A stretch of DNA of 52,299 nt, from positions 1-52,299 of the forward strand of contig JAGGXR010000079.1 in NCBI GenBank assembly GCA_021162935.1. Direction: 5' to 3'. Below are positions 1 through 52,299 of this stretch, piece after piece (position 1 is the stretch's first letter; the number at the start of each line of letters is the position of its first letter). The notes under the pieces are model-generated. The model saw only the letters and a program-made list of their open reading frames with translations, was not told the DNA's origin and did no database searches. The DNA is from Deltaproteobacteria bacterium (lineage in GTDB: Bacteria; Myxococcota_A; Polyangia; HGW-17; SLPX01). Position numbers and translations under genes: made by a program.

Positions 1-1137
1 ATTCCCGTGGCCCTGCTGCCCACCGAAAAAGCAGAGGCCGAGTTCGTGGTGGCGCGGCTGGAGCACCTCGTGGGCGGTACCGGGTTCTTCTCCATGGACA
101 GCGGCCGCACGAGCGGCCACGCCGAAGAACAGGTCGCCAGTCTGTCAGACGTGGCCGTGCTCTTTCGATTGAACTCCCAAGTGGAGACCCTGACCGAGGC
201 CTTCGACCGCTCGGGCATTCCGTACGACGTTGCCGTTTCTGGGGCCGAACTCTCGCCTCGGGCCGACCTGGTGGTGGCTACGCTCCGTCTCGCCACCGAG
301 CCTTCGAGCCACCTCTTTCGCTACGAGGCGTTTCGCGCCGCCGATCGGGTGGCCGGCACCCAGGATGCCGTTGGATCGTTGGCCACGAATCAGGGACGAC
401 GAGCAACCGACGACGCACGACAACCCAAACCAATCGCCACGGAATTGACCCAAGCGGCCACGGCATCAGCCGCGACCACCGGCCCATCGAAGCGGACGAG
501 ACGGACGAGTCGCAAAAAACTCGTTGCCGCTGCCCGCGGCGGCCGACTCAAGCCGGCCTTTTCGCTGGTTCGGTCCGTGGCGCGAACCCTCGCACGGGAG
601 GTCCGCGCCCAGGCTTCCGATCCCGAAGCATCCTCCGTCCTGGTGGTGCGCTGCGCAGAACTCCTCTGGCCGGACCGTCCTCAAGGTCTCGACCTGCGCG
701 GCCCCGTGCTCGCCGAACTTTCCCCGATGACCCGAGATCTCGACCTGAATGGATTCCTCCATCGGGTCTGCCTCCTCGGGCCCCAGGACGGCTGGCATCC
801 CAACGCGGAACGGGTCCATTTGATGACGTTCCACGCCGCCAAGGGCCTCGAATTCCCCGTGGTCTTCCTCGTGGGCCTCAACGAAGGCATCGTACCCCTC
901 GTGCGCCAGGGCACGAGTGACCTGGCCGAGGAACGTAGGCTTCTGTACGTGGCCATGACCCGCGCATCGCGGCATCTCATCCTGAGCGGCGCAAAAAAGC
1001 GGCGGATCCAAGGCAGAATACAGCCGGTTCGTCTCTCGCCGCTCCTGTCGGAATTCGAGTCGCTGGCCGAATCGGAGGCCAACGCACTCCCCAAAAGGCG
1101 CAACCGCCCACGCGCCGACCAGCTCACCCTATTTTAA
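1..1137 (+). CDS. UvrD/PcrA-type superfamily 1 DNA helicase, C-terminal part (5' end outside window)
   Basis: The frame is open at the left edge and ends at TAA 1135-1137, giving the last 378 residues. Motif V (TFHAAKGLEF, about residue 277) and motif VI (LLYVAMTRA, about residue 314) are those of UvrD/PcrA/Rep helicases, which unwind DNA 3'-5' using ATP in repair and replication restart. The Walker A part lies upstream and is not visible. Between these motifs and the N-terminal part is a basic, low-complexity insert (about residues 120-180) unlike the compact domain 2B of UvrD. The protein ends in a short Lys/Arg-rich tail with a final LTLF, where PcrA-type helicases often carry interaction motifs. 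It could also be an AddA-like or Rep-like member. Family is sure; exact type is not. Confidence 0.85.
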   Translation: MPVALLPTEKAEAEFVVARLEHLVGGTGFFSMDSGRTSGHAEEQVASLSDVAVLFRLNSQVETLTEAFDRSGIPYDVAVSGAELSPRADLVVATLRLATEPSSHLFRYEAFRAADRVAGTQDAVGSLATNQGRRATDDARQPKPIATELTQAATASAATTGPSKRTRRTSRKKLVAAARGGRLKPAFSLVRSVARTLAREVRAQASDPEASSVLVVRCAELLWPDRPQGLDLRGPVLAELSPMTRDLDLNGFLHRVCLLGPQDGWHPNAERVHLMTFHAAKGLEFPVVFLVGLNEGIVPLVRQGTSDLAEERRLLYVAMTRASRHLILSGAKKRRIQGRIQPVRLSPLLSEFESLAESEANALPKRRNRPRADQLTLF

Positions 1138-1154
1138 TGAACACAATATCAAAA

Positions 1155-1208
1155 GTTGTGCACAACAAAAAAAAGGTGTGGTAAAGTTGCGCTGTACTGA
1201 CATCAGTA
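1155..1208. promoter_or_regulatory. Two dyads upstream of the VWA lipoprotein gene
   Basis: A perfect 12-bp palindrome GTTGTGCACAAC lies at 1155-1166, and a second dyad, TACTGA-CA-TCAGTA, at 1195-1208. Both are in the 123-bp gap between the helicase stop and the lipoprotein start. They are typical in size for repressor or activator operators. No bound regulator can be named. Confidence 0.35.
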
Positions 1209-1214
1209 GACTTA

Positions 1215-1241
1215 TGGTTCGCATATCGAACCAGTTTTGTT
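1215..1241 (+). terminator. Weak hairpin with T-rich tail (terminator or attenuator)
   Basis: Arms TGGTTCG (1215-1221) and CGAACCA (1227-1233) enclose a 5-nt loop and are followed by GTTTTGTT. This resembles a short intrinsic terminator for the helicase transcript, or an attenuator in the leader of the next gene. The 7-bp stem is weak. Confidence 0.35.
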
Positions 1242-1260
1242 CTGCGTGGAGGGAGTCATC

Positions 1261-3453
1261 ATGAAAGACGTAAGATACCTGGCCCGATGGGGCGTGGTCT
1301 GCATCGTGCTCTGGGGCCTTGCTGGCCTGTTTGGGGCCTGTGGCCCGGTTGGGGGCCAGAACACGGGCGACAACAACAACAACGTTTTGAACCAACTCGA
1401 CGGCGATGTGACGAATCCCGAATGTGAGGCCTATGCCGACGACGACGGCGACGGGATCTTCAACATCGACGAGGGCTGTTTCTACGATCGGGACTCGGAC
1501 AACGACGGAATGCCCGACTATCGCGACATGGATTCGGACAATGACGGTGTTTACGACGCGGTGGAAGCAGGCGACCGGGATCCCCAAACCGCACCCAACG
1601 ACTCGGACGGCGATGGCATCCCGGATTACCTGGACAAGGACAGCGACAACGACGGCGTGTTCGACGGGGACGAGGACCGCAACGGTGACGGCTACCTGGG
1701 CTCGTGCAACGTCACCTGTTCCGGCCAGGGCGACTGTCAGGCAGGGCAATACTGCTCGCCCGATCGGAGCGTGTGCGTGGACGAAACCTGTCTGGGTGGC
1801 GAGACGGATCCACGCAACGCGGATACGGACGGCGACGGTATCCCCGACGGCCAAGAGGGGAGCTTCATCTGCAACCCGAGCAGCGAAGACAACCCCAACG
1901 GTCGCAAACCGGTCCAGTTCTTCATCCATCCGACGGTGGACTATCAGATCGGAACCGAAAAGAGCGCGGTCGTGTTCAACGCGGGCCCCAGCAGCCCAGT
2001 GCAGAATGAATCGGCCATCACGTTCGACATGACCGATCCGGAGCATTCCATGGCGGGCTTCGTGGTCAGTCGTGCACCGGGCGGCGCGGACCTGGAGTCC
2101 GAAGTCCAGGCGGTGATCCAGGAAATCGGAAGCGGTGTCGGCAGCGTCACCACCCTGGCTCAGGGGAACTCCATCACGAGCCCCGACGCGTATCCCACCG
2201 TGGTCTCGACCACCATCTCGGTGACCACCTCGAGCCGTGACATCGGCGACATCCGAAACAATGTGATCACCGCTTTGACGGGTCGGCAGGGATCGGACTT
2301 CACCTTCCCTGCCGCCATCGGCGCATCAGGCACTGATTTCGTGATCTCCTTTTCCACCCAGTGGAGGAGCGGCTACGTCATTATCATGGGCGCCGTGGTG
2401 CTGCGTCAGGATTTCAACAGCGGCGCCTTCGTGCCCATCCATCTGGACGACGCCTCCAATGGCACCGGTCTGGCCGAGAGTTCCGCCACCACGGAAATCG
2501 AATGCGAGCACTACATCGTTGAAACCATGCCCGTCGCCGACATCATCTGGGTGGTGGACGACTCTGGCTCCATGGACGACGACCAGGCGCGCGTCGCCAG
2601 CGCGGGCAGCACGTTTCTGACCCTGGCCGACAACTCTGGTCTGGACTGGCGCATGTGCGTCGTGGACATGACGAAGGACAATCCTGGCGACTGCTGCACG
2701 AACACGGACCAGACCAACGACACCTGGCTCGGACCATCCGAGCAGGACCACTTCCTCAACTGCATCCAGGATCCTGCAGGATCCAACGAAGCGGACGTAG
2801 GGTCTGAAAACGGGCTCCACCAGATGGACGACGCTATCAACCAGCACCTGCCGCGCGACTCCACGGACCCGAAAAAGATCCGCGACGAAGCCAAGCTCGT
2901 CGTGATCTTCGTGACCGACGAGGCGCCCCAGGAACTCAAGAACGACAGCAGTTGCCCCATCGACGACTTCGACAGCAGTGGTTGGAACTCGTCGTGCGAC
3001 TCGGACATCGCACCCTACGAGCAGCTCCTTCACGACAACGAAGGCGCCGTGCACGGCATCCTCGTGCCCGGCAGCACACCGGACTGCTCCAGCCAGGGTC
3101 AGTGGGGCCGAGGCTACGAGGACATGATCACCGCCATGGGCGGCCAGGTCGGCTCCATCTGTCAGAACGACCTCACCGCCACGCTCACGATCATCATCGG
3201 AGACATCGTGGGCTCCGCCTCTCCCGTCGTCCTCCAACATACCCCCATCAGCGTGAGCATTGCGGTCGCCAAGGAAATGAAAGAGGCCAACGGGTCTCAC
3301 TATGAAGCACTTCCCAGGAGTCGGGCCGGCGGATTCGACTACCGGTCCTCGTCCAACTCAATCGTGTTCATCGGCCAAGACTTCAAAGACCCGCCCTACG
3401 AGGTCGTCGTGTCCTACCAGCGGTGGGTCTCGGGACAGCAGCCGCCTGATTGA
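1261..3453 (+). CDS. Lipoprotein with thrombospondin type 3 repeats and a von Willebrand factor A domain
   Basis: The start ATG 1261 has the ribosome site GGAGGG 7 bases upstream; a TTG 24 bases earlier is unlikely. The product is 730 residues. An N-terminal signal ends in the lipobox LFGAC, so it is predicted to be lipidated, with Gly at +2. [10 protein letters not shown] linker follows. Calcium-binding Asp-rich repeats of the type DSDNDGVYD and [12 protein letters not shown] occupy about residues 60-145, interrupted by a small Cys-rich knot. A VWA domain starts near residue 426 and has the metal-binding MIDAS sequence DDSGSMDDD, so it probably binds ligand through a divalent metal. The C-terminal region is Cys-containing and probably disulfide-bonded. 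It should sit on the outer membrane, facing outside or the periplasm. The ligand is unknown. Confidence 0.85.
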
Positions 3454-3463
3454 TCCTCTCTTC

Positions 3464-3491
3464 ATTTCGATCATTCCGGAATGATCGAAAT
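3464..3491. terminator. Perfect 28-bp palindrome between convergent genes
   Basis: Bases 3464-3491 read the same on both strands (ATTTCGATCATTCC plus its reverse complement, centred on CC|GG at 3477/3478). It starts 10 bases after the VWA lipoprotein stop and could form a 12-bp hairpin in RNA of either strand. There is no T-run, so it may be a Rho-linked or bidirectional transcript end, or a protein site. Confidence 0.5.
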
Positions 3492-3509
3492 CGTCGGAAT
3501 GGTCGGCTG

Positions 3510-3526
3510 AGGAGGCTTAGCCTCCT
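3510..3526 (-). terminator. Short hairpin at the end of the SDR gene
   Basis: AGGAGGC (3510-3516) and GCCTCCT (3520-3526) enclose a 3-nt loop. The last base of the SDR stop codon lies at 3526, so the hairpin begins at the stop. No T-run follows on the minus strand. With the palindrome at 3464-3491 it probably ends both converging transcripts. Confidence 0.4.
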
Positions 3527-4323
3527 TACCACCTTCGTTTCTTCTTGGCCGGCAGCGTCCGTTTCTTGGCCGGCAGCGTCCGTCTCATCACGCGATCGTA
3601 GATCCCATCGGGAAGCAGGCCGAGCACCTTGACCAGCGCTGCCATGGGCGCGGGAAAGGTCAACCTGCGCCGATCCCGTTCCACCGCCTTCACAATCCTA
3701 TGGGCCGCGTCATCCGCCTCCAACAAAAACGGCATCCAGAATCGGTTTTTCTTTGTCAGCGGCGTCTTGATGAAGCCGGGCTCGATGGTCGTAAACCGCA
3801 CCCCTCTGCCCGACAACTGCACCCGGAGCCCCTCCACGTAACGGTCCAGCGCCGCCTTGGACGCCGAGTAGGCCGCAAACCCAGGCAGGCCCCTGCGAGA
3901 CGCCACCGACGACGTCACCACCACGTGCCCGCCTCGTTCCACCATGGCAGGCAGAAACGCTTCGAGCACGTGCACCGCCCCCAAAAAGTTCACCTCCATC
4001 ACGTGCCGCACCAAACTCGCATCGACCCGGGACCCGGTCAGTAACTGCCCCACCCCCGCGTTGATGAACAGCACGTCGGGGGCCCCCATCCGCGCAGCAA
4101 ACCGCTCCGCAGCCGCCTTCACCTGGTCTCGGTCCGTCACGTCAGCGGTCAAAACCACCGCCTGCGCACGCAACGTCCCAGCCAACTCCTCGAGCCGATC
4201 CGTCCTGCGGGCAAGCAGGCCCAATCCAGCCACCCCTCGCCCATCGACCGCCTTGGCCAACGCCTCGCCGATTCCGCTCGACGCGCCCGTGATCACCACG
4301 GTCTTCGCTGCAAAATCCGTCAT
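3526..4323 (-). CDS. Short-chain dehydrogenase/reductase (classical SDR)
   Basis: The 265-residue protein has the NAD(P)-binding motif TGASSGIG at residues 12-19, the NAG motif near 88-90, catalytic Ser at 138-139 and the active-site YSASK at 152-156, so it should be an active oxidoreductase. LLARR after strand 2 has basic residues that favour NADP. The substrate cannot be told; similar proteins act on 3-oxoacyl groups, steroids or sugars. The C-terminus is Lys/Arg-rich and carries a duplicated TLPAKK peptide, encoded by an exact 21-bp tandem repeat at 3542-3583. The gene faces the VWA lipoprotein gene and lies downstream of a long purine-rich leader. Confidence 0.9.
   Translation of the reverse strand: MTDFAAKTVVITGASSGIGEALAKAVDGRGVAGLGLLARRTDRLEELAGTLRAQAVVLTADVTDRDQVKAAAERFAARMGAPDVLFINAGVGQLLTGSRVDASLVRHVMEVNFLGAVHVLEAFLPAMVERGGHVVVTSSVASRRGLPGFAAYSASKAALDRYVEGLRVQLSGRGVRFTTIEPGFIKTPLTKKNRFWMPFLLEADDAAHRIVKAVERDRRRLTFPAPMAALVKVLGLLPDGIYDRVMRRTLPAKKRTLPAKKKRRW
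3542..3583 (-). repeat. Exact 21-bp tandem duplication in the SDR 3' end
   Basis: Two identical 21-bp units (3542-3562 and 3563-3583) encode the repeated TLPAKK(R/K) tail of the SDR. The copies are identical and in frame, which suggests a recent slippage duplication. Confidence 0.8.
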
Positions 4324-4699
4324 CGTTCTCTTCCCTCTTGCTCCTTACTCGCCGCCTTTCCCCGCTTCCCAGCCTCGTTCCCTGACTTTCAGTTGCTCGC
4401 TTTCACTTCCTTGCTTTCGCTGCCTTGCTTTCCGTGCCTTCGCTGCCCACCGGTTTCGCTTGCTTGCTTCGTCTGGCAAGCACCATACTCATCCTTGCGT
4501 GCTCCACCAAAGAGTATTCGGTGCCGACACCTTCCGCACCAATGACTCGCCACGACGATCTCAGCGATCTGCAGCAGGCGGACCGAATCACCGGCAAGGC
4601 CTCCCTGCAACCCAGGGACGACATGAGCGTCTGCTCGTGCGACCGCACCACATGGGGGACACAGGCTGACCGTCCACGAGGGTCCGAGCCGACAGATGG
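4324..4699. other. 376-bp gap; purine-rich leader of the SDR gene
   Basis: No convincing gene. The 150 bases upstream of the SDR start are strongly purine-rich on the minus strand, with repeated GAAAGCAAGG-like words, giving several Shine-Dalgarno-like runs. Short open frames on both strands have low-complexity translations and no ribosome site, so I do not call them. The part near 4700 may be the 3' untranslated end of the zinc-ribbon gene. Confidence 0.5.
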
Positions 4700-6100
4700 C
4701 TACTTAGCAGCGTACCGCACGTACCAGACCTGCGCGGTCTTGACCGGATGGAGGCGCTTCCAGACAGGGTCTGGCAGGTACACCTCCACCTGGCAGTAGG
4801 GACACTTGGTGATGCGTTCGGTCTCGTCCGTGATGGAAAGGGCGCCGCCGCATTGCGGGCAGGTCATGGCGATGGGAGCCGAGGCGGCCTCGTCCAGCTT
4901 CACCGGCTTGCCCGCCTGCTTGCCCTGCTCTCGCTCCGCGCAATAGATCTGCTCCACCCGAGGTATCTGCTTCTTGAGCCACTCGGGAGCCGGGAAGGTC
5001 GAATTCTCTTTGCCGCATGCAGGACAGACGACCTGACGGTCCGATCCCACCGAAATCCGATCCACGGGCAGTTCCTTGCCGCAGTGGACGCACTTGGGCA
5101 AAGACACCTCCCATCTGAAATCGGTGGCCATGTTTCGATTGTATCCGCCCTTTCCCTGAACGTAGTCCTTTTCCGGGGCTTCGAGGAGATCCCAATACCC
5201 TTCGAGCACGCTCATCTCGGCCTGGCACGACGGACAGGTGAAGTCCAACAGAGGACCATTGACCGGCACGCCACTGTGACAGTCCCCGCAGGTGGTGATC
5301 ACCTTCACGGCCACATACCGAGGTCCATCTTGCGAGGGTGGCTCCTCGGCCACGAACGAGGGGTCGATGGCCGTTTCAATGGTTCCGGCCAGCTTGCTCA
5401 CGTCATCAAGAAACGATTCGAACCGATCCGCGGGCTGGGATGCCGTGACGAACAGACGCTCGTGAACCTTGACCTCCAGGCTGTCCTTGATGGCCAAAGA
5501 TTTGAGATCGTGGCCCCACTTCTCGACGAACTGCCCCACGTCATCGAGACGGTCACCGCTCGCAGCAAGTCGCTGGGCCACGTGGGAGTTCGCCTGGCGC
5601 GTCTTGAAGAACCTGTCGAAATGCGCGTTTCCAGAATCGAAGGGCCGCAGGCCCTTTTCCGACGGATGCGCCTTTCCATGATCCAAAAAGATCTTCACTT
5701 TTGGGTCGGTCTCGTGCTTGTCCCAAAAAAGTTGCATCTCAACGACCAGGATCGACTCGTCGATGGCGAACTTGTCCGTTGCCACCTTGCAGAAGTGGGA
5801 TCCCTGGTACCCGAAGAATCCTTTCTCTTGATAGAGTTCGGCCATGGCCGCATCGTCTGCCGGATCCAACTCGTCATCGTCCTCGACGTCATCCGCATCA
5901 AAAGCCCACAGGGGCACAGCCCCAGACCCGAGTGCCCAGTGCTTCCCACGCAGGTGCCGCACAATCGCCGCCTCCACCAGCCGCCTCTTTGCCGCGCCGC
6001 CCCCTGACTGCCACCAACGTTTGATCCAAGGAAACAGCAGCACGATGGTGACGAACAGGACGATGACGATTGGCCCTATATTGTCCAAAATCCAATCCAT
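4700..6100 (-). CDS. Membrane-anchored protein with three zinc ribbons, unknown function
   Basis: The start ATG 6100 follows AGAAAGGAC and immediately precedes one hydrophobic segment (about residues 9-24), so I prefer it to an upstream start at 6247. The product is 466 residues: an N-terminal membrane anchor, an acidic stretch (DDVEDDDELDP), a roughly 200-residue middle region of unknown fold, then three CxxC...CxxC pairs near residues 270-292, 336-360 and 411-432 (CGDC/CPSC, CVHC/CPAC, CPQC/CPYC). Each looks like a zinc ribbon. Such ribbons bind nucleic acid or mediate protein contacts, and with one membrane anchor the bulk should be cytoplasmic. I do not recognise the family. Neighbours on the same strand (SDR, GT-B-like protein) give no clear job. 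Confidence 0.8.
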   Translation of the reverse strand: MDWILDNIGPIVIVLFVTIVLLFPWIKRWWQSGGGAAKRRLVEAAIVRHLRGKHWALGSGAVPLWAFDADDVEDDDELDPADDAAMAELYQEKGFFGYQGSHFCKVATDKFAIDESILVVEMQLFWDKHETDPKVKIFLDHGKAHPSEKGLRPFDSGNAHFDRFFKTRQANSHVAQRLAASGDRLDDVGQFVEKWGHDLKSLAIKDSLEVKVHERLFVTASQPADRFESFLDDVSKLAGTIETAIDPSFVAEEPPSQDGPRYVAVKVITTCGDCHSGVPVNGPLLDFTCPSCQAEMSVLEGYWDLLEAPEKDYVQGKGGYNRNMATDFRWEVSLPKCVHCGKELPVDRISVGSDRQVVCPACGKENSTFPAPEWLKKQIPRVEQIYCAEREQGKQAGKPVKLDEAASAPIAMTCPQCGGALSITDETERITKCPYCQVEVYLPDPVWKRLHPVKTAQVWYVRYAAK

Positions 6101-6121
6101 GTCCTTTCTCCCATGCCCTTT

Positions 6122-6163
6122 CTCTGCCCGGCCCTCCGGGGGTACCTCTACCCGACCCTCCGG
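6122..6163 (-). repeat. Imperfect 18-bp direct repeat upstream of the zinc-ribbon gene
   Basis: 6122-6139 and 6146-6163 differ at two bases. They lie in the 257-bp gap between the GT-B-like gene and the zinc-ribbon start, just upstream of its ribosome site. Function unknown. Confidence 0.6.
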
Positions 6164-6357
6164 ACTGCAAAACGGAGTATCCCTGATCTCGATGCGCCAC
6201 CGCGACCAAGGCGGGTCGAGCAGGGCCCACAACGCCTTGCATCGCAAGCCGAAACGACCAGCCCATCAATCGATCCCGTAGTCTTTGGCCGACAGTACCA
6301 TACCCAGACAGGGAAATCATCACCGACGATGGCAGCCGTCCCAGCGCTGCGCGATTC

Positions 6358-7644
6358 CTACCACTGGTCAGGCGGAAGGGCGGCGAGTCTCGCCAACGCC
6401 ATAGCCATGTACGTGGCGGCCTTGGTGCTGCGGTGCGCGGCGGCAAGCGGGGCAAGGCGATCCAGGCGATCGAAGACCTGGAGCAGGGTCGAGGTGAGGT
6501 CGTGCAGGTCGCCGACGGCGAGGCCCGAACGGCGGGCCACCTCGTGACCGATGCGCGATTCCAATTCCGAATGGCTGGGCAAGGTGACCACGAACTGGGC
6601 CAAACCGAGGCCCCGCATGACGAGGTGGTCCAAGGGCGTGCAGAGAAGTGCGTCGGCCGATGCCCACAAAAGATGCGCCATGTCCGTCTTGCCGAACAGA
6701 ACATGCGGCCAGGATCGCGTTTCGAGGGCTCGTTCCAAGGCAAGATTCGTGTCCAGGTCCAAGGCTGTATCGATGAGGAGTTGGAATGGCGGGTTCTTCG
6801 ACGCATTCTTCGCTTCGACGAAAAGGGCGTCCATGCGGCCGATCAACCCAACGGCCTCGTCGGGCCGCAACCTTTCGGTGACCAGGAGCAGGGCCGGCAG
6901 GTTCGGATCCAGGCCGCAGGACTGTCTCGATTCGGCCCGGTCCAACGAAGCGGCGAGGGCAAAACCTCCGCAGGTTGCGGCGCCGATGGGCACGATCCGA
7001 TCAGCGGGAATGCCGGCTTCGGCCATGTCCATGGCCTGGAGCATGTCCGTGGCCAGGTACAGGTCGAAAACGCTGTCCGAAAGGCTGTGGTTCGTGCCGA
7101 AATCGCCGTGGCTCGAGCCTGCCTGGCGATCCGCGCCAGCAACGCCAGCCACGACAACAGCGCCGTGCCGAAAGAGTGGGTAGCGCTCCCAGGCCAGGCT
7201 GGTGACGATAGCCGCAGTGCGTCGCACCAAAGGACCAAACGCCGCAGGGCCAACGATCGCCGCATCGCCTATCGTCGAGTCGTGTGACCGGGGATCCGTC
7301 GGGGACGAGTCCGTGGTCGTCAGGGCGGCCAGGATCCGAGCGGCTCCCGGGTCACAGGCAGCGACCACCACGGCGCCTGACAAGGCATCTTCGATCCGTT
7401 CCCGCTCGTGGCCCCTGAGGCCGGACTGGCCCGAGACCACGCGATACGTGGCGGTGCGGCCCAGCAGGGCATCCAGGTCCACGAGCGTGGTCGCACGCGA
7501 GCCAACCTGGGCGAGTTCACCTTGGACACTCCGGGCGACCCCACGCTGGCCGAAGCCGAATCCGGTGATGAGGAGGGCGATGGTCTCATGGTTGCTCGAG
7601 TTCGATGGTGTATTCGATGGCGTGTTCGATGGCGTGTTCGTCAT
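6358..7644 (-). CDS. GT-B-like protein, possibly related to MurG/MGDG-synthase glycosyltransferases
   Basis: The 428-residue protein begins with a TPSN tandem (12-bp repeats), then a GFGFGQRGVARSVQGEL segment placed like the N-terminal glycine-rich loop of MGDG synthases. A second half follows with a strand-loop LLLVTERLRPDE and the segment TDMAHLLWASADALLCTPL, which resembles the C-terminal sugar-nucleotide domain of the same families (a 'DDM...ADLVVTKPGG' pattern). The usual PGG/E donor motif is degenerate, so the activity is uncertain. No signal peptide. Start ATG 7644 has no Shine-Dalgarno sequence; it lies in a 14-bp repeat array that forms a start/stop ladder from the upstream dehydrogenase gene, so translation probably depends on reinitiation. 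The family assignment is by eye and tentative. Confidence 0.6.
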   Translation of the reverse strand: MTNTPSNTPSNTPSNSSNHETIALLITGFGFGQRGVARSVQGELAQVGSRATTLVDLDALLGRTATYRVVSGQSGLRGHERERIEDALSGAVVVAACDPGAARILAALTTTDSSPTDPRSHDSTIGDAAIVGPAAFGPLVRRTAAIVTSLAWERYPLFRHGAVVVAGVAGADRQAGSSHGDFGTNHSLSDSVFDLYLATDMLQAMDMAEAGIPADRIVPIGAATCGGFALAASLDRAESRQSCGLDPNLPALLLVTERLRPDEAVGLIGRMDALFVEAKNASKNPPFQLLIDTALDLDTNLALERALETRSWPHVLFGKTDMAHLLWASADALLCTPLDHLVMRGLGLAQFVVTLPSHSELESRIGHEVARRSGLAVGDLHDLTSTLLQVFDRLDRLAPLAAAHRSTKAATYMAMALARLAALPPDQW

Positions 7645-7706
7645 TGCGTGTTCGTCATTGCGTGTTCGTCACTGCGTGTTCGTCACTGCGTGTTCGTCAC
7701 TGCGCT
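7601..7706 (-). repeat. Compound tandem array: three 12-bp units then five 14-bp units
   Basis: 7601-7636 holds three 12-bp units (TTCGATGGYGTG type), in frame, encoding TPSN repeats. 7637-7706 holds five 14-bp units (TTCGTCAYTGCGTG type). On the minus strand every 14-bp unit carries ATGACG or GTGACG, at 7644, 7658, 7672, 7686 and 7700. Because 14 is not a multiple of 3, each start reads five codons and stops at the TGA overlapping the next unit's start. The last ATG (7644) opens the GT-B-like gene. Confidence 0.9.
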
Positions 7707-7780
7707 TTGGTCGATGGCGTTCTCGTGCTGACCCGTTCATCGATTCGACTCTCGAATGGAGTCTTGGTCGTCATGCTCAT
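7697..7780 (-). CDS. Possible 27-residue leader peptide between the dehydrogenase and GT-B-like genes
   Basis: The ATG at 7780-7778 overlaps the dehydrogenase stop TGA (7779-7777) as ATGA, and the frame ends at TGA 7699-7697, which overlaps a GTG in the first repeat unit met (7700-7698). The peptide is Thr/Ser/Arg-rich with no recognisable domain. It is the first step of a start/stop ladder that continues as five-codon frames at 7700-7683, 7686-7669, 7672-7655 and 7658-7641. Whether it is translated is unknown; the precise overlaps are the only evidence. Confidence 0.35.
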   Translation of the reverse strand: MSMTTKTPFESRIDERVSTRTPSTKAQ

Positions 7781-8775
7781 TTTTTCAGGGCCGAAGGGTT
7801 GACCGGATGATCCGGTGTTCGGCCCGACAGGACCTGCTCTGCGGCGTCCACGGCCATACGGGCCATGGCCCGCCTCGTGTCGTGGCTGGCCGAGCCGATG
7901 TGCGGGGCGAACACAACGTTGTCCAGAGCCAGGAGTCGATCCGGGACGAGGGGTTCCTGCTCGTAGACATCCAGGCCGGCAGCGGCGATGGCGTGATTTT
8001 CCAGGGCATCGATGAGCGCGGTCTCATCGATCACCGGCCCTCTGGCCGTGTTGACGAGGACGGCGCTGTCCTTCATGAGACGAAGCTGTTCGGCCCCGAT
8101 GAGATGCCGGGTGGCCGGCGTCAAGGGGCAGTGAAGAGAGACGAAGTCAGACTCTCGAAGCAGGCTGTCCAGGGACACGAGCCGTGGGTCACGATTCGCC
8201 ACCAGGCGCGGCTCACCATCGGCGGCTGCATCGTCGTGGGCCGACGATCGTGCGGCGTAGAGCACGGTCATGTCGAAACCAGCGGCCCGGCGGGCCATGG
8301 CGCGGCCGATGCGGCCGAAACCAACGATTCCCAAGGTCTTGCCGAACAGATCCAGGCCGAGCATCAAAGAGGGCTGCCACCCGGTGAACCGTTTCTCGCG
8401 CACGAACCGATCCGACTCGACGATGCGCCGCGCCGCTGCCATCATGAGGGACCAGGCCAGGTCAGCGGTGGTCTCGGTGAGCACGTCCGGCGTGTTGGTG
8501 ACGACGATGCCACGCCTCGTGGCCTCGTCCACGTCGATGTTGTCGTACCCAACGGCGTAGTTGGAGACGACCTTGAGGTTCGGGGCCCGTTCGAACTGAG
8601 CCGCACCGACCTTCTGGCTCAGCAGGGCGACCACGGCATCGGCCTCTTGGAGATGTTCGTCCAGTTCGTCCTGGGGCATGATGTCCCCATCGGGAAGCAG
8701 GATACGATACCGGTCTTCGATGATACGATGGGGGGCGCCGGGCAGTCTGGCGCCCAAAAGAATTGTCTGGGTCAT
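7777..8775 (-). CDS. D-isomer-specific 2-hydroxyacid dehydrogenase (glyoxylate/hydroxypyruvate reductase-like)
   Basis: The 332-residue cytoplasmic protein has the NAD(P)-binding motif GFGRIGRAMARR starting at residue 152, the family signature NTARGPVIDE with the substrate-binding Arg, a Glu in YEQEPL and the catalytic His in APHIG. Family members reduce glyoxylate, hydroxypyruvate or other 2-keto acids to D-2-hydroxyacids with NAD(P)H. The length fits glyoxylate reductase rather than the longer SerA. The C-terminal TGA overlaps a possible leader-peptide start, so it is probably co-transcribed with the GT-B-like gene. Confidence 0.92.
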   Translation of the reverse strand: MTQTILLGARLPGAPHRIIEDRYRILLPDGDIMPQDELDEHLQEADAVVALLSQKVGAAQFERAPNLKVVSNYAVGYDNIDVDEATRRGIVVTNTPDVLTETTADLAWSLMMAAARRIVESDRFVREKRFTGWQPSLMLGLDLFGKTLGIVGFGRIGRAMARRAAGFDMTVLYAARSSAHDDAAADGEPRLVANRDPRLVSLDSLLRESDFVSLHCPLTPATRHLIGAEQLRLMKDSAVLVNTARGPVIDETALIDALENHAIAAAGLDVYEQEPLVPDRLLALDNVVFAPHIGSASHDTRRAMARMAVDAAEQVLSGRTPDHPVNPSALKK

Positions 8776-9101
8776 CGTTGTGCCTCATATCGGGTCAAGG
8801 TCGTTTCGTTCTCCGACCCGGGGTCGCCACCCCCGCGGTCCGGATGGCTGGCTCACCTTGCCAAAGCCCTTCTGGTTCCGCGTGGAGCGATCAGTTCCTG
8901 GAGTGCTAGCAGATCCTCGATGGCTCGGCAAGGCGGCCTGCGGGCCTTATGAAAAAAAGGCTTGATCAAATTGCAAATCGCAAAATAATAAGTCGCCCTG
9001 AAGATACGGAGTAGACAAACGGAACACATTGGGAAAAATAGAATCAAGATCCGAAAATTCAAGCGTTTTCTTTCGGATTCGGACAAGACACGGAGAAGGT
9101 C
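8776..9101. other. 326-bp divergent gap between the dehydrogenase and rpmE
   Basis: No gene seen. The left half is GC-rich with a small GGGGT-CGCC-ACCCC hairpin near 8820. The right half, from about 8940, is A/T-rich and holds the likely rpmE promoter. An antisense frame covering this gap and rpmE has no domain and is treated as chance. Confidence 0.6.
8962..8991 (+). promoter_or_regulatory. Candidate sigma-70-type promoter for rpmE
   Basis: TTGATC (8962-8967), an 18-base spacer and TAATAA (8986-8991), in the most A/T-rich part of the gap, about 110 bases before the rpmE start. Confidence 0.4.
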
Positions 9102-9311
9102 ATGAAAAAGGGAATCCATCCTGAATACAAACCAGCCAAGATCACCTGCGCCTGCGGCATGGTGTACGACACCTACTCGACGCGTGGCGACTACATGGTT
9201 GAAATCTGCTCGAACTGCCACCCGTTCTACACGGGCAAGCAGAAACTCATCGACAGTGCGGGGCGCGTGGATCGGTTCAATCGGAAGTATGGCCGAAAGC
9301 CCTTGGCGTGA
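9102..9311 (+). CDS. rpmE: 50S ribosomal protein L31 (zinc-binding type)
   Basis: The 69-residue protein begins [10 protein letters not shown] and has four Cys at 16, 18, 36 and 39, marking the zinc-containing form of L31. It binds the large subunit near 5S rRNA and bridges the subunits. The start has GGAGAAGG upstream. The stop overlaps the next start as GTGA (9308-9311), and the order rpmE, YqhQ, prfA is a known conserved arrangement. Confidence 0.97.
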
Positions 9312-10660
9312 CGGTCCCTGCCAATCGTGCCGATCCACGGGTGACGTGGTCGGCCTATCCAACCATGCCTCGAACGAAATCACGTATGAAGAAATCGATC
9401 CTGACTGGGCTGTTGGGTCCAATCGTGGCAGCCGGACTGACCGAAGAGTCGGCAGAATCCTCGACTGGAACCGTTGACTCGACTGGAACCGTTGACTCGA
9501 CTGGAACCGTTGACAGGGCTGGAACCGTTGACAGGGCTGGAACCGGCGACGGGGCTGACACGAACGTGGCGAACGGAAACACCGGGCCCATGGACGCCGC
9601 AGGGGCCGATGCCGAGGCGAGCTATCCGGTGGAGCTGCGCCCTGAATTGAACGTGGCCCGAGTCGGCGGCCAGGCCGTACTCGAAGGCGTGATGATGCGT
9701 TCCGAGCATTCTTTTGCGGTGGCCTGCCGCCGCAACGATGAGATCGTGATCCGCGAGTCTCCCTGGAAATCGCTGTGGGAAAAGCACCGGTGGCTCCGCT
9801 GGCCCTTCATGCGCGGCGGCGTGGTGCTCGGCGAGAGCCTGGCCAACGGCTTTTCCGCCCTGAAGTTCTCGGCCGAGGTGATGGAGGAGGCCGAGCGGCA
9901 ATCTGGTCAGGAAGGCCAAGGGAGCGAAGGGACCGCTCGTGCCGAATCCGGAGAAACCTCAAGTGCAGCCACGGGCGTGGTGATCAGTGCGACCTTCGTG
10001 CTGAGTATGGTGTTCGGACTCGCCCTGTTCGTTGGCCTGCCCCACATTGCAGCCTGGGCGATGGGCCTGCGCGTGACACATATGTCCTTCCATCTGGTGG
10101 ATGGACTCATCAAAATGATCCTGTTGCTGGCGTACCTGGCGGCCATCGGGCTCATGCCCGACATCCGCCGCGTGTTCCAGTATCATGGAGGCGAACACAA
10201 GTCGATTGCCACCCTGGAGGCCCATCGACCTCTGGTGGTCGAAGAAGCGCGCAAGCAGAGTCGCTTCCACCCTCGGTGCGGCACGTCCTTTCTCTTCGTC
10301 GTGGTGCTCGTATCCATCCTGGTGTTTGCGCTGACCCTCCACAACCAGTGGCTCTCCAGCCGGTGGATGGACAACCTGGCCAAAATCATCGTCAAGCTTC
10401 CTTTGATGTTCCCGATTGCAGGAATTGCATATGAAATACTGCGCTGGTCCGGCGCGCACCAGCATCTCTGGCTGGGCCGAGCGGTGGCGGCGCCGGGTCT
10501 GTGGCTCCAGCGGCTGACCACGAGGCCGACCGAGGATGAACACCTCGACGTAGCTCTGGCTTCGCTCCGAAAAACCCTGTGGGCGGAACGCCGGACGGGC
10601 GTGGAACGCGACCGGACCATCGAGGTGCTGCGGTCCCACCGGGACGTGCCCGTGGCGTAA
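9308..10660 (+). CDS. YqhQ/DUF1385 family membrane protein
   Basis: The 450-residue protein shows the DUF1385 signature [13 protein letters not shown] near residue 119, followed by [14 protein letters not shown], about four hydrophobic segments and the [15 protein letters not shown] region. Family members are integral membrane proteins often found between rpmE and prfA; their biochemical role is not established. The GTG start overlaps the rpmE stop; an ATG at 9365 is an alternative. The N-terminal 115 residues are an added low-complexity region, including five STGTVD-like hexapeptides encoded by an 18-bp tandem repeat at 9461-9550. A hydrophilic Gln/Glu/Gly insert (about residues 195-220) separates the first membrane segments. 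Confidence 0.88.
9461..9550 (+). repeat. Five 18-bp tandem repeats inside the YqhQ gene
   Basis: Units at 9461-9478, 9479-9496, 9497-9514, 9515-9532 and 9533-9550 share CTGGAACCGTTGAC (the last has GGCGAC). They are in frame and encode [12 protein letters not shown] hexapeptides in the disordered N-terminal region. Confidence 0.9.
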
Positions 10661-10819
10661 GCCCCACGAACAGCGGCCAGCGGACCGTGTCTGGTCATTG
10701 GTTCTCCCGGTGATCCGACACACCGAGTTCCTTTGGATCGGCACCAACGGGCCGATCCATCGCAGCGACCTGGCGTCGCATTGCAGCGGAACGACCGAAT
10801 CGATTGAGGAAAATCGTTC

Positions 10820-11905
10820 ATGTTGGATGACCATCTCGTTCAGAAGTTGGAAGGAGTCCAGGCCCGCCTGGAAGCCCTCGATCAGAAGCTGTCGGACCCG
10901 GCGGTGCTCGCCAAGCCAGAGCAGTACACCAAACTCGCCCGGGAGCGGTCCGAGATGGCCAAGGTGGTGAATGCCTACATCGAGTACAAGAAGGTGGAGG
11001 CGGAGCTGACCGAGGCGCGGGAGCTGGCCCGAGGCGATGACACGGACATGAAGGAACTGGCGCGCGAGGAGGTCGAAGAACTCGAACCTCAAATCGAAAC
11101 GCTGACGGACAGGATCAAGCTGCTCCTCGTTCCCGCCGATCCGGACGATTCGCGCAACACCCTCCTGGAAATCCGCGCCGGAACCGGCGGCGAGGAGGCT
11201 GCCCTGTTCGCAGGAGACCTGTTCCGCATGTACAGCCGATACGCGGAACGCCAGGGCTGGAAGGTGGAAATCATGAGCCGATCCGAAAGCGAGTCGGGCG
11301 GCATCAAGGAAATCGTGGCCCTTGTGTCGGGCAAGGAAGTATACGGCAAACTCCGATTCGAGGCCGGCGTGCACCGGGTGCAGCGGGTGCCGGTGACTGA
11401 GTCGCAGGGACGGATCCACACCTCGGCGGCAACGGTGGCGGTGCTGCCCGAGGCCCAAGACGTGGACGTGCAGATCGCAGACAAAGATCTCCGTATCGAC
11501 ATCTATCGGTCCTCTGGTCCAGGTGGCCAGAGCGTCAACACCACCGACAGTGCGGTGCGTGTGACCCATATTCCGTCGGGCCTCGTCGTCATCTGCCAGG
11601 ATGAAAAGTCCCAGCACAAGAACAAGGCCCAGGCCCTCAAAATCCTCAAGACGCGGATACTCGAAGTGGAGCGCGAAAAACAGCACGCAGAGATGCAGGA
11701 CCAACGAAAAAGCCTCGTGGGATCCGGGGACCGCTCGGAAAAAATTCGGACCTACAACTTTCCCCAGGACCGACTCACGGATCACCGCATTGGGTACACA
11801 CGTCACGACCTAGCCTCGGTGCTGGACGGCGACCTGGACGATCTGATCATGTCGCTTCGCGAACACCACCAGGTGGAACGTCTCCGCCAGGAAGGCATTT
11901 CGTGA
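10820..11905 (+). CDS. prfA: Peptide chain release factor 1
   Basis: 361 residues, the normal RF1 length. The peptidyl-tRNA hydrolysis motif GGQ is at 235-237 within [17 protein letters not shown]. The stop-codon recognition tripeptide is PVT at 191-193, of the RF1 PxT type (RF2 has SPF), so it should release at UAA and UAG. The start ATG 10820 is 159 bases after the YqhQ gene. prmC, the usual partner that methylates the GGQ Gln, is not next to it. Confidence 0.97.
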
Positions 11906-12155
11906 CCAGGGTCTCCCAGGCTCCAGACAGACACTGTGATGGTGTTTCGACCTCCCTTCGAAAACCTTTTGACATCCAACGCGTGACTGGCCAGTCTATG
12001 GGCTGATTCGAAGTGGTCCCCAAAGGGCCGAAGAATAAGCTACATGCGTTCGAATCGAACGAACGTCGACAGGAATGCACGGATGCCGGACAGCGATGTC
12101 CATCAACCTCGCCGATCAGGCACTTCGAGAAGCACAGAAAAGGAAAAACGTGGTC

Positions 12156-12689
12156 ATGGATCTGAGCAAATTTGAAATGAAGGATCTTGTGGTCTCCGCC
12201 CTCAAGAGCGAAGTGGAGGCGGAAAAACTGTATCTGAAACTCGCATCGCGGATCTCCAACTTCATGCTGAAGGACCGTATGGAGTTCCTGGCCCAGGAGG
12301 AGAAGAAGCACGCCACGTTCTTCGCGGACCTCCACAAAAAGCTCTTTGGCCAGGACGCCATCGACCTGCCGGATCACACACCTGTCCCCCTGCCCGACGT
12401 CACGGTCGAAGGAGACAGCCAGCCTATTTCCGACGTGCTCGCCATGGCGATGGAGGCCGAGAAGGCGGCTTCGGACTTCTACACGTCCTGGGCGGAACGG
12501 TACGCAGCAGATGCTGCCGAAGACGAGTCAGACCCTTACATCCACAGTCCGGCAAAGATGCGCAAAATGCTGCTCTACGTGGCGTCCATGGAAATGGGCC
12601 ACTTCAAGCTCCTCGAGATCGAACGAGACAGGGCAATCGACTTCGAAGCCGAACAGATGCAATGGAACCTGGATTTCGTCGGGCCCTAA
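12156..12689 (+). CDS. Rubrerythrin-like (ferritin-fold) protein
   Basis: About 177 residues. MDLSKFEMKDLVVSALKSEVEAEKLYLKLA resembles the first helix of rubrerythrin-type diiron proteins in composition, and the metal-ligand motifs EVEAEKLY (first helix) and EEKKH (second helix) are visible. A second pair follows as MEAEKAASDFY and MEMGHFKLL. It is likely a cytoplasmic iron-binding or peroxide-scavenging protein without the C-terminal rubredoxin domain. I chose ATG 12156 because the family normally starts here; GTG 12150 is 5 bases after AGGA, and upstream in-frame ATGs at 12096 and 12075 would add 20 to 27 residues. Confidence 0.8.
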   Translation: MDLSKFEMKDLVVSALKSEVEAEKLYLKLASRISNFMLKDRMEFLAQEEKKHATFFADLHKKLFGQDAIDLPDHTPVPLPDVTVEGDSQPISDVLAMAMEAEKAASDFYTSWAERYAADAAEDESDPYIHSPAKMRKMLLYVASMEMGHFKLLEIERDRAIDFEAEQMQWNLDFVGP

Positions 12690-12931
12690 GGAGACTGTTC
12701 AAAATAGGGCTGCCAATTTGGCGGGGCGAGGCGCCCGCCTGGCATTTCGGTATGGACAAGGCCCAAGCCACGATCCGTCGGTGCTTCGATGGGCAGGACA
12801 GGAGCGACCACCCGATGTGCCTATTGAGGCCCGTCCGGCTGGGCTGCCACGCTGGGAATGGACGTGACGCCCCTGACACCACAGAAAAGAAGATTTCGGC
12901 ACATGAATGCGAACAGCAGGAGGGTCTCTTC

Positions 12932-14716
12932 ATGAATCTGGCCGTTACGCAACAATTGCGTCGTGTCGACACCGGACGAGACGGCGAACGAGAGGTCTCG
13001 TCGAAAAGAACCGACCTTCGGGGCTGCCATCATTTGATGGCGGGACTCGTGACCGCACTCGTCCTGGCGCCCTGGGCGGCGGCGGCGGGTCCTGCCCATG
13101 GTCACAGACGACCAGGAGCCCGGATGCGCGAGGACGGAACGGCTCGGCACCATCGAACGACCGGGCACCACCGCATGGCCCGGCACCATCGGCGGGGTCG
13201 GCGCCCCTCGAAACATCATGCAACTTCCAAGCATCGCATGACAGGGAAGTGGTCGCAGATCAGGGTCATCTCGTCCCCTGGGCTCCCCTTCACCATGGAG
13301 CAGACCCGATACCACACAGGACTCACCGTGGTGGTGGTCCCACTGCACACGCCCGGCGTGCTTGGATACGGCACAATCATCCGAGCAGGAGCACGAAACG
13401 AAGTGGAGCGAGGCCGAACCGGCTACGCCCATTTCTTCGAACACATGATGTTCCGTGGCACGAAGCGATACCCGCCGCCCAAGTACCGTGCCGTGCTTCA
13501 GGACGCGGGAGCAGACGACAACGCCTCTACGTCGGACGATCGGACGTTCTTCCACATCGTGGCCCGCTCGGATGCGCTGGCCCGAATCGCCGAGATCGAA
13601 GGGGACCGGTTCCAGCACCTGTCGTACAGCAAGCAGGCGTTCCAGACCGAGGCGAGGGCCGTGCTTGGCGAGTACCGCAAGTCTATGGCGAATCCCTGGT
13701 GGAAGATGTGGGAGGTCTTGCAGAAGACGGCGTTCACGCGGCACACGTACCGGCATACGGCCATGGGATTTCTGTCCGACATCGAATCGATGCCCAGGCA
13801 TTACCGATACAGCCGCACGTTCTTCAAGCGATACTATCGCCCGGACAACGCGATCCTGATCGTCACGGGCGATGTGACCCGCGATCAGGTCCGAAAGGTG
13901 GTCGAGCAGAACTACGAAACCTGGCACGGACGGGCGCACCGCGTGCGCCCGAAGGCTGAACCGGCACAGAAGCGGCCCCGTCTCGTTCGGGTGCCCTGGA
14001 CCGGACGAACCGTACCGCGGATCCTCATCGGCTACCGTATTCCCGCCTTCGATCCCACCACCGTGACCCCGGCGGCCCTGGACGTGGCCGCAAAGTTGGT
14101 CTTCGGAAAGACGTCGGCCCTGTACAAGGATCTGGTGCTGGACAGGCGACTCGTGAGCAGCCTGAAAGTCGACCTGTCTCCTCACAGGGACCCGTCGCTC
14201 TTTTACGTGATGGTGGCTCTCCATCACCCCAAAGACATCGAGGAAGTGACCCATCGCATTGCGGATGCGTTGCAGGACGCTGCAACGGTACCGGCGTCGC
14301 AGCAGGCAGTGGCGCGCATTCGGTCCCACGCGAAGTACGCCCTCATGCTGGATCTCAACACGCCCAAGGCCGTCATGGACGTGCTCATGCGGTTCGTCAC
14401 GCCTAGGGGCAAGGCCTCGGATCTTGCGGCCTACCTGAGGCAGCTCGACAAGGTAACGCCAAACGACGTGGCTCAAGTGGTGCATCGCTTTCTCGTGCCA
14501 GCGAAGGCAAGTTACGTGACACTCTACCAGGGTACGGATCAAACGGTCTACACGGGCGATGGCGACGCATCAGGCAAAGTGGGACCGACGGCCGCCCGGT
14601 CGGAGTCGGCGCGAGCCAAAACAGCCACAGGCCCGACAGCATCGAGTCGCCGCACATCTCGCCGGCATGCGCATCGACGTCATCACAGGTCCGGGCACCA
14701 CCGGAGACATCGCTAG
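12932..14716 (+). CDS. M16 family metallopeptidase with His-rich flanks (HxxEH subunit)
   Basis: The start ATG 12932 follows AGGAGGG; the frame is open further upstream but overlaps the previous gene. The product is 594 residues, with a signal-like segment LMAGLVTALVLAPWAAAA near 35-52. Zinc-binding HFFEH is at 167-171, with the distal Glu in EARAVLGEY about 75 residues on, as in pitrilysin/M16B peptidases. The C-terminal half has VLDRRLVSSL where an R/Y substrate motif would stand, so that motif is degenerate. A His/Arg-rich stretch (11 His in residues 56-101) follows the signal, and the last 22 residues are again His/Arg-rich. The next gene supplies an M16 subunit with the complementary motif, so the two probably form a periplasmic heterodimer. 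Confidence 0.9.
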   Translation: MNLAVTQQLRRVDTGRDGEREVSSKRTDLRGCHHLMAGLVTALVLAPWAAAAGPAHGHRRPGARMREDGTARHHRTTGHHRMARHHRRGRRPSKHHATSKHRMTGKWSQIRVISSPGLPFTMEQTRYHTGLTVVVVPLHTPGVLGYGTIIRAGARNEVERGRTGYAHFFEHMMFRGTKRYPPPKYRAVLQDAGADDNASTSDDRTFFHIVARSDALARIAEIEGDRFQHLSYSKQAFQTEARAVLGEYRKSMANPWWKMWEVLQKTAFTRHTYRHTAMGFLSDIESMPRHYRYSRTFFKRYYRPDNAILIVTGDVTRDQVRKVVEQNYETWHGRAHRVRPKAEPAQKRPRLVRVPWTGRTVPRILIGYRIPAFDPTTVTPAALDVAAKLVFGKTSALYKDLVLDRRLVSSLKVDLSPHRDPSLFYVMVALHHPKDIEEVTHRIADALQDAATVPASQQAVARIRSHAKYALMLDLNTPKAVMDVLMRFVTPRGKASDLAAYLRQLDKVTPNDVAQVVHRFLVPAKASYVTLYQGTDQTVYTGDGDASGKVGPTAARSESARAKTATGPTASSRRTSRRHAHRRHHRSGHHRRHR

Positions 14717-14731
14717 GTCGGAGGTTGTTTC

Positions 14732-16333
14732 ATGTCGAAGTTTCTCATATCGAAAGACCGGTTGCTCCCTGTGGTCGTCTCGTTGCTCGCAGGAGCCTGT
14801 GGGACCAATCGCCCTGAGCCGAAACAGGCACGGCCCGTAGCCAGGCAGACACGTCGAGCGCCCAAACCGAAGCTCAAATTCCATCCCATCGCCAAACTAC
14901 CACGGCCGGTCATTCGACCCAGGATCACGGTGCTCCAGGAGCCGGGCTCTACCGAACTGGACATCAGAGTCGTCTTCCGGGCAGGCTCGGCGGACGACCC
15001 GAAGGGCAAGGAGGGGCTGACCTGCCTCGCCGCCAACCTCATGGCGGAAGGCGGGGCCGGCAACCAGACCTGGGCGCAAATCATCGACACCCTCTACCCC
15101 ATGTCCGGACGTCTTTCCGTCCAATGCGGCAAGGACGTGACGGTGATTTCAGGTCGCGTGCACCGAGACTTCGCCCTGCCCTTCATGGCAATCTTCCAGG
15201 ACATCCTGCTCAGACCGAAATTCGAGCCGAAGGCCTTCGACCGCGTCAAAAAACAGACCCTCGACGAGATTCAAAAGGAACTACGATACGACAGCGATGA
15301 GGACCTGGGTAAGGCGGCGCTTGAGGTCTTCTTGTACCAGGGCCACCCATACGGGCGCCCGGCTGATGGGACGGTCACCGGACTCAACGCGATCACGTTG
15401 GACGACGTGAAGGCACAGGCCAAAAACGTGTTCGTGGTCCAACGTGTCCTAGCTGGGCTGGCCGGAACCGTTCGCCCCGTGGACCGGGCATCCCTCGAAG
15501 CAGCCCTGATGAAGCTGCCCTCGAACGCCCAGCCAAGGGCCACCCTGCCGCCCGCTCCTTCGATCAAGGGGCTGCATGTCCTCGTGGTGGACAAAAAAAG
15601 CCTCGGGTCGGCCATCTCCATCGGCTTGCCCATCGACGTCAAGCGAAGCGACCCGGACTTTGCCGCCCTTGCTCTTGCCGCATCGTATCTGGGCGAACAT
15701 CGACAGTCTTCGGGCGTGCTCTACCACAGGATGCGGACCCTGCGCGGCCTCAACTACGGAGACTATGCCTACACCGAATACTTCCACCAAGTAGGCTGGG
15801 GCCGACTGCCCATGGTGAACGTCACCCGCCGGCAGCAGTTCTTCTCCATCTGGATCCGGCCGGTGGACCGCTCCAAGGCGCACTTTGCGCTCCGGTTCGC
15901 CCTGCGCGAACTGGCTCGATTCATCCGTGACGGCATTCCTCCCGAAAAGTTCGACCGAGCCAAGAGGTTCCTTGCCGGCTACAGCCGACTCTGGGTCCAG
16001 ACCCCGGACCGACGCCTGGGCTTTGCCCTGGACGCTCGGTTCTATCACATGGGGTCCTACCCGACTTCGTTGAGCCGCGCCCTGGCGACGCTCACGCCCG
16101 AGCAGGTCAAAGCCGCAGTGGCCCGCCATTGGTCCGCGACCAACCTCAAGGTGGTGGTCGTGGCGTCCGACGCATCAACGCTCGCGAACGCCATCCGCAA
16201 AGACCAACCGTCCCCCATCACGTATGACTCTCCAAAGCCGGCCAGCATCCTGGCCGAGGATCGGATCGTGTCCCAGTATCCGCTGCATCCAATCGAGGTG
16301 AAGGTGGTGCCCGTCGATCGAATGTTCCAGTAG
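14732..16333 (+). CDS. M16 family peptidase-like lipoprotein (R/Y subunit, no HxxEH)
   Basis: The start ATG 14732 has GGAGG upstream and is 15 bases after the previous gene. The 533-residue product has a lipobox LAGAC, so it should be a lipoprotein, with Gly at +2. It has the M16 two-lobe layout, but the site of HxxEH reads LTCLAANLMAEGG, so there is no zinc site. The second lobe holds MRTLRGLNYGDYAY, matching the LRGLxY R/Y substrate motif. This is the standard division of labour in M16B pairs such as mitochondrial processing peptidase. The stop codon lies in a hairpin shared with the convergent next gene (16328-16350). Confidence 0.9.
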   Translation: MSKFLISKDRLLPVVVSLLAGACGTNRPEPKQARPVARQTRRAPKPKLKFHPIAKLPRPVIRPRITVLQEPGSTELDIRVVFRAGSADDPKGKEGLTCLAANLMAEGGAGNQTWAQIIDTLYPMSGRLSVQCGKDVTVISGRVHRDFALPFMAIFQDILLRPKFEPKAFDRVKKQTLDEIQKELRYDSDEDLGKAALEVFLYQGHPYGRPADGTVTGLNAITLDDVKAQAKNVFVVQRVLAGLAGTVRPVDRASLEAALMKLPSNAQPRATLPPAPSIKGLHVLVVDKKSLGSAISIGLPIDVKRSDPDFAALALAASYLGEHRQSSGVLYHRMRTLRGLNYGDYAYTEYFHQVGWGRLPMVNVTRRQQFFSIWIRPVDRSKAHFALRFALRELARFIRDGIPPEKFDRAKRFLAGYSRLWVQTPDRRLGFALDARFYHMGSYPTSLSRALATLTPEQVKAAVARHWSATNLKVVVVASDASTLANAIRKDQPSPITYDSPKPASILAEDRIVSQYPLHPIEVKVVPVDRMFQ

Positions 16334-16350
16334 GACGTCCGAGCCTACTG
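16328..16350. terminator. Hairpin holding both stop codons of convergent genes
   Basis: CAGTAGG (16328-16334) and CCTACTG (16344-16350) are perfect 7-bp arms with a 9-nt loop. The plus-strand stop TAG (16331-16333) lies in the left arm and the minus-strand stop TAG (16347-16345) in the right arm. It probably acts as a compact bidirectional transcript end, although no T-run is present. Confidence 0.45.
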
Positions 16351-17418
16351 ACAGCCGATTCTTTTGGTGCTCACCACCACGTCGTCGAACCAGACACGAT
16401 TACTGAATCCATTGGCATCGTCCGTGGTGATGTAGTGCTGAACGCGCACGCGATTCAGCGCGAGTGTCGGACTCATGCGCCACATCATGCCGTCTTTCTG
16501 CAACGCAAGCGTCCCGTCCACCCAATAGGCCATGACACCATCATGCTGCCCCACCGTGTTCGCCTTCATCATCATCTCCAGACAAAACCATCGGCCCACT
16601 GGAAGGACGACGGGCGGGTCAGGCGCGAATTCGTTTCCCCAACAGCACTGGGGCTGGTCATCGCAGGTGGGCAGACCCTTGGATGCGCATTCCTGGCATA
16701 TGGCGTCCACGTCCGCATAGCGATCGCAGCGCGTGTCGCAGTTCATCTCCGGAAAGTACGTGTAGAAGTGGCTCTCATGCGTGTCATGGTGGAAGTCCAC
16801 CGTGGTGCCCATGGCAATGGTGCCGTTGGGCAGGCACCCGGCCGTTCCATGGTACCAGTAGTCGTCTGGTTGCGATCCTCCGATATTGAGAAAGTGGTGG
16901 ACGAGTTTATGGTCATCGGCAAAACGCACCCAGACCCTGAAGTAGAGCTGGTCGTGGCTGTTCATGGAGCAGTTCGTCTTCTGCTCTCCATCACAGTCCC
17001 GCCAGTCCAGACCGGCGCCCCGATAGCCCGACCCCGCCTCTGCGGGCATGAAGACCGACCACGAACCGCCATGCACCACGTCGCTCGCCAGTCGAACCCG
17101 ACCGCGATCATCGGTGCCCACGCCGCCGATGAAGTCCGATGCAGCCATGAAGGCGTCGAAGTCTCCGTTCCCCTTTTCGAAATCCTCACAGAGCAACCAA
17201 TCTGGGCTGGGGTGGTCGCAGGAAAACGTACCTCCGTCAGAGGTCGCGCCGTCAGGGGTCGCTCCATCATGGTTCACCGAGGCGTCAGAGCCCGACGATG
17301 CCGCATCGGTCACGGCGTGGTCCAAGGCCACGGCAGCGTCACCCGCGGGATGGGATCTGCCACCGCAACCGAACGAAGCGGCCGCAAGGGCCAAAATGCA
17401 TATGTTCCATCGTTTCAT
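16345..17418 (-). CDS. Secreted lipoprotein with a polysaccharide-lyase-like (jelly-roll) C-terminal domain
   Basis: The start ATG 17418 follows GAGGAGGG; an upstream in-frame ATG at 17511 has no ribosome site. The product is 357 residues. MKRWNICILALAAASFGCGG gives a lipobox SFGC. An Asp/Ala/Ser-rich linker follows, then the domain beginning DWLLCEDFEKG with FRVWVRFAD, VGRWFCLEMMMKAN and FDDVVVSTKRIGC. This layout is typical of concanavalin-like domains of secreted heparin or alginate lyase-like proteins in Myxococcota. Several Cys pairs (CDTRCD, CQEC, CCW) suggest disulfides. The enzymatic activity is not established. Confidence 0.75.
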   Translation of the reverse strand: MKRWNICILALAAASFGCGGRSHPAGDAAVALDHAVTDAASSGSDASVNHDGATPDGATSDGGTFSCDHPSPDWLLCEDFEKGNGDFDAFMAASDFIGGVGTDDRGRVRLASDVVHGGSWSVFMPAEAGSGYRGAGLDWRDCDGEQKTNCSMNSHDQLYFRVWVRFADDHKLVHHFLNIGGSQPDDYWYHGTAGCLPNGTIAMGTTVDFHHDTHESHFYTYFPEMNCDTRCDRYADVDAICQECASKGLPTCDDQPQCCWGNEFAPDPPVVLPVGRWFCLEMMMKANTVGQHDGVMAYWVDGTLALQKDGMMWRMSPTLALNRVRVQHYITTDDANGFSNRVWFDDVVVSTKRIGCQ

Positions 17419-17613
17419 GCGGTCCCTCCTCGATGAGCGCATTTCTGCGCGATCCCCAAACGACCTGGCGAAAATGGCCTCTGCGTTCCGCCGCCGATCC
17501 ATGCCCACCATCGACGGGTCCGCTGCACGATTTCCGCCAGGTTCCTATGTTCCGCCGTCATACCAACTGCTTGGTCCCAACCTCACGTCCCATCGAAGTG
17601 GGCGACAGGCCGT

Positions 17614-18171
17614 TCATGATTCCGAAAACACCTGAGCCGTGAACACCTCGATGGTGGTCTGTGCGCTCTTGTACGCATTGGGCGGCAGGCCTGCCTTGAC
17701 GCAGGTTTGCTCCAAAAACGTTTCTCTGTCCCAGCCCTGCTCCACGGCCACCTGAGGCAGAAGCACGCCCCGCGAGAAGCCACGGGTGATGTAGATTCCG
17801 TGACGCCCCACCTCCACATCCTCGGCCTTGGTGGGAGTCAGGCTCGAAAGGACCGAGATTTCAATGGTCAACGACTCCAATTCGTCTTCGGTCACTGGCG
17901 GAAATCGTGGATCCCGGGTCGCCGCTGCAACGGCCATCTCCTGAACCGATCGATACAGTGGAGTCTCATCCGAAAAGGTGCCGATGCAGCCCCGCAGATC
18001 GCCCGTACTCGTATGAAGGGTCACGAAGACTCCTGCTCCTTCCAGCAGGGTCTTGCGATGCGGCTTGCCAGGAGGGATCATCCCGGTCTGGAAATGCTCG
18101 ATGATGGTCGATCGTGCGATTCTGAGCAGTTCGGTGCGTTCTCCTTCGTCCAATTCGTGGTCGTAGCCCAT
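17614..18171 (-). CDS. AMMECR1 domain protein (AmmeMemoRadiSam system protein A)
   Basis: The 185-residue protein carries the family signature LRGCIGT near residue 60, preceded by GVFVTLHTSTGD and followed by TIEISVLSSLTP and GRHGIYI. The AMMECR1 family is conserved from bacteria to humans; its biochemical role is unclear, and in many bacteria it sits next to a MEMO protein and a radical SAM protein. Neither partner is beside it here. Its start is 3 bases after the Nudix gene stop, so the two form an operon with the M23 peptidase gene upstream. Confidence 0.9.
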   Translation of the reverse strand: MGYDHELDEGERTELLRIARSTIIEHFQTGMIPPGKPHRKTLLEGAGVFVTLHTSTGDLRGCIGTFSDETPLYRSVQEMAVAAATRDPRFPPVTEDELESLTIEISVLSSLTPTKAEDVEVGRHGIYITRGFSRGVLLPQVAVEQGWDRETFLEQTCVKAGLPPNAYKSAQTTIEVFTAQVFSES

Positions 18172-18174
18172 GGT

Positions 18175-18609
18175 TCACCTCGTCGCGGGCGGTCGTTGCC
18201 CGGTCAGCCGATAGAGAAAGTAGTCCTGCAGGATGCGGCCGTGGTCGAAAACCAGGTCGGGAAGTTCGTTCTGGGTGAAAATGCGCGCCAGGACGGCATC
18301 GTCGCCACCCTTTGCTGTGCCGGCGGCTCGGCCCAAAAACACGGTGGACACAGTATGCTGCCTCGGATCCCGATTCGGATCCGAATAGGTGAAAAACTGT
18401 TCGGTCAGTTCCACGTCGAGACCAGTCTCTTCCTTGACCTCGCGGACCGCCGCCAACCACAGAGCCTCTCCTTCGTCCACGAAGCCACCGGGCAGCGCCC
18501 AACCGTGGGGCGGGTTCCTACGTTCGATGAGCACCACCGATCCTGGCCGATCCTGAATCTCGATGATGATGTCCACCGTCGGGGTTGGATTTCGATATTC
18601 CTTGGTCAT
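18175..18609 (-). CDS. Nudix hydrolase
   Basis: A 144-residue cytoplasmic protein with a complete Nudix box at residues 42-64, GGFVDEGE through REVKEETGL, including the metal-binding Glu residues. It hydrolyses nucleoside diphosphates linked to another group; the substrate is not clear, though a Pro-rich [16 protein letters not shown] lead-in is usual for ADP-ribose or NADH pyrophosphatases. I start at ATG 18609; the frame is open to 18705, but that would overlap the M23 gene. It precedes the AMMECR1 gene by 3 bases. Confidence 0.92.
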
Positions 18610-18649
18610 GGTCTCATGCTTTCCTTGCGGCTCCTCCTGCCCCGACTCA

Positions 18650-19435
18650 TCATCGCCGCGGCGGCCGCCTGCCCATTCCATGCCCGACGCCGCTTGCACC
18701 GCCATGCGCAGCGCCGCCGGGATGCTGCATCAGGCCTGTCTGGATCGATGGACGCAAAGGCACTCGACTTCGAGGAGGCGGCTGCCCCAACAGGTCCGCC
18801 GGGTTCGTGCTGTGTCCGTCGCGCTCCATCTGGAAGTGGAGATGCGGCCCCGTGGAGCGACCCGTGGACCCCACCATGCCGATGGCAGCGCCCTGCTCCA
18901 CGACCTCATCGGGCCAGACCAGGATCTCGTCCATGTGGGCATAGAGACTCTGGATGCCGCCCGGGTGGGCGAGGATCACCGTGTTGCCCGTAAGAGGCAG
19001 CCGGCCGGAGAACTCCACGACGCCCGGAGCCGTCGCCTGAACCATGGTTCCCTTTGGAGCGGCCAAATCGATGCCCCGATGGAACAATACGCGATGGACC
19101 ACGGGATGCATCCTGTGGCCGTAGGGCGAGGTCACGTCCAATGCATCGAGCGGCCAGTCGAACACATACGGATCCAAGACGCCGGGACGCTCAGCAGGAG
19201 CCTTCCACAGATGCATGGAGACACTGACGAGTTTGGCCCCAGACTGGTGCCTGGTCAGGTCCACCGCCTCGTGGCCCCATTGGTCCTTGTGGTGCAGATG
19301 ACAGGAGGTCATGGTCACAGTCAAGCCAAACAGGAAGCTCCACGCCATCAGTCCCTGGGCGGATCCGTGGATAGACATCAGCGACTGGGCGGACCTGCAG
19401 GTTTTCAACAGGGGCATCACGCGTACATTTTCCAT
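18650..19435 (-). CDS. M23 family (LytM-type) metallopeptidase, exported
   Basis: 261 residues. The domain has zinc ligands HRGIDLAAP and GPHLHFQ with the third region YAHM, so it should be a catalytically competent peptidoglycan endopeptidase. The N-terminal part has a hydrophobic segment ending in TMTSCH, a weak lipobox, so it may be a lipoprotein or a signal-anchored protein. The C-terminal tail is Gly/His/Arg-rich. It leads the operon peptidase-Nudix-AMMECR1. The start could instead be an internal Met (MSIHGSAQG) that gives a tighter signal. Confidence 0.85.
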
Positions 19436-19580
19436 TTCTCGTCATCCATGGTACTCTTTTTTTTCAGTGTGAACAGAAAATAATGGTAGACGGGAGGATG
19501 TATCGCCCTTGCAGGATGGCACCAACTCGAAATTACTGGGACTCATGGAATGCAACGAAAGGACGGGAGAGAAATCGGCA

Positions 19581-21497
19581 TCACTCGATGGGGTTGATGT
19601 ACTCCAGGTTCAACCCGCCGGGATAGAAGTAGCTCGTGTACCTGGCGAAGCCGTACACCATGATGCCGAACGGCTCGGTTCCCGTGATGGAGTGGAAGCT
19701 TGTGGGTGCGTTGGACAGGTCCACCTGGACCGACCCGTAGAGGGTCTGACCGATTCGCATCGCACCCGAAAAATCGACCTCCGTTCCGTCCAACGTCACG
19801 TGGGAGACGTTCTCACCCGTCTCGCCGACTTTGGCGACGATGCTCACGTAATTGTACGTGATCGTGTCTGGGTTCAAGAACGTGTACTGGGCGCGATACT
19901 GTTCAAAGGGCACCACGAGGGCCATCGCCGGGTCGCCCCAGTAATCCAAATTGTTCGTATAAAAGTTCTGCCCCACGAGGAACTGAGCCACCATCATTGG
20001 TTGCACGGCGGTCACATGGAAATCCTCGGTGGTCGTGAACTCCACGTACTCGCCAGCGTTCAGCGTGACCGAGTCGTGGATGCTGGCCGGGTCGAACGTG
20101 ATGGTGTTGTCGTTCTCGCGGCTCAGGATCTTCACTAAATTGGGTTCGGGGGTGTCGGGCGACTGCGGCTTGGTCCGCGCCACGATGAAGTCCTTGCCCC
20201 ACGCTTCGGAAGGAATCATCTGCTCTTCGAGGTGGTCGCAGGCCCAATAATTGTACGGCACGAAATCGCAAATGTGGCCAGAGAATACGGACACCGGTGC
20301 CGTGGATTCGACCACGGTGCCGCTCAGGTCATACGTGGGACCCATGTTGCAATAGGTGCAGCTTCCGCCTTGACCGTTGCAGTCGTCGCTGCTCGTTTCA
20401 CCAGAACCGCAGTCCGTGGGGACGGCCGACAGAATCTGGAGGACCTGGCCCTGGTTCAACTGGAATTGAGCCTGCTGGCCGGGCGAATAGGTCTGGATCT
20501 GGCCGCCTGACCCCGCCTGGGTGTTTGCCGAGAAGGTGATGGTGACCGTGGTGTTGTCAGCCGTCGCGATGACCGCAAAGAAACCAGGGATGAAGCCCAT
20601 GCCCCAACCAGTGTCCACACCGAAAGTCGGGCGCGACATAATCATATAATGGTTGGATAGGACGTGGCTCGGCAGCAACAGCGAAGCATCGTTCGAATAG
20701 GAGTGGCAGGGATTTTCGGTTTCGAGGCCCACCTGGCATTCCCGGGGCACCTGGAAATCGAGGGGGTTGAACTGGTAGACCGTCACCGGCAGGGTGGACA
20801 CCAAGTGATACGCACCGTCGGGAGCAATCACCGAAACGGGCTGCTGCAAATCGCCCTTGAGCGTTGCATCGTAGGCCAGCTTGATGGTCTTGATCTCGTG
20901 CGGTGCCACCTGTTGCTGGTCCACCTGGGACCCGCCCTTCGTAATGGTCACCGTCGCAGGGTCTGCATTGTCATTGTGGACCACAACCGCGAAGTCATCG
21001 CTGAACACGTCGTTGAGCGCGGTGTTCGCCACCGGCGTCGGCCAGTAATCGCATCCAATGTACGAATTTTGCTTTTCCGCCTGCTGACAGGCGCTCACGC
21101 AGGCGCCTGCCACGCAGGTATCGCCCTTGAGGGGATCGCAGGTTTCCAGCTCGGTGGACGCAGAGCCGTCCGCATTGCAGCTTAGCACCTTATTGTCCTG
21201 ACAGTAGACCTGATTCGGAATGCACACGACGCAGGCACCTTGGTAACACTGCGGGGTGCCGTTGGAGCAGACCATGTCCGTGCTCCAAACACCGTTGGTG
21301 CAGACCTCGACCATGGTGCTCGTGGTGTCACAGCGTTTCGTGCCCTCCACGCAAGGCCCTGTGTTGTTGTTATTCCCGTTCGTGTTGTCGTTGACATTGG
21401 TGTTGGTATGCTGGCTCGACCCTCCAGAAGGGCCGCAGGCAGTCAATGCCAGCATAAGAGATAGGGAAATAAGATAGTGACGATTCTTCAATTGCAT
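19581..21497 (-). CDS. IgGFc-binding-type lipoprotein
   Basis: The 638-residue protein has the lipobox ALTAC, then a Thr/Asn-rich linker, a Cys-rich region (about residues 48-140, with CxxC-type pairs), and an IgGFc-binding-type domain: LVSTLPVTVYQFNPL, then VFSGHICDFVPYNYWACDHLEEQM and FPVVVPPL-like segments. Members of this domain family are large surface lipoproteins in Myxococcota and Bdellovibrio-like bacteria, often linked with adhesion; no ligand is known. The start ATG 21497 has GGAGGCC just upstream. A strong candidate promoter with an operator-like dyad lies at 21549-21597. Confidence 0.85.
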   Translation of the reverse strand: MQLKNRHYLISLSLMLALTACGPSGGSSQHTNTNVNDNTNGNNNNTGPCVEGTKRCDTTSTMVEVCTNGVWSTDMVCSNGTPQCYQGACVVCIPNQVYCQDNKVLSCNADGSASTELETCDPLKGDTCVAGACVSACQQAEKQNSYIGCDYWPTPVANTALNDVFSDDFAVVVHNDNADPATVTITKGGSQVDQQQVAPHEIKTIKLAYDATLKGDLQQPVSVIAPDGAYHLVSTLPVTVYQFNPLDFQVPRECQVGLETENPCHSYSNDASLLLPSHVLSNHYMIMSRPTFGVDTGWGMGFIPGFFAVIATADNTTVTITFSANTQAGSGGQIQTYSPGQQAQFQLNQGQVLQILSAVPTDCGSGETSSDDCNGQGGSCTYCNMGPTYDLSGTVVESTAPVSVFSGHICDFVPYNYWACDHLEEQMIPSEAWGKDFIVARTKPQSPDTPEPNLVKILSRENDNTITFDPASIHDSVTLNAGEYVEFTTTEDFHVTAVQPMMVAQFLVGQNFYTNNLDYWGDPAMALVVPFEQYRAQYTFLNPDTITYNYVSIVAKVGETGENVSHVTLDGTEVDFSGAMRIGQTLYGSVQVDLSNAPTSFHSITGTEPFGIMVYGFARYTSYFYPGGLNLEYINPIE

Positions 21498-21548
21498 GAT
21501 GGCCTCCCGGTTTCCTGAGTGCCATCGATTGTCGACAACTCCCAGGTC

Positions 21549-21569
21549 CTGTTAATTTACAACTAACAG
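21549..21569 (-). promoter_or_regulatory. Operator-like dyad next to the promoter of the IgGFc-type lipoprotein
   Basis: CTGTTA (21549-21554) and TAACAG (21564-21569) are perfect inverted 6-bp arms with a 9-base spacer. The right arm directly adjoins the -10 box, so a bound protein would cover the transcription start. Confidence 0.45.
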
Positions 21570-21597
21570 ATTATACAGATCGACCACGAAAAGCAAA
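21570..21597 (-). promoter_or_regulatory. Sigma-70-type promoter of the IgGFc-type lipoprotein gene
   Basis: On the minus strand: -35 TTTGCT (21597-21592), 16-base spacer, consensus -10 TATAAT (21575-21570). The lipoprotein ATG is at 21497, so the leader is about 65 bases long. Confidence 0.6.
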
Positions 21598-21692
21598 CAG
21601 CGTTTTTGGCTCGTTCTGCTTTATTTCCTCGTTCTGCCTTCTTCGACTCCCTGCGTCTCGATGCCCAGTCCCCCCAAAAAGCCCCTGGAATC

Positions 21693-22175
21693 TCACCGTC
21701 CTTTGGATTCCATGTCCGCCTCGCGTTCCATGTCACGCTTACGGATGTCCTGACGCTTGTCATACTGCCGCTTGCCCCGTGCGAGCCCCACCGACACCTT
21801 GATCTTGCCGTTCTTGGCATACAAAAAAAGCGGGACGAGCGTCAGCCCCTTCTCCCGAACCTTGCCCATGAGCCGAAGGATCTCGCGTTTGTGGAGCAAC
21901 AGCTTGCGCCGCCGGGTCGGCTTGTGGTTCATGGCATGACTAAACGGCCACTCGGCGACATGGGCCCCCACCAGAAAGGCCTCTTCCCGCTCGATGATGA
22001 CGAACGCCTCGTTGAGACTCGCACGTCCCGTCCTGATGGACTTCACCTCACTGCCCTTCAGCGAAATCCCAGCTTCGAAGGTCTCTTCGATCTCATAGTT
22101 GAAACGGGCCTTGCGATTTCGACACAGGATCGCACCTTCCGGTTCGTGCTTCGACTTTTTCTTTTTGGCACTCAC
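21693..22175 (-). CDS. smpB: SsrA-binding protein SmpB
   Basis: 160 residues from GTG 22175, chosen because GGAGG lies 8 bases upstream; earlier starts would add an unsupported leader. The fold motifs NRKARFNYEIEETFEAGI, LKGSEVKSIR and the Lys/Arg-rich tail (KRQYDKRQDIRKRD) are those of SmpB, which binds tmRNA and delivers it to stalled ribosomes. The tail is the part that enters the ribosomal A site. No ssrA gene is visible nearby. It is transcribed in the same direction as cpaF with a 140-bp gap. Confidence 0.97.
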   Translation of the reverse strand: MSAKKKKSKHEPEGAILCRNRKARFNYEIEETFEAGISLKGSEVKSIRTGRASLNEAFVIIEREEAFLVGAHVAEWPFSHAMNHKPTRRRKLLLHKREILRLMGKVREKGLTLVPLFLYAKNGKIKVSVGLARGKRQYDKRQDIRKRDMEREADMESKGR

Positions 22176-22315
22176 CGCTCGGGCCTCCAGTAAATAATAG
22201 ACACAAACTCCGCGAGCCTGCACCACACAGCATCGATTCCAAGAACGAAATCATGGATCCACGCAATCGGCCGAACCTCGGATTCGGGCCATCATGGGCC
22301 CCGATGGCCCGCGGG

Positions 22316-23515
22316 TCAACCGGGATTCGTGTCCTCGCCGAAATCTTCCATGACATCGTACTGGGCCGGTCCAGCCACGACCTGACGCTTACCTTCGAAC
22401 ACGAGAGGGGGAGGCAATTCGTACGTGGCGGGATCGAAAAAGAACGTGTCCAGGTCATCGAACCCGTTGGCCAACAACTTGCCGTGGAAGGTGGGCAACA
22501 CGCCGGTCGGGGCGAGATAGCCCAAGACTTGGCCGTCTTTTTCCCGGCCGGTCTGCGTATAGACGAACAGATCCTGGATGCGATAGTCTCCGCGCCCGTC
22601 CAAAGGCAGCACCTCTGAAATGTGCGTGATCTTCCTCGATCCGTCGATGAACCGGGAGGCGCAAACGATCACGTCCATGGCCGCCGCCACCTGCGCGCGA
22701 ACAGCCCGTAGGGGCAGTTCAACACCGCTGAGCAGGGCCAAACTTTCCAGCCGAGTCAGCGTCTCTCGTGGACTGTTGGCGTGGGTCGTGGTCATGGAGC
22801 CACCGTGCCCCGTGTTGAGGGCCTGGAGTAAGTCAAAACACTCACCGCCGCGGACCTCGCCGATGACGATGCGATCTGGCCTCAAACGCAGGGAACTGTG
22901 CAGGAGGTCACGAATCGTCACCGCACCTTTGCCGCGTTCGTCGGGCGGTCGTGCCTCCAAGGGGACGAGGTGGTCCTGGGTGAGTTGCAATTCGGCGCTG
23001 TCTTCGATGGTGATGATCCGTTCCTCGTTCGGGATGAACTGGGACAGCACGTTGAGCAACGTGGTCTTTCCGGATCCGGTGCCACCCGACACCACGAGGT
23101 TCTTCGAAATGAGCACGCTTGCTTCGAGGAACCGCGAGGCCTCAGGCGTGATGGATCCATAGTCGATGAGCTGATCCATGGACAGACCGCCAGGAAAAAA
23201 CTTTCGAATGCTGATGGTGGTTCCACACCGGGCGATGGGTGGCAGGATGACGTGGATCCTCGACCCGTCGGGAAGCCGAGCATCCAGGCGCGGCCTGTCC
23301 TCGGAAAGAGGGCGCCCCACGTACTGGGCCATATTCCGCGCTGCGGCCATCAGGCCGTCTTCGGTGAACTGCACGTCCGTTCGATAGAGCCGGCCCTTGC
23401 GTTCCACCCACACATCTTTGGGACCGTTGATCAAAATCTCGGTGTACTGTGGATCATCGAGATACCCGAGGACTGGCTTGAGGAAGGCTCGCAGGGATTC
23501 GGCGTACAAGGACAT
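22316..23515 (-). CDS. cpaF: CpaF/TadA-family secretion ATPase
   Basis: 399 residues. The Walker A motif GGTGSGKTT is at 144-152, then the Asp box ITIEDSAELQL, a Walker B-like region RIVIGEVRGGE and the His box ALNTGHGGSMTTTHAN. This matches the CpaF subfamily of type II/IV secretion ATPases, which power Tad/Flp pilus assembly. The usual N-terminal all-alpha extension is short, and no other tad genes are visible within 10 kb on either side. The start ATG 23515 has an AGGAGG ribosome site. It could serve a pilus encoded elsewhere or a reduced secretion system. Confidence 0.88.
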   Translation of the reverse strand: MSLYAESLRAFLKPVLGYLDDPQYTEILINGPKDVWVERKGRLYRTDVQFTEDGLMAAARNMAQYVGRPLSEDRPRLDARLPDGSRIHVILPPIARCGTTISIRKFFPGGLSMDQLIDYGSITPEASRFLEASVLISKNLVVSGGTGSGKTTLLNVLSQFIPNEERIITIEDSAELQLTQDHLVPLEARPPDERGKGAVTIRDLLHSSLRLRPDRIVIGEVRGGECFDLLQALNTGHGGSMTTTHANSPRETLTRLESLALLSGVELPLRAVRAQVAAAMDVIVCASRFIDGSRKITHISEVLPLDGRGDYRIQDLFVYTQTGREKDGQVLGYLAPTGVLPTFHGKLLANGFDDLDTFFFDPATYELPPPLVFEGKRQVVAGPAQYDVMEDFGEDTNPG

Positions 23516-23669
23516 GGGATCCTCCTGGAAACGACGCAGGACGTGCCAGCTTGGCTCGAGTCACGACTCCGCAAAACGCGCCGATGAATGAAACGGCGCC
23601 GACGAAACCTGTCTCGTGCCTGCCGCAATGCTTGACAGCACAGCGGAGTTTAGGAAAAACTACTGCATC

Positions 23670-24887
23670 ATGCAACATCGTCATGCAACAGGCTCAATCG
23701 GAGGGGGAAACGATCATGGCCGCACCGGATGCCGATGGCCCCATTGGGTCTTGGCGCTGGCAGCGGGGCTGCTCGTGGTCGATGCGACCGGCGCGGCCGC
23801 GCCACTGCGCACGGGTCGGATCCACGAAGTCATGGCTCAAAACGGCAACACGATGGTTCACCCGGCGCAGTTCTATCGAGTCACCCCCCAACGAAACGGC
23901 GTCAGTGACCTGATGGGCCCCAAGCAGGGTCGAATCAGTTGGAAATACTGCAGCCACAACACCATGTTCTCCTCCCCGGTGGTCGCCCGATCTGGAGTGG
24001 TCTACATTGGCAGCCAGGATGACCACGTCTACGCCGTATCTCCGAACGGATCCCTGCTGTGGAAGTTTCATGCCGGCGCCGACGTGGATTCGTCTCCCGG
24101 CCTGGACAACGACGGCACCATATACGTTGGCTCGGACGACAAGACGTTCTACGCCCTGACTCCAAACGGCCACCTGAAATGGAAGTACCACACCGGAGGA
24201 GACATCCGTGGCGGACCGGTGGTGACCGCGTCGGGGCTCGTCCTCGTGATCTCCTTCGATGGATTCCTCTACGCCTTTTCCCGATCTGGAACCCTCCAAT
24301 GGAAGGCAACCGTGGCAAGGCGTCTCTATTCCTCACCCTCGGTGGACCGCTCCGGTTTCATCTATGCCTCCGCCCGAAGTGGAGGCATCGTGTGTCTGAC
24401 AGCGGCTGGCAAAGTGCGATGGATCGCGTCGAAGGTCGGCAAAGTCCGGTACAGCAGTCCGGCCATCGGACCTGGGGGCAACATTTACGTGGGGACGGAA
24501 AACGGCGAGTTGGTCGCGATCAGCCGCGATGGCCACGTCCTGTGGCGGTATCGAACCGGTAAGTCCGTCAAATCCGCCCCGGTCGTCGCCTCCGACGGCA
24601 GGGTCTACTTCGGCGATGCAAGAGGGCAGGTGTACTGCTTGAACCGATCCGGATCACTCGTATGGAAAGTGAGCACCGGCGGCGAAATTCGGGGAAGCCC
24701 TGTTCTGGACCGAACCGGTGTGCTGTACGTGGGCAGCGAAGACGACCACCTGTATGCCTTCACGCGAAACGGCCAACGTATCTTCCGAGTCGGGGTTGGG
24801 GACGACATCGATTCGAGCCCGGCTATTGGACCGGGCGGCGTCCTATATTTGGGCAGTGATTCGAACTGTCTCTACGCCATTCGCTGA
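23670..24887 (+). CDS. PQQ-like beta-propeller protein, exported, start uncertain
   Basis: About 405 residues from ATG 23670. Eight blades of about 40 residues repeat the pattern SSP-x6-GxIYVGS-x4-YAL-x6-W, for example SSPVVARSGVVYIGS and SSPGLDNDGTIYVGS; the last blade is completed by the RISWKY strand near the N-terminus. A hydrophobic stretch HWVLALAAGLLVVDA precedes the propeller and is probably a signal. The best ribosome site (GGAGGGGG) is before ATG 23716, which is out of frame; one extra base in the C4 run near 23740 would join that start to the signal, so a frameshift or sequencing error is possible. The substrate is unknown; the blades resemble WD40/PQQ-type repeats that mediate protein contacts. 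Confidence 0.75.
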   Translation: MQHRHATGSIGGGNDHGRTGCRWPHWVLALAAGLLVVDATGAAAPLRTGRIHEVMAQNGNTMVHPAQFYRVTPQRNGVSDLMGPKQGRISWKYCSHNTMFSSPVVARSGVVYIGSQDDHVYAVSPNGSLLWKFHAGADVDSSPGLDNDGTIYVGSDDKTFYALTPNGHLKWKYHTGGDIRGGPVVTASGLVLVISFDGFLYAFSRSGTLQWKATVARRLYSSPSVDRSGFIYASARSGGIVCLTAAGKVRWIASKVGKVRYSSPAIGPGGNIYVGTENGELVAISRDGHVLWRYRTGKSVKSAPVVASDGRVYFGDARGQVYCLNRSGSLVWKVSTGGEIRGSPVLDRTGVLYVGSEDDHLYAFTRNGQRIFRVGVGDDIDSSPAIGPGGVLYLGSDSNCLYAIR

Positions 24888-25328
24888 GCGGTCCTTCGAG
24901 TTCGTCCCACAGCCTAGCGCCCGCCGACCGAGTCACGTTCCCCCTACTTCCTTCCAATCACGTCCTCCGACTTCGTCCTGCTTGTCTTCTCGCTTCAGGA
25001 AGACCCACGTGTGGCTCCCACAAGTAGCGAGAGAGAAAGCATGTTTGGACCTCCGGTCGGGCGCAAACCATGGGGCCATTACCCCGCGCCCGGCTGGTCC
25101 TATTTTTACCTTTTATTCCCGGCCAGAACCAGCCTCCCCATCTGAATGCCGGAAGTGTCTGCCAAATTGAGCTGTTTATTGAACTGTTTTATGTAAGATA
25201 TTTGGGTGTGGAGCATATGGGTTACCTTGACACGTAATGGCGTATTCGATGGTTGTGTCCCTGGTCGTGGCTGCTGTCTTGGGGCCGTTGCTTCGTGCTA
25301 TGGGGCTTGTATTCAAAAGAGGTGAATC
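24888..25328. other. 441-bp gap with a falling GC content; promoter region of the pectate lyase
   Basis: No coding frame with any recognisable domain. The right half is A/T-richer than the surrounding sequence, and the pectate lyase promoter candidate lies at 25167-25195 with an internal direct repeat (TTGAGCTGTTTA, TTGAACTGTTTT). I see no tRNA or inverted-repeat borders that would mark an inserted element. Confidence 0.5.
25167..25195 (+). promoter_or_regulatory. Candidate promoter of the pectate lyase gene
   Basis: TTGAGC (25167-25172), a 17-base spacer and TATGTA (25190-25195). The spacer contains a near-copy of the -35 region, TTGAACTGTTTT (25179-25190). The pectate lyase ATG is 134 bases downstream. 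Confidence 0.45.
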
Positions 25329-27365
25329 ATGAAACGGGTTTCCTTGTTGGTTCTGGGCTGTGTTGTCGGTTGGACTCCAACGGCATTTGCACAGGTTTCT
25401 GCTTTTCCCGGGGCGGAAGGATATGGGCGCCATGCAGCCGGAGGTCGGGGCGGAGAGGTTGTCTTCGTGACCAATCTGGACGATTCTGGGCCTGGAAGCT
25501 TGAGGGCTGCCTGTACAGACCGCAACAGGGAAGGAGGGCAAATCGTCCCAAGGACCGTCGTGTTTCGGGTAGGCGGAGTCATTACACTCCAGTCGGACAT
25601 TCGAATTGATGATCCTTATTTGACGATTGCCGGTCAGACCGCACCAGGAGACGGTGTGCTCATTCGTACGGAATCTGGGAGGGACCTGCGGATTTTTTCC
25701 ATCAGCGGTGCCCATGACTTGGTTTTTCGGTATCTCAGAATGCGTAATGGCGGCAGCGACCATCGAGGTGACGCCGGAGACTGCGTCGAGATTATGGGGA
25801 GCGGAAACCATGACATTATTTTCGATCATTGTTCATTGAGCTGGGCGACGGATGAAAATCTCACCGGGTGGGCCGATGACGTCACCGGGGTGACGGTCCA
25901 GTGGTGCATCATTGCAGAGGGGCTCGCCCGCCACAGCAAGGGCTCGTTGTGGGGAAAAAACCCTGGAAACGTGACATTTTACATGAACCTGTTCGCTTCC
26001 AACGAGGATCGCAATCCTTGGTACAAGCGCACTGTGGACGATGGGGTGGTCGGGTATTTTTCCCTGGTCAACAACGTGGTCTACAATTGGGACTGGCGGG
26101 CTGCCTATTTCGGTTGGTATGGTGATTGTCCAGAGTATCCCGAATATGACACCCATTCGGCCGGGACCAGGGTGAATGCCATTGGAAACTTTTTCAAGGT
26201 GGGTCCAAGCACTGGAGACGCCTATCAGACGCAGGAATTTACGCTGGTAGAAAACCCGAACGAAGATTTGCGTATTTATTTGGAGGACAACTATGGCCCT
26301 CACAGAGTCGAGGCGTCCGACGACGAGTGGAACATGACCATCGAGCATGGGCAGCGTTGTGGGTCCGGGGACAAAACCATTCCTGCTCCGGAGTCCTACC
26401 GGTCGCACCAGCCATTCGATGAGGAAAACTTTCCACCCGTGTTTTCGGCGCAGCAGGCTCTCGCCCTGGTTCTTGCCGGTGCAGGGGCCGTCAAGCCCGT
26501 CAGGGACGCGGTGGACATGCGCATCGTCCAGGAAGTACGAGACGGTGCGGGCGGCATCCCGGAGAGTACCCCGAATTTACCTGAGTACAGCAACGGGACA
26601 CCCTATCCCGATGAGGACCAGGACGGCATGGACGATGATTGGGAAACGGCCCATGGATTGAATCCGGCCGACGGCCAGGACGGACGGCAGGATGCGGACG
26701 GAGATGGCTACACCAACCTCGAAGAGTTTCTCAACGAGACAGACCCGAACCGGGATGATGGAAACCAGCCGCCCACGGCTGCGCCCACGGCCGATCCTGC
26801 TGTCGGACAGGCCCCGCTCACCGTCCACTTTATCGCCAATGCCGAAGATCAGGATGGGCAGGTGGTGTCTTATCATTGGGATTTTCACGACGGTGCGACC
26901 TCTGACGAGCAGGACCCGGTCCACGTTTTCGAGGGGCCCGGCCAATACGAGGCGGCGCTCACCGTGACCGATGACGGGGATGCATCCGCCACGGCATCGG
27001 TTACCGTGACCGTGGAGGGGAAATGCGCAGAAGGAACTATGGATTGTAATCAGGATCCTGCCGATGGCTGTGAGACAGATGTGACGACCGATGAACAAAA
27101 CTGTGGGGACTGCGGCCATGCCTGTGGGAGCGACGCGGTCTGCCGAGATGGACGCTGTGAACTCGATTGTGGTGCCGGGATGGTGGAAAAGGACGGGAAG
27201 TGCGTTCCTGAGGGATCCGGGTCGGGTGACGGCTGCGGTTGTGGTGTTTCCACAGACGGTCGGTCGTCTCGTGGCGGCTCGGGTATTCCCCTTCCTGTCT
27301 GGATGCTCGTTGCGGTCTTATTGATCGTGAAACGGCGGGTCGGACGGATGGGGAACAGAGAATGA
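25329..27365 (+). CDS. Secreted pectate lyase-like protein with PKD domain and MYXO-CTERM-like tail
   Basis: The start ATG 25329 follows GAGGTGAATC. The 678-residue protein has a signal peptide ending AFA, then AFPGAEGYGRHAAGGRGG, the N-terminal hallmark of a PL1-type pectate lyase, and a beta-helix with NHDIIFDHCSLSWATDEN (Asn/Asp/Arg positions of the active site). Calcium-binding repeats DQDGMDDDWE and DADGDGYTNLEEF lie near residue 430-470, a PKD domain near 495-570, and Cys-rich EGF-like motifs near 575-625. The C-terminus has GCGCG, a Ser/Gly linker, one hydrophobic segment and VKRRVGR, the layout of a MYXO-CTERM surface-anchoring signal. It should cleave polygalacturonate by beta-elimination. 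Codon use looks slightly lower in GC than the neighbours. Confidence 0.88.
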   Translation: MKRVSLLVLGCVVGWTPTAFAQVSAFPGAEGYGRHAAGGRGGEVVFVTNLDDSGPGSLRAACTDRNREGGQIVPRTVVFRVGGVITLQSDIRIDDPYLTIAGQTAPGDGVLIRTESGRDLRIFSISGAHDLVFRYLRMRNGGSDHRGDAGDCVEIMGSGNHDIIFDHCSLSWATDENLTGWADDVTGVTVQWCIIAEGLARHSKGSLWGKNPGNVTFYMNLFASNEDRNPWYKRTVDDGVVGYFSLVNNVVYNWDWRAAYFGWYGDCPEYPEYDTHSAGTRVNAIGNFFKVGPSTGDAYQTQEFTLVENPNEDLRIYLEDNYGPHRVEASDDEWNMTIEHGQRCGSGDKTIPAPESYRSHQPFDEENFPPVFSAQQALALVLAGAGAVKPVRDAVDMRIVQEVRDGAGGIPESTPNLPEYSNGTPYPDEDQDGMDDDWETAHGLNPADGQDGRQDADGDGYTNLEEFLNETDPNRDDGNQPPTAAPTADPAVGQAPLTVHFIANAEDQDGQVVSYHWDFHDGATSDEQDPVHVFEGPGQYEAALTVTDDGDASATASVTVTVEGKCAEGTMDCNQDPADGCETDVTTDEQNCGDCGHACGSDAVCRDGRCELDCGAGMVEKDGKCVPEGSGSGDGCGCGVSTDGRSSRGGSGIPLPVWMLVAVLLIVKRRVGRMGNRE

Positions 27366-27651
27366 CCTCGCGGTTGCTGTGGCTGCAATGCTCACAGAGC
27401 CTTCGTCTGTGCCGCATCCATGGCTTGGCGTCATTTGAAGACGAATTGGTCACTTTTGGGTTTGCGGTTCAGACAGTAATAGCCACGCCCTGAGCCCGGA
27501 GGCGAAACCATGCCGAGCGGGCCACACAGCCCCATGTGATTCCGCCGACTCTGTTGCACGATAGGGCTCGCACCTGCAGGTGTTTCGGACGATGGCAGCC
27601 AGATGCTCAAAAAGGGTGTAAAAACAGTGGATGACGGACCCGACGCTTCAT

Positions 27652-28842
27652 CTACAGCTTGGCGCCCGCGCTATAGCTCGTGAACAAAAACTCGTCGTTG
27701 TCCGTGGTGAAGCCGAAGCCCAGCACCATTTCGTTCATGATGACAAAGTAGAACCGCTCGTGCACCGTGGCGCCATGGCCAGTTTCCGTAGAGTCGAAAT
27801 AGAACATGTTGGACAGACCGGGGCATTGCGTCAGATTGTCCATGCTCCCCGTCGAGATGTTCCCATCCACATCGAGATGGGAAAACGAACTCCCGGCCGA
27901 TGAATCGAGATGAAGCACGCCGGCGCTGCGTCCCGTCATGTTCTGGTCGTTCCAGACATTGATGAACTGGTAGTCACCGTCGAGGTCCGCCACCGACGAC
28001 ACGTCATACACGTGAAAGGCGAGCAGGAAACCGTTCGTGGGGCCCAAGTCCAGCACGAACGCCGCCTGGGTCGGGTCGGCATAGCCATACCCGGTCAGGT
28101 TCTCTCCGGACTCCGTCACCGAGACGTTCAGCTTGGCTGGATCGTTGCTGTCCAGCGCCCAGGTGCCATGAATGTCAGGCGATGCAATGGGAAACGGCGT
28201 GGTCAAATTTTCTGGAGCCATCTCGGGATAGTCGGTCGCATCGCCGACGCCGGTGGCATAGGACTTGACCACGAACGTGCCGGCTGATTCCATGGTGATG
28301 AGCCCCCATTCCCTGTTGTACTTGCTGCCGTTGACCTCGTCGTTGGAAATCGCAATGTACACATAATCGCCTGCCAGGTCACTGGCCTTGGGCGCGACCT
28401 CGGTGCTCACGCCAAAAGAAATCGTGTTGTCCGGATTCCCCGTGGGAAAGTTGGCCGCGAGGATCTTGTCGTTCAACTCCACGGCATAGAACTTGGATGC
28501 CCCGTCCGAAATCTCGTAAATGCCCGACAACGTCTCACTCATGACCGTATACGTTCCCGACGCATCCTTGCTGGTGGTCTCATTGTGCACCACGTAGCTC
28601 GAATCATCATGATTGATGGAGAAGGTCACCAGATCGCCGTGCGCACCCGCGCCAGCATAGGCGGCCTTGTCCACGTTATTCGAATTGTTTGTGTTGTTTG
28701 TGTTGTTTGAGTTGTTCGTATTGTTCGAATTATTTGAGTTGTTTGTATTACCTGCATTATTTGTATTGCTGCCCGAATCATCACTACAGGCGACCAAAGC
28801 AAACGAGGCAGCCAGAACCAAACCAAAAAACACATTTTTCAT
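27652..28842 (-). CDS. Lipoprotein with a poly-Asn linker, unknown function
   Basis: The start ATG 28842 has AAGGAAGG 8 to 9 bases upstream. The 396-residue product has a signal ending ALVACSD, so it is predicted to be lipidated. The next 45 residues are an Asn-dominated NTNN/NSNN repeat, encoded by near-perfect trinucleotide repeats at about 28680-28760. The rest is a soluble, probably all-beta, region with repeated hydrophobic/acidic strands and no recognised domain. The downstream region to 27366 shows no gene. Confidence 0.75.
   Translation of the reverse strand: MKNVFFGLVLAASFALVACSDDSGSNTNNAGNTNNSNNSNNTNNSNNTNNTNNSNNVDKAAYAGAGAHGDLVTFSINHDDSSYVVHNETTSKDASGTYTVMSETLSGIYEISDGASKFYAVELNDKILAANFPTGNPDNTISFGVSTEVAPKASDLAGDYVYIAISNDEVNGSKYNREWGLITMESAGTFVVKSYATGVGDATDYPEMAPENLTTPFPIASPDIHGTWALDSNDPAKLNVSVTESGENLTGYGYADPTQAAFVLDLGPTNGFLLAFHVYDVSSVADLDGDYQFINVWNDQNMTGRSAGVLHLDSSAGSSFSHLDVDGNISTGSMDNLTQCPGLSNMFYFDSTETGHGATVHERFYFVIMNEMVLGFGFTTDNDEFLFTSYSAGAKL
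28680..28760 (-). repeat. Trinucleotide-like repeat encoding poly-Asn
   Basis: GTTGTT/GTTTGT words recur over about 80 bases, encoding the Asn/Thr/Ser linker of the lipoprotein gene. Such tracts could expand or contract by slippage. Confidence 0.7.
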
Positions 28843-29276
28843 CAAAAAAACCTTCCTTTCTTGTTGAAAATACACCTATTTTTTTACCACAAAGAGCCAC
28901 GCAGTCGTTCGATCGCGTCACTCCCTTTTCGTGACACCATCCCAAAATTGTTTAAGCACCCTGTATTTTTGACGCAGTCCTGCAAAAAGTCAAGGACGTC
29001 CAAGGCCCCTCAATCGTCGGGTCGTCGGGTAATGGGGTAACCAGATAGCTCCGCGAGACCAGGAAGATGATGAGACCACCTCATTTGTCACCATAGAGTT
29101 TTGAGGCGAACATGGTGCACAGCATCTCGACGGCCAATGTTTGACAACCCGGTCTGCGACAGGCTATCAGCCTCGATGCGATCAAATGACCTTCCCGCCG
29201 TCAGGCCATCTTGTTGGGGTCGCGATTGCCAGACTTTGCCCGAGTCGCCGTCGGCGGAACAACGCAAGGAGAAATG
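28843..29276. other. 434-bp divergent gap
   Basis: No convincing gene. It holds one dyad GTCAC (28917-28921) / GTGAC (28931-28935) with a 9-base spacer in the region that should contain the promoter of the poly-Asn lipoprotein. A long antisense frame over 29088-29738 is Arg-rich low-complexity sequence and is treated as chance. Confidence 0.5.
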
Positions 29277-29765
29277 ATGTTTGGAAAACAGAGCAAACCA
29301 AAACGATTTCTGACGTCCTGGGCTGGAGGTTTGATCCTGGTCGCCTCCTGTCATCCTTCGCCGCAATCGGCCACGGGCGACAGGGTTCGTGTGGCGGACA
29401 CCTCGCGTTCCGCCCACCCGGCGGCACGAACGTCGACAGCCGCGCCTCGAACCGCAACGACGGCGCGAACGGAAACCGTCGCGCCCCGAACGGGAACGGC
29501 CAACGAGACGCAACCTGCGACGCATGCTGCAACCAATGATTCGGCGACGGCTCACCAGACCGGCGCAGCCCATCCGAGAGCCGGATCGACGGCCAGCATA
29601 CGTGGGCCAGGCCTCGCCCATTTTGCGCCCCTCGCCGCATCGACACGAACCCGGTTGGCCAAACTCCACCTCACTGGCTGCTCCGAACAGCGGTTTCTCG
29701 TCAAACAGAGCTTCGCGCTCCGCTGGTCTGCTCCTCACGGGTCAGGGGCGGCAAGAACAGCCTGA
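29277..29765 (+). CDS. Small Ala/Thr/Arg-rich putative lipoprotein
   Basis: The start ATG 29277 has AAGGAG 6 bases upstream; ATG 29274 is adjacent in frame. The 162-residue product has a signal with lipobox LVASC, then about 90 residues of Ala/Thr/Arg-rich low complexity (for example ATNDSATAHQTGAA) and no recognised domain. It lies between two lipoprotein genes. The product may be a real surface lipoprotein, but coding evidence beyond the ribosome site and signal is limited. Confidence 0.5.
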   Translation: MFGKQSKPKRFLTSWAGGLILVASCHPSPQSATGDRVRVADTSRSAHPAARTSTAAPRTATTARTETVAPRTGTANETQPATHAATNDSATAHQTGAAHPRAGSTASIRGPGLAHFAPLAASTRTRLAKLHLTGCSEQRFLVKQSFALRWSAPHGSGAARTA

Positions 29766-29854
29766 CGAAACATCCCGCAATCGTCCCCGCGCCCATCCCT
29801 AAGTCTGTCCTCCGTGACGTTCAGTATGACCAACACGTCAGTTCCCCACACCCT

Positions 29855-32446
29855 TCAATATGACTGGTAGAGGGCCGCAATCTCCGCTGCTGATAGGGCG
29901 CGCGAATAGATGCGAATCTCGTCCACGGATCCGGGAAATGGTCCAACATTGACGGCTTCGGACGAACCCACGATCAGATCGTTTCCATTGGACACGATCG
30001 GCCCGGAGATGGCCTGGCTTCCCGTTCCAGCCGATTGTCCATCGACGTAGACCCGAACGAGGGTACCGTCGTAGGTGGCTGCCAAATGGTACCATCGTCC
30101 CGTGGCGAGACGCATGCTGCCGATGCTCGCCACGGTGCCGGCCGCATACCAAGCTACGTTCGTGGTGGCCAAGGCGAAATGCGCCGATCCGCCCGTGTCG
30201 AGGATCCATCGATACGCCGAATCCTTGCCCAAAGGTTGCACCGGTCCACTGGGAAGCTGGTCCAGTTTCGCCCAAAGCGAAACGGTCAGCGCCGCCATGC
30301 CATCGAGTGCGTCGGTGTCAGGAATGCGGACACGCCCAAAGGGCGTTCCGAACAGAGTAGACCGGCTGCTGACCGCGTCGGTCTGTACGAAGGCGGCGCC
30401 CTCATACTGGCCATCATGGTCCAAGACCGTATCCAAGGCCAGGTCCTCGACCACCCCGTCGAGATGCCACTCGCCCACCAGTTCCGAGATGGGAGCACCC
30501 GAAAAGACGGCCTGGATCGTGTGGTCGTTCGCGTCGGCCGGAAGCACGAACTGGGTGGCGGCCGCAATGGTCTGGCCATCGAGAATGATGCTCTGGACCA
30601 TGAAACCTGCATCGGGCACCAGACGGAACAACCTGTCCTTCGACCTGGCCACGAGCATCAGACCGTTCGGATAGATCGCTCCCCCCGAGGAACTCGACAC
30701 GTCGAGGCGTCGATGCACCGTATTCAGGCTCCCCCAGCTCACGAGCAGCAGAAGCCAGTCTTGGGCGTCTGGTTTCTCGGGCACGTTCCAATGGCCCGAT
30801 TGGGGCGAAACCTGGTCATCGATGAGCGACCAATGCCCGGTTCTCGGGTTGAACCAGTAGGCCGAGTAGGTACCGTTCATCCGGTAGATGGCGCCCTGCG
30901 CCGTGGCACCGTAGAAATAGGCCACGTACAGATCCGAACCATCCGAAGACAGGACCGATGCCTCCGAATCCGCAAACTGCGCCCAAGTGGGATCGGAGAA
31001 TCTCGGGGTCAGCCGCCACCAGGGCAAAGCATCGTAGAAGGCGCGCAGATGGCGCATCTGTTTGCCCCCGGCAAAATGGATGGCGTCGTACCATGGATGA
31101 ACGCCCCACTGCTCGCAGCATGAGCAGTCCGTGTCGGACGTGCAGTCGTTCCACAGGCCGTTGGCGCCGTAGCCGAAGCCCGTGCCACCACATTGGAGCG
31201 CCTTGTAGGCGGCCTCGCGCACGCGATCCGCGTGATTTGGGTCTGCGCCCAGCACGATCTCTTCGTAGTTCGCTTCGGCTTCGATGAACGGCTTGGTGGG
31301 CGCAGCGTTCCAGTAGACCTGATAGTGCGATTGCGGCTGGAGCGTGCCGTGCCCAGCCTGGAGAAAAAACAGGTCGTGTCCGGGATCGGTCGCCCAGATC
31401 ATCGGCTCGCCGTGGGTGCTCCCCCACATGTGGCACGTGGCCGGCTGGTCGTAGGCATCCACCTGATTCCAGGCGTCGAAGACCTGCTTCCACTGATCCG
31501 GGTCACTGTTGGGTGCATCGACCTCCTGGCTCGTAAAAAAAATGACCGGGTAGGCGCCATACCGGGCGTTGAGATACCGCGCCAGTCGGGCACCACCGGC
31601 GGCGGTGAAATAGGAGATATTGGAATGGGCCCCCAGGCCGAAGGCATGGACGAGTCCCCCGTCCGCGATGGCCGCAAAGAAGCGATCCAGGGCCTGATAC
31701 TTCGTCGGGTCGATACTGGTGGCGCCCTGATCGTTGCACAGCGTGTCAGCCACGGGATGAGACTGAAAGGCTGTGTAGCCCTCCTCCTCGCGCCGCCTCA
31801 AAGTCGGCAGGAATTGTGTTTCGAAGTCCTCGGCCTCCATGAACCAATGGGTGTCCGCCAGGTAGAAAAACGGCGTCCCGTCACGGTACTGCAGGTGCCG
31901 ACCGTCACTGCTCGTGGAAAGGAAGCCGTGTCGGTAGATGGGCAGGTCGCCGCCGTAGGCCACACAGTCCAGCGTACCCGTCTTGCCGTCGAGGCCAGAG
32001 TCCGTTGGGTCACTGTGCGTCTGATAGGTCCAGCGCCCCACCTTGGTCGGTGCGAATCGGATCTTGAAGTGACGACCGCCGTCCCAAAAACCGAGCCTTG
32101 TGATCGTATCGCCCTGGTCGTGGACAAAAGTCGCCGAGAAGGTCACGTCCATGAATGGATTCTGATACGCCTCATCAGACTCAAACGTAAGCTCGTAGAC
32201 GCGCCACTGCCCGACCGATGGTGGCCCAGCCTGCCCGTCGGACCGAGCGTCCAGGTCGGCGTCTCCACTGCCATCCCGGTCGGCGTCACCATTCGTTGCG
32301 TCCTGCGAGCGGGCATCGCTCTGCGCGTCCATCCCACCATCCGAGTCCTGAACGCGATGGTCCTTGGCGCAGCCCAAGGTCGTCACAAAAACGACGGCGA
32401 GCCAAGCCGCTGAAAGCCTGACCATACAACGACTGGGACTTGTCAC
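29855..32446 (-). CDS. DUF5060/DUF4038 apiosidase-like lipoprotein with LamG domain
   Basis: The start GTG 32446 has AGGAGG 6 bases upstream; upstream ATG 32530 lacks one. The 863-residue product has a lipobox TLGC, an Asp/Ser-rich linker (about residues 25-75), a DUF5060-type beta domain (RVYELTFESDEAYQNPFMDV...TYQTHSDPT), and a DUF4038 TIM-barrel-like domain with FLSTSSDGRHLQYRDG, HWFMEAEDFE and FFTSQEVDAPN. These match GH140-type apiosidases, which act on apiose in pectin rhamnogalacturonan II. A LamG/concanavalin-like domain follows near residues 690-860 (YVDGQSAGTGS, FPGSVDEIRIYSRALSAAEIAALY). It is consistent with pectin breakdown alongside the pectate lyase. The family assignment is by recognition only. 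Confidence 0.85.
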   Translation of the reverse strand: MTSPSRCMVRLSAAWLAVVFVTTLGCAKDHRVQDSDGGMDAQSDARSQDATNGDADRDGSGDADLDARSDGQAGPPSVGQWRVYELTFESDEAYQNPFMDVTFSATFVHDQGDTITRLGFWDGGRHFKIRFAPTKVGRWTYQTHSDPTDSGLDGKTGTLDCVAYGGDLPIYRHGFLSTSSDGRHLQYRDGTPFFYLADTHWFMEAEDFETQFLPTLRRREEEGYTAFQSHPVADTLCNDQGATSIDPTKYQALDRFFAAIADGGLVHAFGLGAHSNISYFTAAGGARLARYLNARYGAYPVIFFTSQEVDAPNSDPDQWKQVFDAWNQVDAYDQPATCHMWGSTHGEPMIWATDPGHDLFFLQAGHGTLQPQSHYQVYWNAAPTKPFIEAEANYEEIVLGADPNHADRVREAAYKALQCGGTGFGYGANGLWNDCTSDTDCSCCEQWGVHPWYDAIHFAGGKQMRHLRAFYDALPWWRLTPRFSDPTWAQFADSEASVLSSDGSDLYVAYFYGATAQGAIYRMNGTYSAYWFNPRTGHWSLIDDQVSPQSGHWNVPEKPDAQDWLLLLVSWGSLNTVHRRLDVSSSSGGAIYPNGLMLVARSKDRLFRLVPDAGFMVQSIILDGQTIAAATQFVLPADANDHTIQAVFSGAPISELVGEWHLDGVVEDLALDTVLDHDGQYEGAAFVQTDAVSSRSTLFGTPFGRVRIPDTDALDGMAALTVSLWAKLDQLPSGPVQPLGKDSAYRWILDTGGSAHFALATTNVAWYAAGTVASIGSMRLATGRWYHLAATYDGTLVRVYVDGQSAGTGSQAISGPIVSNGNDLIVGSSEAVNVGPFPGSVDEIRIYSRALSAAEIAALYQSY

Positions 32447-32606
32447 CGACAACCTCCTGTTTTTTTGCCAAACGAGCCGACCGATTCCAAACGGAACAAA
32501 CGCCAATGGGTTCGAACGACTCGTCAGCAACGTGCGCTGGCGTACTGTGACGTTCTACCGCAACATTGCCTGGAATCAGCCCAAACCCTGATCATCGTTC
32601 GACCGC

Positions 32607-35102
32607 TCACGGCTTCGAGTAACGTTTCGCCAAATTAAGCATCCGACACTTTGCATTGACGCAACGGGCCACATACGTGGCAAAGGCCCTGGCCGCATCC
32701 TGGCGTGCGCCCCGCTCCTTGAGAGAGTATCCCAGGCAGAACCAGGCGAGGCGCGTCATCGGGTCGACGGCCACGGCCTTCCTCGCAGCCCGCTCCGCCC
32801 GGCGGTAATTTCCGGCGTTGAGCGCCGACCAGGCCCGATTTTCGTAATGCTTGGCCAGCAGCATCTTGACCCGTTGGTCCGCAGGAAACTGCTTCGCAAG
32901 GCCTTCGAGCATCCCAACCGCCTGCCCCCTGTGTCTCTTCCACAACTTCTGAACCTGATCCATCTGCTCCTTGCTCGCCCCTGCCGGCCGCGGCCGCGGC
33001 GGCGCCATCCTTGCCGAAGCCAACCCTTGCGCCCCGGGGCCCTGCATCCCAGCAACCTGTGTGCCGCGGCCCTGCCGGCCCGAAGGTCCGGCCATCCCAT
33101 TTTGACGTTGCCGTGGCTGCCCGCCAACGTCGGCTGCTGCCTTCTGCCGGGCCTCACGCACCGGGTCTGGCAGATCCGACAACTGATCGGACCGTGCCTC
33201 CTTTTTTTCCTTTGCGACGTTGGCATAGGAATCGAAGACAAAGTGATACAAAGCAAAGCCGCCAAGCCCCGTCAGGACCAGACCGACGACGAGCAGGGTC
33301 AGTCGCTTGGCGCGTTTTGCCCCTGGTTGTCCGTATTCGTCTTCCAGATCTGAAAAATCGTCGCTGCTCTGGTACGCATTCTGGTCCGAGGAGAAAAAGT
33401 CTCGTTCGTCCGACAGCGCCGCCAACTTCATGGACGACTTTTTCCCCCTCTTTGCCTGCCCGTCGGTTGCGTGCCGACCGGTCCCCGACTCGCCATCCGT
33501 CTCGTCCAACCGATCCGGGGCCGCCCCGTCGCCAGCCTCTGTCGTGAGTCGATTGGCAATCGGTTGACGTGCCGGCTGCCCGGCGACTGGTTGCTCCACC
33601 TTTGGCTCGTGCCTTTGCGGCGACGGACTCTGGCCGGACGGCTTCCTCTGGCCGGACGGCACGCTCTGGCCGGACGGCTCTCTCTGGCCGGACGGCACGC
33701 TCTGGGCGGACGGCTCTCTCTGGCCGGACGATGGCACGGCACTTTTCCGACGCAGTTCCTGGGATGCCGACGACGGTGGAGTCAGGTCGGACCAGGGAAC
33801 GGCTTCCCCCTGGGGCCTGGTTCCCGATGTTCCAGTCAGGTTCTCCAGCACATCCTTCTGGGCGTCGGTGAGCCGCATGTCATACGAAAGCGAGACGCTC
33901 GGCGGTGGAGCGCCAATGGGCGGTGCTGTCACCGCAACCGGATCGGCCGACGGCGGAGGCATGACACGGGGGCCAGCCGGATGGGGAACTGCCACCTGGA
34001 TTGCCGCCCCTTGGTCTGCTGCCATGTGGGCAGCCCCCCCCGCAGGTGACGTCTGGTGGAAAGCTGCCGGATCAGGCCCAGCAACGCCGGGCGAGGCCAG
34101 GCCCTGCTTGGTCTCCGTCGGTTTGGGATGGGCCGACATCAGGATGCGCTGGTTCATGGAATCGCGTTCGGCCCGACGCAGGGCCACCCTGAATTGGTTG
34201 GCCGTTTGGAATCGACCGTCGGGCTGTTTGACCAACGCCCGAGCGATCACCGCCGAGACCACGGGAGGAACTGTGGGGACCAACTCCCGCAGGTCGCGTG
34301 GCGGCTGCTCCACGTGACCGCGAAGGATTTCATAGTCACTCGTTCCCGTAAAAGGAGGTCTGCCCGCGAGCATTTCAAAAAACAGGACCGCAGCCAGGTA
34401 CAGGTCGGTCCGTTGATCCACCGGTTGGCCGAGGGCCTGCTCGGGAGCCATGTACGCCGGAGTCGGAATGTGCCCGGGTAGGCCGGCCGAGCCCCTGGTC
34501 TGAAGGGACTGCAAAAACCCGAACCCAGTGACCATGACCCGATCCTCATCCGAAACGAACATGAGCGAAGGCCGCAACCGACCGTGCACCAGGTTCAGGC
34601 TGTGGGCATGCTCCAACCCGGACAGCACCTGGTCCATGAGCGGAATGCCCTTAAGCGCCGAGATGGTGCCGCGCTCGGACAGAATACGGTCGAGAGACCG
34701 ACCCTCTGGCTGTTCAAGCACCACCACGAATCTGCCGTTCTCTTCACGCAGGTTATACATGATGGGAATGTTCGGATGGTGCAGTTTGGCCAAGATCCGA
34801 GCCTCGGACAGGATGCGGCTGCGAAATTCCGGATCCGCCGCGATATGCCCGGCGAGCAACTCCACCGTCACCTGTTGACCGGTAAGATGGTGTGTCGCCC
34901 GGTACCGTTCGCCCAGATCATCGACCTGTTGGAGCCCCTCGATCACATAGTCCTGACAGACGACGGTGCCGGGTCTGAGCGTCTCCTGCTGCAGGTTGAT
35001 GGGCAGGGCGACATCCGACTGGTGTGGGATGGGCGTCCCGCAGGCAAAGCAAAACACGGCTCCATCGGGAAGTGTTTTTCCGCATTGAGGGCAAATGGTC
35101 AC
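32607..35102 (-). CDS. Zinc-ribbon Ser/Thr pseudokinase, single-pass membrane protein with TPR-like C-terminus
   Basis: GTG 35102 (GGGGA upstream) is the chosen start; the frame runs on upstream, where it would overlap the divergent gene. 831 residues. An N-terminal zinc ribbon (CPQC at 4-7, CFAC at 18-21) precedes a PknB-like kinase fold (about 50-320). The fold keeps SEARIL with the alpha-C Glu, PAYMAPEQA and DLYLAAVLFFEMLAGRPPF, but the VAIK Lys is Glu 81, HRD is HGR (173-175), the Mg-binding Asn is Leu 180, and DFG is GFG (193-195). So phosphotransfer is not expected. A Pro/Ser/Gln-rich linker with an 18-bp DNA repeat follows, then a membrane segment near 598-621 and C-terminal TPR-like helices, probably periplasmic. 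It likely acts as a binding or allosteric scaffold. Confidence 0.88.
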   Translation of the reverse strand: MTICPQCGKTLPDGAVFCFACGTPIPHQSDVALPINLQQETLRPGTVVCQDYVIEGLQQVDDLGERYRATHHLTGQQVTVELLAGHIAADPEFRSRILSEARILAKLHHPNIPIMYNLREENGRFVVVLEQPEGRSLDRILSERGTISALKGIPLMDQVLSGLEHAHSLNLVHGRLRPSLMFVSDEDRVMVTGFGFLQSLQTRGSAGLPGHIPTPAYMAPEQALGQPVDQRTDLYLAAVLFFEMLAGRPPFTGTSDYEILRGHVEQPPRDLRELVPTVPPVVSAVIARALVKQPDGRFQTANQFRVALRRAERDSMNQRILMSAHPKPTETKQGLASPGVAGPDPAAFHQTSPAGGAAHMAADQGAAIQVAVPHPAGPRVMPPPSADPVAVTAPPIGAPPPSVSLSYDMRLTDAQKDVLENLTGTSGTRPQGEAVPWSDLTPPSSASQELRRKSAVPSSGQREPSAQSVPSGQREPSGQSVPSGQRKPSGQSPSPQRHEPKVEQPVAGQPARQPIANRLTTEAGDGAAPDRLDETDGESGTGRHATDGQAKRGKKSSMKLAALSDERDFFSSDQNAYQSSDDFSDLEDEYGQPGAKRAKRLTLLVVGLVLTGLGGFALYHFVFDSYANVAKEKKEARSDQLSDLPDPVREARQKAAADVGGQPRQRQNGMAGPSGRQGRGTQVAGMQGPGAQGLASARMAPPRPRPAGASKEQMDQVQKLWKRHRGQAVGMLEGLAKQFPADQRVKMLLAKHYENRAWSALNAGNYRRAERAARKAVAVDPMTRLAWFCLGYSLKERGARQDAARAFATYVARCVNAKCRMLNLAKRYSKP
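33628..33733 (-). repeat. 18-bp tandem repeats in the pseudokinase linker
   Basis: Five units of 18 bp (33628-33717) plus a partial sixth share CTCTGGCCGGACGG and encode PSGQREPSGQSV-type repeats in the linker between kinase fold and membrane segment. Confidence 0.85.
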
Positions 35103-35199
35103 GATTGGTCCCCTTGTCCGATTCACGGTCCGCAAACTCGACCATCTATCTATTCCACTGGAGACGAAACGCGTCAACCGTGATCGCCGATCCGGTCGG

Positions 35200-35229
35200 T
35201 TGACAGAACGACCGCCGCTCCCGTACAGT
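35200..35229 (+). promoter_or_regulatory. Sigma-70-type promoter of the phosphoribosyltransferase gene
   Basis: TTGACA (35200-35205), an 18-base spacer and TACAGT (35224-35229), in the 147-bp divergent gap, 20 bases before the plausible ATG 35250, so the leader is very short or the real start is ATG 35274 or 35277. Confidence 0.5.
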
Positions 35230-35249
35230 TCCCACGTTTGCAGTCGACC

Positions 35250-36377
35250 ATGAACCCACACCGACGCACCAGGATGATGCAGTACCTCGAACACATCTCG
35301 AAGACTCCCTACGCAGTCTGGTACCGCGTCCAAGGCGACTACGCAGGCGCCATCCAGCGGTACGTGGTCACGACGCCCGACAGCCGTCGTATCTGCAACG
35401 AACCCGAACTGGTGGGCTGGCAGTTCACCGATGCCATGAGGCATGCGGTCACGGGCGCTCTTGCGACGGCCCCCTTTGCAGGCGCCATCCAGTCCGTGCC
35501 CCAACATCGCGTGTGCGTGCTCAATTTTCTGCGCGGCGGCCTCAACTTCGACCTGCGCACGGCGCTCCACGATGCCTATGGAATGAATCACCATGTCTCT
35601 GCCTTCATGAGCTCCCAACGCCGCAGGACCGAGGGGCGCTGGGAGGTCCACGAGGACATGTACCGAAAGCTCCGGATTCCCGATGGAGCCATTCTCATGG
35701 TTGGAGACGTGGTGGCCACGGGTGCCACCATCTCGAACGGTCTTTCCGTGCTCCTCTCCCACATGACGCAACTCGGCTCACGGCTGTCCATGCTCGTGTT
35801 CTTTGCCGTCGGCTGTCACAAGCTCGAAAAACACCTCGAAGCATTCCATGAACGCTGCCTCGAACTGTTTCCAAACTACGAAGCGACCCACGCCGTATAC
35901 CTGGAAGGCAAGTTCAAGTTGGTGGACAGCAAGACCCATCTGCGCATCAGCATCCAGGGAACGGACCTCATCAAGCCAGGAGCCCTCTTGGCGCCAGAGT
36001 ATGCCCTGACCCAGTACGGGTCGCTCAACTATCCACTGGAACGCTGCGTGATCTACGACGCGGGCTCGAGGGCCTTCGACGTGCCCCATTACCTCGATGA
36101 CGTGGCAGGCTACTGGACTGAACTACGAAACCTGGCCCGCCGGGGCTGGACCATGGCCGATGCCCTCCAGGAACGCTGGCCGGACCGACAGGACGACCAG
36201 GTCGAACAGGAGCATCGGACGTGGCGCGGCATCGACGAAGACCTCTTCGTCCGGATCCAGCAAGCCCGTGAGAACCGATGGACCGAAGCCTTCCAAAAAA
36301 CGGGTGCGACCGCCCGCGCCCTCGAACGACTCTGCGACGAACGACTCGGCACCATCGAAGGGCTCACGTCCTTGTAG
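35250..36377 (+). CDS. Phosphoribosyltransferase-domain protein, type I fold
   Basis: 375 residues from ATG 35250 (alternatives 35274 and 35277 nearer the AGG). The PRPP-binding motif ILMVGDVVATGAT lies near residues 148-160: the canonical VDD is VGD, and TGGT is TGAT, so PRPP binding is likely but altered. The N-terminal region has GGLNFDLRTAL and the RTAL-type acceptor region typical of base-binding PRTases. A C-terminal extension of about 180 residues, with no recognised domain, is unusual for type I PRTases. It precedes a nucleoside phosphorylase gene by 27 bases, which suggests nucleobase salvage: the phosphorylase releases the base, the PRTase would recharge it. The substrate is not established. 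Confidence 0.8.
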   Translation: MNPHRRTRMMQYLEHISKTPYAVWYRVQGDYAGAIQRYVVTTPDSRRICNEPELVGWQFTDAMRHAVTGALATAPFAGAIQSVPQHRVCVLNFLRGGLNFDLRTALHDAYGMNHHVSAFMSSQRRRTEGRWEVHEDMYRKLRIPDGAILMVGDVVATGATISNGLSVLLSHMTQLGSRLSMLVFFAVGCHKLEKHLEAFHERCLELFPNYEATHAVYLEGKFKLVDSKTHLRISIQGTDLIKPGALLAPEYALTQYGSLNYPLERCVIYDAGSRAFDVPHYLDDVAGYWTELRNLARRGWTMADALQERWPDRQDDQVEQEHRTWRGIDEDLFVRIQQARENRWTEAFQKTGATARALERLCDERLGTIEGLTSL

Positions 36378-36404
36378 AAGGCGCACCACCTTGTGAGGAA
36401 CAGC

Positions 36405-37262
36405 ATGACCGACTTGGACCATCTCAGCCTGCATCACCTGAACATCGAACCCGATCACGTCGTGGGAAACGGCTCAGCAGGGAGGATCTTCCTCCTGCCT
36501 GGCTCGGATGGACGGGCGGAACAGATTGCCACCCACCTCCAAGACGTCACGGTCCTGCCCTCGCAGCGCCGTCTGAACGTGTACCTGGGCCGAGCAGAAC
36601 ACGAAGGGCTCAGCGCCGACTTGGCCGTGGTCTCGACGGGCATGGGCTGCTCCAGTCTGGACATCGTGGCCACTGAATTGATGTCCGTGGGCGCCAAGAA
36701 CTTCCTGCGCGTCGGAACCTCGGGTTCCCTGCAGCCCACTGCAATTCGAGCCGGCAGCATCGTGATCGCCACGGGCGCGGTCCGTGACGAAGCCGTGTCG
36801 GACCGATACGTCTGTCGGGGCTATCCTGCCCTCGCCGATCGCCACGTGGTCTCAGCCTGCCGAGCCGCCGCTCGAACGTTGGCCCTGGAAGCCCGAACCT
36901 TCTGCGGCATCATCCATTCGAAGGAAGCTCTCTTTGCCCGAGAATTCGACATGGGCCCACTGGCAGCCGAAAACCACGACTTCATGGAGGCACTCAAGTC
37001 CATGCCCGTCCTGGCCTCGGAGATGGAGGCGGCCCACCTATTCATCCTGGCGGACGTCCACGGCAGCCAGGTCCTCAGCCTAAAAGCAGAAGCAGCCGGA
37101 CCGGCAGGGCGCATCCGAGCCGGCGCCGTGCTGGCGGTGATCGGCGACGACCGACCCTTCGCTCCCGAAGACGAAGCGGAGGCCGCCGAGACTGCGGTGA
37201 TCGAACTGGCCCTGGCCGCCTCGGTGCGGCTCGCCCACGACCTCCAACGAACGACTCCATGA
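36405..37262 (+). CDS. Nucleoside phosphorylase, uridine phosphorylase family
   Basis: The start ATG 36405 has GAGG upstream; ATG is preferred to GTG 36393. The 285-residue product has the PNP/UDP fold signals LRVGTSGSL (phosphate/ribose region), SEMEAAHLFILADVHG (the SEMEAA signature around the ribose-binding Glu) and a C-terminal GAVLAVIGDDRPF that parallels Udp. It should cleave uridine or a related nucleoside with phosphate to ribose-1-phosphate and base. It is in operon with the PRTase gene. Confidence 0.88.
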   Translation: MTDLDHLSLHHLNIEPDHVVGNGSAGRIFLLPGSDGRAEQIATHLQDVTVLPSQRRLNVYLGRAEHEGLSADLAVVSTGMGCSSLDIVATELMSVGAKNFLRVGTSGSLQPTAIRAGSIVIATGAVRDEAVSDRYVCRGYPALADRHVVSACRAAARTLALEARTFCGIIHSKEALFAREFDMGPLAAENHDFMEALKSMPVLASEMEAAHLFILADVHGSQVLSLKAEAAGPAGRIRAGAVLAVIGDDRPFAPEDEAEAAETAVIELALAASVRLAHDLQRTTP

Positions 37263-37274
37263 GGCGTCGCAGTC

Positions 37275-37311
37275 TGTGTGTGATCGCGACGCCGGATTGC
37301 GGTCACACGCA
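37275..37311. terminator. Hairpin between convergent genes
   Basis: Arms 37275-37287 and 37299-37311 make 13 pairs including two G.U wobbles with an 11-base loop. It sits between the phosphorylase stop and the convergent KamA gene. No T-run follows. The overlapping alternative TTGCG/CGCAA (37297-37312) would exclude it. Confidence 0.4.
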
Positions 37312-37350
37312 ACCGGATCAAAAATCATCGAATCCGTTGATAATGTCGTA

Positions 37351-37387
37351 CGATGAGGTCTTACAAAGTGTCGATGCGGTCTTACAA
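37351..37387 (-). repeat. Direct repeat around the KamA stop codon
   Basis: CGATGAGGTCTTACAA (37351-37366) and CGATGCGGTCTTACAA (37372-37387) differ at one base and are 21 bases apart. The second carries the KamA stop TAA (37384-37382). Probably a small tandem duplication. Confidence 0.6.
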
Positions 37388-38443
37388 CGGATAGGGAACA
37401 GGGCGACCCTCCGGATCGAGTAGCACCGAACCGGACAGGCCCATCGACGCCACGTGCTGGAGAGCCACCGGCACCTTGCCTCTGCCGCCGGGCAAATCCA
37501 CGACATACTGGGGCACGCAGAGGCCGCCCACCCGCTGACGAAGTTGGCCCATGAGTTCGATTCCCTGCCGAAGGGGCACTCGAAAATGGCCGGTTCCCTG
37601 GGTCAAGTCACATTGATGCAAATAGTAGGGGCGGACCATGAGTTCCTGAAGGCCACAAAACAGCTCAGCCAAAACTCCGACATCGTCGTTGACGCCTGCC
37701 AACAAAACGGTCTGATTCACGACAGCCAGTCCCGCCGCGACCAGCAACTCGAGGGCCCGTCTCGCTTCGGCGCCGAGTTCTCGCGGGTGGTCGAAGTGCG
37801 TCACCACGAACAAAGGCCTGTGACGAGCGAGCAATCCCGCCAGGCCGTCGGTGATGCGCGCAGGCAGGACCGCCGGCATCCTGGTTCCGACGCGCACCAT
37901 GCGAACCGAAGGCACGGACTGGATACGCCCCAGAATGTGGTCCAAAACCTGGTCGGACAGGACAAGCGGGTCTCCACCCGACAGGATCACCTCACGAATC
38001 TCGCCGTGCTGCTCGAGATAGGAAACCACGACGTCGAGCTGACGCTCGGTCAACTGTCCCCAGCCCCGTCCCGCCAGACGCTTCCTCGTACAGAATCGAC
38101 AGTAGGACGCACAACGGGTGGTCACGAGCAGCAGCACGCGATCGCGATAGTGATGGATGAGGCCGGCAACCACCTCGTAGCCGTCCTCACCCAATGGGTC
38201 GACCTGACAGACCGGGTCTACCTCCAATTCTCGCGGGTCGGGCAAAACCATCCGGGCAATGGGATCGTGAGGATTGGACGGATCGATCCGTTCGAGATAC
38301 CGCCTGGGAATCATCATGGGATACTCGTCTGCGACCCGTTGAAGTGCTTGTGCCCCCCCCAAGGATACCAACAGATCCGAGGGCAGGTCTTCGACCCGCC
38401 GAATGGCTGCTGCAAGTTGTTGTTTCCAGGCGTCTTGACTCAT
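37382..38443 (-). CDS. KamA-family radical SAM aminomutase-like protein
   Basis: The start ATG 38443 has GGGAG upstream; the frame continues to 38458. 353 residues. The [4Fe-4S] cluster motif CASYCRFC has Cys at 111, 115 and 118. TTRCASYCRFCTRKRL follows a KamA-like lead-in, and GGDP is in the next strand. The C-terminal PGGRGKVPVALQHV matches the Lys that binds pyridoxal phosphate in lysine 2,3-aminomutases. It is shorter than clostridial KamA (about 416) and near the length of EpmB, which moves the amino group of lysine used to modify elongation factor P. No epmA or efp is nearby. So it either makes beta-lysine or modifies EF-P. Confidence 0.88.
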   Translation of the reverse strand: MSQDAWKQQLAAAIRRVEDLPSDLLVSLGGAQALQRVADEYPMMIPRRYLERIDPSNPHDPIARMVLPDPRELEVDPVCQVDPLGEDGYEVVAGLIHHYRDRVLLLVTTRCASYCRFCTRKRLAGRGWGQLTERQLDVVVSYLEQHGEIREVILSGGDPLVLSDQVLDHILGRIQSVPSVRMVRVGTRMPAVLPARITDGLAGLLARHRPLFVVTHFDHPRELGAEARRALELLVAAGLAVVNQTVLLAGVNDDVGVLAELFCGLQELMVRPYYLHQCDLTQGTGHFRVPLRQGIELMGQLRQRVGGLCVPQYVVDLPGGRGKVPVALQHVASMGLSGSVLLDPEGRPVPYPL

Positions 38444-38539
38444 CACGCTCCCATCCAATCGTTGTCGTGTTTAGTCTTTACCTGTCGCTGGGGCAATGCT
38501 AAAAATCAAAAAAACCAGCATGGTCCTTCCTGACATCCG

Positions 38540-38557
38540 ATGGGAAGTGTTTCCCAT
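38540..38557. promoter_or_regulatory. Operator-like inverted repeat in the divergent KamA/small-protein gap
   Basis: ATGGGAA (38540-38546), 4-base spacer, TTCCCAT (38551-38557), perfect arms. It lies between the KamA start (minus) and the small protein start (plus), so it could control either or both. Confidence 0.4.
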
Positions 38558-38633
38558 GCACCGATTCTGGCGCCGTCGTCCTCTCGGGGTCGCCGTTTCG
38601 TGATGACAGTCTCAGTTGAACGAGGAGCAGGAC

Positions 38634-38813
38634 ATGCACGGAGTCAAGGTATTTACCGTGACCAAGGCACGGGAACGTGAGCAACTCGGAGAACAGGTCA
38701 CAAAGTGGCTCCGGGAGAGCCCGGGCATCGAAATCGTGGACAAGTCCGTCACCCAGAGTTCCGACCGCCAGTTCCACTGCCTGACCATTACCGTGATCTA
38801 CAAGACCAGCTAA
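38634..38813 (+). CDS. 59-residue conserved-looking small protein, unknown function
   Basis: The start ATG 38634 has GAGGAGCAGGAC directly upstream, a strong ribosome site; a TTG 18 bases earlier is less likely. The sequence VFTVTKAREREQLGEQVTKWL then DKSVTQSSDRQFHCLTITVIYKTS suggests a strand-helix-strand-strand ferredoxin-like or dimeric fold with no Cys ligands apart from one. I do not recognise the family. Confidence 0.75.
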   Translation: MHGVKVFTVTKAREREQLGEQVTKWLRESPGIEIVDKSVTQSSDRQFHCLTITVIYKTS

Positions 38814-38850
38814 TCCCAGCATCCGCCCCATCCATTCTTTGATGTCCAGG

Positions 38851-38867
38851 CCATCCCATCAGGATGG
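38851..38867. terminator. Weak hairpin between convergent genes
   Basis: CCATCC (38851-38856), loop CATCA, GGATGG (38862-38867). It lies between the small protein and the convergent beta-helix lipoprotein; weak evidence only. Confidence 0.25.
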
Positions 38868-38932
38868 AAGATCCATGTCGGATGCGACCGTCATCTGATG
38901 AAGTGCGCCGAGTTGCCACGCAGAAGGCAGGG

Positions 38933-41161
38933 TCACGGACGGTACTCGAAAGCGCCCATATCCACGTAGGGCACAGCGCCCCGCCCCGTATTCGCCGTGT
39001 TCGAATCATCATACCGTGTGAACCACTCGATATCCCGATCCGAAGCCGCATCGCCGTCTGCCGCGTCGATACAGACAGATCCGGCCTTGAGGTGAGCGTT
39101 CAGGTTCGAAGGATCGACGAACATGGGGTCTCGGCTCAAGACACCATTGGTTGCGTCTTCGGGCCAATTCGCAACGTCCGAATAGCGAACCGTGGTCGTG
39201 CCGCCCGCTGTGGACGTAGAAATGGATGTCGTACCGATGTTGCCCCACACGATGCTGTTGACCACCAAGAGGACCGCCTGATTGTTGCGCAAAGTCCCCA
39301 GGTCTCCGTTGCTGTATTCGGTCCTGTTGCCGACCACTGTGCAATTGACGAGGTCCAGGGTGGCGCCAGCGCCCCATACCTCGGCCGCACCTGCTGCAAT
39401 CGCTGCATAGTTTCGCAAGAAGACCGAATCGTGAATCCGCACCTGACTGGCGTTCACGAACAAACCGCCGCCAGTGGGATTCGTCGGCGTTGAACCAAGG
39501 TCGTGGACCGTGCTGTTGTGTACGAACCAACATCGCGAAATATCGACAGTGGTGTCAGCGTGCTCCACCGCCAGGCCCCCGCCGTTTCGAGACTGATTTC
39601 CCTCGATGAGCACATTGCGCAGGGTCAAGGTCGTGTCGTAACTTGCATAGAGGCCGCCGCCCGCCACGTCGGCTTGATTGTTGTTCAACTTGCAATTGAC
39701 AACCACGAGATCCGTGGCCGTCCAAGCCACAAGGCCGCCCCCCGTGCCGGTCCCGGAATTCCCATCGAAGGTGGCTTTGCCTCCCCCGATCACGAACCCA
39801 TCGACACGGATGTCGGACACGTTGTCCACCACAATCACATGCGACTTCGAATGCTCACCGTCCAGATTGGTCACGTTGGCCGTCAAGTCTCGATCCGCTA
39901 GGTTGGTCTCGATTCCCGCAAACCCACCGAAGAGGTACACGTGATTCGGGCTGGGATCCTGGTCTTGGGTCAACCCGACGACCGCCCAATCGTTGTTGCT
40001 CCGGTACGTGCCTTTGGCCACCCAGACCGTGCAGAAATCATAGCCGTGATCCTGAATCCGTTGGGCCGCCTCGTCCACCCCGGACTGCACGTCGTCGATC
40101 GACCGCGCCCAGGTGGCCCCATCGCCGTCATTCGCTGCCGGTCCGTTTACGTATACTGTGCAGGCGCAGTCGCTCGGCTCGCCATTGCATCCAAAAAACG
40201 GCTCGATGAAACAATGGCCATCACAGCCGTCGCCGCTTGTGTGATTTTTGTCGTCACAATCTTCGCCCGCAGTCTTGTTCACCACCCCATCCCCGCACAC
40301 AGAAGTCGTGCAGTCACGATTACAGGTTGCCGTCTCATGATCTCCGCCATCGCAGTCTTCGTGGCCGGCCCATACGTATCCATCCCCACAGGTCGCAGGC
40401 ACACACAGACCCGACGCGCCATCGAGACAGACATCCCTGTCGTCTTGGGATCCATCGTCGCAGGCCTCACCGGCCACGACGTTGCGGTGCCCGTCTCCGC
40501 AGAGCACGGAGGTGCAGTCGGAGTCGCAGGTTGCCGTGTCCACGCCGCCGTCGTCACAATCTTCATGGCCGGTCCAAACGTGGCCATCCCCACAGGTCGC
40601 CAGCATGCAGTTCATCAGGCAGTCGTCATCGTTCGACTGATTCCCGTCGTCACACTCCTCACCTGGGTCTTTCCTACCGTTGCCGCAGCCTGGTTTCGTA
40701 CAGGACGCCGTGTCGAACCGACACCCGGCCGTGCAGGCCAGAATTCCGCCCTTGAATTCACCCGGAACGGTCGTGCAGTCATTTCCGCCAAGATCCTTCT
40801 GGTCGCAATTCTCGTTCGAGTCGATGTGGCCGTTCCCACACAGGGCGCCCACGCAATCCGACACGTCGAATCGACAGGCGGAGGTGCAATGCAGGTCTCC
40901 GCGCACGAAGCCGCCCGCGATGGTCGTGCAGTCATTTCCGCCCAGATTCGTTCCATCACATTCCTCGTCGTTCGGGTCGAGTTGCCCATTACCGCAGGTC
41001 AAAGGAATAGACGCATCACCGGTCTGCACCGTGGCCGCCGGATCGAACCGACACCCAAAACCGAAAAAGATGACGCACAACGCCATCACGGAAGGCAACA
41101 GCGCCATCACGAATGATTGACGGATCCGCCGCGATGAAAAGTCTCTTGTTCGCTTCGTCAT
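38933..41161 (-). CDS. Lipoprotein with DUF4215 Cys-rich repeats and a beta-helix domain
   Basis: The start ATG 41161 has GAGG 8 bases upstream. The frame runs on to 42001, but that would overlap the PP2C gene. The 742-residue product has a lipobox FFGFGC. Residues about 45-310 hold repeats of [17 protein letters not shown] / [17 protein letters not shown] type, the Myxococcota Cys-rich DUF4215 repeat. A right-handed beta-helix region follows (about 360-720) with [22 protein letters not shown] and repeated hydrophobic/Asn strands such as [12 protein letters not shown]. It should be a surface or periplasmic protein; the beta-helix could bind or act on polysaccharide. Start and family are well supported, function is not. 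Confidence 0.85.
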
Positions 41162-41387
41162 GGAAAAAACCTCTACGCATCCCACCATGTACCGCTTCGC
41201 GTTGCTCACCCCACTATTCCCACAGGTCCACAACAGAACTGGTTTCAATGATAGGCCATTTGTCGTCATCGGACAACTGTCATTGCCGGGCAACGCCACA
41301 CTGCACGTACCTTTGTGCTCGTTTTCCTTCGGGTTCTGGTCAGATTCGGGCGGTGACGACCGAGCCCGGTGGGACGCACCTTGGCGC

Positions 41388-41429
41388 CTGTTGTCGTTTC
41401 TCGGGCAACTGTTGTCGTTTCTCGGGCAA
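41388..41429 (+). repeat. Perfect 21-bp direct repeat in the PP2C-cNMP promoter region
   Basis: Two identical units (41388-41408, 41409-41429), beginning CTGTTGTCGTTTCTCGG, lie directly before the TTGAC element. They could be tandem regulator sites or a recent duplication. Confidence 0.75.
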
Positions 41430-41430
41430 T

Positions 41431-41454
41431 TTGACGGAAAAACCACCGTATGAT
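41431..41454 (+). promoter_or_regulatory. TTGAC-N12-TATGAT element (PP2C-cNMP)
   Basis: TTGACG (41431-41436), 12 bases, TATGAT (41449-41454). The spacer is too short for sigma-70, but the same arrangement recurs at 44151-44174 before the acetate transporter. Proposed as a shared promoter-like or alternative-sigma element; weak until tested. Confidence 0.35.
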
Positions 41455-41560
41455 ACGCACAAAAGCCTCTTAGGGTGCGTGGAAGCCCACCGACTGCCAC
41501 GACCCAATAATCGAAGGTCGAAGGGCCCACGGCGGTCGCCTTCGACTCAGGAGTCGAGAC

Positions 41561-43453
41561 ATGAAAGTGCAAGCCTGGGGTGCCACAGACGTGGGCAAAA
41601 CCCGGGAACACAACGAAGACGCCTTTTTCTGCGATCCAAACCTGGGACTCTTCATGGTATGCGACGGCATGGGAGGACACGCCGCCGGTGAGGTCGCCTC
41701 GGCCATGGCAGTGGAAACGGTTCGCAAGGCGGTCGAAAAAAACCAGGATCTCCTCAAGAAGGTCGAAAAGCTGGACGGAACTGCCGAGAAGCACGATGTC
41801 CTCGCGTTTCTGGACCAGGCGATTCAATCCGCCTGTTCGACCATCCACGACCGAGCCCAGGCGGAGCCCGAAAAGAGAGGGATGGGCACCACCGTGGACC
41901 TGCTGCTCGTGGCCGGCATGCGTGGCTTCATCGCACACGTGGGCGACAGCCGCATCTACCTGGTCCGTCACAACAAGGTCCATCAGCTCACCGAGGACCA
42001 TTCCATCATCGCCTACCTCATCAAGACGGGCAGGCTCAAGCCGGACGAGGTGGATTCGAGTCCCTACGCAAAATACAAAAATGCGGTGACCCGAGCCGTC
42101 GGCGTGTACGAGACCGTCGAGGTGGATACGTTCGACTTCGACATCCTGCCAGGAGACACGTGCCTACTCTGCTCCGACGGACTTTCCTACTACCTCAACG
42201 ACAACCGAATCACCAAGGTACTCGAAGCGGAATCCCTCGAAATCAGCGCCAAGACGTATATCGACCTGGCCAATGCCGGCGGCGGACACGACAACATCAC
42301 CGCCGTGCTCGTACGGGCTCCAGAACAGGTGGAAAAGGCGCACGAAGTGCGCGCCGCCGACGTCCAACAGCAGATGGCCGTCCTGGCCAAGATGAGCCTG
42401 TTCCGAGAACTCGCCTACAAGCAACTCGTCCGCATCCTGAACATCTCCACGACCAGGTCCTTCGCAACGGGAGACGTGGTGGTCCACGAAGGGGACCCGG
42501 GCGACGAACTCTTCGTGGTCCTGACCGGAACCATCGCCCTGACCAAAGACGAAACCTACATCACGACCTTCTCACACGGCGACTACTTCGGAGAAATGGC
42601 GCTGGTGGACAGCAGTCCGCGCAGCGCCACCGCTGTCGCTGCGGAACCAACACGGGTCCTCGTGATCCACCAAAACAACTTCTTCCGAATCCTCAGAAAA
42701 GAACCGGAAATTGCGGTCAAGCTCTTGTGGAACTTTGTCCGGGTGCTCACCGATCGCCTGCGCCGCACCACGGCCGATCTGAGCGGCGCCCGACTCGAAG
42801 CCGCAGCCGAGGACCTTTCCAGCGAGGCGACCCTGCTCGAAACCATGCCCGACCGCATCACGCCGCAAGGCGCTGCCCGGACGAGTCGACACGAACTCTC
42901 CGTTGACACGCTGCGTGGCAACGGAATCTCGCCGTTGAGCGAAGCCGATTTCGAAGCGAAACCAGGAGACGTTGTGGTAGAGACGGCCACGCCCAACACG
43001 AAAGACGTGACTGCAGCAGAGGCGGAAACCGCTCGAACGAATCAGCCACAGGCGCCTGCGGCGCCCCCGGCCAAGGCCCCCACCGAAACGCCGAACCGGT
43101 CCGAATCAGACGGCATGGCCGAACAGGTGGCTGGGGCGGACGAGCCGAATCCATCGGCCGGGCCAGGAGCAGCCAACCCATCGAAAGGCAGCTCGCAACC
43201 TTCGACGACCGCCCCGGATCCGCCCGTACAGCAGGCCATCGCCGAGATGATCAACGATACGTTACGCGGCAACCAAAGCGCACCTGCGGACTTCGAGCCC
43301 CAGCCCCTCGACGAACAACCAGTGGTCACCCAGGCCCCCATCATCCACGTCGGCAGACAGCGGGAGGAAGGCTCGTCCGCAGCAGGAACGAAACCGGCGG
43401 CAGCCCCTTCAGAGCCAGATCGATCCACCGATCCCGAGGCGGAACGAGAATAA
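41561..43453 (+). CDS. PP2C-type Ser/Thr phosphatase fused to a cyclic-nucleotide-binding domain
   Basis: The start ATG 41561 follows GGAG. 630 residues. PP2C domain 1-255: metal-binding Asp 20 (HNEDAFF) and Asp 35 ([11 protein letters not shown]), then [19 protein letters not shown] and [12 protein letters not shown], so it should be catalytically active. Residues about 275-395 are a cyclic-nucleotide-binding (CAP-type) domain with a phosphate-binding cassette [19 protein letters not shown], including the Arg that contacts the cyclic phosphate. The remaining 230 residues are acidic and Pro/Ala-rich, probably disordered. Phosphatase activity is likely controlled by cAMP or cGMP. No kinase partner is adjacent; a pseudokinase lies 6 kb upstream. 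queE follows by 10 bases. Confidence 0.9.
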
Positions 43454-43463
43454 TCGACCAGCC

Positions 43464-44105
43464 ATGAATCTCACAGTATCGGAGACCTTCTTCTCAATCC
43501 AGGGGGAATCGAGCCACGCTGGCAGACCCTGCACCTTCGTCCGTTTGGCCGGCTGCAACCTGGATTGCTCCTATTGCGACACTCGCTACGCCCGCTCGGG
43601 CGGCAGGCAGCAGGACATCGACGACATCGCCGCCTGGGTCCTCGATCAGCCCACCGACCTGGTGACCATCACGGGCGGCGAACCCCTGCTCCAGACACAC
43701 ACGAACCACCTCGTCCGGCTCTTGCTCGACCAGGGCAAAACGGTACTCGTGGAAACGAACGGATCCATCGACATTCGGGCCGTGGACGCACGGGCCCATT
43801 GCATCATGGACCTCAAGTGCCCAGACTCGGACATGGCCGACCACAACGACATGGCGAACATCGACCGGCTCCGGCCCCACGACGAGGTCAAATTCGTGAT
43901 CGCTTCCCGACAGGATTTCGACTGGGCCGTTGACGTCATTCGCAGCCACCGGTTGAACGAACGCGTCGAGGTGCTCATGTCCGCTGCAACGCCTCGGCTG
44001 ACCCCGACCGCCCTGGCGGACTGGATCCTCCAGTCGGGTCTGGCCGTGCGACTGCAGCTCCAGATCCACAAGATCCTGTGGCCTGAAAACGAACGAGGAC
44101 GATAG
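43464..44105 (+). CDS. queE: 7-carboxy-7-deazaguanine synthase
   Basis: 213 residues. The radical SAM cluster motif is at Cys 31, 35 and 38 (CNLDCSYC), in the GCNLDCSYCDT context characteristic of QueE. The N-terminal QGES and TGGEPLL fit the family. It converts 6-carboxy-tetrahydropterin to 7-carboxy-7-deazaguanine, on the way to queuosine in tRNA. The length is typical of the shorter QueE proteins. No queC or queD is adjacent. It follows the PP2C gene by 10 bases and may be co-transcribed. Confidence 0.95.
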   Translation: MNLTVSETFFSIQGESSHAGRPCTFVRLAGCNLDCSYCDTRYARSGGRQQDIDDIAAWVLDQPTDLVTITGGEPLLQTHTNHLVRLLLDQGKTVLVETNGSIDIRAVDARAHCIMDLKCPDSDMADHNDMANIDRLRPHDEVKFVIASRQDFDWAVDVIRSHRLNERVEVLMSAATPRLTPTALADWILQSGLAVRLQLQIHKILWPENERGR

Positions 44106-44150
44106 GCCTCCCTGGCGCCTTTCGTAGATTAATCAAGACTCACTTATCCC

Positions 44151-44174
44151 TTGACCCACAAGATCCCCTATGAT
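44151..44174 (+). promoter_or_regulatory. TTGAC-N12-TATGAT element (acetate transporter)
   Basis: TTGACC (44151-44156), 12 bases, TATGAT (44169-44174), 163 bases before the satP start. Matches the arrangement before the PP2C gene at 41431-41454 including TATGATA. Confidence 0.35.
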
Positions 44175-44337
44175 AGAGGCGAAACACCATGTGTTCCACC
44201 TCGCACGATACTCATAGGACTCCGCCAAAGAGTGACTGGACTCCACGTGCCTGGCGACAACAAGAACCGCACGACAACCCAACGCTGATTCAGTAATTCG
44301 CAACGAGCCGGCCGACCGGCAACAAGGAGGTTTTGCA

Positions 44338-44919
44338 ATGGAAGAGACAAAGCTCGCCAATCCCGCGCCTCTTGGCCTGATGGGATTCGGAATGACCACG
44401 ATCCTGCTCAACATGCACAATGCGGGAATCTTCAAGATGGACGCCACGATCGTGGCGATGGGCATCTTCTACGGAGGCATCGCCCAGATCATCGCCGGTG
44501 GCATGGAATTCAAGAAGGGCAACACCTTCGGCACCACGGCGTTTACGTCCTTTGGTTTGTTCTGGCTGAGCCTGGTGGCCATCATTGCCCCCGAGGGCAA
44601 TATTTTTCACATGGGCTTCCCCGTTCAGACCAAATTCATGGGCTGGTACCTGTTCCTCTGGGGCCTGTTCACCGCCTTCATGTTCATCGGCACCCTCAAG
44701 GCCAACAAGGCACTCCAGTTCGTCTTCGCGAGCTTGGCCGTCCTGTTCTGGCTCCTGGCGGCCGGCCATTGGATGAAGGGCAGCGGCGCCAAGACCATGC
44801 TCCACATCGCTGGCTGGGAAGGCATCATCTGCGGCGCCTCGGCCATCTATCTGGCCATGGCCGAAGTGATCGAAGAGCAACTCGGCAAGTCACTCCTCCC
44901 GATCGGGAAGCCCGAGTGA
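44338..44919 (+). CDS. satP: GPR1/FUN34/YaaH family acetate/succinate transporter
   Basis: The start ATG 44338 has AAGGAGG 8 bases upstream. 193 residues, about six membrane segments, with the family signature NPAPLGLMGFG at residues 8-18. Members move acetate and succinate across the inner membrane with a proton. The YaaH/SatP group has the short N-terminus seen here. Nothing in the flanks shows regulation except the TTGAC element. It is separated from trmFO by 64 bases. Confidence 0.92.
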   Translation: MEETKLANPAPLGLMGFGMTTILLNMHNAGIFKMDATIVAMGIFYGGIAQIIAGGMEFKKGNTFGTTAFTSFGLFWLSLVAIIAPEGNIFHMGFPVQTKFMGWYLFLWGLFTAFMFIGTLKANKALQFVFASLAVLFWLLAAGHWMKGSGAKTMLHIAGWEGIICGASAIYLAMAEVIEEQLGKSLLPIGKPE

Positions 44920-44983
44920 TTTGGTCCTCCATTCGATTTTCTTCGTCCCCCATCACCTCCCAGTCATGAAAGAACCCTGAGTC

Positions 44984-46342
44984 ATGTCACACGTCACCGT
45001 CGTGGGAGGCGGCCTGGCTGGCTGCGAGGCCGCCTGGCAGCTCGCCCGCCGCAACATCCAGGTCACTCTCGTCGAGATGCGGCCGGAAGAGATGGCACCG
45101 GCCCACGGCACGGACCTGCTCGCAGAACTCGTCTGTTCCAACTCCCTCAAGTCCACGGACATGGGCACACCGGCCGGTCTGCTCAAAGCGGAACTTGCCG
45201 CACTGGACAGCCTCATCCTGGAGGCCGCACGCGCAAGCAGCGTCCCAGCCGGTTCCGCCCTCGCGGTGGACCGCATCCGCTTCGCTAGGCTCGTCACGCA
45301 GCGCATCGCTGAACATCCAAACATCGAGGTGGTCTGCCGCAGGCAGGACCGCCTGCCCGACCCGCCGGCGATCCTGGCGACCGGACCGCTCACGTCGGGC
45401 GATCTCGCCAAGGCCCTTGCCGAGGCGGCGGGCCGGCCCCTGACGTTCTATGACGCCATCGCCCCCATCGTCGACGCCGACAGCATCGACTGGGACCATG
45501 CCTTCGTCGCCTCCCGATGGGAGAACGCAACGAGCAAGCCGGCAAACACGCCAGACCCGACGCGCTTCGGCTTTCCGGCCATGGCGACCTCCAAGGGCGA
45601 CTACGTGAACTGCCCCATGGATCGAGGCCAATATGAAGCCTTCGTAGACGCGCTCCTGTCCGCCAGCCAGGTCCAAGCTCACGAGTTCGAAGACGCGCGC
45701 TACTTCGAGTCCTGCCTGCCCATCGAAGTCATGGCACGCCGTGGTCTGGACGTGCTCCGGCACGGCCCCATGCGCCCCATCGGCATCCAGGACCCGGCAA
45801 CCGGAAAACGGCCCTATGCCGTGGTCCAGCTCAGGCTGGAAAATAGCCACAAGACCGCCTACAACATGGTCGGCTTCCAGACGAGACTGCGATATGGCGA
45901 GCAGACGCGCATCTTCCGTATGATCCCCGGCCTCGGTGACGCCAATTTTTTGCGTTATGGATCCATTCATCGCAACAGCTACCTGAACGCACCCGCCTGC
46001 CTGAACGCCAGATTCGAACTCGACAAGGCGCCTGGTATCCGCGTGGCTGGCCTGCTCGCCGGCGTGGAGGGCTACATGGAATCCACGGCCATGGGCCTGT
46101 TGGCCGGGCTGCTCCTGGCCGCCGACCTGACCGGCGCCAACCTGGATCCTCCGCCCCAAACCACAGCGCTCGGCGCCCTCCACACGTACCTGCAACGAGA
46201 CCGAGGCGGCGCCTTCATCCCCACGAACATGAACATGTCACTCTTCCCTCCCCTCGATGTCGAAGAAAGGATGTCCAAAAAAGAACGGCGCCTTCGAACG
46301 GCCCGCAGGGCGCTCGACGACCTCTTACTCTGGAAGGCCTGA
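44984..46342 (+). CDS. trmFO: Methylenetetrahydrofolate-tRNA (uracil-5-)-methyltransferase
   Basis: 452 residues. The FAD-binding motif GGGLAGCEAAW starts at residue 8, and the family Cys are at 51 (ELVCSNSLKS) and 210 (DYVNCPMD). It makes ribothymidine at position 54 of tRNA using methylene-tetrahydrofolate and FAD. The length matches the family. It faces the GGDEF gene; the 72-base gap shows only a weak inverted repeat. Confidence 0.96.
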   Translation: MSHVTVVGGGLAGCEAAWQLARRNIQVTLVEMRPEEMAPAHGTDLLAELVCSNSLKSTDMGTPAGLLKAELAALDSLILEAARASSVPAGSALAVDRIRFARLVTQRIAEHPNIEVVCRRQDRLPDPPAILATGPLTSGDLAKALAEAAGRPLTFYDAIAPIVDADSIDWDHAFVASRWENATSKPANTPDPTRFGFPAMATSKGDYVNCPMDRGQYEAFVDALLSASQVQAHEFEDARYFESCLPIEVMARRGLDVLRHGPMRPIGIQDPATGKRPYAVVQLRLENSHKTAYNMVGFQTRLRYGEQTRIFRMIPGLGDANFLRYGSIHRNSYLNAPACLNARFELDKAPGIRVAGLLAGVEGYMESTAMGLLAGLLLAADLTGANLDPPPQTTALGALHTYLQRDRGGAFIPTNMNMSLFPPLDVEERMSKKERRLRTARRALDDLLLWKA

Positions 46343-46414
46343 CCGACCCGTACCGCCGAACACGGCACATATCGGTCGGGGCGACAGACAAACCAACACA
46401 AGGAGCCAGATCCC

Positions 46415-47572
46415 TCAGGCTTCGGGCTGTGCCACGGCGACCTGGTCCTTGCCTCGGGCCTTGGCCTGGTACATGGCGCTGTCCGCCAAACGAAGCAGAG
46501 CATTTTGACGTTGCCGCACGTCCCCGACGGGAGGCACGTGCTCCTGCAGCGACGCCACGCCCACGCTACAGGTCACGGGCACTTCGAGCTGGATCGGACC
46601 ATGGACCCCCTCGGGCATTCCGTGGAGAAATTGGTTGGCAGACACCGCTTTTCTCAAGGCCTCCGCAGCTCGAACCGCCAGCAGAACGTCGTGACCCGGC
46701 AAAATCGCAACGAACTCATCGCCGCCATAGCGGGCAATCACGGCGCCAGGAGGCGCCCAGGCGTTGAGCACCCCGCCCATCTCGTGCAGGACCTGACTGC
46801 CCACGAGGTGTCCATACCGGTCATTGACCCTCTTGAAAAAGTCCAGGTCCATGAAGATCACCGACAGAGGCGTTTGATTCCGATCGGCCCGCTGCACCTC
46901 TTCGCCAAGGCGCACGTGCATGAACCGATCGTTGAACAGCCCGGTCAGGTCATCATGCCTGGCCAGTTCACGCACACGGATCACGTCCAAAGCGTTTTGG
47001 ATCGATGACGAAATGTACCCGGCAAAGGTTTCGAGCAGAGCAAGGTCTTCTGTGTCGTACTCGCTTCCGGACGCCCGATTGATGAGTTCCAGGACACCGC
47101 AAATCGACTCGCCCACGAACACGGGCACCGCCACCACGGACCGGGTCACGTACCCGGATTCTTCGTCCAGTTCGCGATAGAAATGCACGTCACTGGCCGC
47201 ATCACGAGCCATGTACGGTTCACCATTGCTGTACACGTGCCCGGCGATCCCCTGCCCCGCTGGGATGGATTTTCCGAGCAAGCATTCGCCCAACTTGCCG
47301 AAGGCGGCGATAAAGGTCAGTCGATTCGTCGAGGTCCGCCCCAACTTGGCACGAGGATCGTCGAGCAGGATGGAGCCAGCCTCCGAAGGGACGAACTCAT
47401 CCGCCTTGGCCAGGATTTCCTTGAGCACCTCGTCGAGGTGCACATCGAGACGTTCGGTGCGCTTTTCACGACGCTGCCGGACGAGAAACCGTGAGATTTC
47501 CTCAGGATCCAAGGCAAGGATGTCCGTCTCAGTTACCAAATCAGCACTCTTCACGGGTCCGGCTGCCGACAC
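46415..47572 (-). CDS. GAF-GGDEF diguanylate cyclase
   Basis: About 385 residues. I start at GTG 47572, which is after the DUF1232 stop (47611); GTG 47554 is equally possible and neither has a good ribosome site. A GAF-type domain (about 70-210; STNRLTFIAAFG, GYVTRSVVAVPVFVGESICGVLELIN) precedes a GGDEF domain with the intact signature YGGDEF and the LTGLFNDRF motif. It should make c-di-GMP, with activity tuned by the GAF ligand. The RxxD inhibitory site is not visible at its usual position. The frame upstream overlaps the DUF1232 gene and is a read-through shadow. Confidence 0.88.
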   Translation of the reverse strand: MSAAGPVKSADLVTETDILALDPEEISRFLVRQRREKRTERLDVHLDEVLKEILAKADEFVPSEAGSILLDDPRAKLGRTSTNRLTFIAAFGKLGECLLGKSIPAGQGIAGHVYSNGEPYMARDAASDVHFYRELDEESGYVTRSVVAVPVFVGESICGVLELINRASGSEYDTEDLALLETFAGYISSSIQNALDVIRVRELARHDDLTGLFNDRFMHVRLGEEVQRADRNQTPLSVIFMDLDFFKRVNDRYGHLVGSQVLHEMGGVLNAWAPPGAVIARYGGDEFVAILPGHDVLLAVRAAEALRKAVSANQFLHGMPEGVHGPIQLEVPVTCSVGVASLQEHVPPVGDVRQRQNALLRLADSAMYQAKARGKDQVAVAQPEA

Positions 47573-47610
47573 CAGCGAGCGAACCGGACAGCGCCGATAC
47601 CCGCTCGCTC

Positions 47611-48168
47611 CTACGCGCCCAGCTTGGCCTTCAGGTAGGAAACCAGCTCCCGCGCCGCCCGATCCGGATCGGACACCTCGGGAGGCACGAACGTGTGCAT
47701 GTCCTCGTTCACGTCGATGAGCAGCGCCTGCCTGGCATCGAACGACTGCACACAATCGTCGGGCGTCCGCTTCCGCACGGATTCGGTCTCCATCTTGCGG
47801 ACCGCATTTTCGAAGGGCCGGTACAGGTCGCCCAAGGAAGTCTTGACCACCTCGCAGTCGTTGGCGAGCCGGAACCAATGCTTGAGACGATCCGGGTCCA
47901 ACTCACCGGCCAAATCGGAACCAATGTCCGCCACCACGCGCAGGACCAAGCAATCATCCAAAACGCCCGTGGGCTGATAGTGATCCGGCACGAAATCGAG
48001 CTGTCGCACGAGATAACTCAAACCAGTGGCCGCCAACCGACGCAACCCCTCAGTCAAAGACTCGTCCTTGAGCACCGAGCTGAAAAGCCCCACGTCCTTG
48101 GTGAAGGAATCGACCCAATCCTGAAACTTCCCGGCCATCTCCAGGCCCTGCTTGTCCTCATCCGTCAT
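47611..48168 (-). CDS. DUF1232 (YkvA-like) domain protein
   Basis: 185 residues. The signature LDFVPDHYQPTGVLDDCLVLRVVADIG near residues 62-90 is that of DUF1232/YkvA, a small membrane-associated domain of unknown function. No clear membrane segment is seen. It precedes the GGDEF gene by 38 bases on the same strand and may be co-transcribed with it. Start ATG 48168. Confidence 0.8.
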   Translation of the reverse strand: MTDEDKQGLEMAGKFQDWVDSFTKDVGLFSSVLKDESLTEGLRRLAATGLSYLVRQLDFVPDHYQPTGVLDDCLVLRVVADIGSDLAGELDPDRLKHWFRLANDCEVVKTSLGDLYRPFENAVRKMETESVRKRTPDDCVQSFDARQALLIDVNEDMHTFVPPEVSDPDRAARELVSYLKAKLGA

Positions 48169-48337
48169 GTCATCCCTCGTTGGCTATCGTCCCTAGTAAC
48201 GCTTCGTTCTTCGCTCGTCTCTGCTGGACTATCCCTTGGATTCATACCCGATCTCGTCGCTCTTGCACAGGAGTTTCACCGCGCACTCGGCGGTCTGCAC
48301 CGCGGACAACGGGTCACCACGGCGCACTTGGAACGTC

Positions 48338-51103
48338 TCACCGGGTACGAGCACGTCGCTTCGCCCTCTTCTGGCCACTCGAACGAACTCCCATTCTAGA
48401 TGTACAGGTGGACGCAACCTCGAACAGACGACCATCGGCCCACTCACGATCTGGACGTCCCTGCCGGGAGACAGCCGCCAAAACCGCGACGGCACGCCCC
48501 ATCCGTTTCGTTCGCTCGTAGACATCCACGAGCATCCGATCGGCCCAATCCTCACCGCGGACCGAAGCGAAGTGAAGAAGGATCCGTTCCGCTGTCGCCC
48601 ACCTTCCATGATGGATCGCATCGCGAACAAACAGACGTTTCACACAGGGCGATCCAGCGATCCAGGCCCTCGAAGCTGCTCCACGAAACAGACGCCCAAG
48701 ACGCCCGCGTCCGAACCTCGACGTAAGCCCCCCAAAGGAACAGGCCGCACCGCCCATCAGGGGATGGTTGTCGCTCCAGGTCGCTGCCAGACGCAGGGCC
48801 CGCCCCACCTTGCCCGTGGCCACGAGCCAACGAATCCTCACCTCGACCCTGCGCAAGTCCTGGGCCATGGCGCCCAGCCAGTCGGCTCGCCCCTCGTCGA
48901 TCAGCACGAGGGCCACGGCCTCCGCCAATCGAGGCCGCTCCGATGCCGGAGTCCCAGCCCGCCACTTCGCGAGCCCATCTGCAAGGAGCCGACGCCGGCC
49001 GCAATGGGCCCAGAGTCGAGCGACCAATTCCGTCGGCCCCAACGAAACGGGCACATCCGCGTCCGTCCATTGCAGCAGCCGACCCAGAGCAGCGCCGGCC
49101 TCTTCGCAACGCCCGCCGTGGAGGTACCAGCGCACCAACTTGGTCAGAGCATGCACCCGACGATGGCTGGAGGTGAGCCAGTCGTCTGCCGTCAAAACGG
49201 CGCGATCCGTTTGCCCGCCCAGAATCAAGGCGCGCACCGCCGGTTCCAACAGGATCGGCTCCTTGGAAAACCGCTGGGCCACAGACCAGGCGAGCTGCGC
49301 TGCAGCCCACTTGAGACCGAGGCGATCCATTTCCTTCAAGGCCCATGGAACGCGACAGAGACCAAACCCGTCCGGGCCTCGACCCACGGAATCGGCCAAC
49401 ACCGAAGCCGCCTTCTTCTTGTCGCCAGCAAGCACGAGCAGGCGCGGATACCATGCCGCCCGGGACCCGACAACGGGTCGGCAGGGCCCTGATCGCACCC
49501 AACGCTCATAGCTCTTCTTCGCCTGGGTCCGCCGTGTGGTCGACAGGACAGCCCGCACCTGCCGTGTCTGCGACGGGACAACCGTGCCGGCCCCTGTCGT
49601 CGACAGAGCCGCCTCGCCCCCGAATCTGGAGCGGCACATCGCCCCCACAACCCCGGCCGCCCAGGATGATGCACCAGACACAGCATGCGATAACGGACGA
49701 GCCGACGCAACGGGCAACGAATTGGACGATGCAAGCAAGCGCTCCCAATCGAGCGCCTTGCCCGCGGACAGCCCCTGCATCCGAGAAACCGTTGCCATCC
49801 GAGACGCCACGGCGCGAAGCAGCGACACCTGCCTGGCTACATCGGCCGGCACTCCTCGCACCGTCCCCTTTTCAGGCAACCGGAAGGATCTGCCACGAGC
49901 AGAACGGATCGCCGCCCCTTGCGCAGGAGACGACACGACAGACGGCGCTGCAGACGGCGATCCGCGGCCAGCCGCCGTGGCCTCGGCCCAGGCCAGATGG
50001 GCAATCGCCGAATCGGGGTCGTTCCATCGCAATGCGACCCTCGCCAGGTTCAATCGAACAGAAGGGTCGAATCGCTTCGCACGGAGCAACTCGTCGAGCA
50101 CCTTCATGGCGACGGCATGATGACCGCCCCGCCATAGGAGCACCGCCCTGGTCACGGCATGTTGACGCAGCAACGGCTCGAAGCCGGGCCGATCCAGAAG
50201 CCCGGACCAGAGACCCTGGTCCACGAGCGCCGCCACGAAGGCCACCGGGTGCTTCAACCCCTTCGGCCCACGCGCGACCAGCCGGGGCCACCACGCCCCA
50301 AGCACCTGCGCATCGTCCAAAGCAAGCCGCTCCAACAGCCCACAGGATTCGGTCCAGCCGCGATCGCAGCCTGCGGCGAGGAGTCGGGCCAAACCCAACC
50401 GACGCCCCCGAGTCGACACGCGTGCATGCTTTCCCACCTGGTTTCGACTCCAGGCCTCCACGACGCGCCGCACCTCGCGACGCCGTACGCTCCAGTCCGC
50501 CCGGCGCACGAGTCCACGCAGCGCCTGGGCGCATCGAGCCCAGGACCAAGAACCCCGACAGCCACCACCTCGTCTGGACAGGGCGGCCCAAACGCCTCTC
50601 CCGTCTTTCCCTGTACGATCGGCGTGGATCTCGTCCGAGGCCATGTGTGCCAGGTGCTTCGCTCGTGCCGCGCGCAGCCCGGCGAGCAATCGTCGATCTG
50701 AAGTTTCGAGCCCCTGCACCCGTTCGAGCGCCTCGATGGCTGCCTCGTCCCTTCCCAGACGATGGGCGAGATGCGCCGCCAGCAGCAGGTTCGACCGGAC
50801 CGGCCTCTTCTGCACGGCCTGCTCGGCCTGCCGCCAGGCCGCCTCGGTCCGGCCCAGGCCGGCCAGAGCCCGAGCGCGCAGGGCCGGCCGCCACAGACCG
50901 GCTCGGTCCAAACGCTGCAGCACCTCACCGTAGCGCCCTAAACGAATGAGTCGCTTGGCGCCGAGGCTGACACAGGACGAGGTCAACGAGCCTGTCACCA
51001 CGAGCACGACTGCGACGAAGGCGCTGCCCCGACCGGTCACCCAAGCTCGATCGACCGGCACCACTCCCCCTTCCACGAAACGTTGTCTAGATATCCGTCC
51101 CAT
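48338..51103 (-). CDS. Large TPR-like putative lipoprotein, unknown function
   Basis: 921 residues from ATG 51103; this start overlaps the upstream gene by 17 bases, and in-frame GTG 51064/51061 follow GGGGGA. The N-terminus has a signal-like segment with LTSSC, a weak lipobox. The rest is helical, Ala/Arg/Leu-rich repeats like WRPALRARALAGLGRTEAAW and RWLVATGKVGRALRLAATW, consistent with TPR/solenoid helices. Composition is much more GC-rich than the neighbours. It probably forms an operon with the TPR lipoprotein upstream. The function is unknown; the solenoid implies protein binding in the cell envelope. Confidence 0.7.
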   Translation of the reverse strand: MGRISRQRFVEGGVVPVDRAWVTGRGSAFVAVVLVVTGSLTSSCVSLGAKRLIRLGRYGEVLQRLDRAGLWRPALRARALAGLGRTEAAWRQAEQAVQKRPVRSNLLLAAHLAHRLGRDEAAIEALERVQGLETSDRRLLAGLRAARAKHLAHMASDEIHADRTGKDGRGVWAALSRRGGGCRGSWSWARCAQALRGLVRRADWSVRRREVRRVVEAWSRNQVGKHARVSTRGRRLGLARLLAAGCDRGWTESCGLLERLALDDAQVLGAWWPRLVARGPKGLKHPVAFVAALVDQGLWSGLLDRPGFEPLLRQHAVTRAVLLWRGGHHAVAMKVLDELLRAKRFDPSVRLNLARVALRWNDPDSAIAHLAWAEATAAGRGSPSAAPSVVSSPAQGAAIRSARGRSFRLPEKGTVRGVPADVARQVSLLRAVASRMATVSRMQGLSAGKALDWERLLASSNSLPVASARPLSHAVSGASSWAAGVVGAMCRSRFGGEAALSTTGAGTVVPSQTRQVRAVLSTTRRTQAKKSYERWVRSGPCRPVVGSRAAWYPRLLVLAGDKKKAASVLADSVGRGPDGFGLCRVPWALKEMDRLGLKWAAAQLAWSVAQRFSKEPILLEPAVRALILGGQTDRAVLTADDWLTSSHRRVHALTKLVRWYLHGGRCEEAGAALGRLLQWTDADVPVSLGPTELVARLWAHCGRRRLLADGLAKWRAGTPASERPRLAEAVALVLIDEGRADWLGAMAQDLRRVEVRIRWLVATGKVGRALRLAATWSDNHPLMGGAACSFGGLTSRFGRGRLGRLFRGAASRAWIAGSPCVKRLFVRDAIHHGRWATAERILLHFASVRGEDWADRMLVDVYERTKRMGRAVAVLAAVSRQGRPDREWADGRLFEVASTCTSRMGVRSSGQKRAKRRARTR

Positions 51104-52034
51104 CCGGCTGTTTCCGACGAATCTTTCTCAAGTATCCCTTGGCCTTCTTGCGGTACCACTGCGCGTCCCTGGGCGTATATCCGTCGCCCGAAGCCGCATC
51201 CCGGGCCTTGCCGAACTCGATCTTGGCCTTGTCGTATTCTTCCTGCTTGAAGTAGCCCTCTCCCAGAAAGAAATGATTCGGCCCAAACCCGGGGAAAAAT
51301 CCAACCGCACGCTGCATGATCGTCACGCCCTTGTCCGGATCTCCAACGCTGCCCACTTCGGGTGCATGGATATACAAAGCGCCCAGCAGCCGCAACGGGC
51401 CGCCGTGATCATACTTGGAATCGAGTGCCGCAGCCGCATGGGCCAACTTTTCGACCAACTTCACCTTGGCGAGCGCCTTGGCCGCCTCCGCTTCGGCCTG
51501 AATGCCGAGCGCCATGGCCTGACGATAGACGAACTCCACGGCTTTGGGCTGCTTGCTCCTGCCCTCGATGGCCCATTTGATCGTCAGTCGCGTGTAGGTG
51601 CCCACGTCCGAACCGTTTCGACTCAACTCTGCTACGCGACAGGCGATGCGAACGGCAGGCTTGAGGATGTCTATCCGACCCGCCGCCTTACCGAGCGCCT
51701 TCTGGTACGCTGCGACCGCCTGCCGAAGGGCATCCACATCATCGAGATCCTTGGAGTGCTGCTGCGCAAACGAGATCAGATCATCGACCAAATCGGGAAG
51801 ATGGACCGGAGCAAGGTGATGCCCCGAACCCCTGGGCCCCGCCGTCGTGTGATGGTCCGCCGGCTTGGGGCACCCGGCCCCGACGACCACAGCGAACGCA
51901 CCAGCCACGGCCCACAATCCAAACAGACCCAATCCGTGCCTCAGCCCGACGGCCCTTTCCTCTCGGACGACCGCTCGCCGCCTGCAAAAAAAACTGCCCA
52001 CTCCTCGCCCCATCGTTCCCGTCGAATGTGCCAC
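51087..52034 (-). CDS. TPR lipoprotein, TatT-like
   Basis: The start GTG 52034 has the consensus ribosome site AGGAGG 4 bases upstream; the frame extends to 52094. 315 residues with a signal and lipobox GAGC, then TPR-like helices with GALYIHAPEVGSVGDPDKGV and FPGFGPNHFFLGEGYFKQEEYDKA, similar in outline to the TatT-type lipoproteins of TRAP transporters. No TRAP transporter genes are visible. It overlaps the next gene by 17 bases, so the two form an operon. Confidence 0.75.
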   Translation of the reverse strand: MAHSTGTMGRGVGSFFCRRRAVVREERAVGLRHGLGLFGLWAVAGAFAVVVGAGCPKPADHHTTAGPRGSGHHLAPVHLPDLVDDLISFAQQHSKDLDDVDALRQAVAAYQKALGKAAGRIDILKPAVRIACRVAELSRNGSDVGTYTRLTIKWAIEGRSKQPKAVEFVYRQAMALGIQAEAEAAKALAKVKLVEKLAHAAAALDSKYDHGGPLRLLGALYIHAPEVGSVGDPDKGVTIMQRAVGFFPGFGPNHFFLGEGYFKQEEYDKAKIEFGKARDAASGDGYTPRDAQWYRKKAKGYLRKIRRKQPDGTDI

Positions 52035-52188
52035 GGTTCCTCCTGCTGTCCGTTGCAGACACCTGAGCCGACCGGCCCGAGTCTGCGTCACCAATCGGCT
52101 GCCCCCGTCACCGAGGCCAACCCTTGGCGACGCAGCCGCAACGACTCGTCGTCTCTCCTCACTTGGCCGACACAGCCGCCTTTTTATA

Positions 52189-52217
52189 TCCTAGGTCGCC
52201 GCATCGCGCCACAGCAA
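52189..52217 (-). promoter_or_regulatory. Candidate promoter of the TPR lipoprotein operon
   Basis: Minus strand TTGCTG (52217-52212), 17-base spacer, TAGGAT (52194-52189), with an A/T-rich TATAAAAAG just downstream. About 155 bases before the lipoprotein start. Confidence 0.35.
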
Positions 52218-52299
52218 ATCACGAATCCTGGGCCTCTGCTGCCAAACCATGTAAGGATTCTCGGTCCAAGGTCTCATCCACGTGCAACATTCGCTGGAC

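Follow-up and report, generated by a model that had tools for sequence, protein, structure and literature searches.

The window (the entire 52,299-nucleotide stretch of DNA analyzed here) carries on its minus strand a single open frame of 831 codons, which begins with GTG at 35102 and lies exactly where a preliminary description of this DNA had placed it. Its product is composed, in order, of a zinc ribbon, a Hanks-type kinase fold, a long disordered linker, one membrane segment and a TPR tail (Table 1). A longer open frame reaching 35771 was not adopted for the gene start, since 35238 is already the start of a plus-strand gene and the two relatives described below start with V just ahead of the zinc ribbon. 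In Pfam scans of the full protein the Pkinase and Zn_Ribbon_1 profiles pass their cut-offs, while the TPR match is weaker and passes only when the tail is scanned alone; among NCBIfam models no curated cut-off is reached. The membrane segment is the only hydrophobic segment of the protein. The 18-bp repeat, the lone membrane segment and the TPR-like tail of the preliminary description are all borne out.

Table 1. The pseudokinase gene and its features, with positions in the window
Feature	Position	Strand	Evidence or remark
Pseudokinase gene	32607..35102	-	831 aa, GTG start; open frame; the two relatives likewise have V as first residue, immediately ahead of their zinc ribbon
N-terminal zinc ribbon CPQCG-x9-CFACG, residues 1-26	35025..35102	-	Pfam Zn_Ribbon_1 32.1 bits, E 9e-8, cut-off 25; present also in active sister kinases
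Pseudokinase domain, residues 46-312	34167..34967	-	Pfam Pkinase 99.8 bits, E 2.2e-28, cut-off 31.7; AlphaFold2 pLDDT 92.5, pTM 0.90; PDB match PknA 4ow8
Degraded glycine loop GLQQVDDLGE, residues 56-65	34908..34937	-	aligned against LIGYGGMGEV of active kin
Beta-3 Lys replaced by Glu81	34860..34862	-	alignment with kin
Catalytic loop HGRLRPSL in place of HRDxKPxN, residues 173-180	34563..34586	-	alignment with kin
GFG in place of DFG, residues 193-195	34518..34526	-	alignment with kin
Long Pro/Ala/Ser/Gly-rich linker, residues 313-566	33405..34166	-	composition; neither its length nor its sequence is conserved in L141
18-bp tandem repeat, 5.7 copies, coding PSGQRE/PSGQSV units	33628..33730	-	Tandem Repeats Finder, 87% match; within linker
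Juxtamembrane acidic motif RDFFSSDQNAYQSSDDFSDLED, residues 567-588	33339..33404	-	three occurrences of DDFSDL across the four genomes searched
Single membrane segment, residues 601-619, KRAKR just before	33246..33302	-	mean hydropathy 2.08 over 19 residues; topology predicted by the positive-inside rule
Second low-complexity linker, residues 645-712	32967..33170	-	composition
C-terminal TPR domain, residues 715-831, Cys pair CVNAKC near end	32610..32960	-	TPR_16 36.5 bits scanned alone; AlphaFold2 pLDDT 93.0; PDB matches are TPR domains

Several distinct genes surround this one: an apiosidase-like glycoside hydrolase with a DUF5060 and a laminin-G-like domain (29855-32530, minus strand), which adjoins it on the same strand; a divergently transcribed neighbor (35238-36377, plus strand) that has neither a Pfam nor an NCBIfam match and includes a phosphoribosyltransferase-like stretch (MVGDVVATGATISNG), followed by a PNP_UDP_1 phosphorylase; a fusion of a PP2C-type Ser/Thr phosphatase (over the cut-off of the Stp1 model) with a cyclic-nucleotide-binding domain, some 6 kb away (41561-43453, plus strand); and two M16-family peptidase genes side by side (12662-16333, plus strand). 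The neighborhood was rejected as a functional clue because the neighbors of the window gene and of its relatives in two further genomes (G010 and G011) differ: these loci have only the kinase gene in common, and no operon, conserved neighborhood or partner backing a scaffold role was found at them. A defense role was likewise set aside, since the matches that PADLOC gave (PD-T4-6 and others) are generic ones to the kinase domain.

The kinase fold is clear, as the preliminary description held. The Pkinase profile extends over the whole domain, and an AlphaFold2 model built on 60 aligned sequences predicts with confidence a bilobal fold similar to PknA and PknB; the best solved structures in a structure comparison are PknA and PknB/Stk1 (PknA 4ow8: Z 34.0, rmsd 1.9, 265 aligned). 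The activation loop spans 29 residues from GFG to the APE Glu, as against 29-30 in the active kin L003 and L129. Alignment with kin shows that all five catalytic residues are replaced, just as had been claimed: the VAIK (beta-3) Lys (K81E), the HRD Asp (D175R), the catalytic-loop Lys (K177R) and Asn (N180L), and the DFG Asp (D193G). The glycine loop has lost two glycines (LQQVDDLGE versus LIGYGGMGE in active kin). The alpha-C Glu100, the HRD His173, Phe194 and Gly195 of the DFG motif, the APE Glu221, the F-helix Asp233 and the C-lobe Arg297 are kept. An active Hanks-type kinase is defined by the beta-3 Lys and the Asp of HRD and DFG, at which positions this protein has E81, R175 and G193; a bacterial pseudokinase is defined by a kinase fold with at least one residue of this triad lost, and here all three are lost. 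A shifted catalytic Lys of the WNK kind is excluded, and with it the Lys/Asp pair at shifted positions that, by the preliminary description, would have spoken against its reading: the only lysines up to residue 315 are K9, K106, K151 and K292, with none between the first two. Frameshift or sequencing damage was also rejected, given the single open frame and the losses common to the relatives. Sequence and model together show an intact fold from which the residues that anchor ATP, bind metal and transfer phosphate are gone.

Relatives were found in two of the 13 genomes that sample the order, both from one other family. The G011 protein (L141) is complete, with zinc ribbon, pseudokinase domain, linker, FFS..DDFSDLDD, membrane segment, second linker and TPR tail; the G010 protein (L140) breaks off within the first linker, where its contig stops. 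In both, the catalytic loop reads HG[RQ]LTA.S and GFD stands in place of DFG, such that the catalytic Lys has become Thr and the Asn has become Ser; the beta-3 Lys survives in both, as does part of the glycine loop. Thus, four of the five losses (HRD Asp, catalytic-loop Lys, Asn and DFG Asp) are common to the three proteins, although the replacement residues do not form one common set. The spine residues His173 and Phe194 are conserved in all three. The preliminary description had suggested a catalytic loss in each motif and a search for orthologs with the same losses: the former holds for the window protein and fails for its relatives, and the search recovered the four common losses and not the fifth. 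As both relatives keep the beta-3 Lys, its loss is, from this alignment, specific to the lineage of the window protein. This suggests an order of loss: the common ancestor had already lost the four residues, and the beta-3 Lys then disappeared in the window lineage alone.

When 88 kinase domains are placed in a tree, the window protein and its two relatives form one clade (support 100/99), which is adjoined by the active zinc-ribbon kinases L128/L129 of G010 and G011 (99/70) and then by L003, L135 and L137 (100/97); a 34-row tree from which the motif columns were removed gives corresponding supports of 98/95, 96/88 and 95/80. Long branches make it uncertain where in the larger tree the genome's most divergent kinases belong. 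Since the active sister kinases carry a zinc ribbon too, this domain is older than the pseudokinase, and its portrayal in the preliminary description as an addition does not stand; these sisters permit a direct comparison of active and inactive forms. A DNA pattern for the motifs (HG[RQ]L...DR..[VI]TGF) occurs in 3 of the 289 genomes of the class in which it was sought, namely the window genome, G010 and G011. The class was covered by this pattern and, in 78 genomes, by a search with the tail; a relative whose loop is degraded in another way would have escaped. An ortholog scan of genome contigs returned, as its best 80 loci, sequences of 27-36% identity, nearly all of which have their motifs intact. 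As nearly all other related kinases examined keep their catalytic motifs, the pattern of losses is not due to chance.

These comparisons bear on whether the gene is decaying without function. Many of the changes at active-site positions are non-conservative, and between the G010 and G011 relatives (zinc ribbon plus kinase) dN is 0.247 and dS, which is near saturation, 1.35, giving a ratio near 0.18, somewhat above the 0.11 of the active pair L128/L129 (dN 0.101, dS 0.88); the window protein is too distant for a meaningful ratio and was left out. Nevertheless, a ratio near 0.18 speaks for constraint, if somewhat weaker than in the active pair; the 831-codon frame, the zinc-ribbon cysteines, the TPR and the juxtamembrane motif are all kept; and the relatives in another family retain the same four losses and, where complete, the layout. 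Decay is therefore highly improbable. On the sequence evidence the gene codes for a pseudokinase and has not decayed, in agreement with the earlier judgment that the protein is no damaged kinase: its fold is intact, and the two relatives have four of its five losses and its layout as far as their contigs reach. Since genes of this type are present in two related bacteria as well, the protein probably has a maintained binding role, as others of this generally known kind do.

The same comparisons bear on two readings that keep some chemistry or ligand in the pocket. The domain could be a non-catalytic switch that still binds nucleotide, perhaps without metal, and signals by a change of shape. 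In favor of this, the beta-3 Lys and some of the glycine loop persist in the two relatives, and pseudokinases of the DLHK family, with a GFG motif, are proposed to bind ATP via arginines (PMC12599244), of which the window protein has R175 and R177 in its catalytic loop. In the window protein itself, however, the Lys has become Glu, and the loop has exchanged two of its glycines, in part for Asp, which is expected to repel phosphates; we consider such a switch improbable. It is still harder to credit an enzyme with a remodelled active site and new chemistry, like the AMPylating SelO or the glutamylating SidJ: other pseudokinase folds have gained such activities (PMC12599244), but in SelO and SidJ the beta-3 Lys and the metal-binding Asp are still in place, both of which are gone here, and the three related proteins lack one common set of replacement residues.

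The genome has 84 Pkinase matches, which correspond to about 80 distinct domains of useful length, most of them intact; a zinc-ribbon-like pattern lies upstream of the kinase domain in 7 of the 80. Roughly 8 of the 80 (about a tenth) lack at least one of the Lys, HRD Asp and DFG Asp, and all three are missing only from the window protein and the very divergent C42:30689. Elsewhere in this genome, one protein (L192:1413-3605; G000:C114:43899-45329) has two kinase domains, of which the first is a pseudokinase (HGA, GFG) and the second has the Lys and both Asp intact; a further divergent pseudokinase (G000:C49:90372-91121) shows a beta-3 Arg, HGA for HRD and DGG for DFG. With so many intact kinase domains at hand, the pseudokinase domain might pair with a catalytically active zinc-ribbon kinase and switch it on or off as an allosteric partner, a way in which pseudokinases often act. 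Its descent from active zinc-ribbon kinases in the trees and its retained fold and His/Phe spine positions would fit such pairing. Against this, none of the kinases of this genome falls in the tree as a counterpart of L128/L129, the nearest active sister type, and no active kinase lies beside the gene in the window; hence, we regard allosteric pairing as rather unlikely.

A different lead comes from the C-terminal half. A search with residues 541-831 matches a second protein of the same genome (G000:C161:40127-40963; E 8e-10, 35% identity), which has a receiver domain, a DUF4388 domain, a long linker, FFSGAESEENLDDFSDLED, a membrane segment and a TPR with CPKC. This receiver-DUF4388-linker-FFS..DDFSDLED-TM-TPR protein (L197:13825-17091, minus strand) is encoded directly upstream of a tsaD-like gene. 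Proteins with similar tails are found upstream of a tsaD-like gene also in G010, G011 and G034, the G011 copy being a full receiver-DUF4388 protein. In four genomes the DNA pattern for DDFSDL[ED] occurs in exactly three places: the window gene, the G011 pseudokinase and the receiver-DUF4388 protein of the window genome; the motif is absent from the receiver proteins of G010 and G011. The AlphaFold2 model of the tail, built on 6 sequences, has a pLDDT of 93.0, and its matches among solved structures are TPR domains. Since the TPR tails are only 20-32% identical, save within one genus, the tail on its sequence is a loose resemblance, and the motif is the sharper link between the pseudokinase and the receiver-DUF4388 protein. 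To judge from sequence, then, what is new is that the FFS..DDFSDL juxtamembrane motif and a similar TM-plus-TPR tail link a pseudokinase to a receiver-DUF4388 protein beside tsaD.

Taken together, we somewhat favor the view that the gene product is a catalytically dead Hanks-type kinase at the inner membrane which acts as a non-catalytic docking platform. The cytosolic zinc-ribbon-pseudokinase head, on its long flexible linker, would bind a client, which might be an active kinase or the substrate of one; the FFS..DDFSDLED stretch may serve as a juxtamembrane docking motif; and the TPR tail, which the positive-inside rule would place in the periplasm, may bind an envelope protein. The pseudokinase would thereby tether cytosolic signaling proteins to the envelope without chemistry. 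Each of these binding steps is proposed from the anatomy seen in sequence and models. The suggestion in the preliminary description of a scaffold that signals through binding would fit both this anatomy and known precedents among membrane pseudokinases with binding roles: MviN recruits FhaA, and EssB/YukC helps hold a secretion machine together (PMC12599244). Against this view count the differing gene neighborhoods and the small size of the family, of which only three members are known, with the G010 copy truncated where its contig stops. That the receiver-DUF4388 protein encoded in the window genome has a similar motif and TM-TPR tail suggests that one partner may serve two different cytosolic heads. 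It is conceivable, as a tentative extension, that the two heads are interchangeable on a common envelope module (the FFS..DDFSDL motif, the membrane segment and a TPR with a Cys pair), with a dead kinase and a two-component receiver either competing for one envelope partner or both reporting to it. The likeness offers a concrete lead to a partner and could tie Hanks-type and two-component signaling together at the envelope.

Bacterial pseudokinases are already known, though few have a known task. Our searches of PubMed Central found no description of this architecture. By motifs and layout, the protein fits none of five pseudokinase families with which it was compared (ActPs3, GLW, CP1, DYD and DLHK). 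MviN of Mycobacterium tuberculosis (ActPs3) is likewise a membrane protein with a Hanks-type pseudokinase that has lost all three motifs and recruits a partner (PMC12599244); however, it is a peptidoglycan-synthesis membrane protein, whereas the window protein has a zinc ribbon, a long linker, one membrane segment and a TPR tail, and its activation loop is of normal length, in contrast to the ActPs3 family, where part of that loop is deleted. MviN is not among the 50 matches listed in the structure comparison, an absence that excludes nothing. EssB/YukC of type VII secretion is also a membrane protein with a cytosolic pseudokinase and has a structural role, but its kinase domain is much reduced, while that of the window protein resembles PknA/PknB closely and its activation loop is of full length; a Pfam scan at E 0.01 gave no YukC match in it. 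The GLW pseudokinases of proteobacteria, with GLW for HRD and a poly-Leu stretch at the beta-3 Lys, are the closest in layout, but the window protein has HGR and no poly-Leu. The DLHK pseudokinases (P. aeruginosa Q9I0B5) are the closest in the GFG motif and have likewise lost the beta-3 Lys, with a loop HRDLRPAS comparable to HGRLRPSL; yet they keep the HRD Asp and have no membrane segment, in contrast to R175 and the segment at 601-619. CP1 pseudokinases have a COG3899 ATPase domain and no membrane segment, the reverse of what is seen here (no ATPase domain by Pfam); DYD pseudokinases have a beta-3 Arg and no alpha-C Glu, as opposed to E81 and a retained Glu100. The active zinc-ribbon kinases nearest in the tree, L128/L129 and, in this genome, L003, have the same combination of zinc ribbon and kinase domain, but with all catalytic motifs intact. 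The kinome of Myxococcus xanthus, with 11 pseudokinases among 99 STPKs (PMC6791715), is comparably large and has a similar proportion of about a tenth, those pseudokinases being named by at least one lost residue. Against this background the window protein is a lineage-restricted variant of the bacterial pseudokinases.
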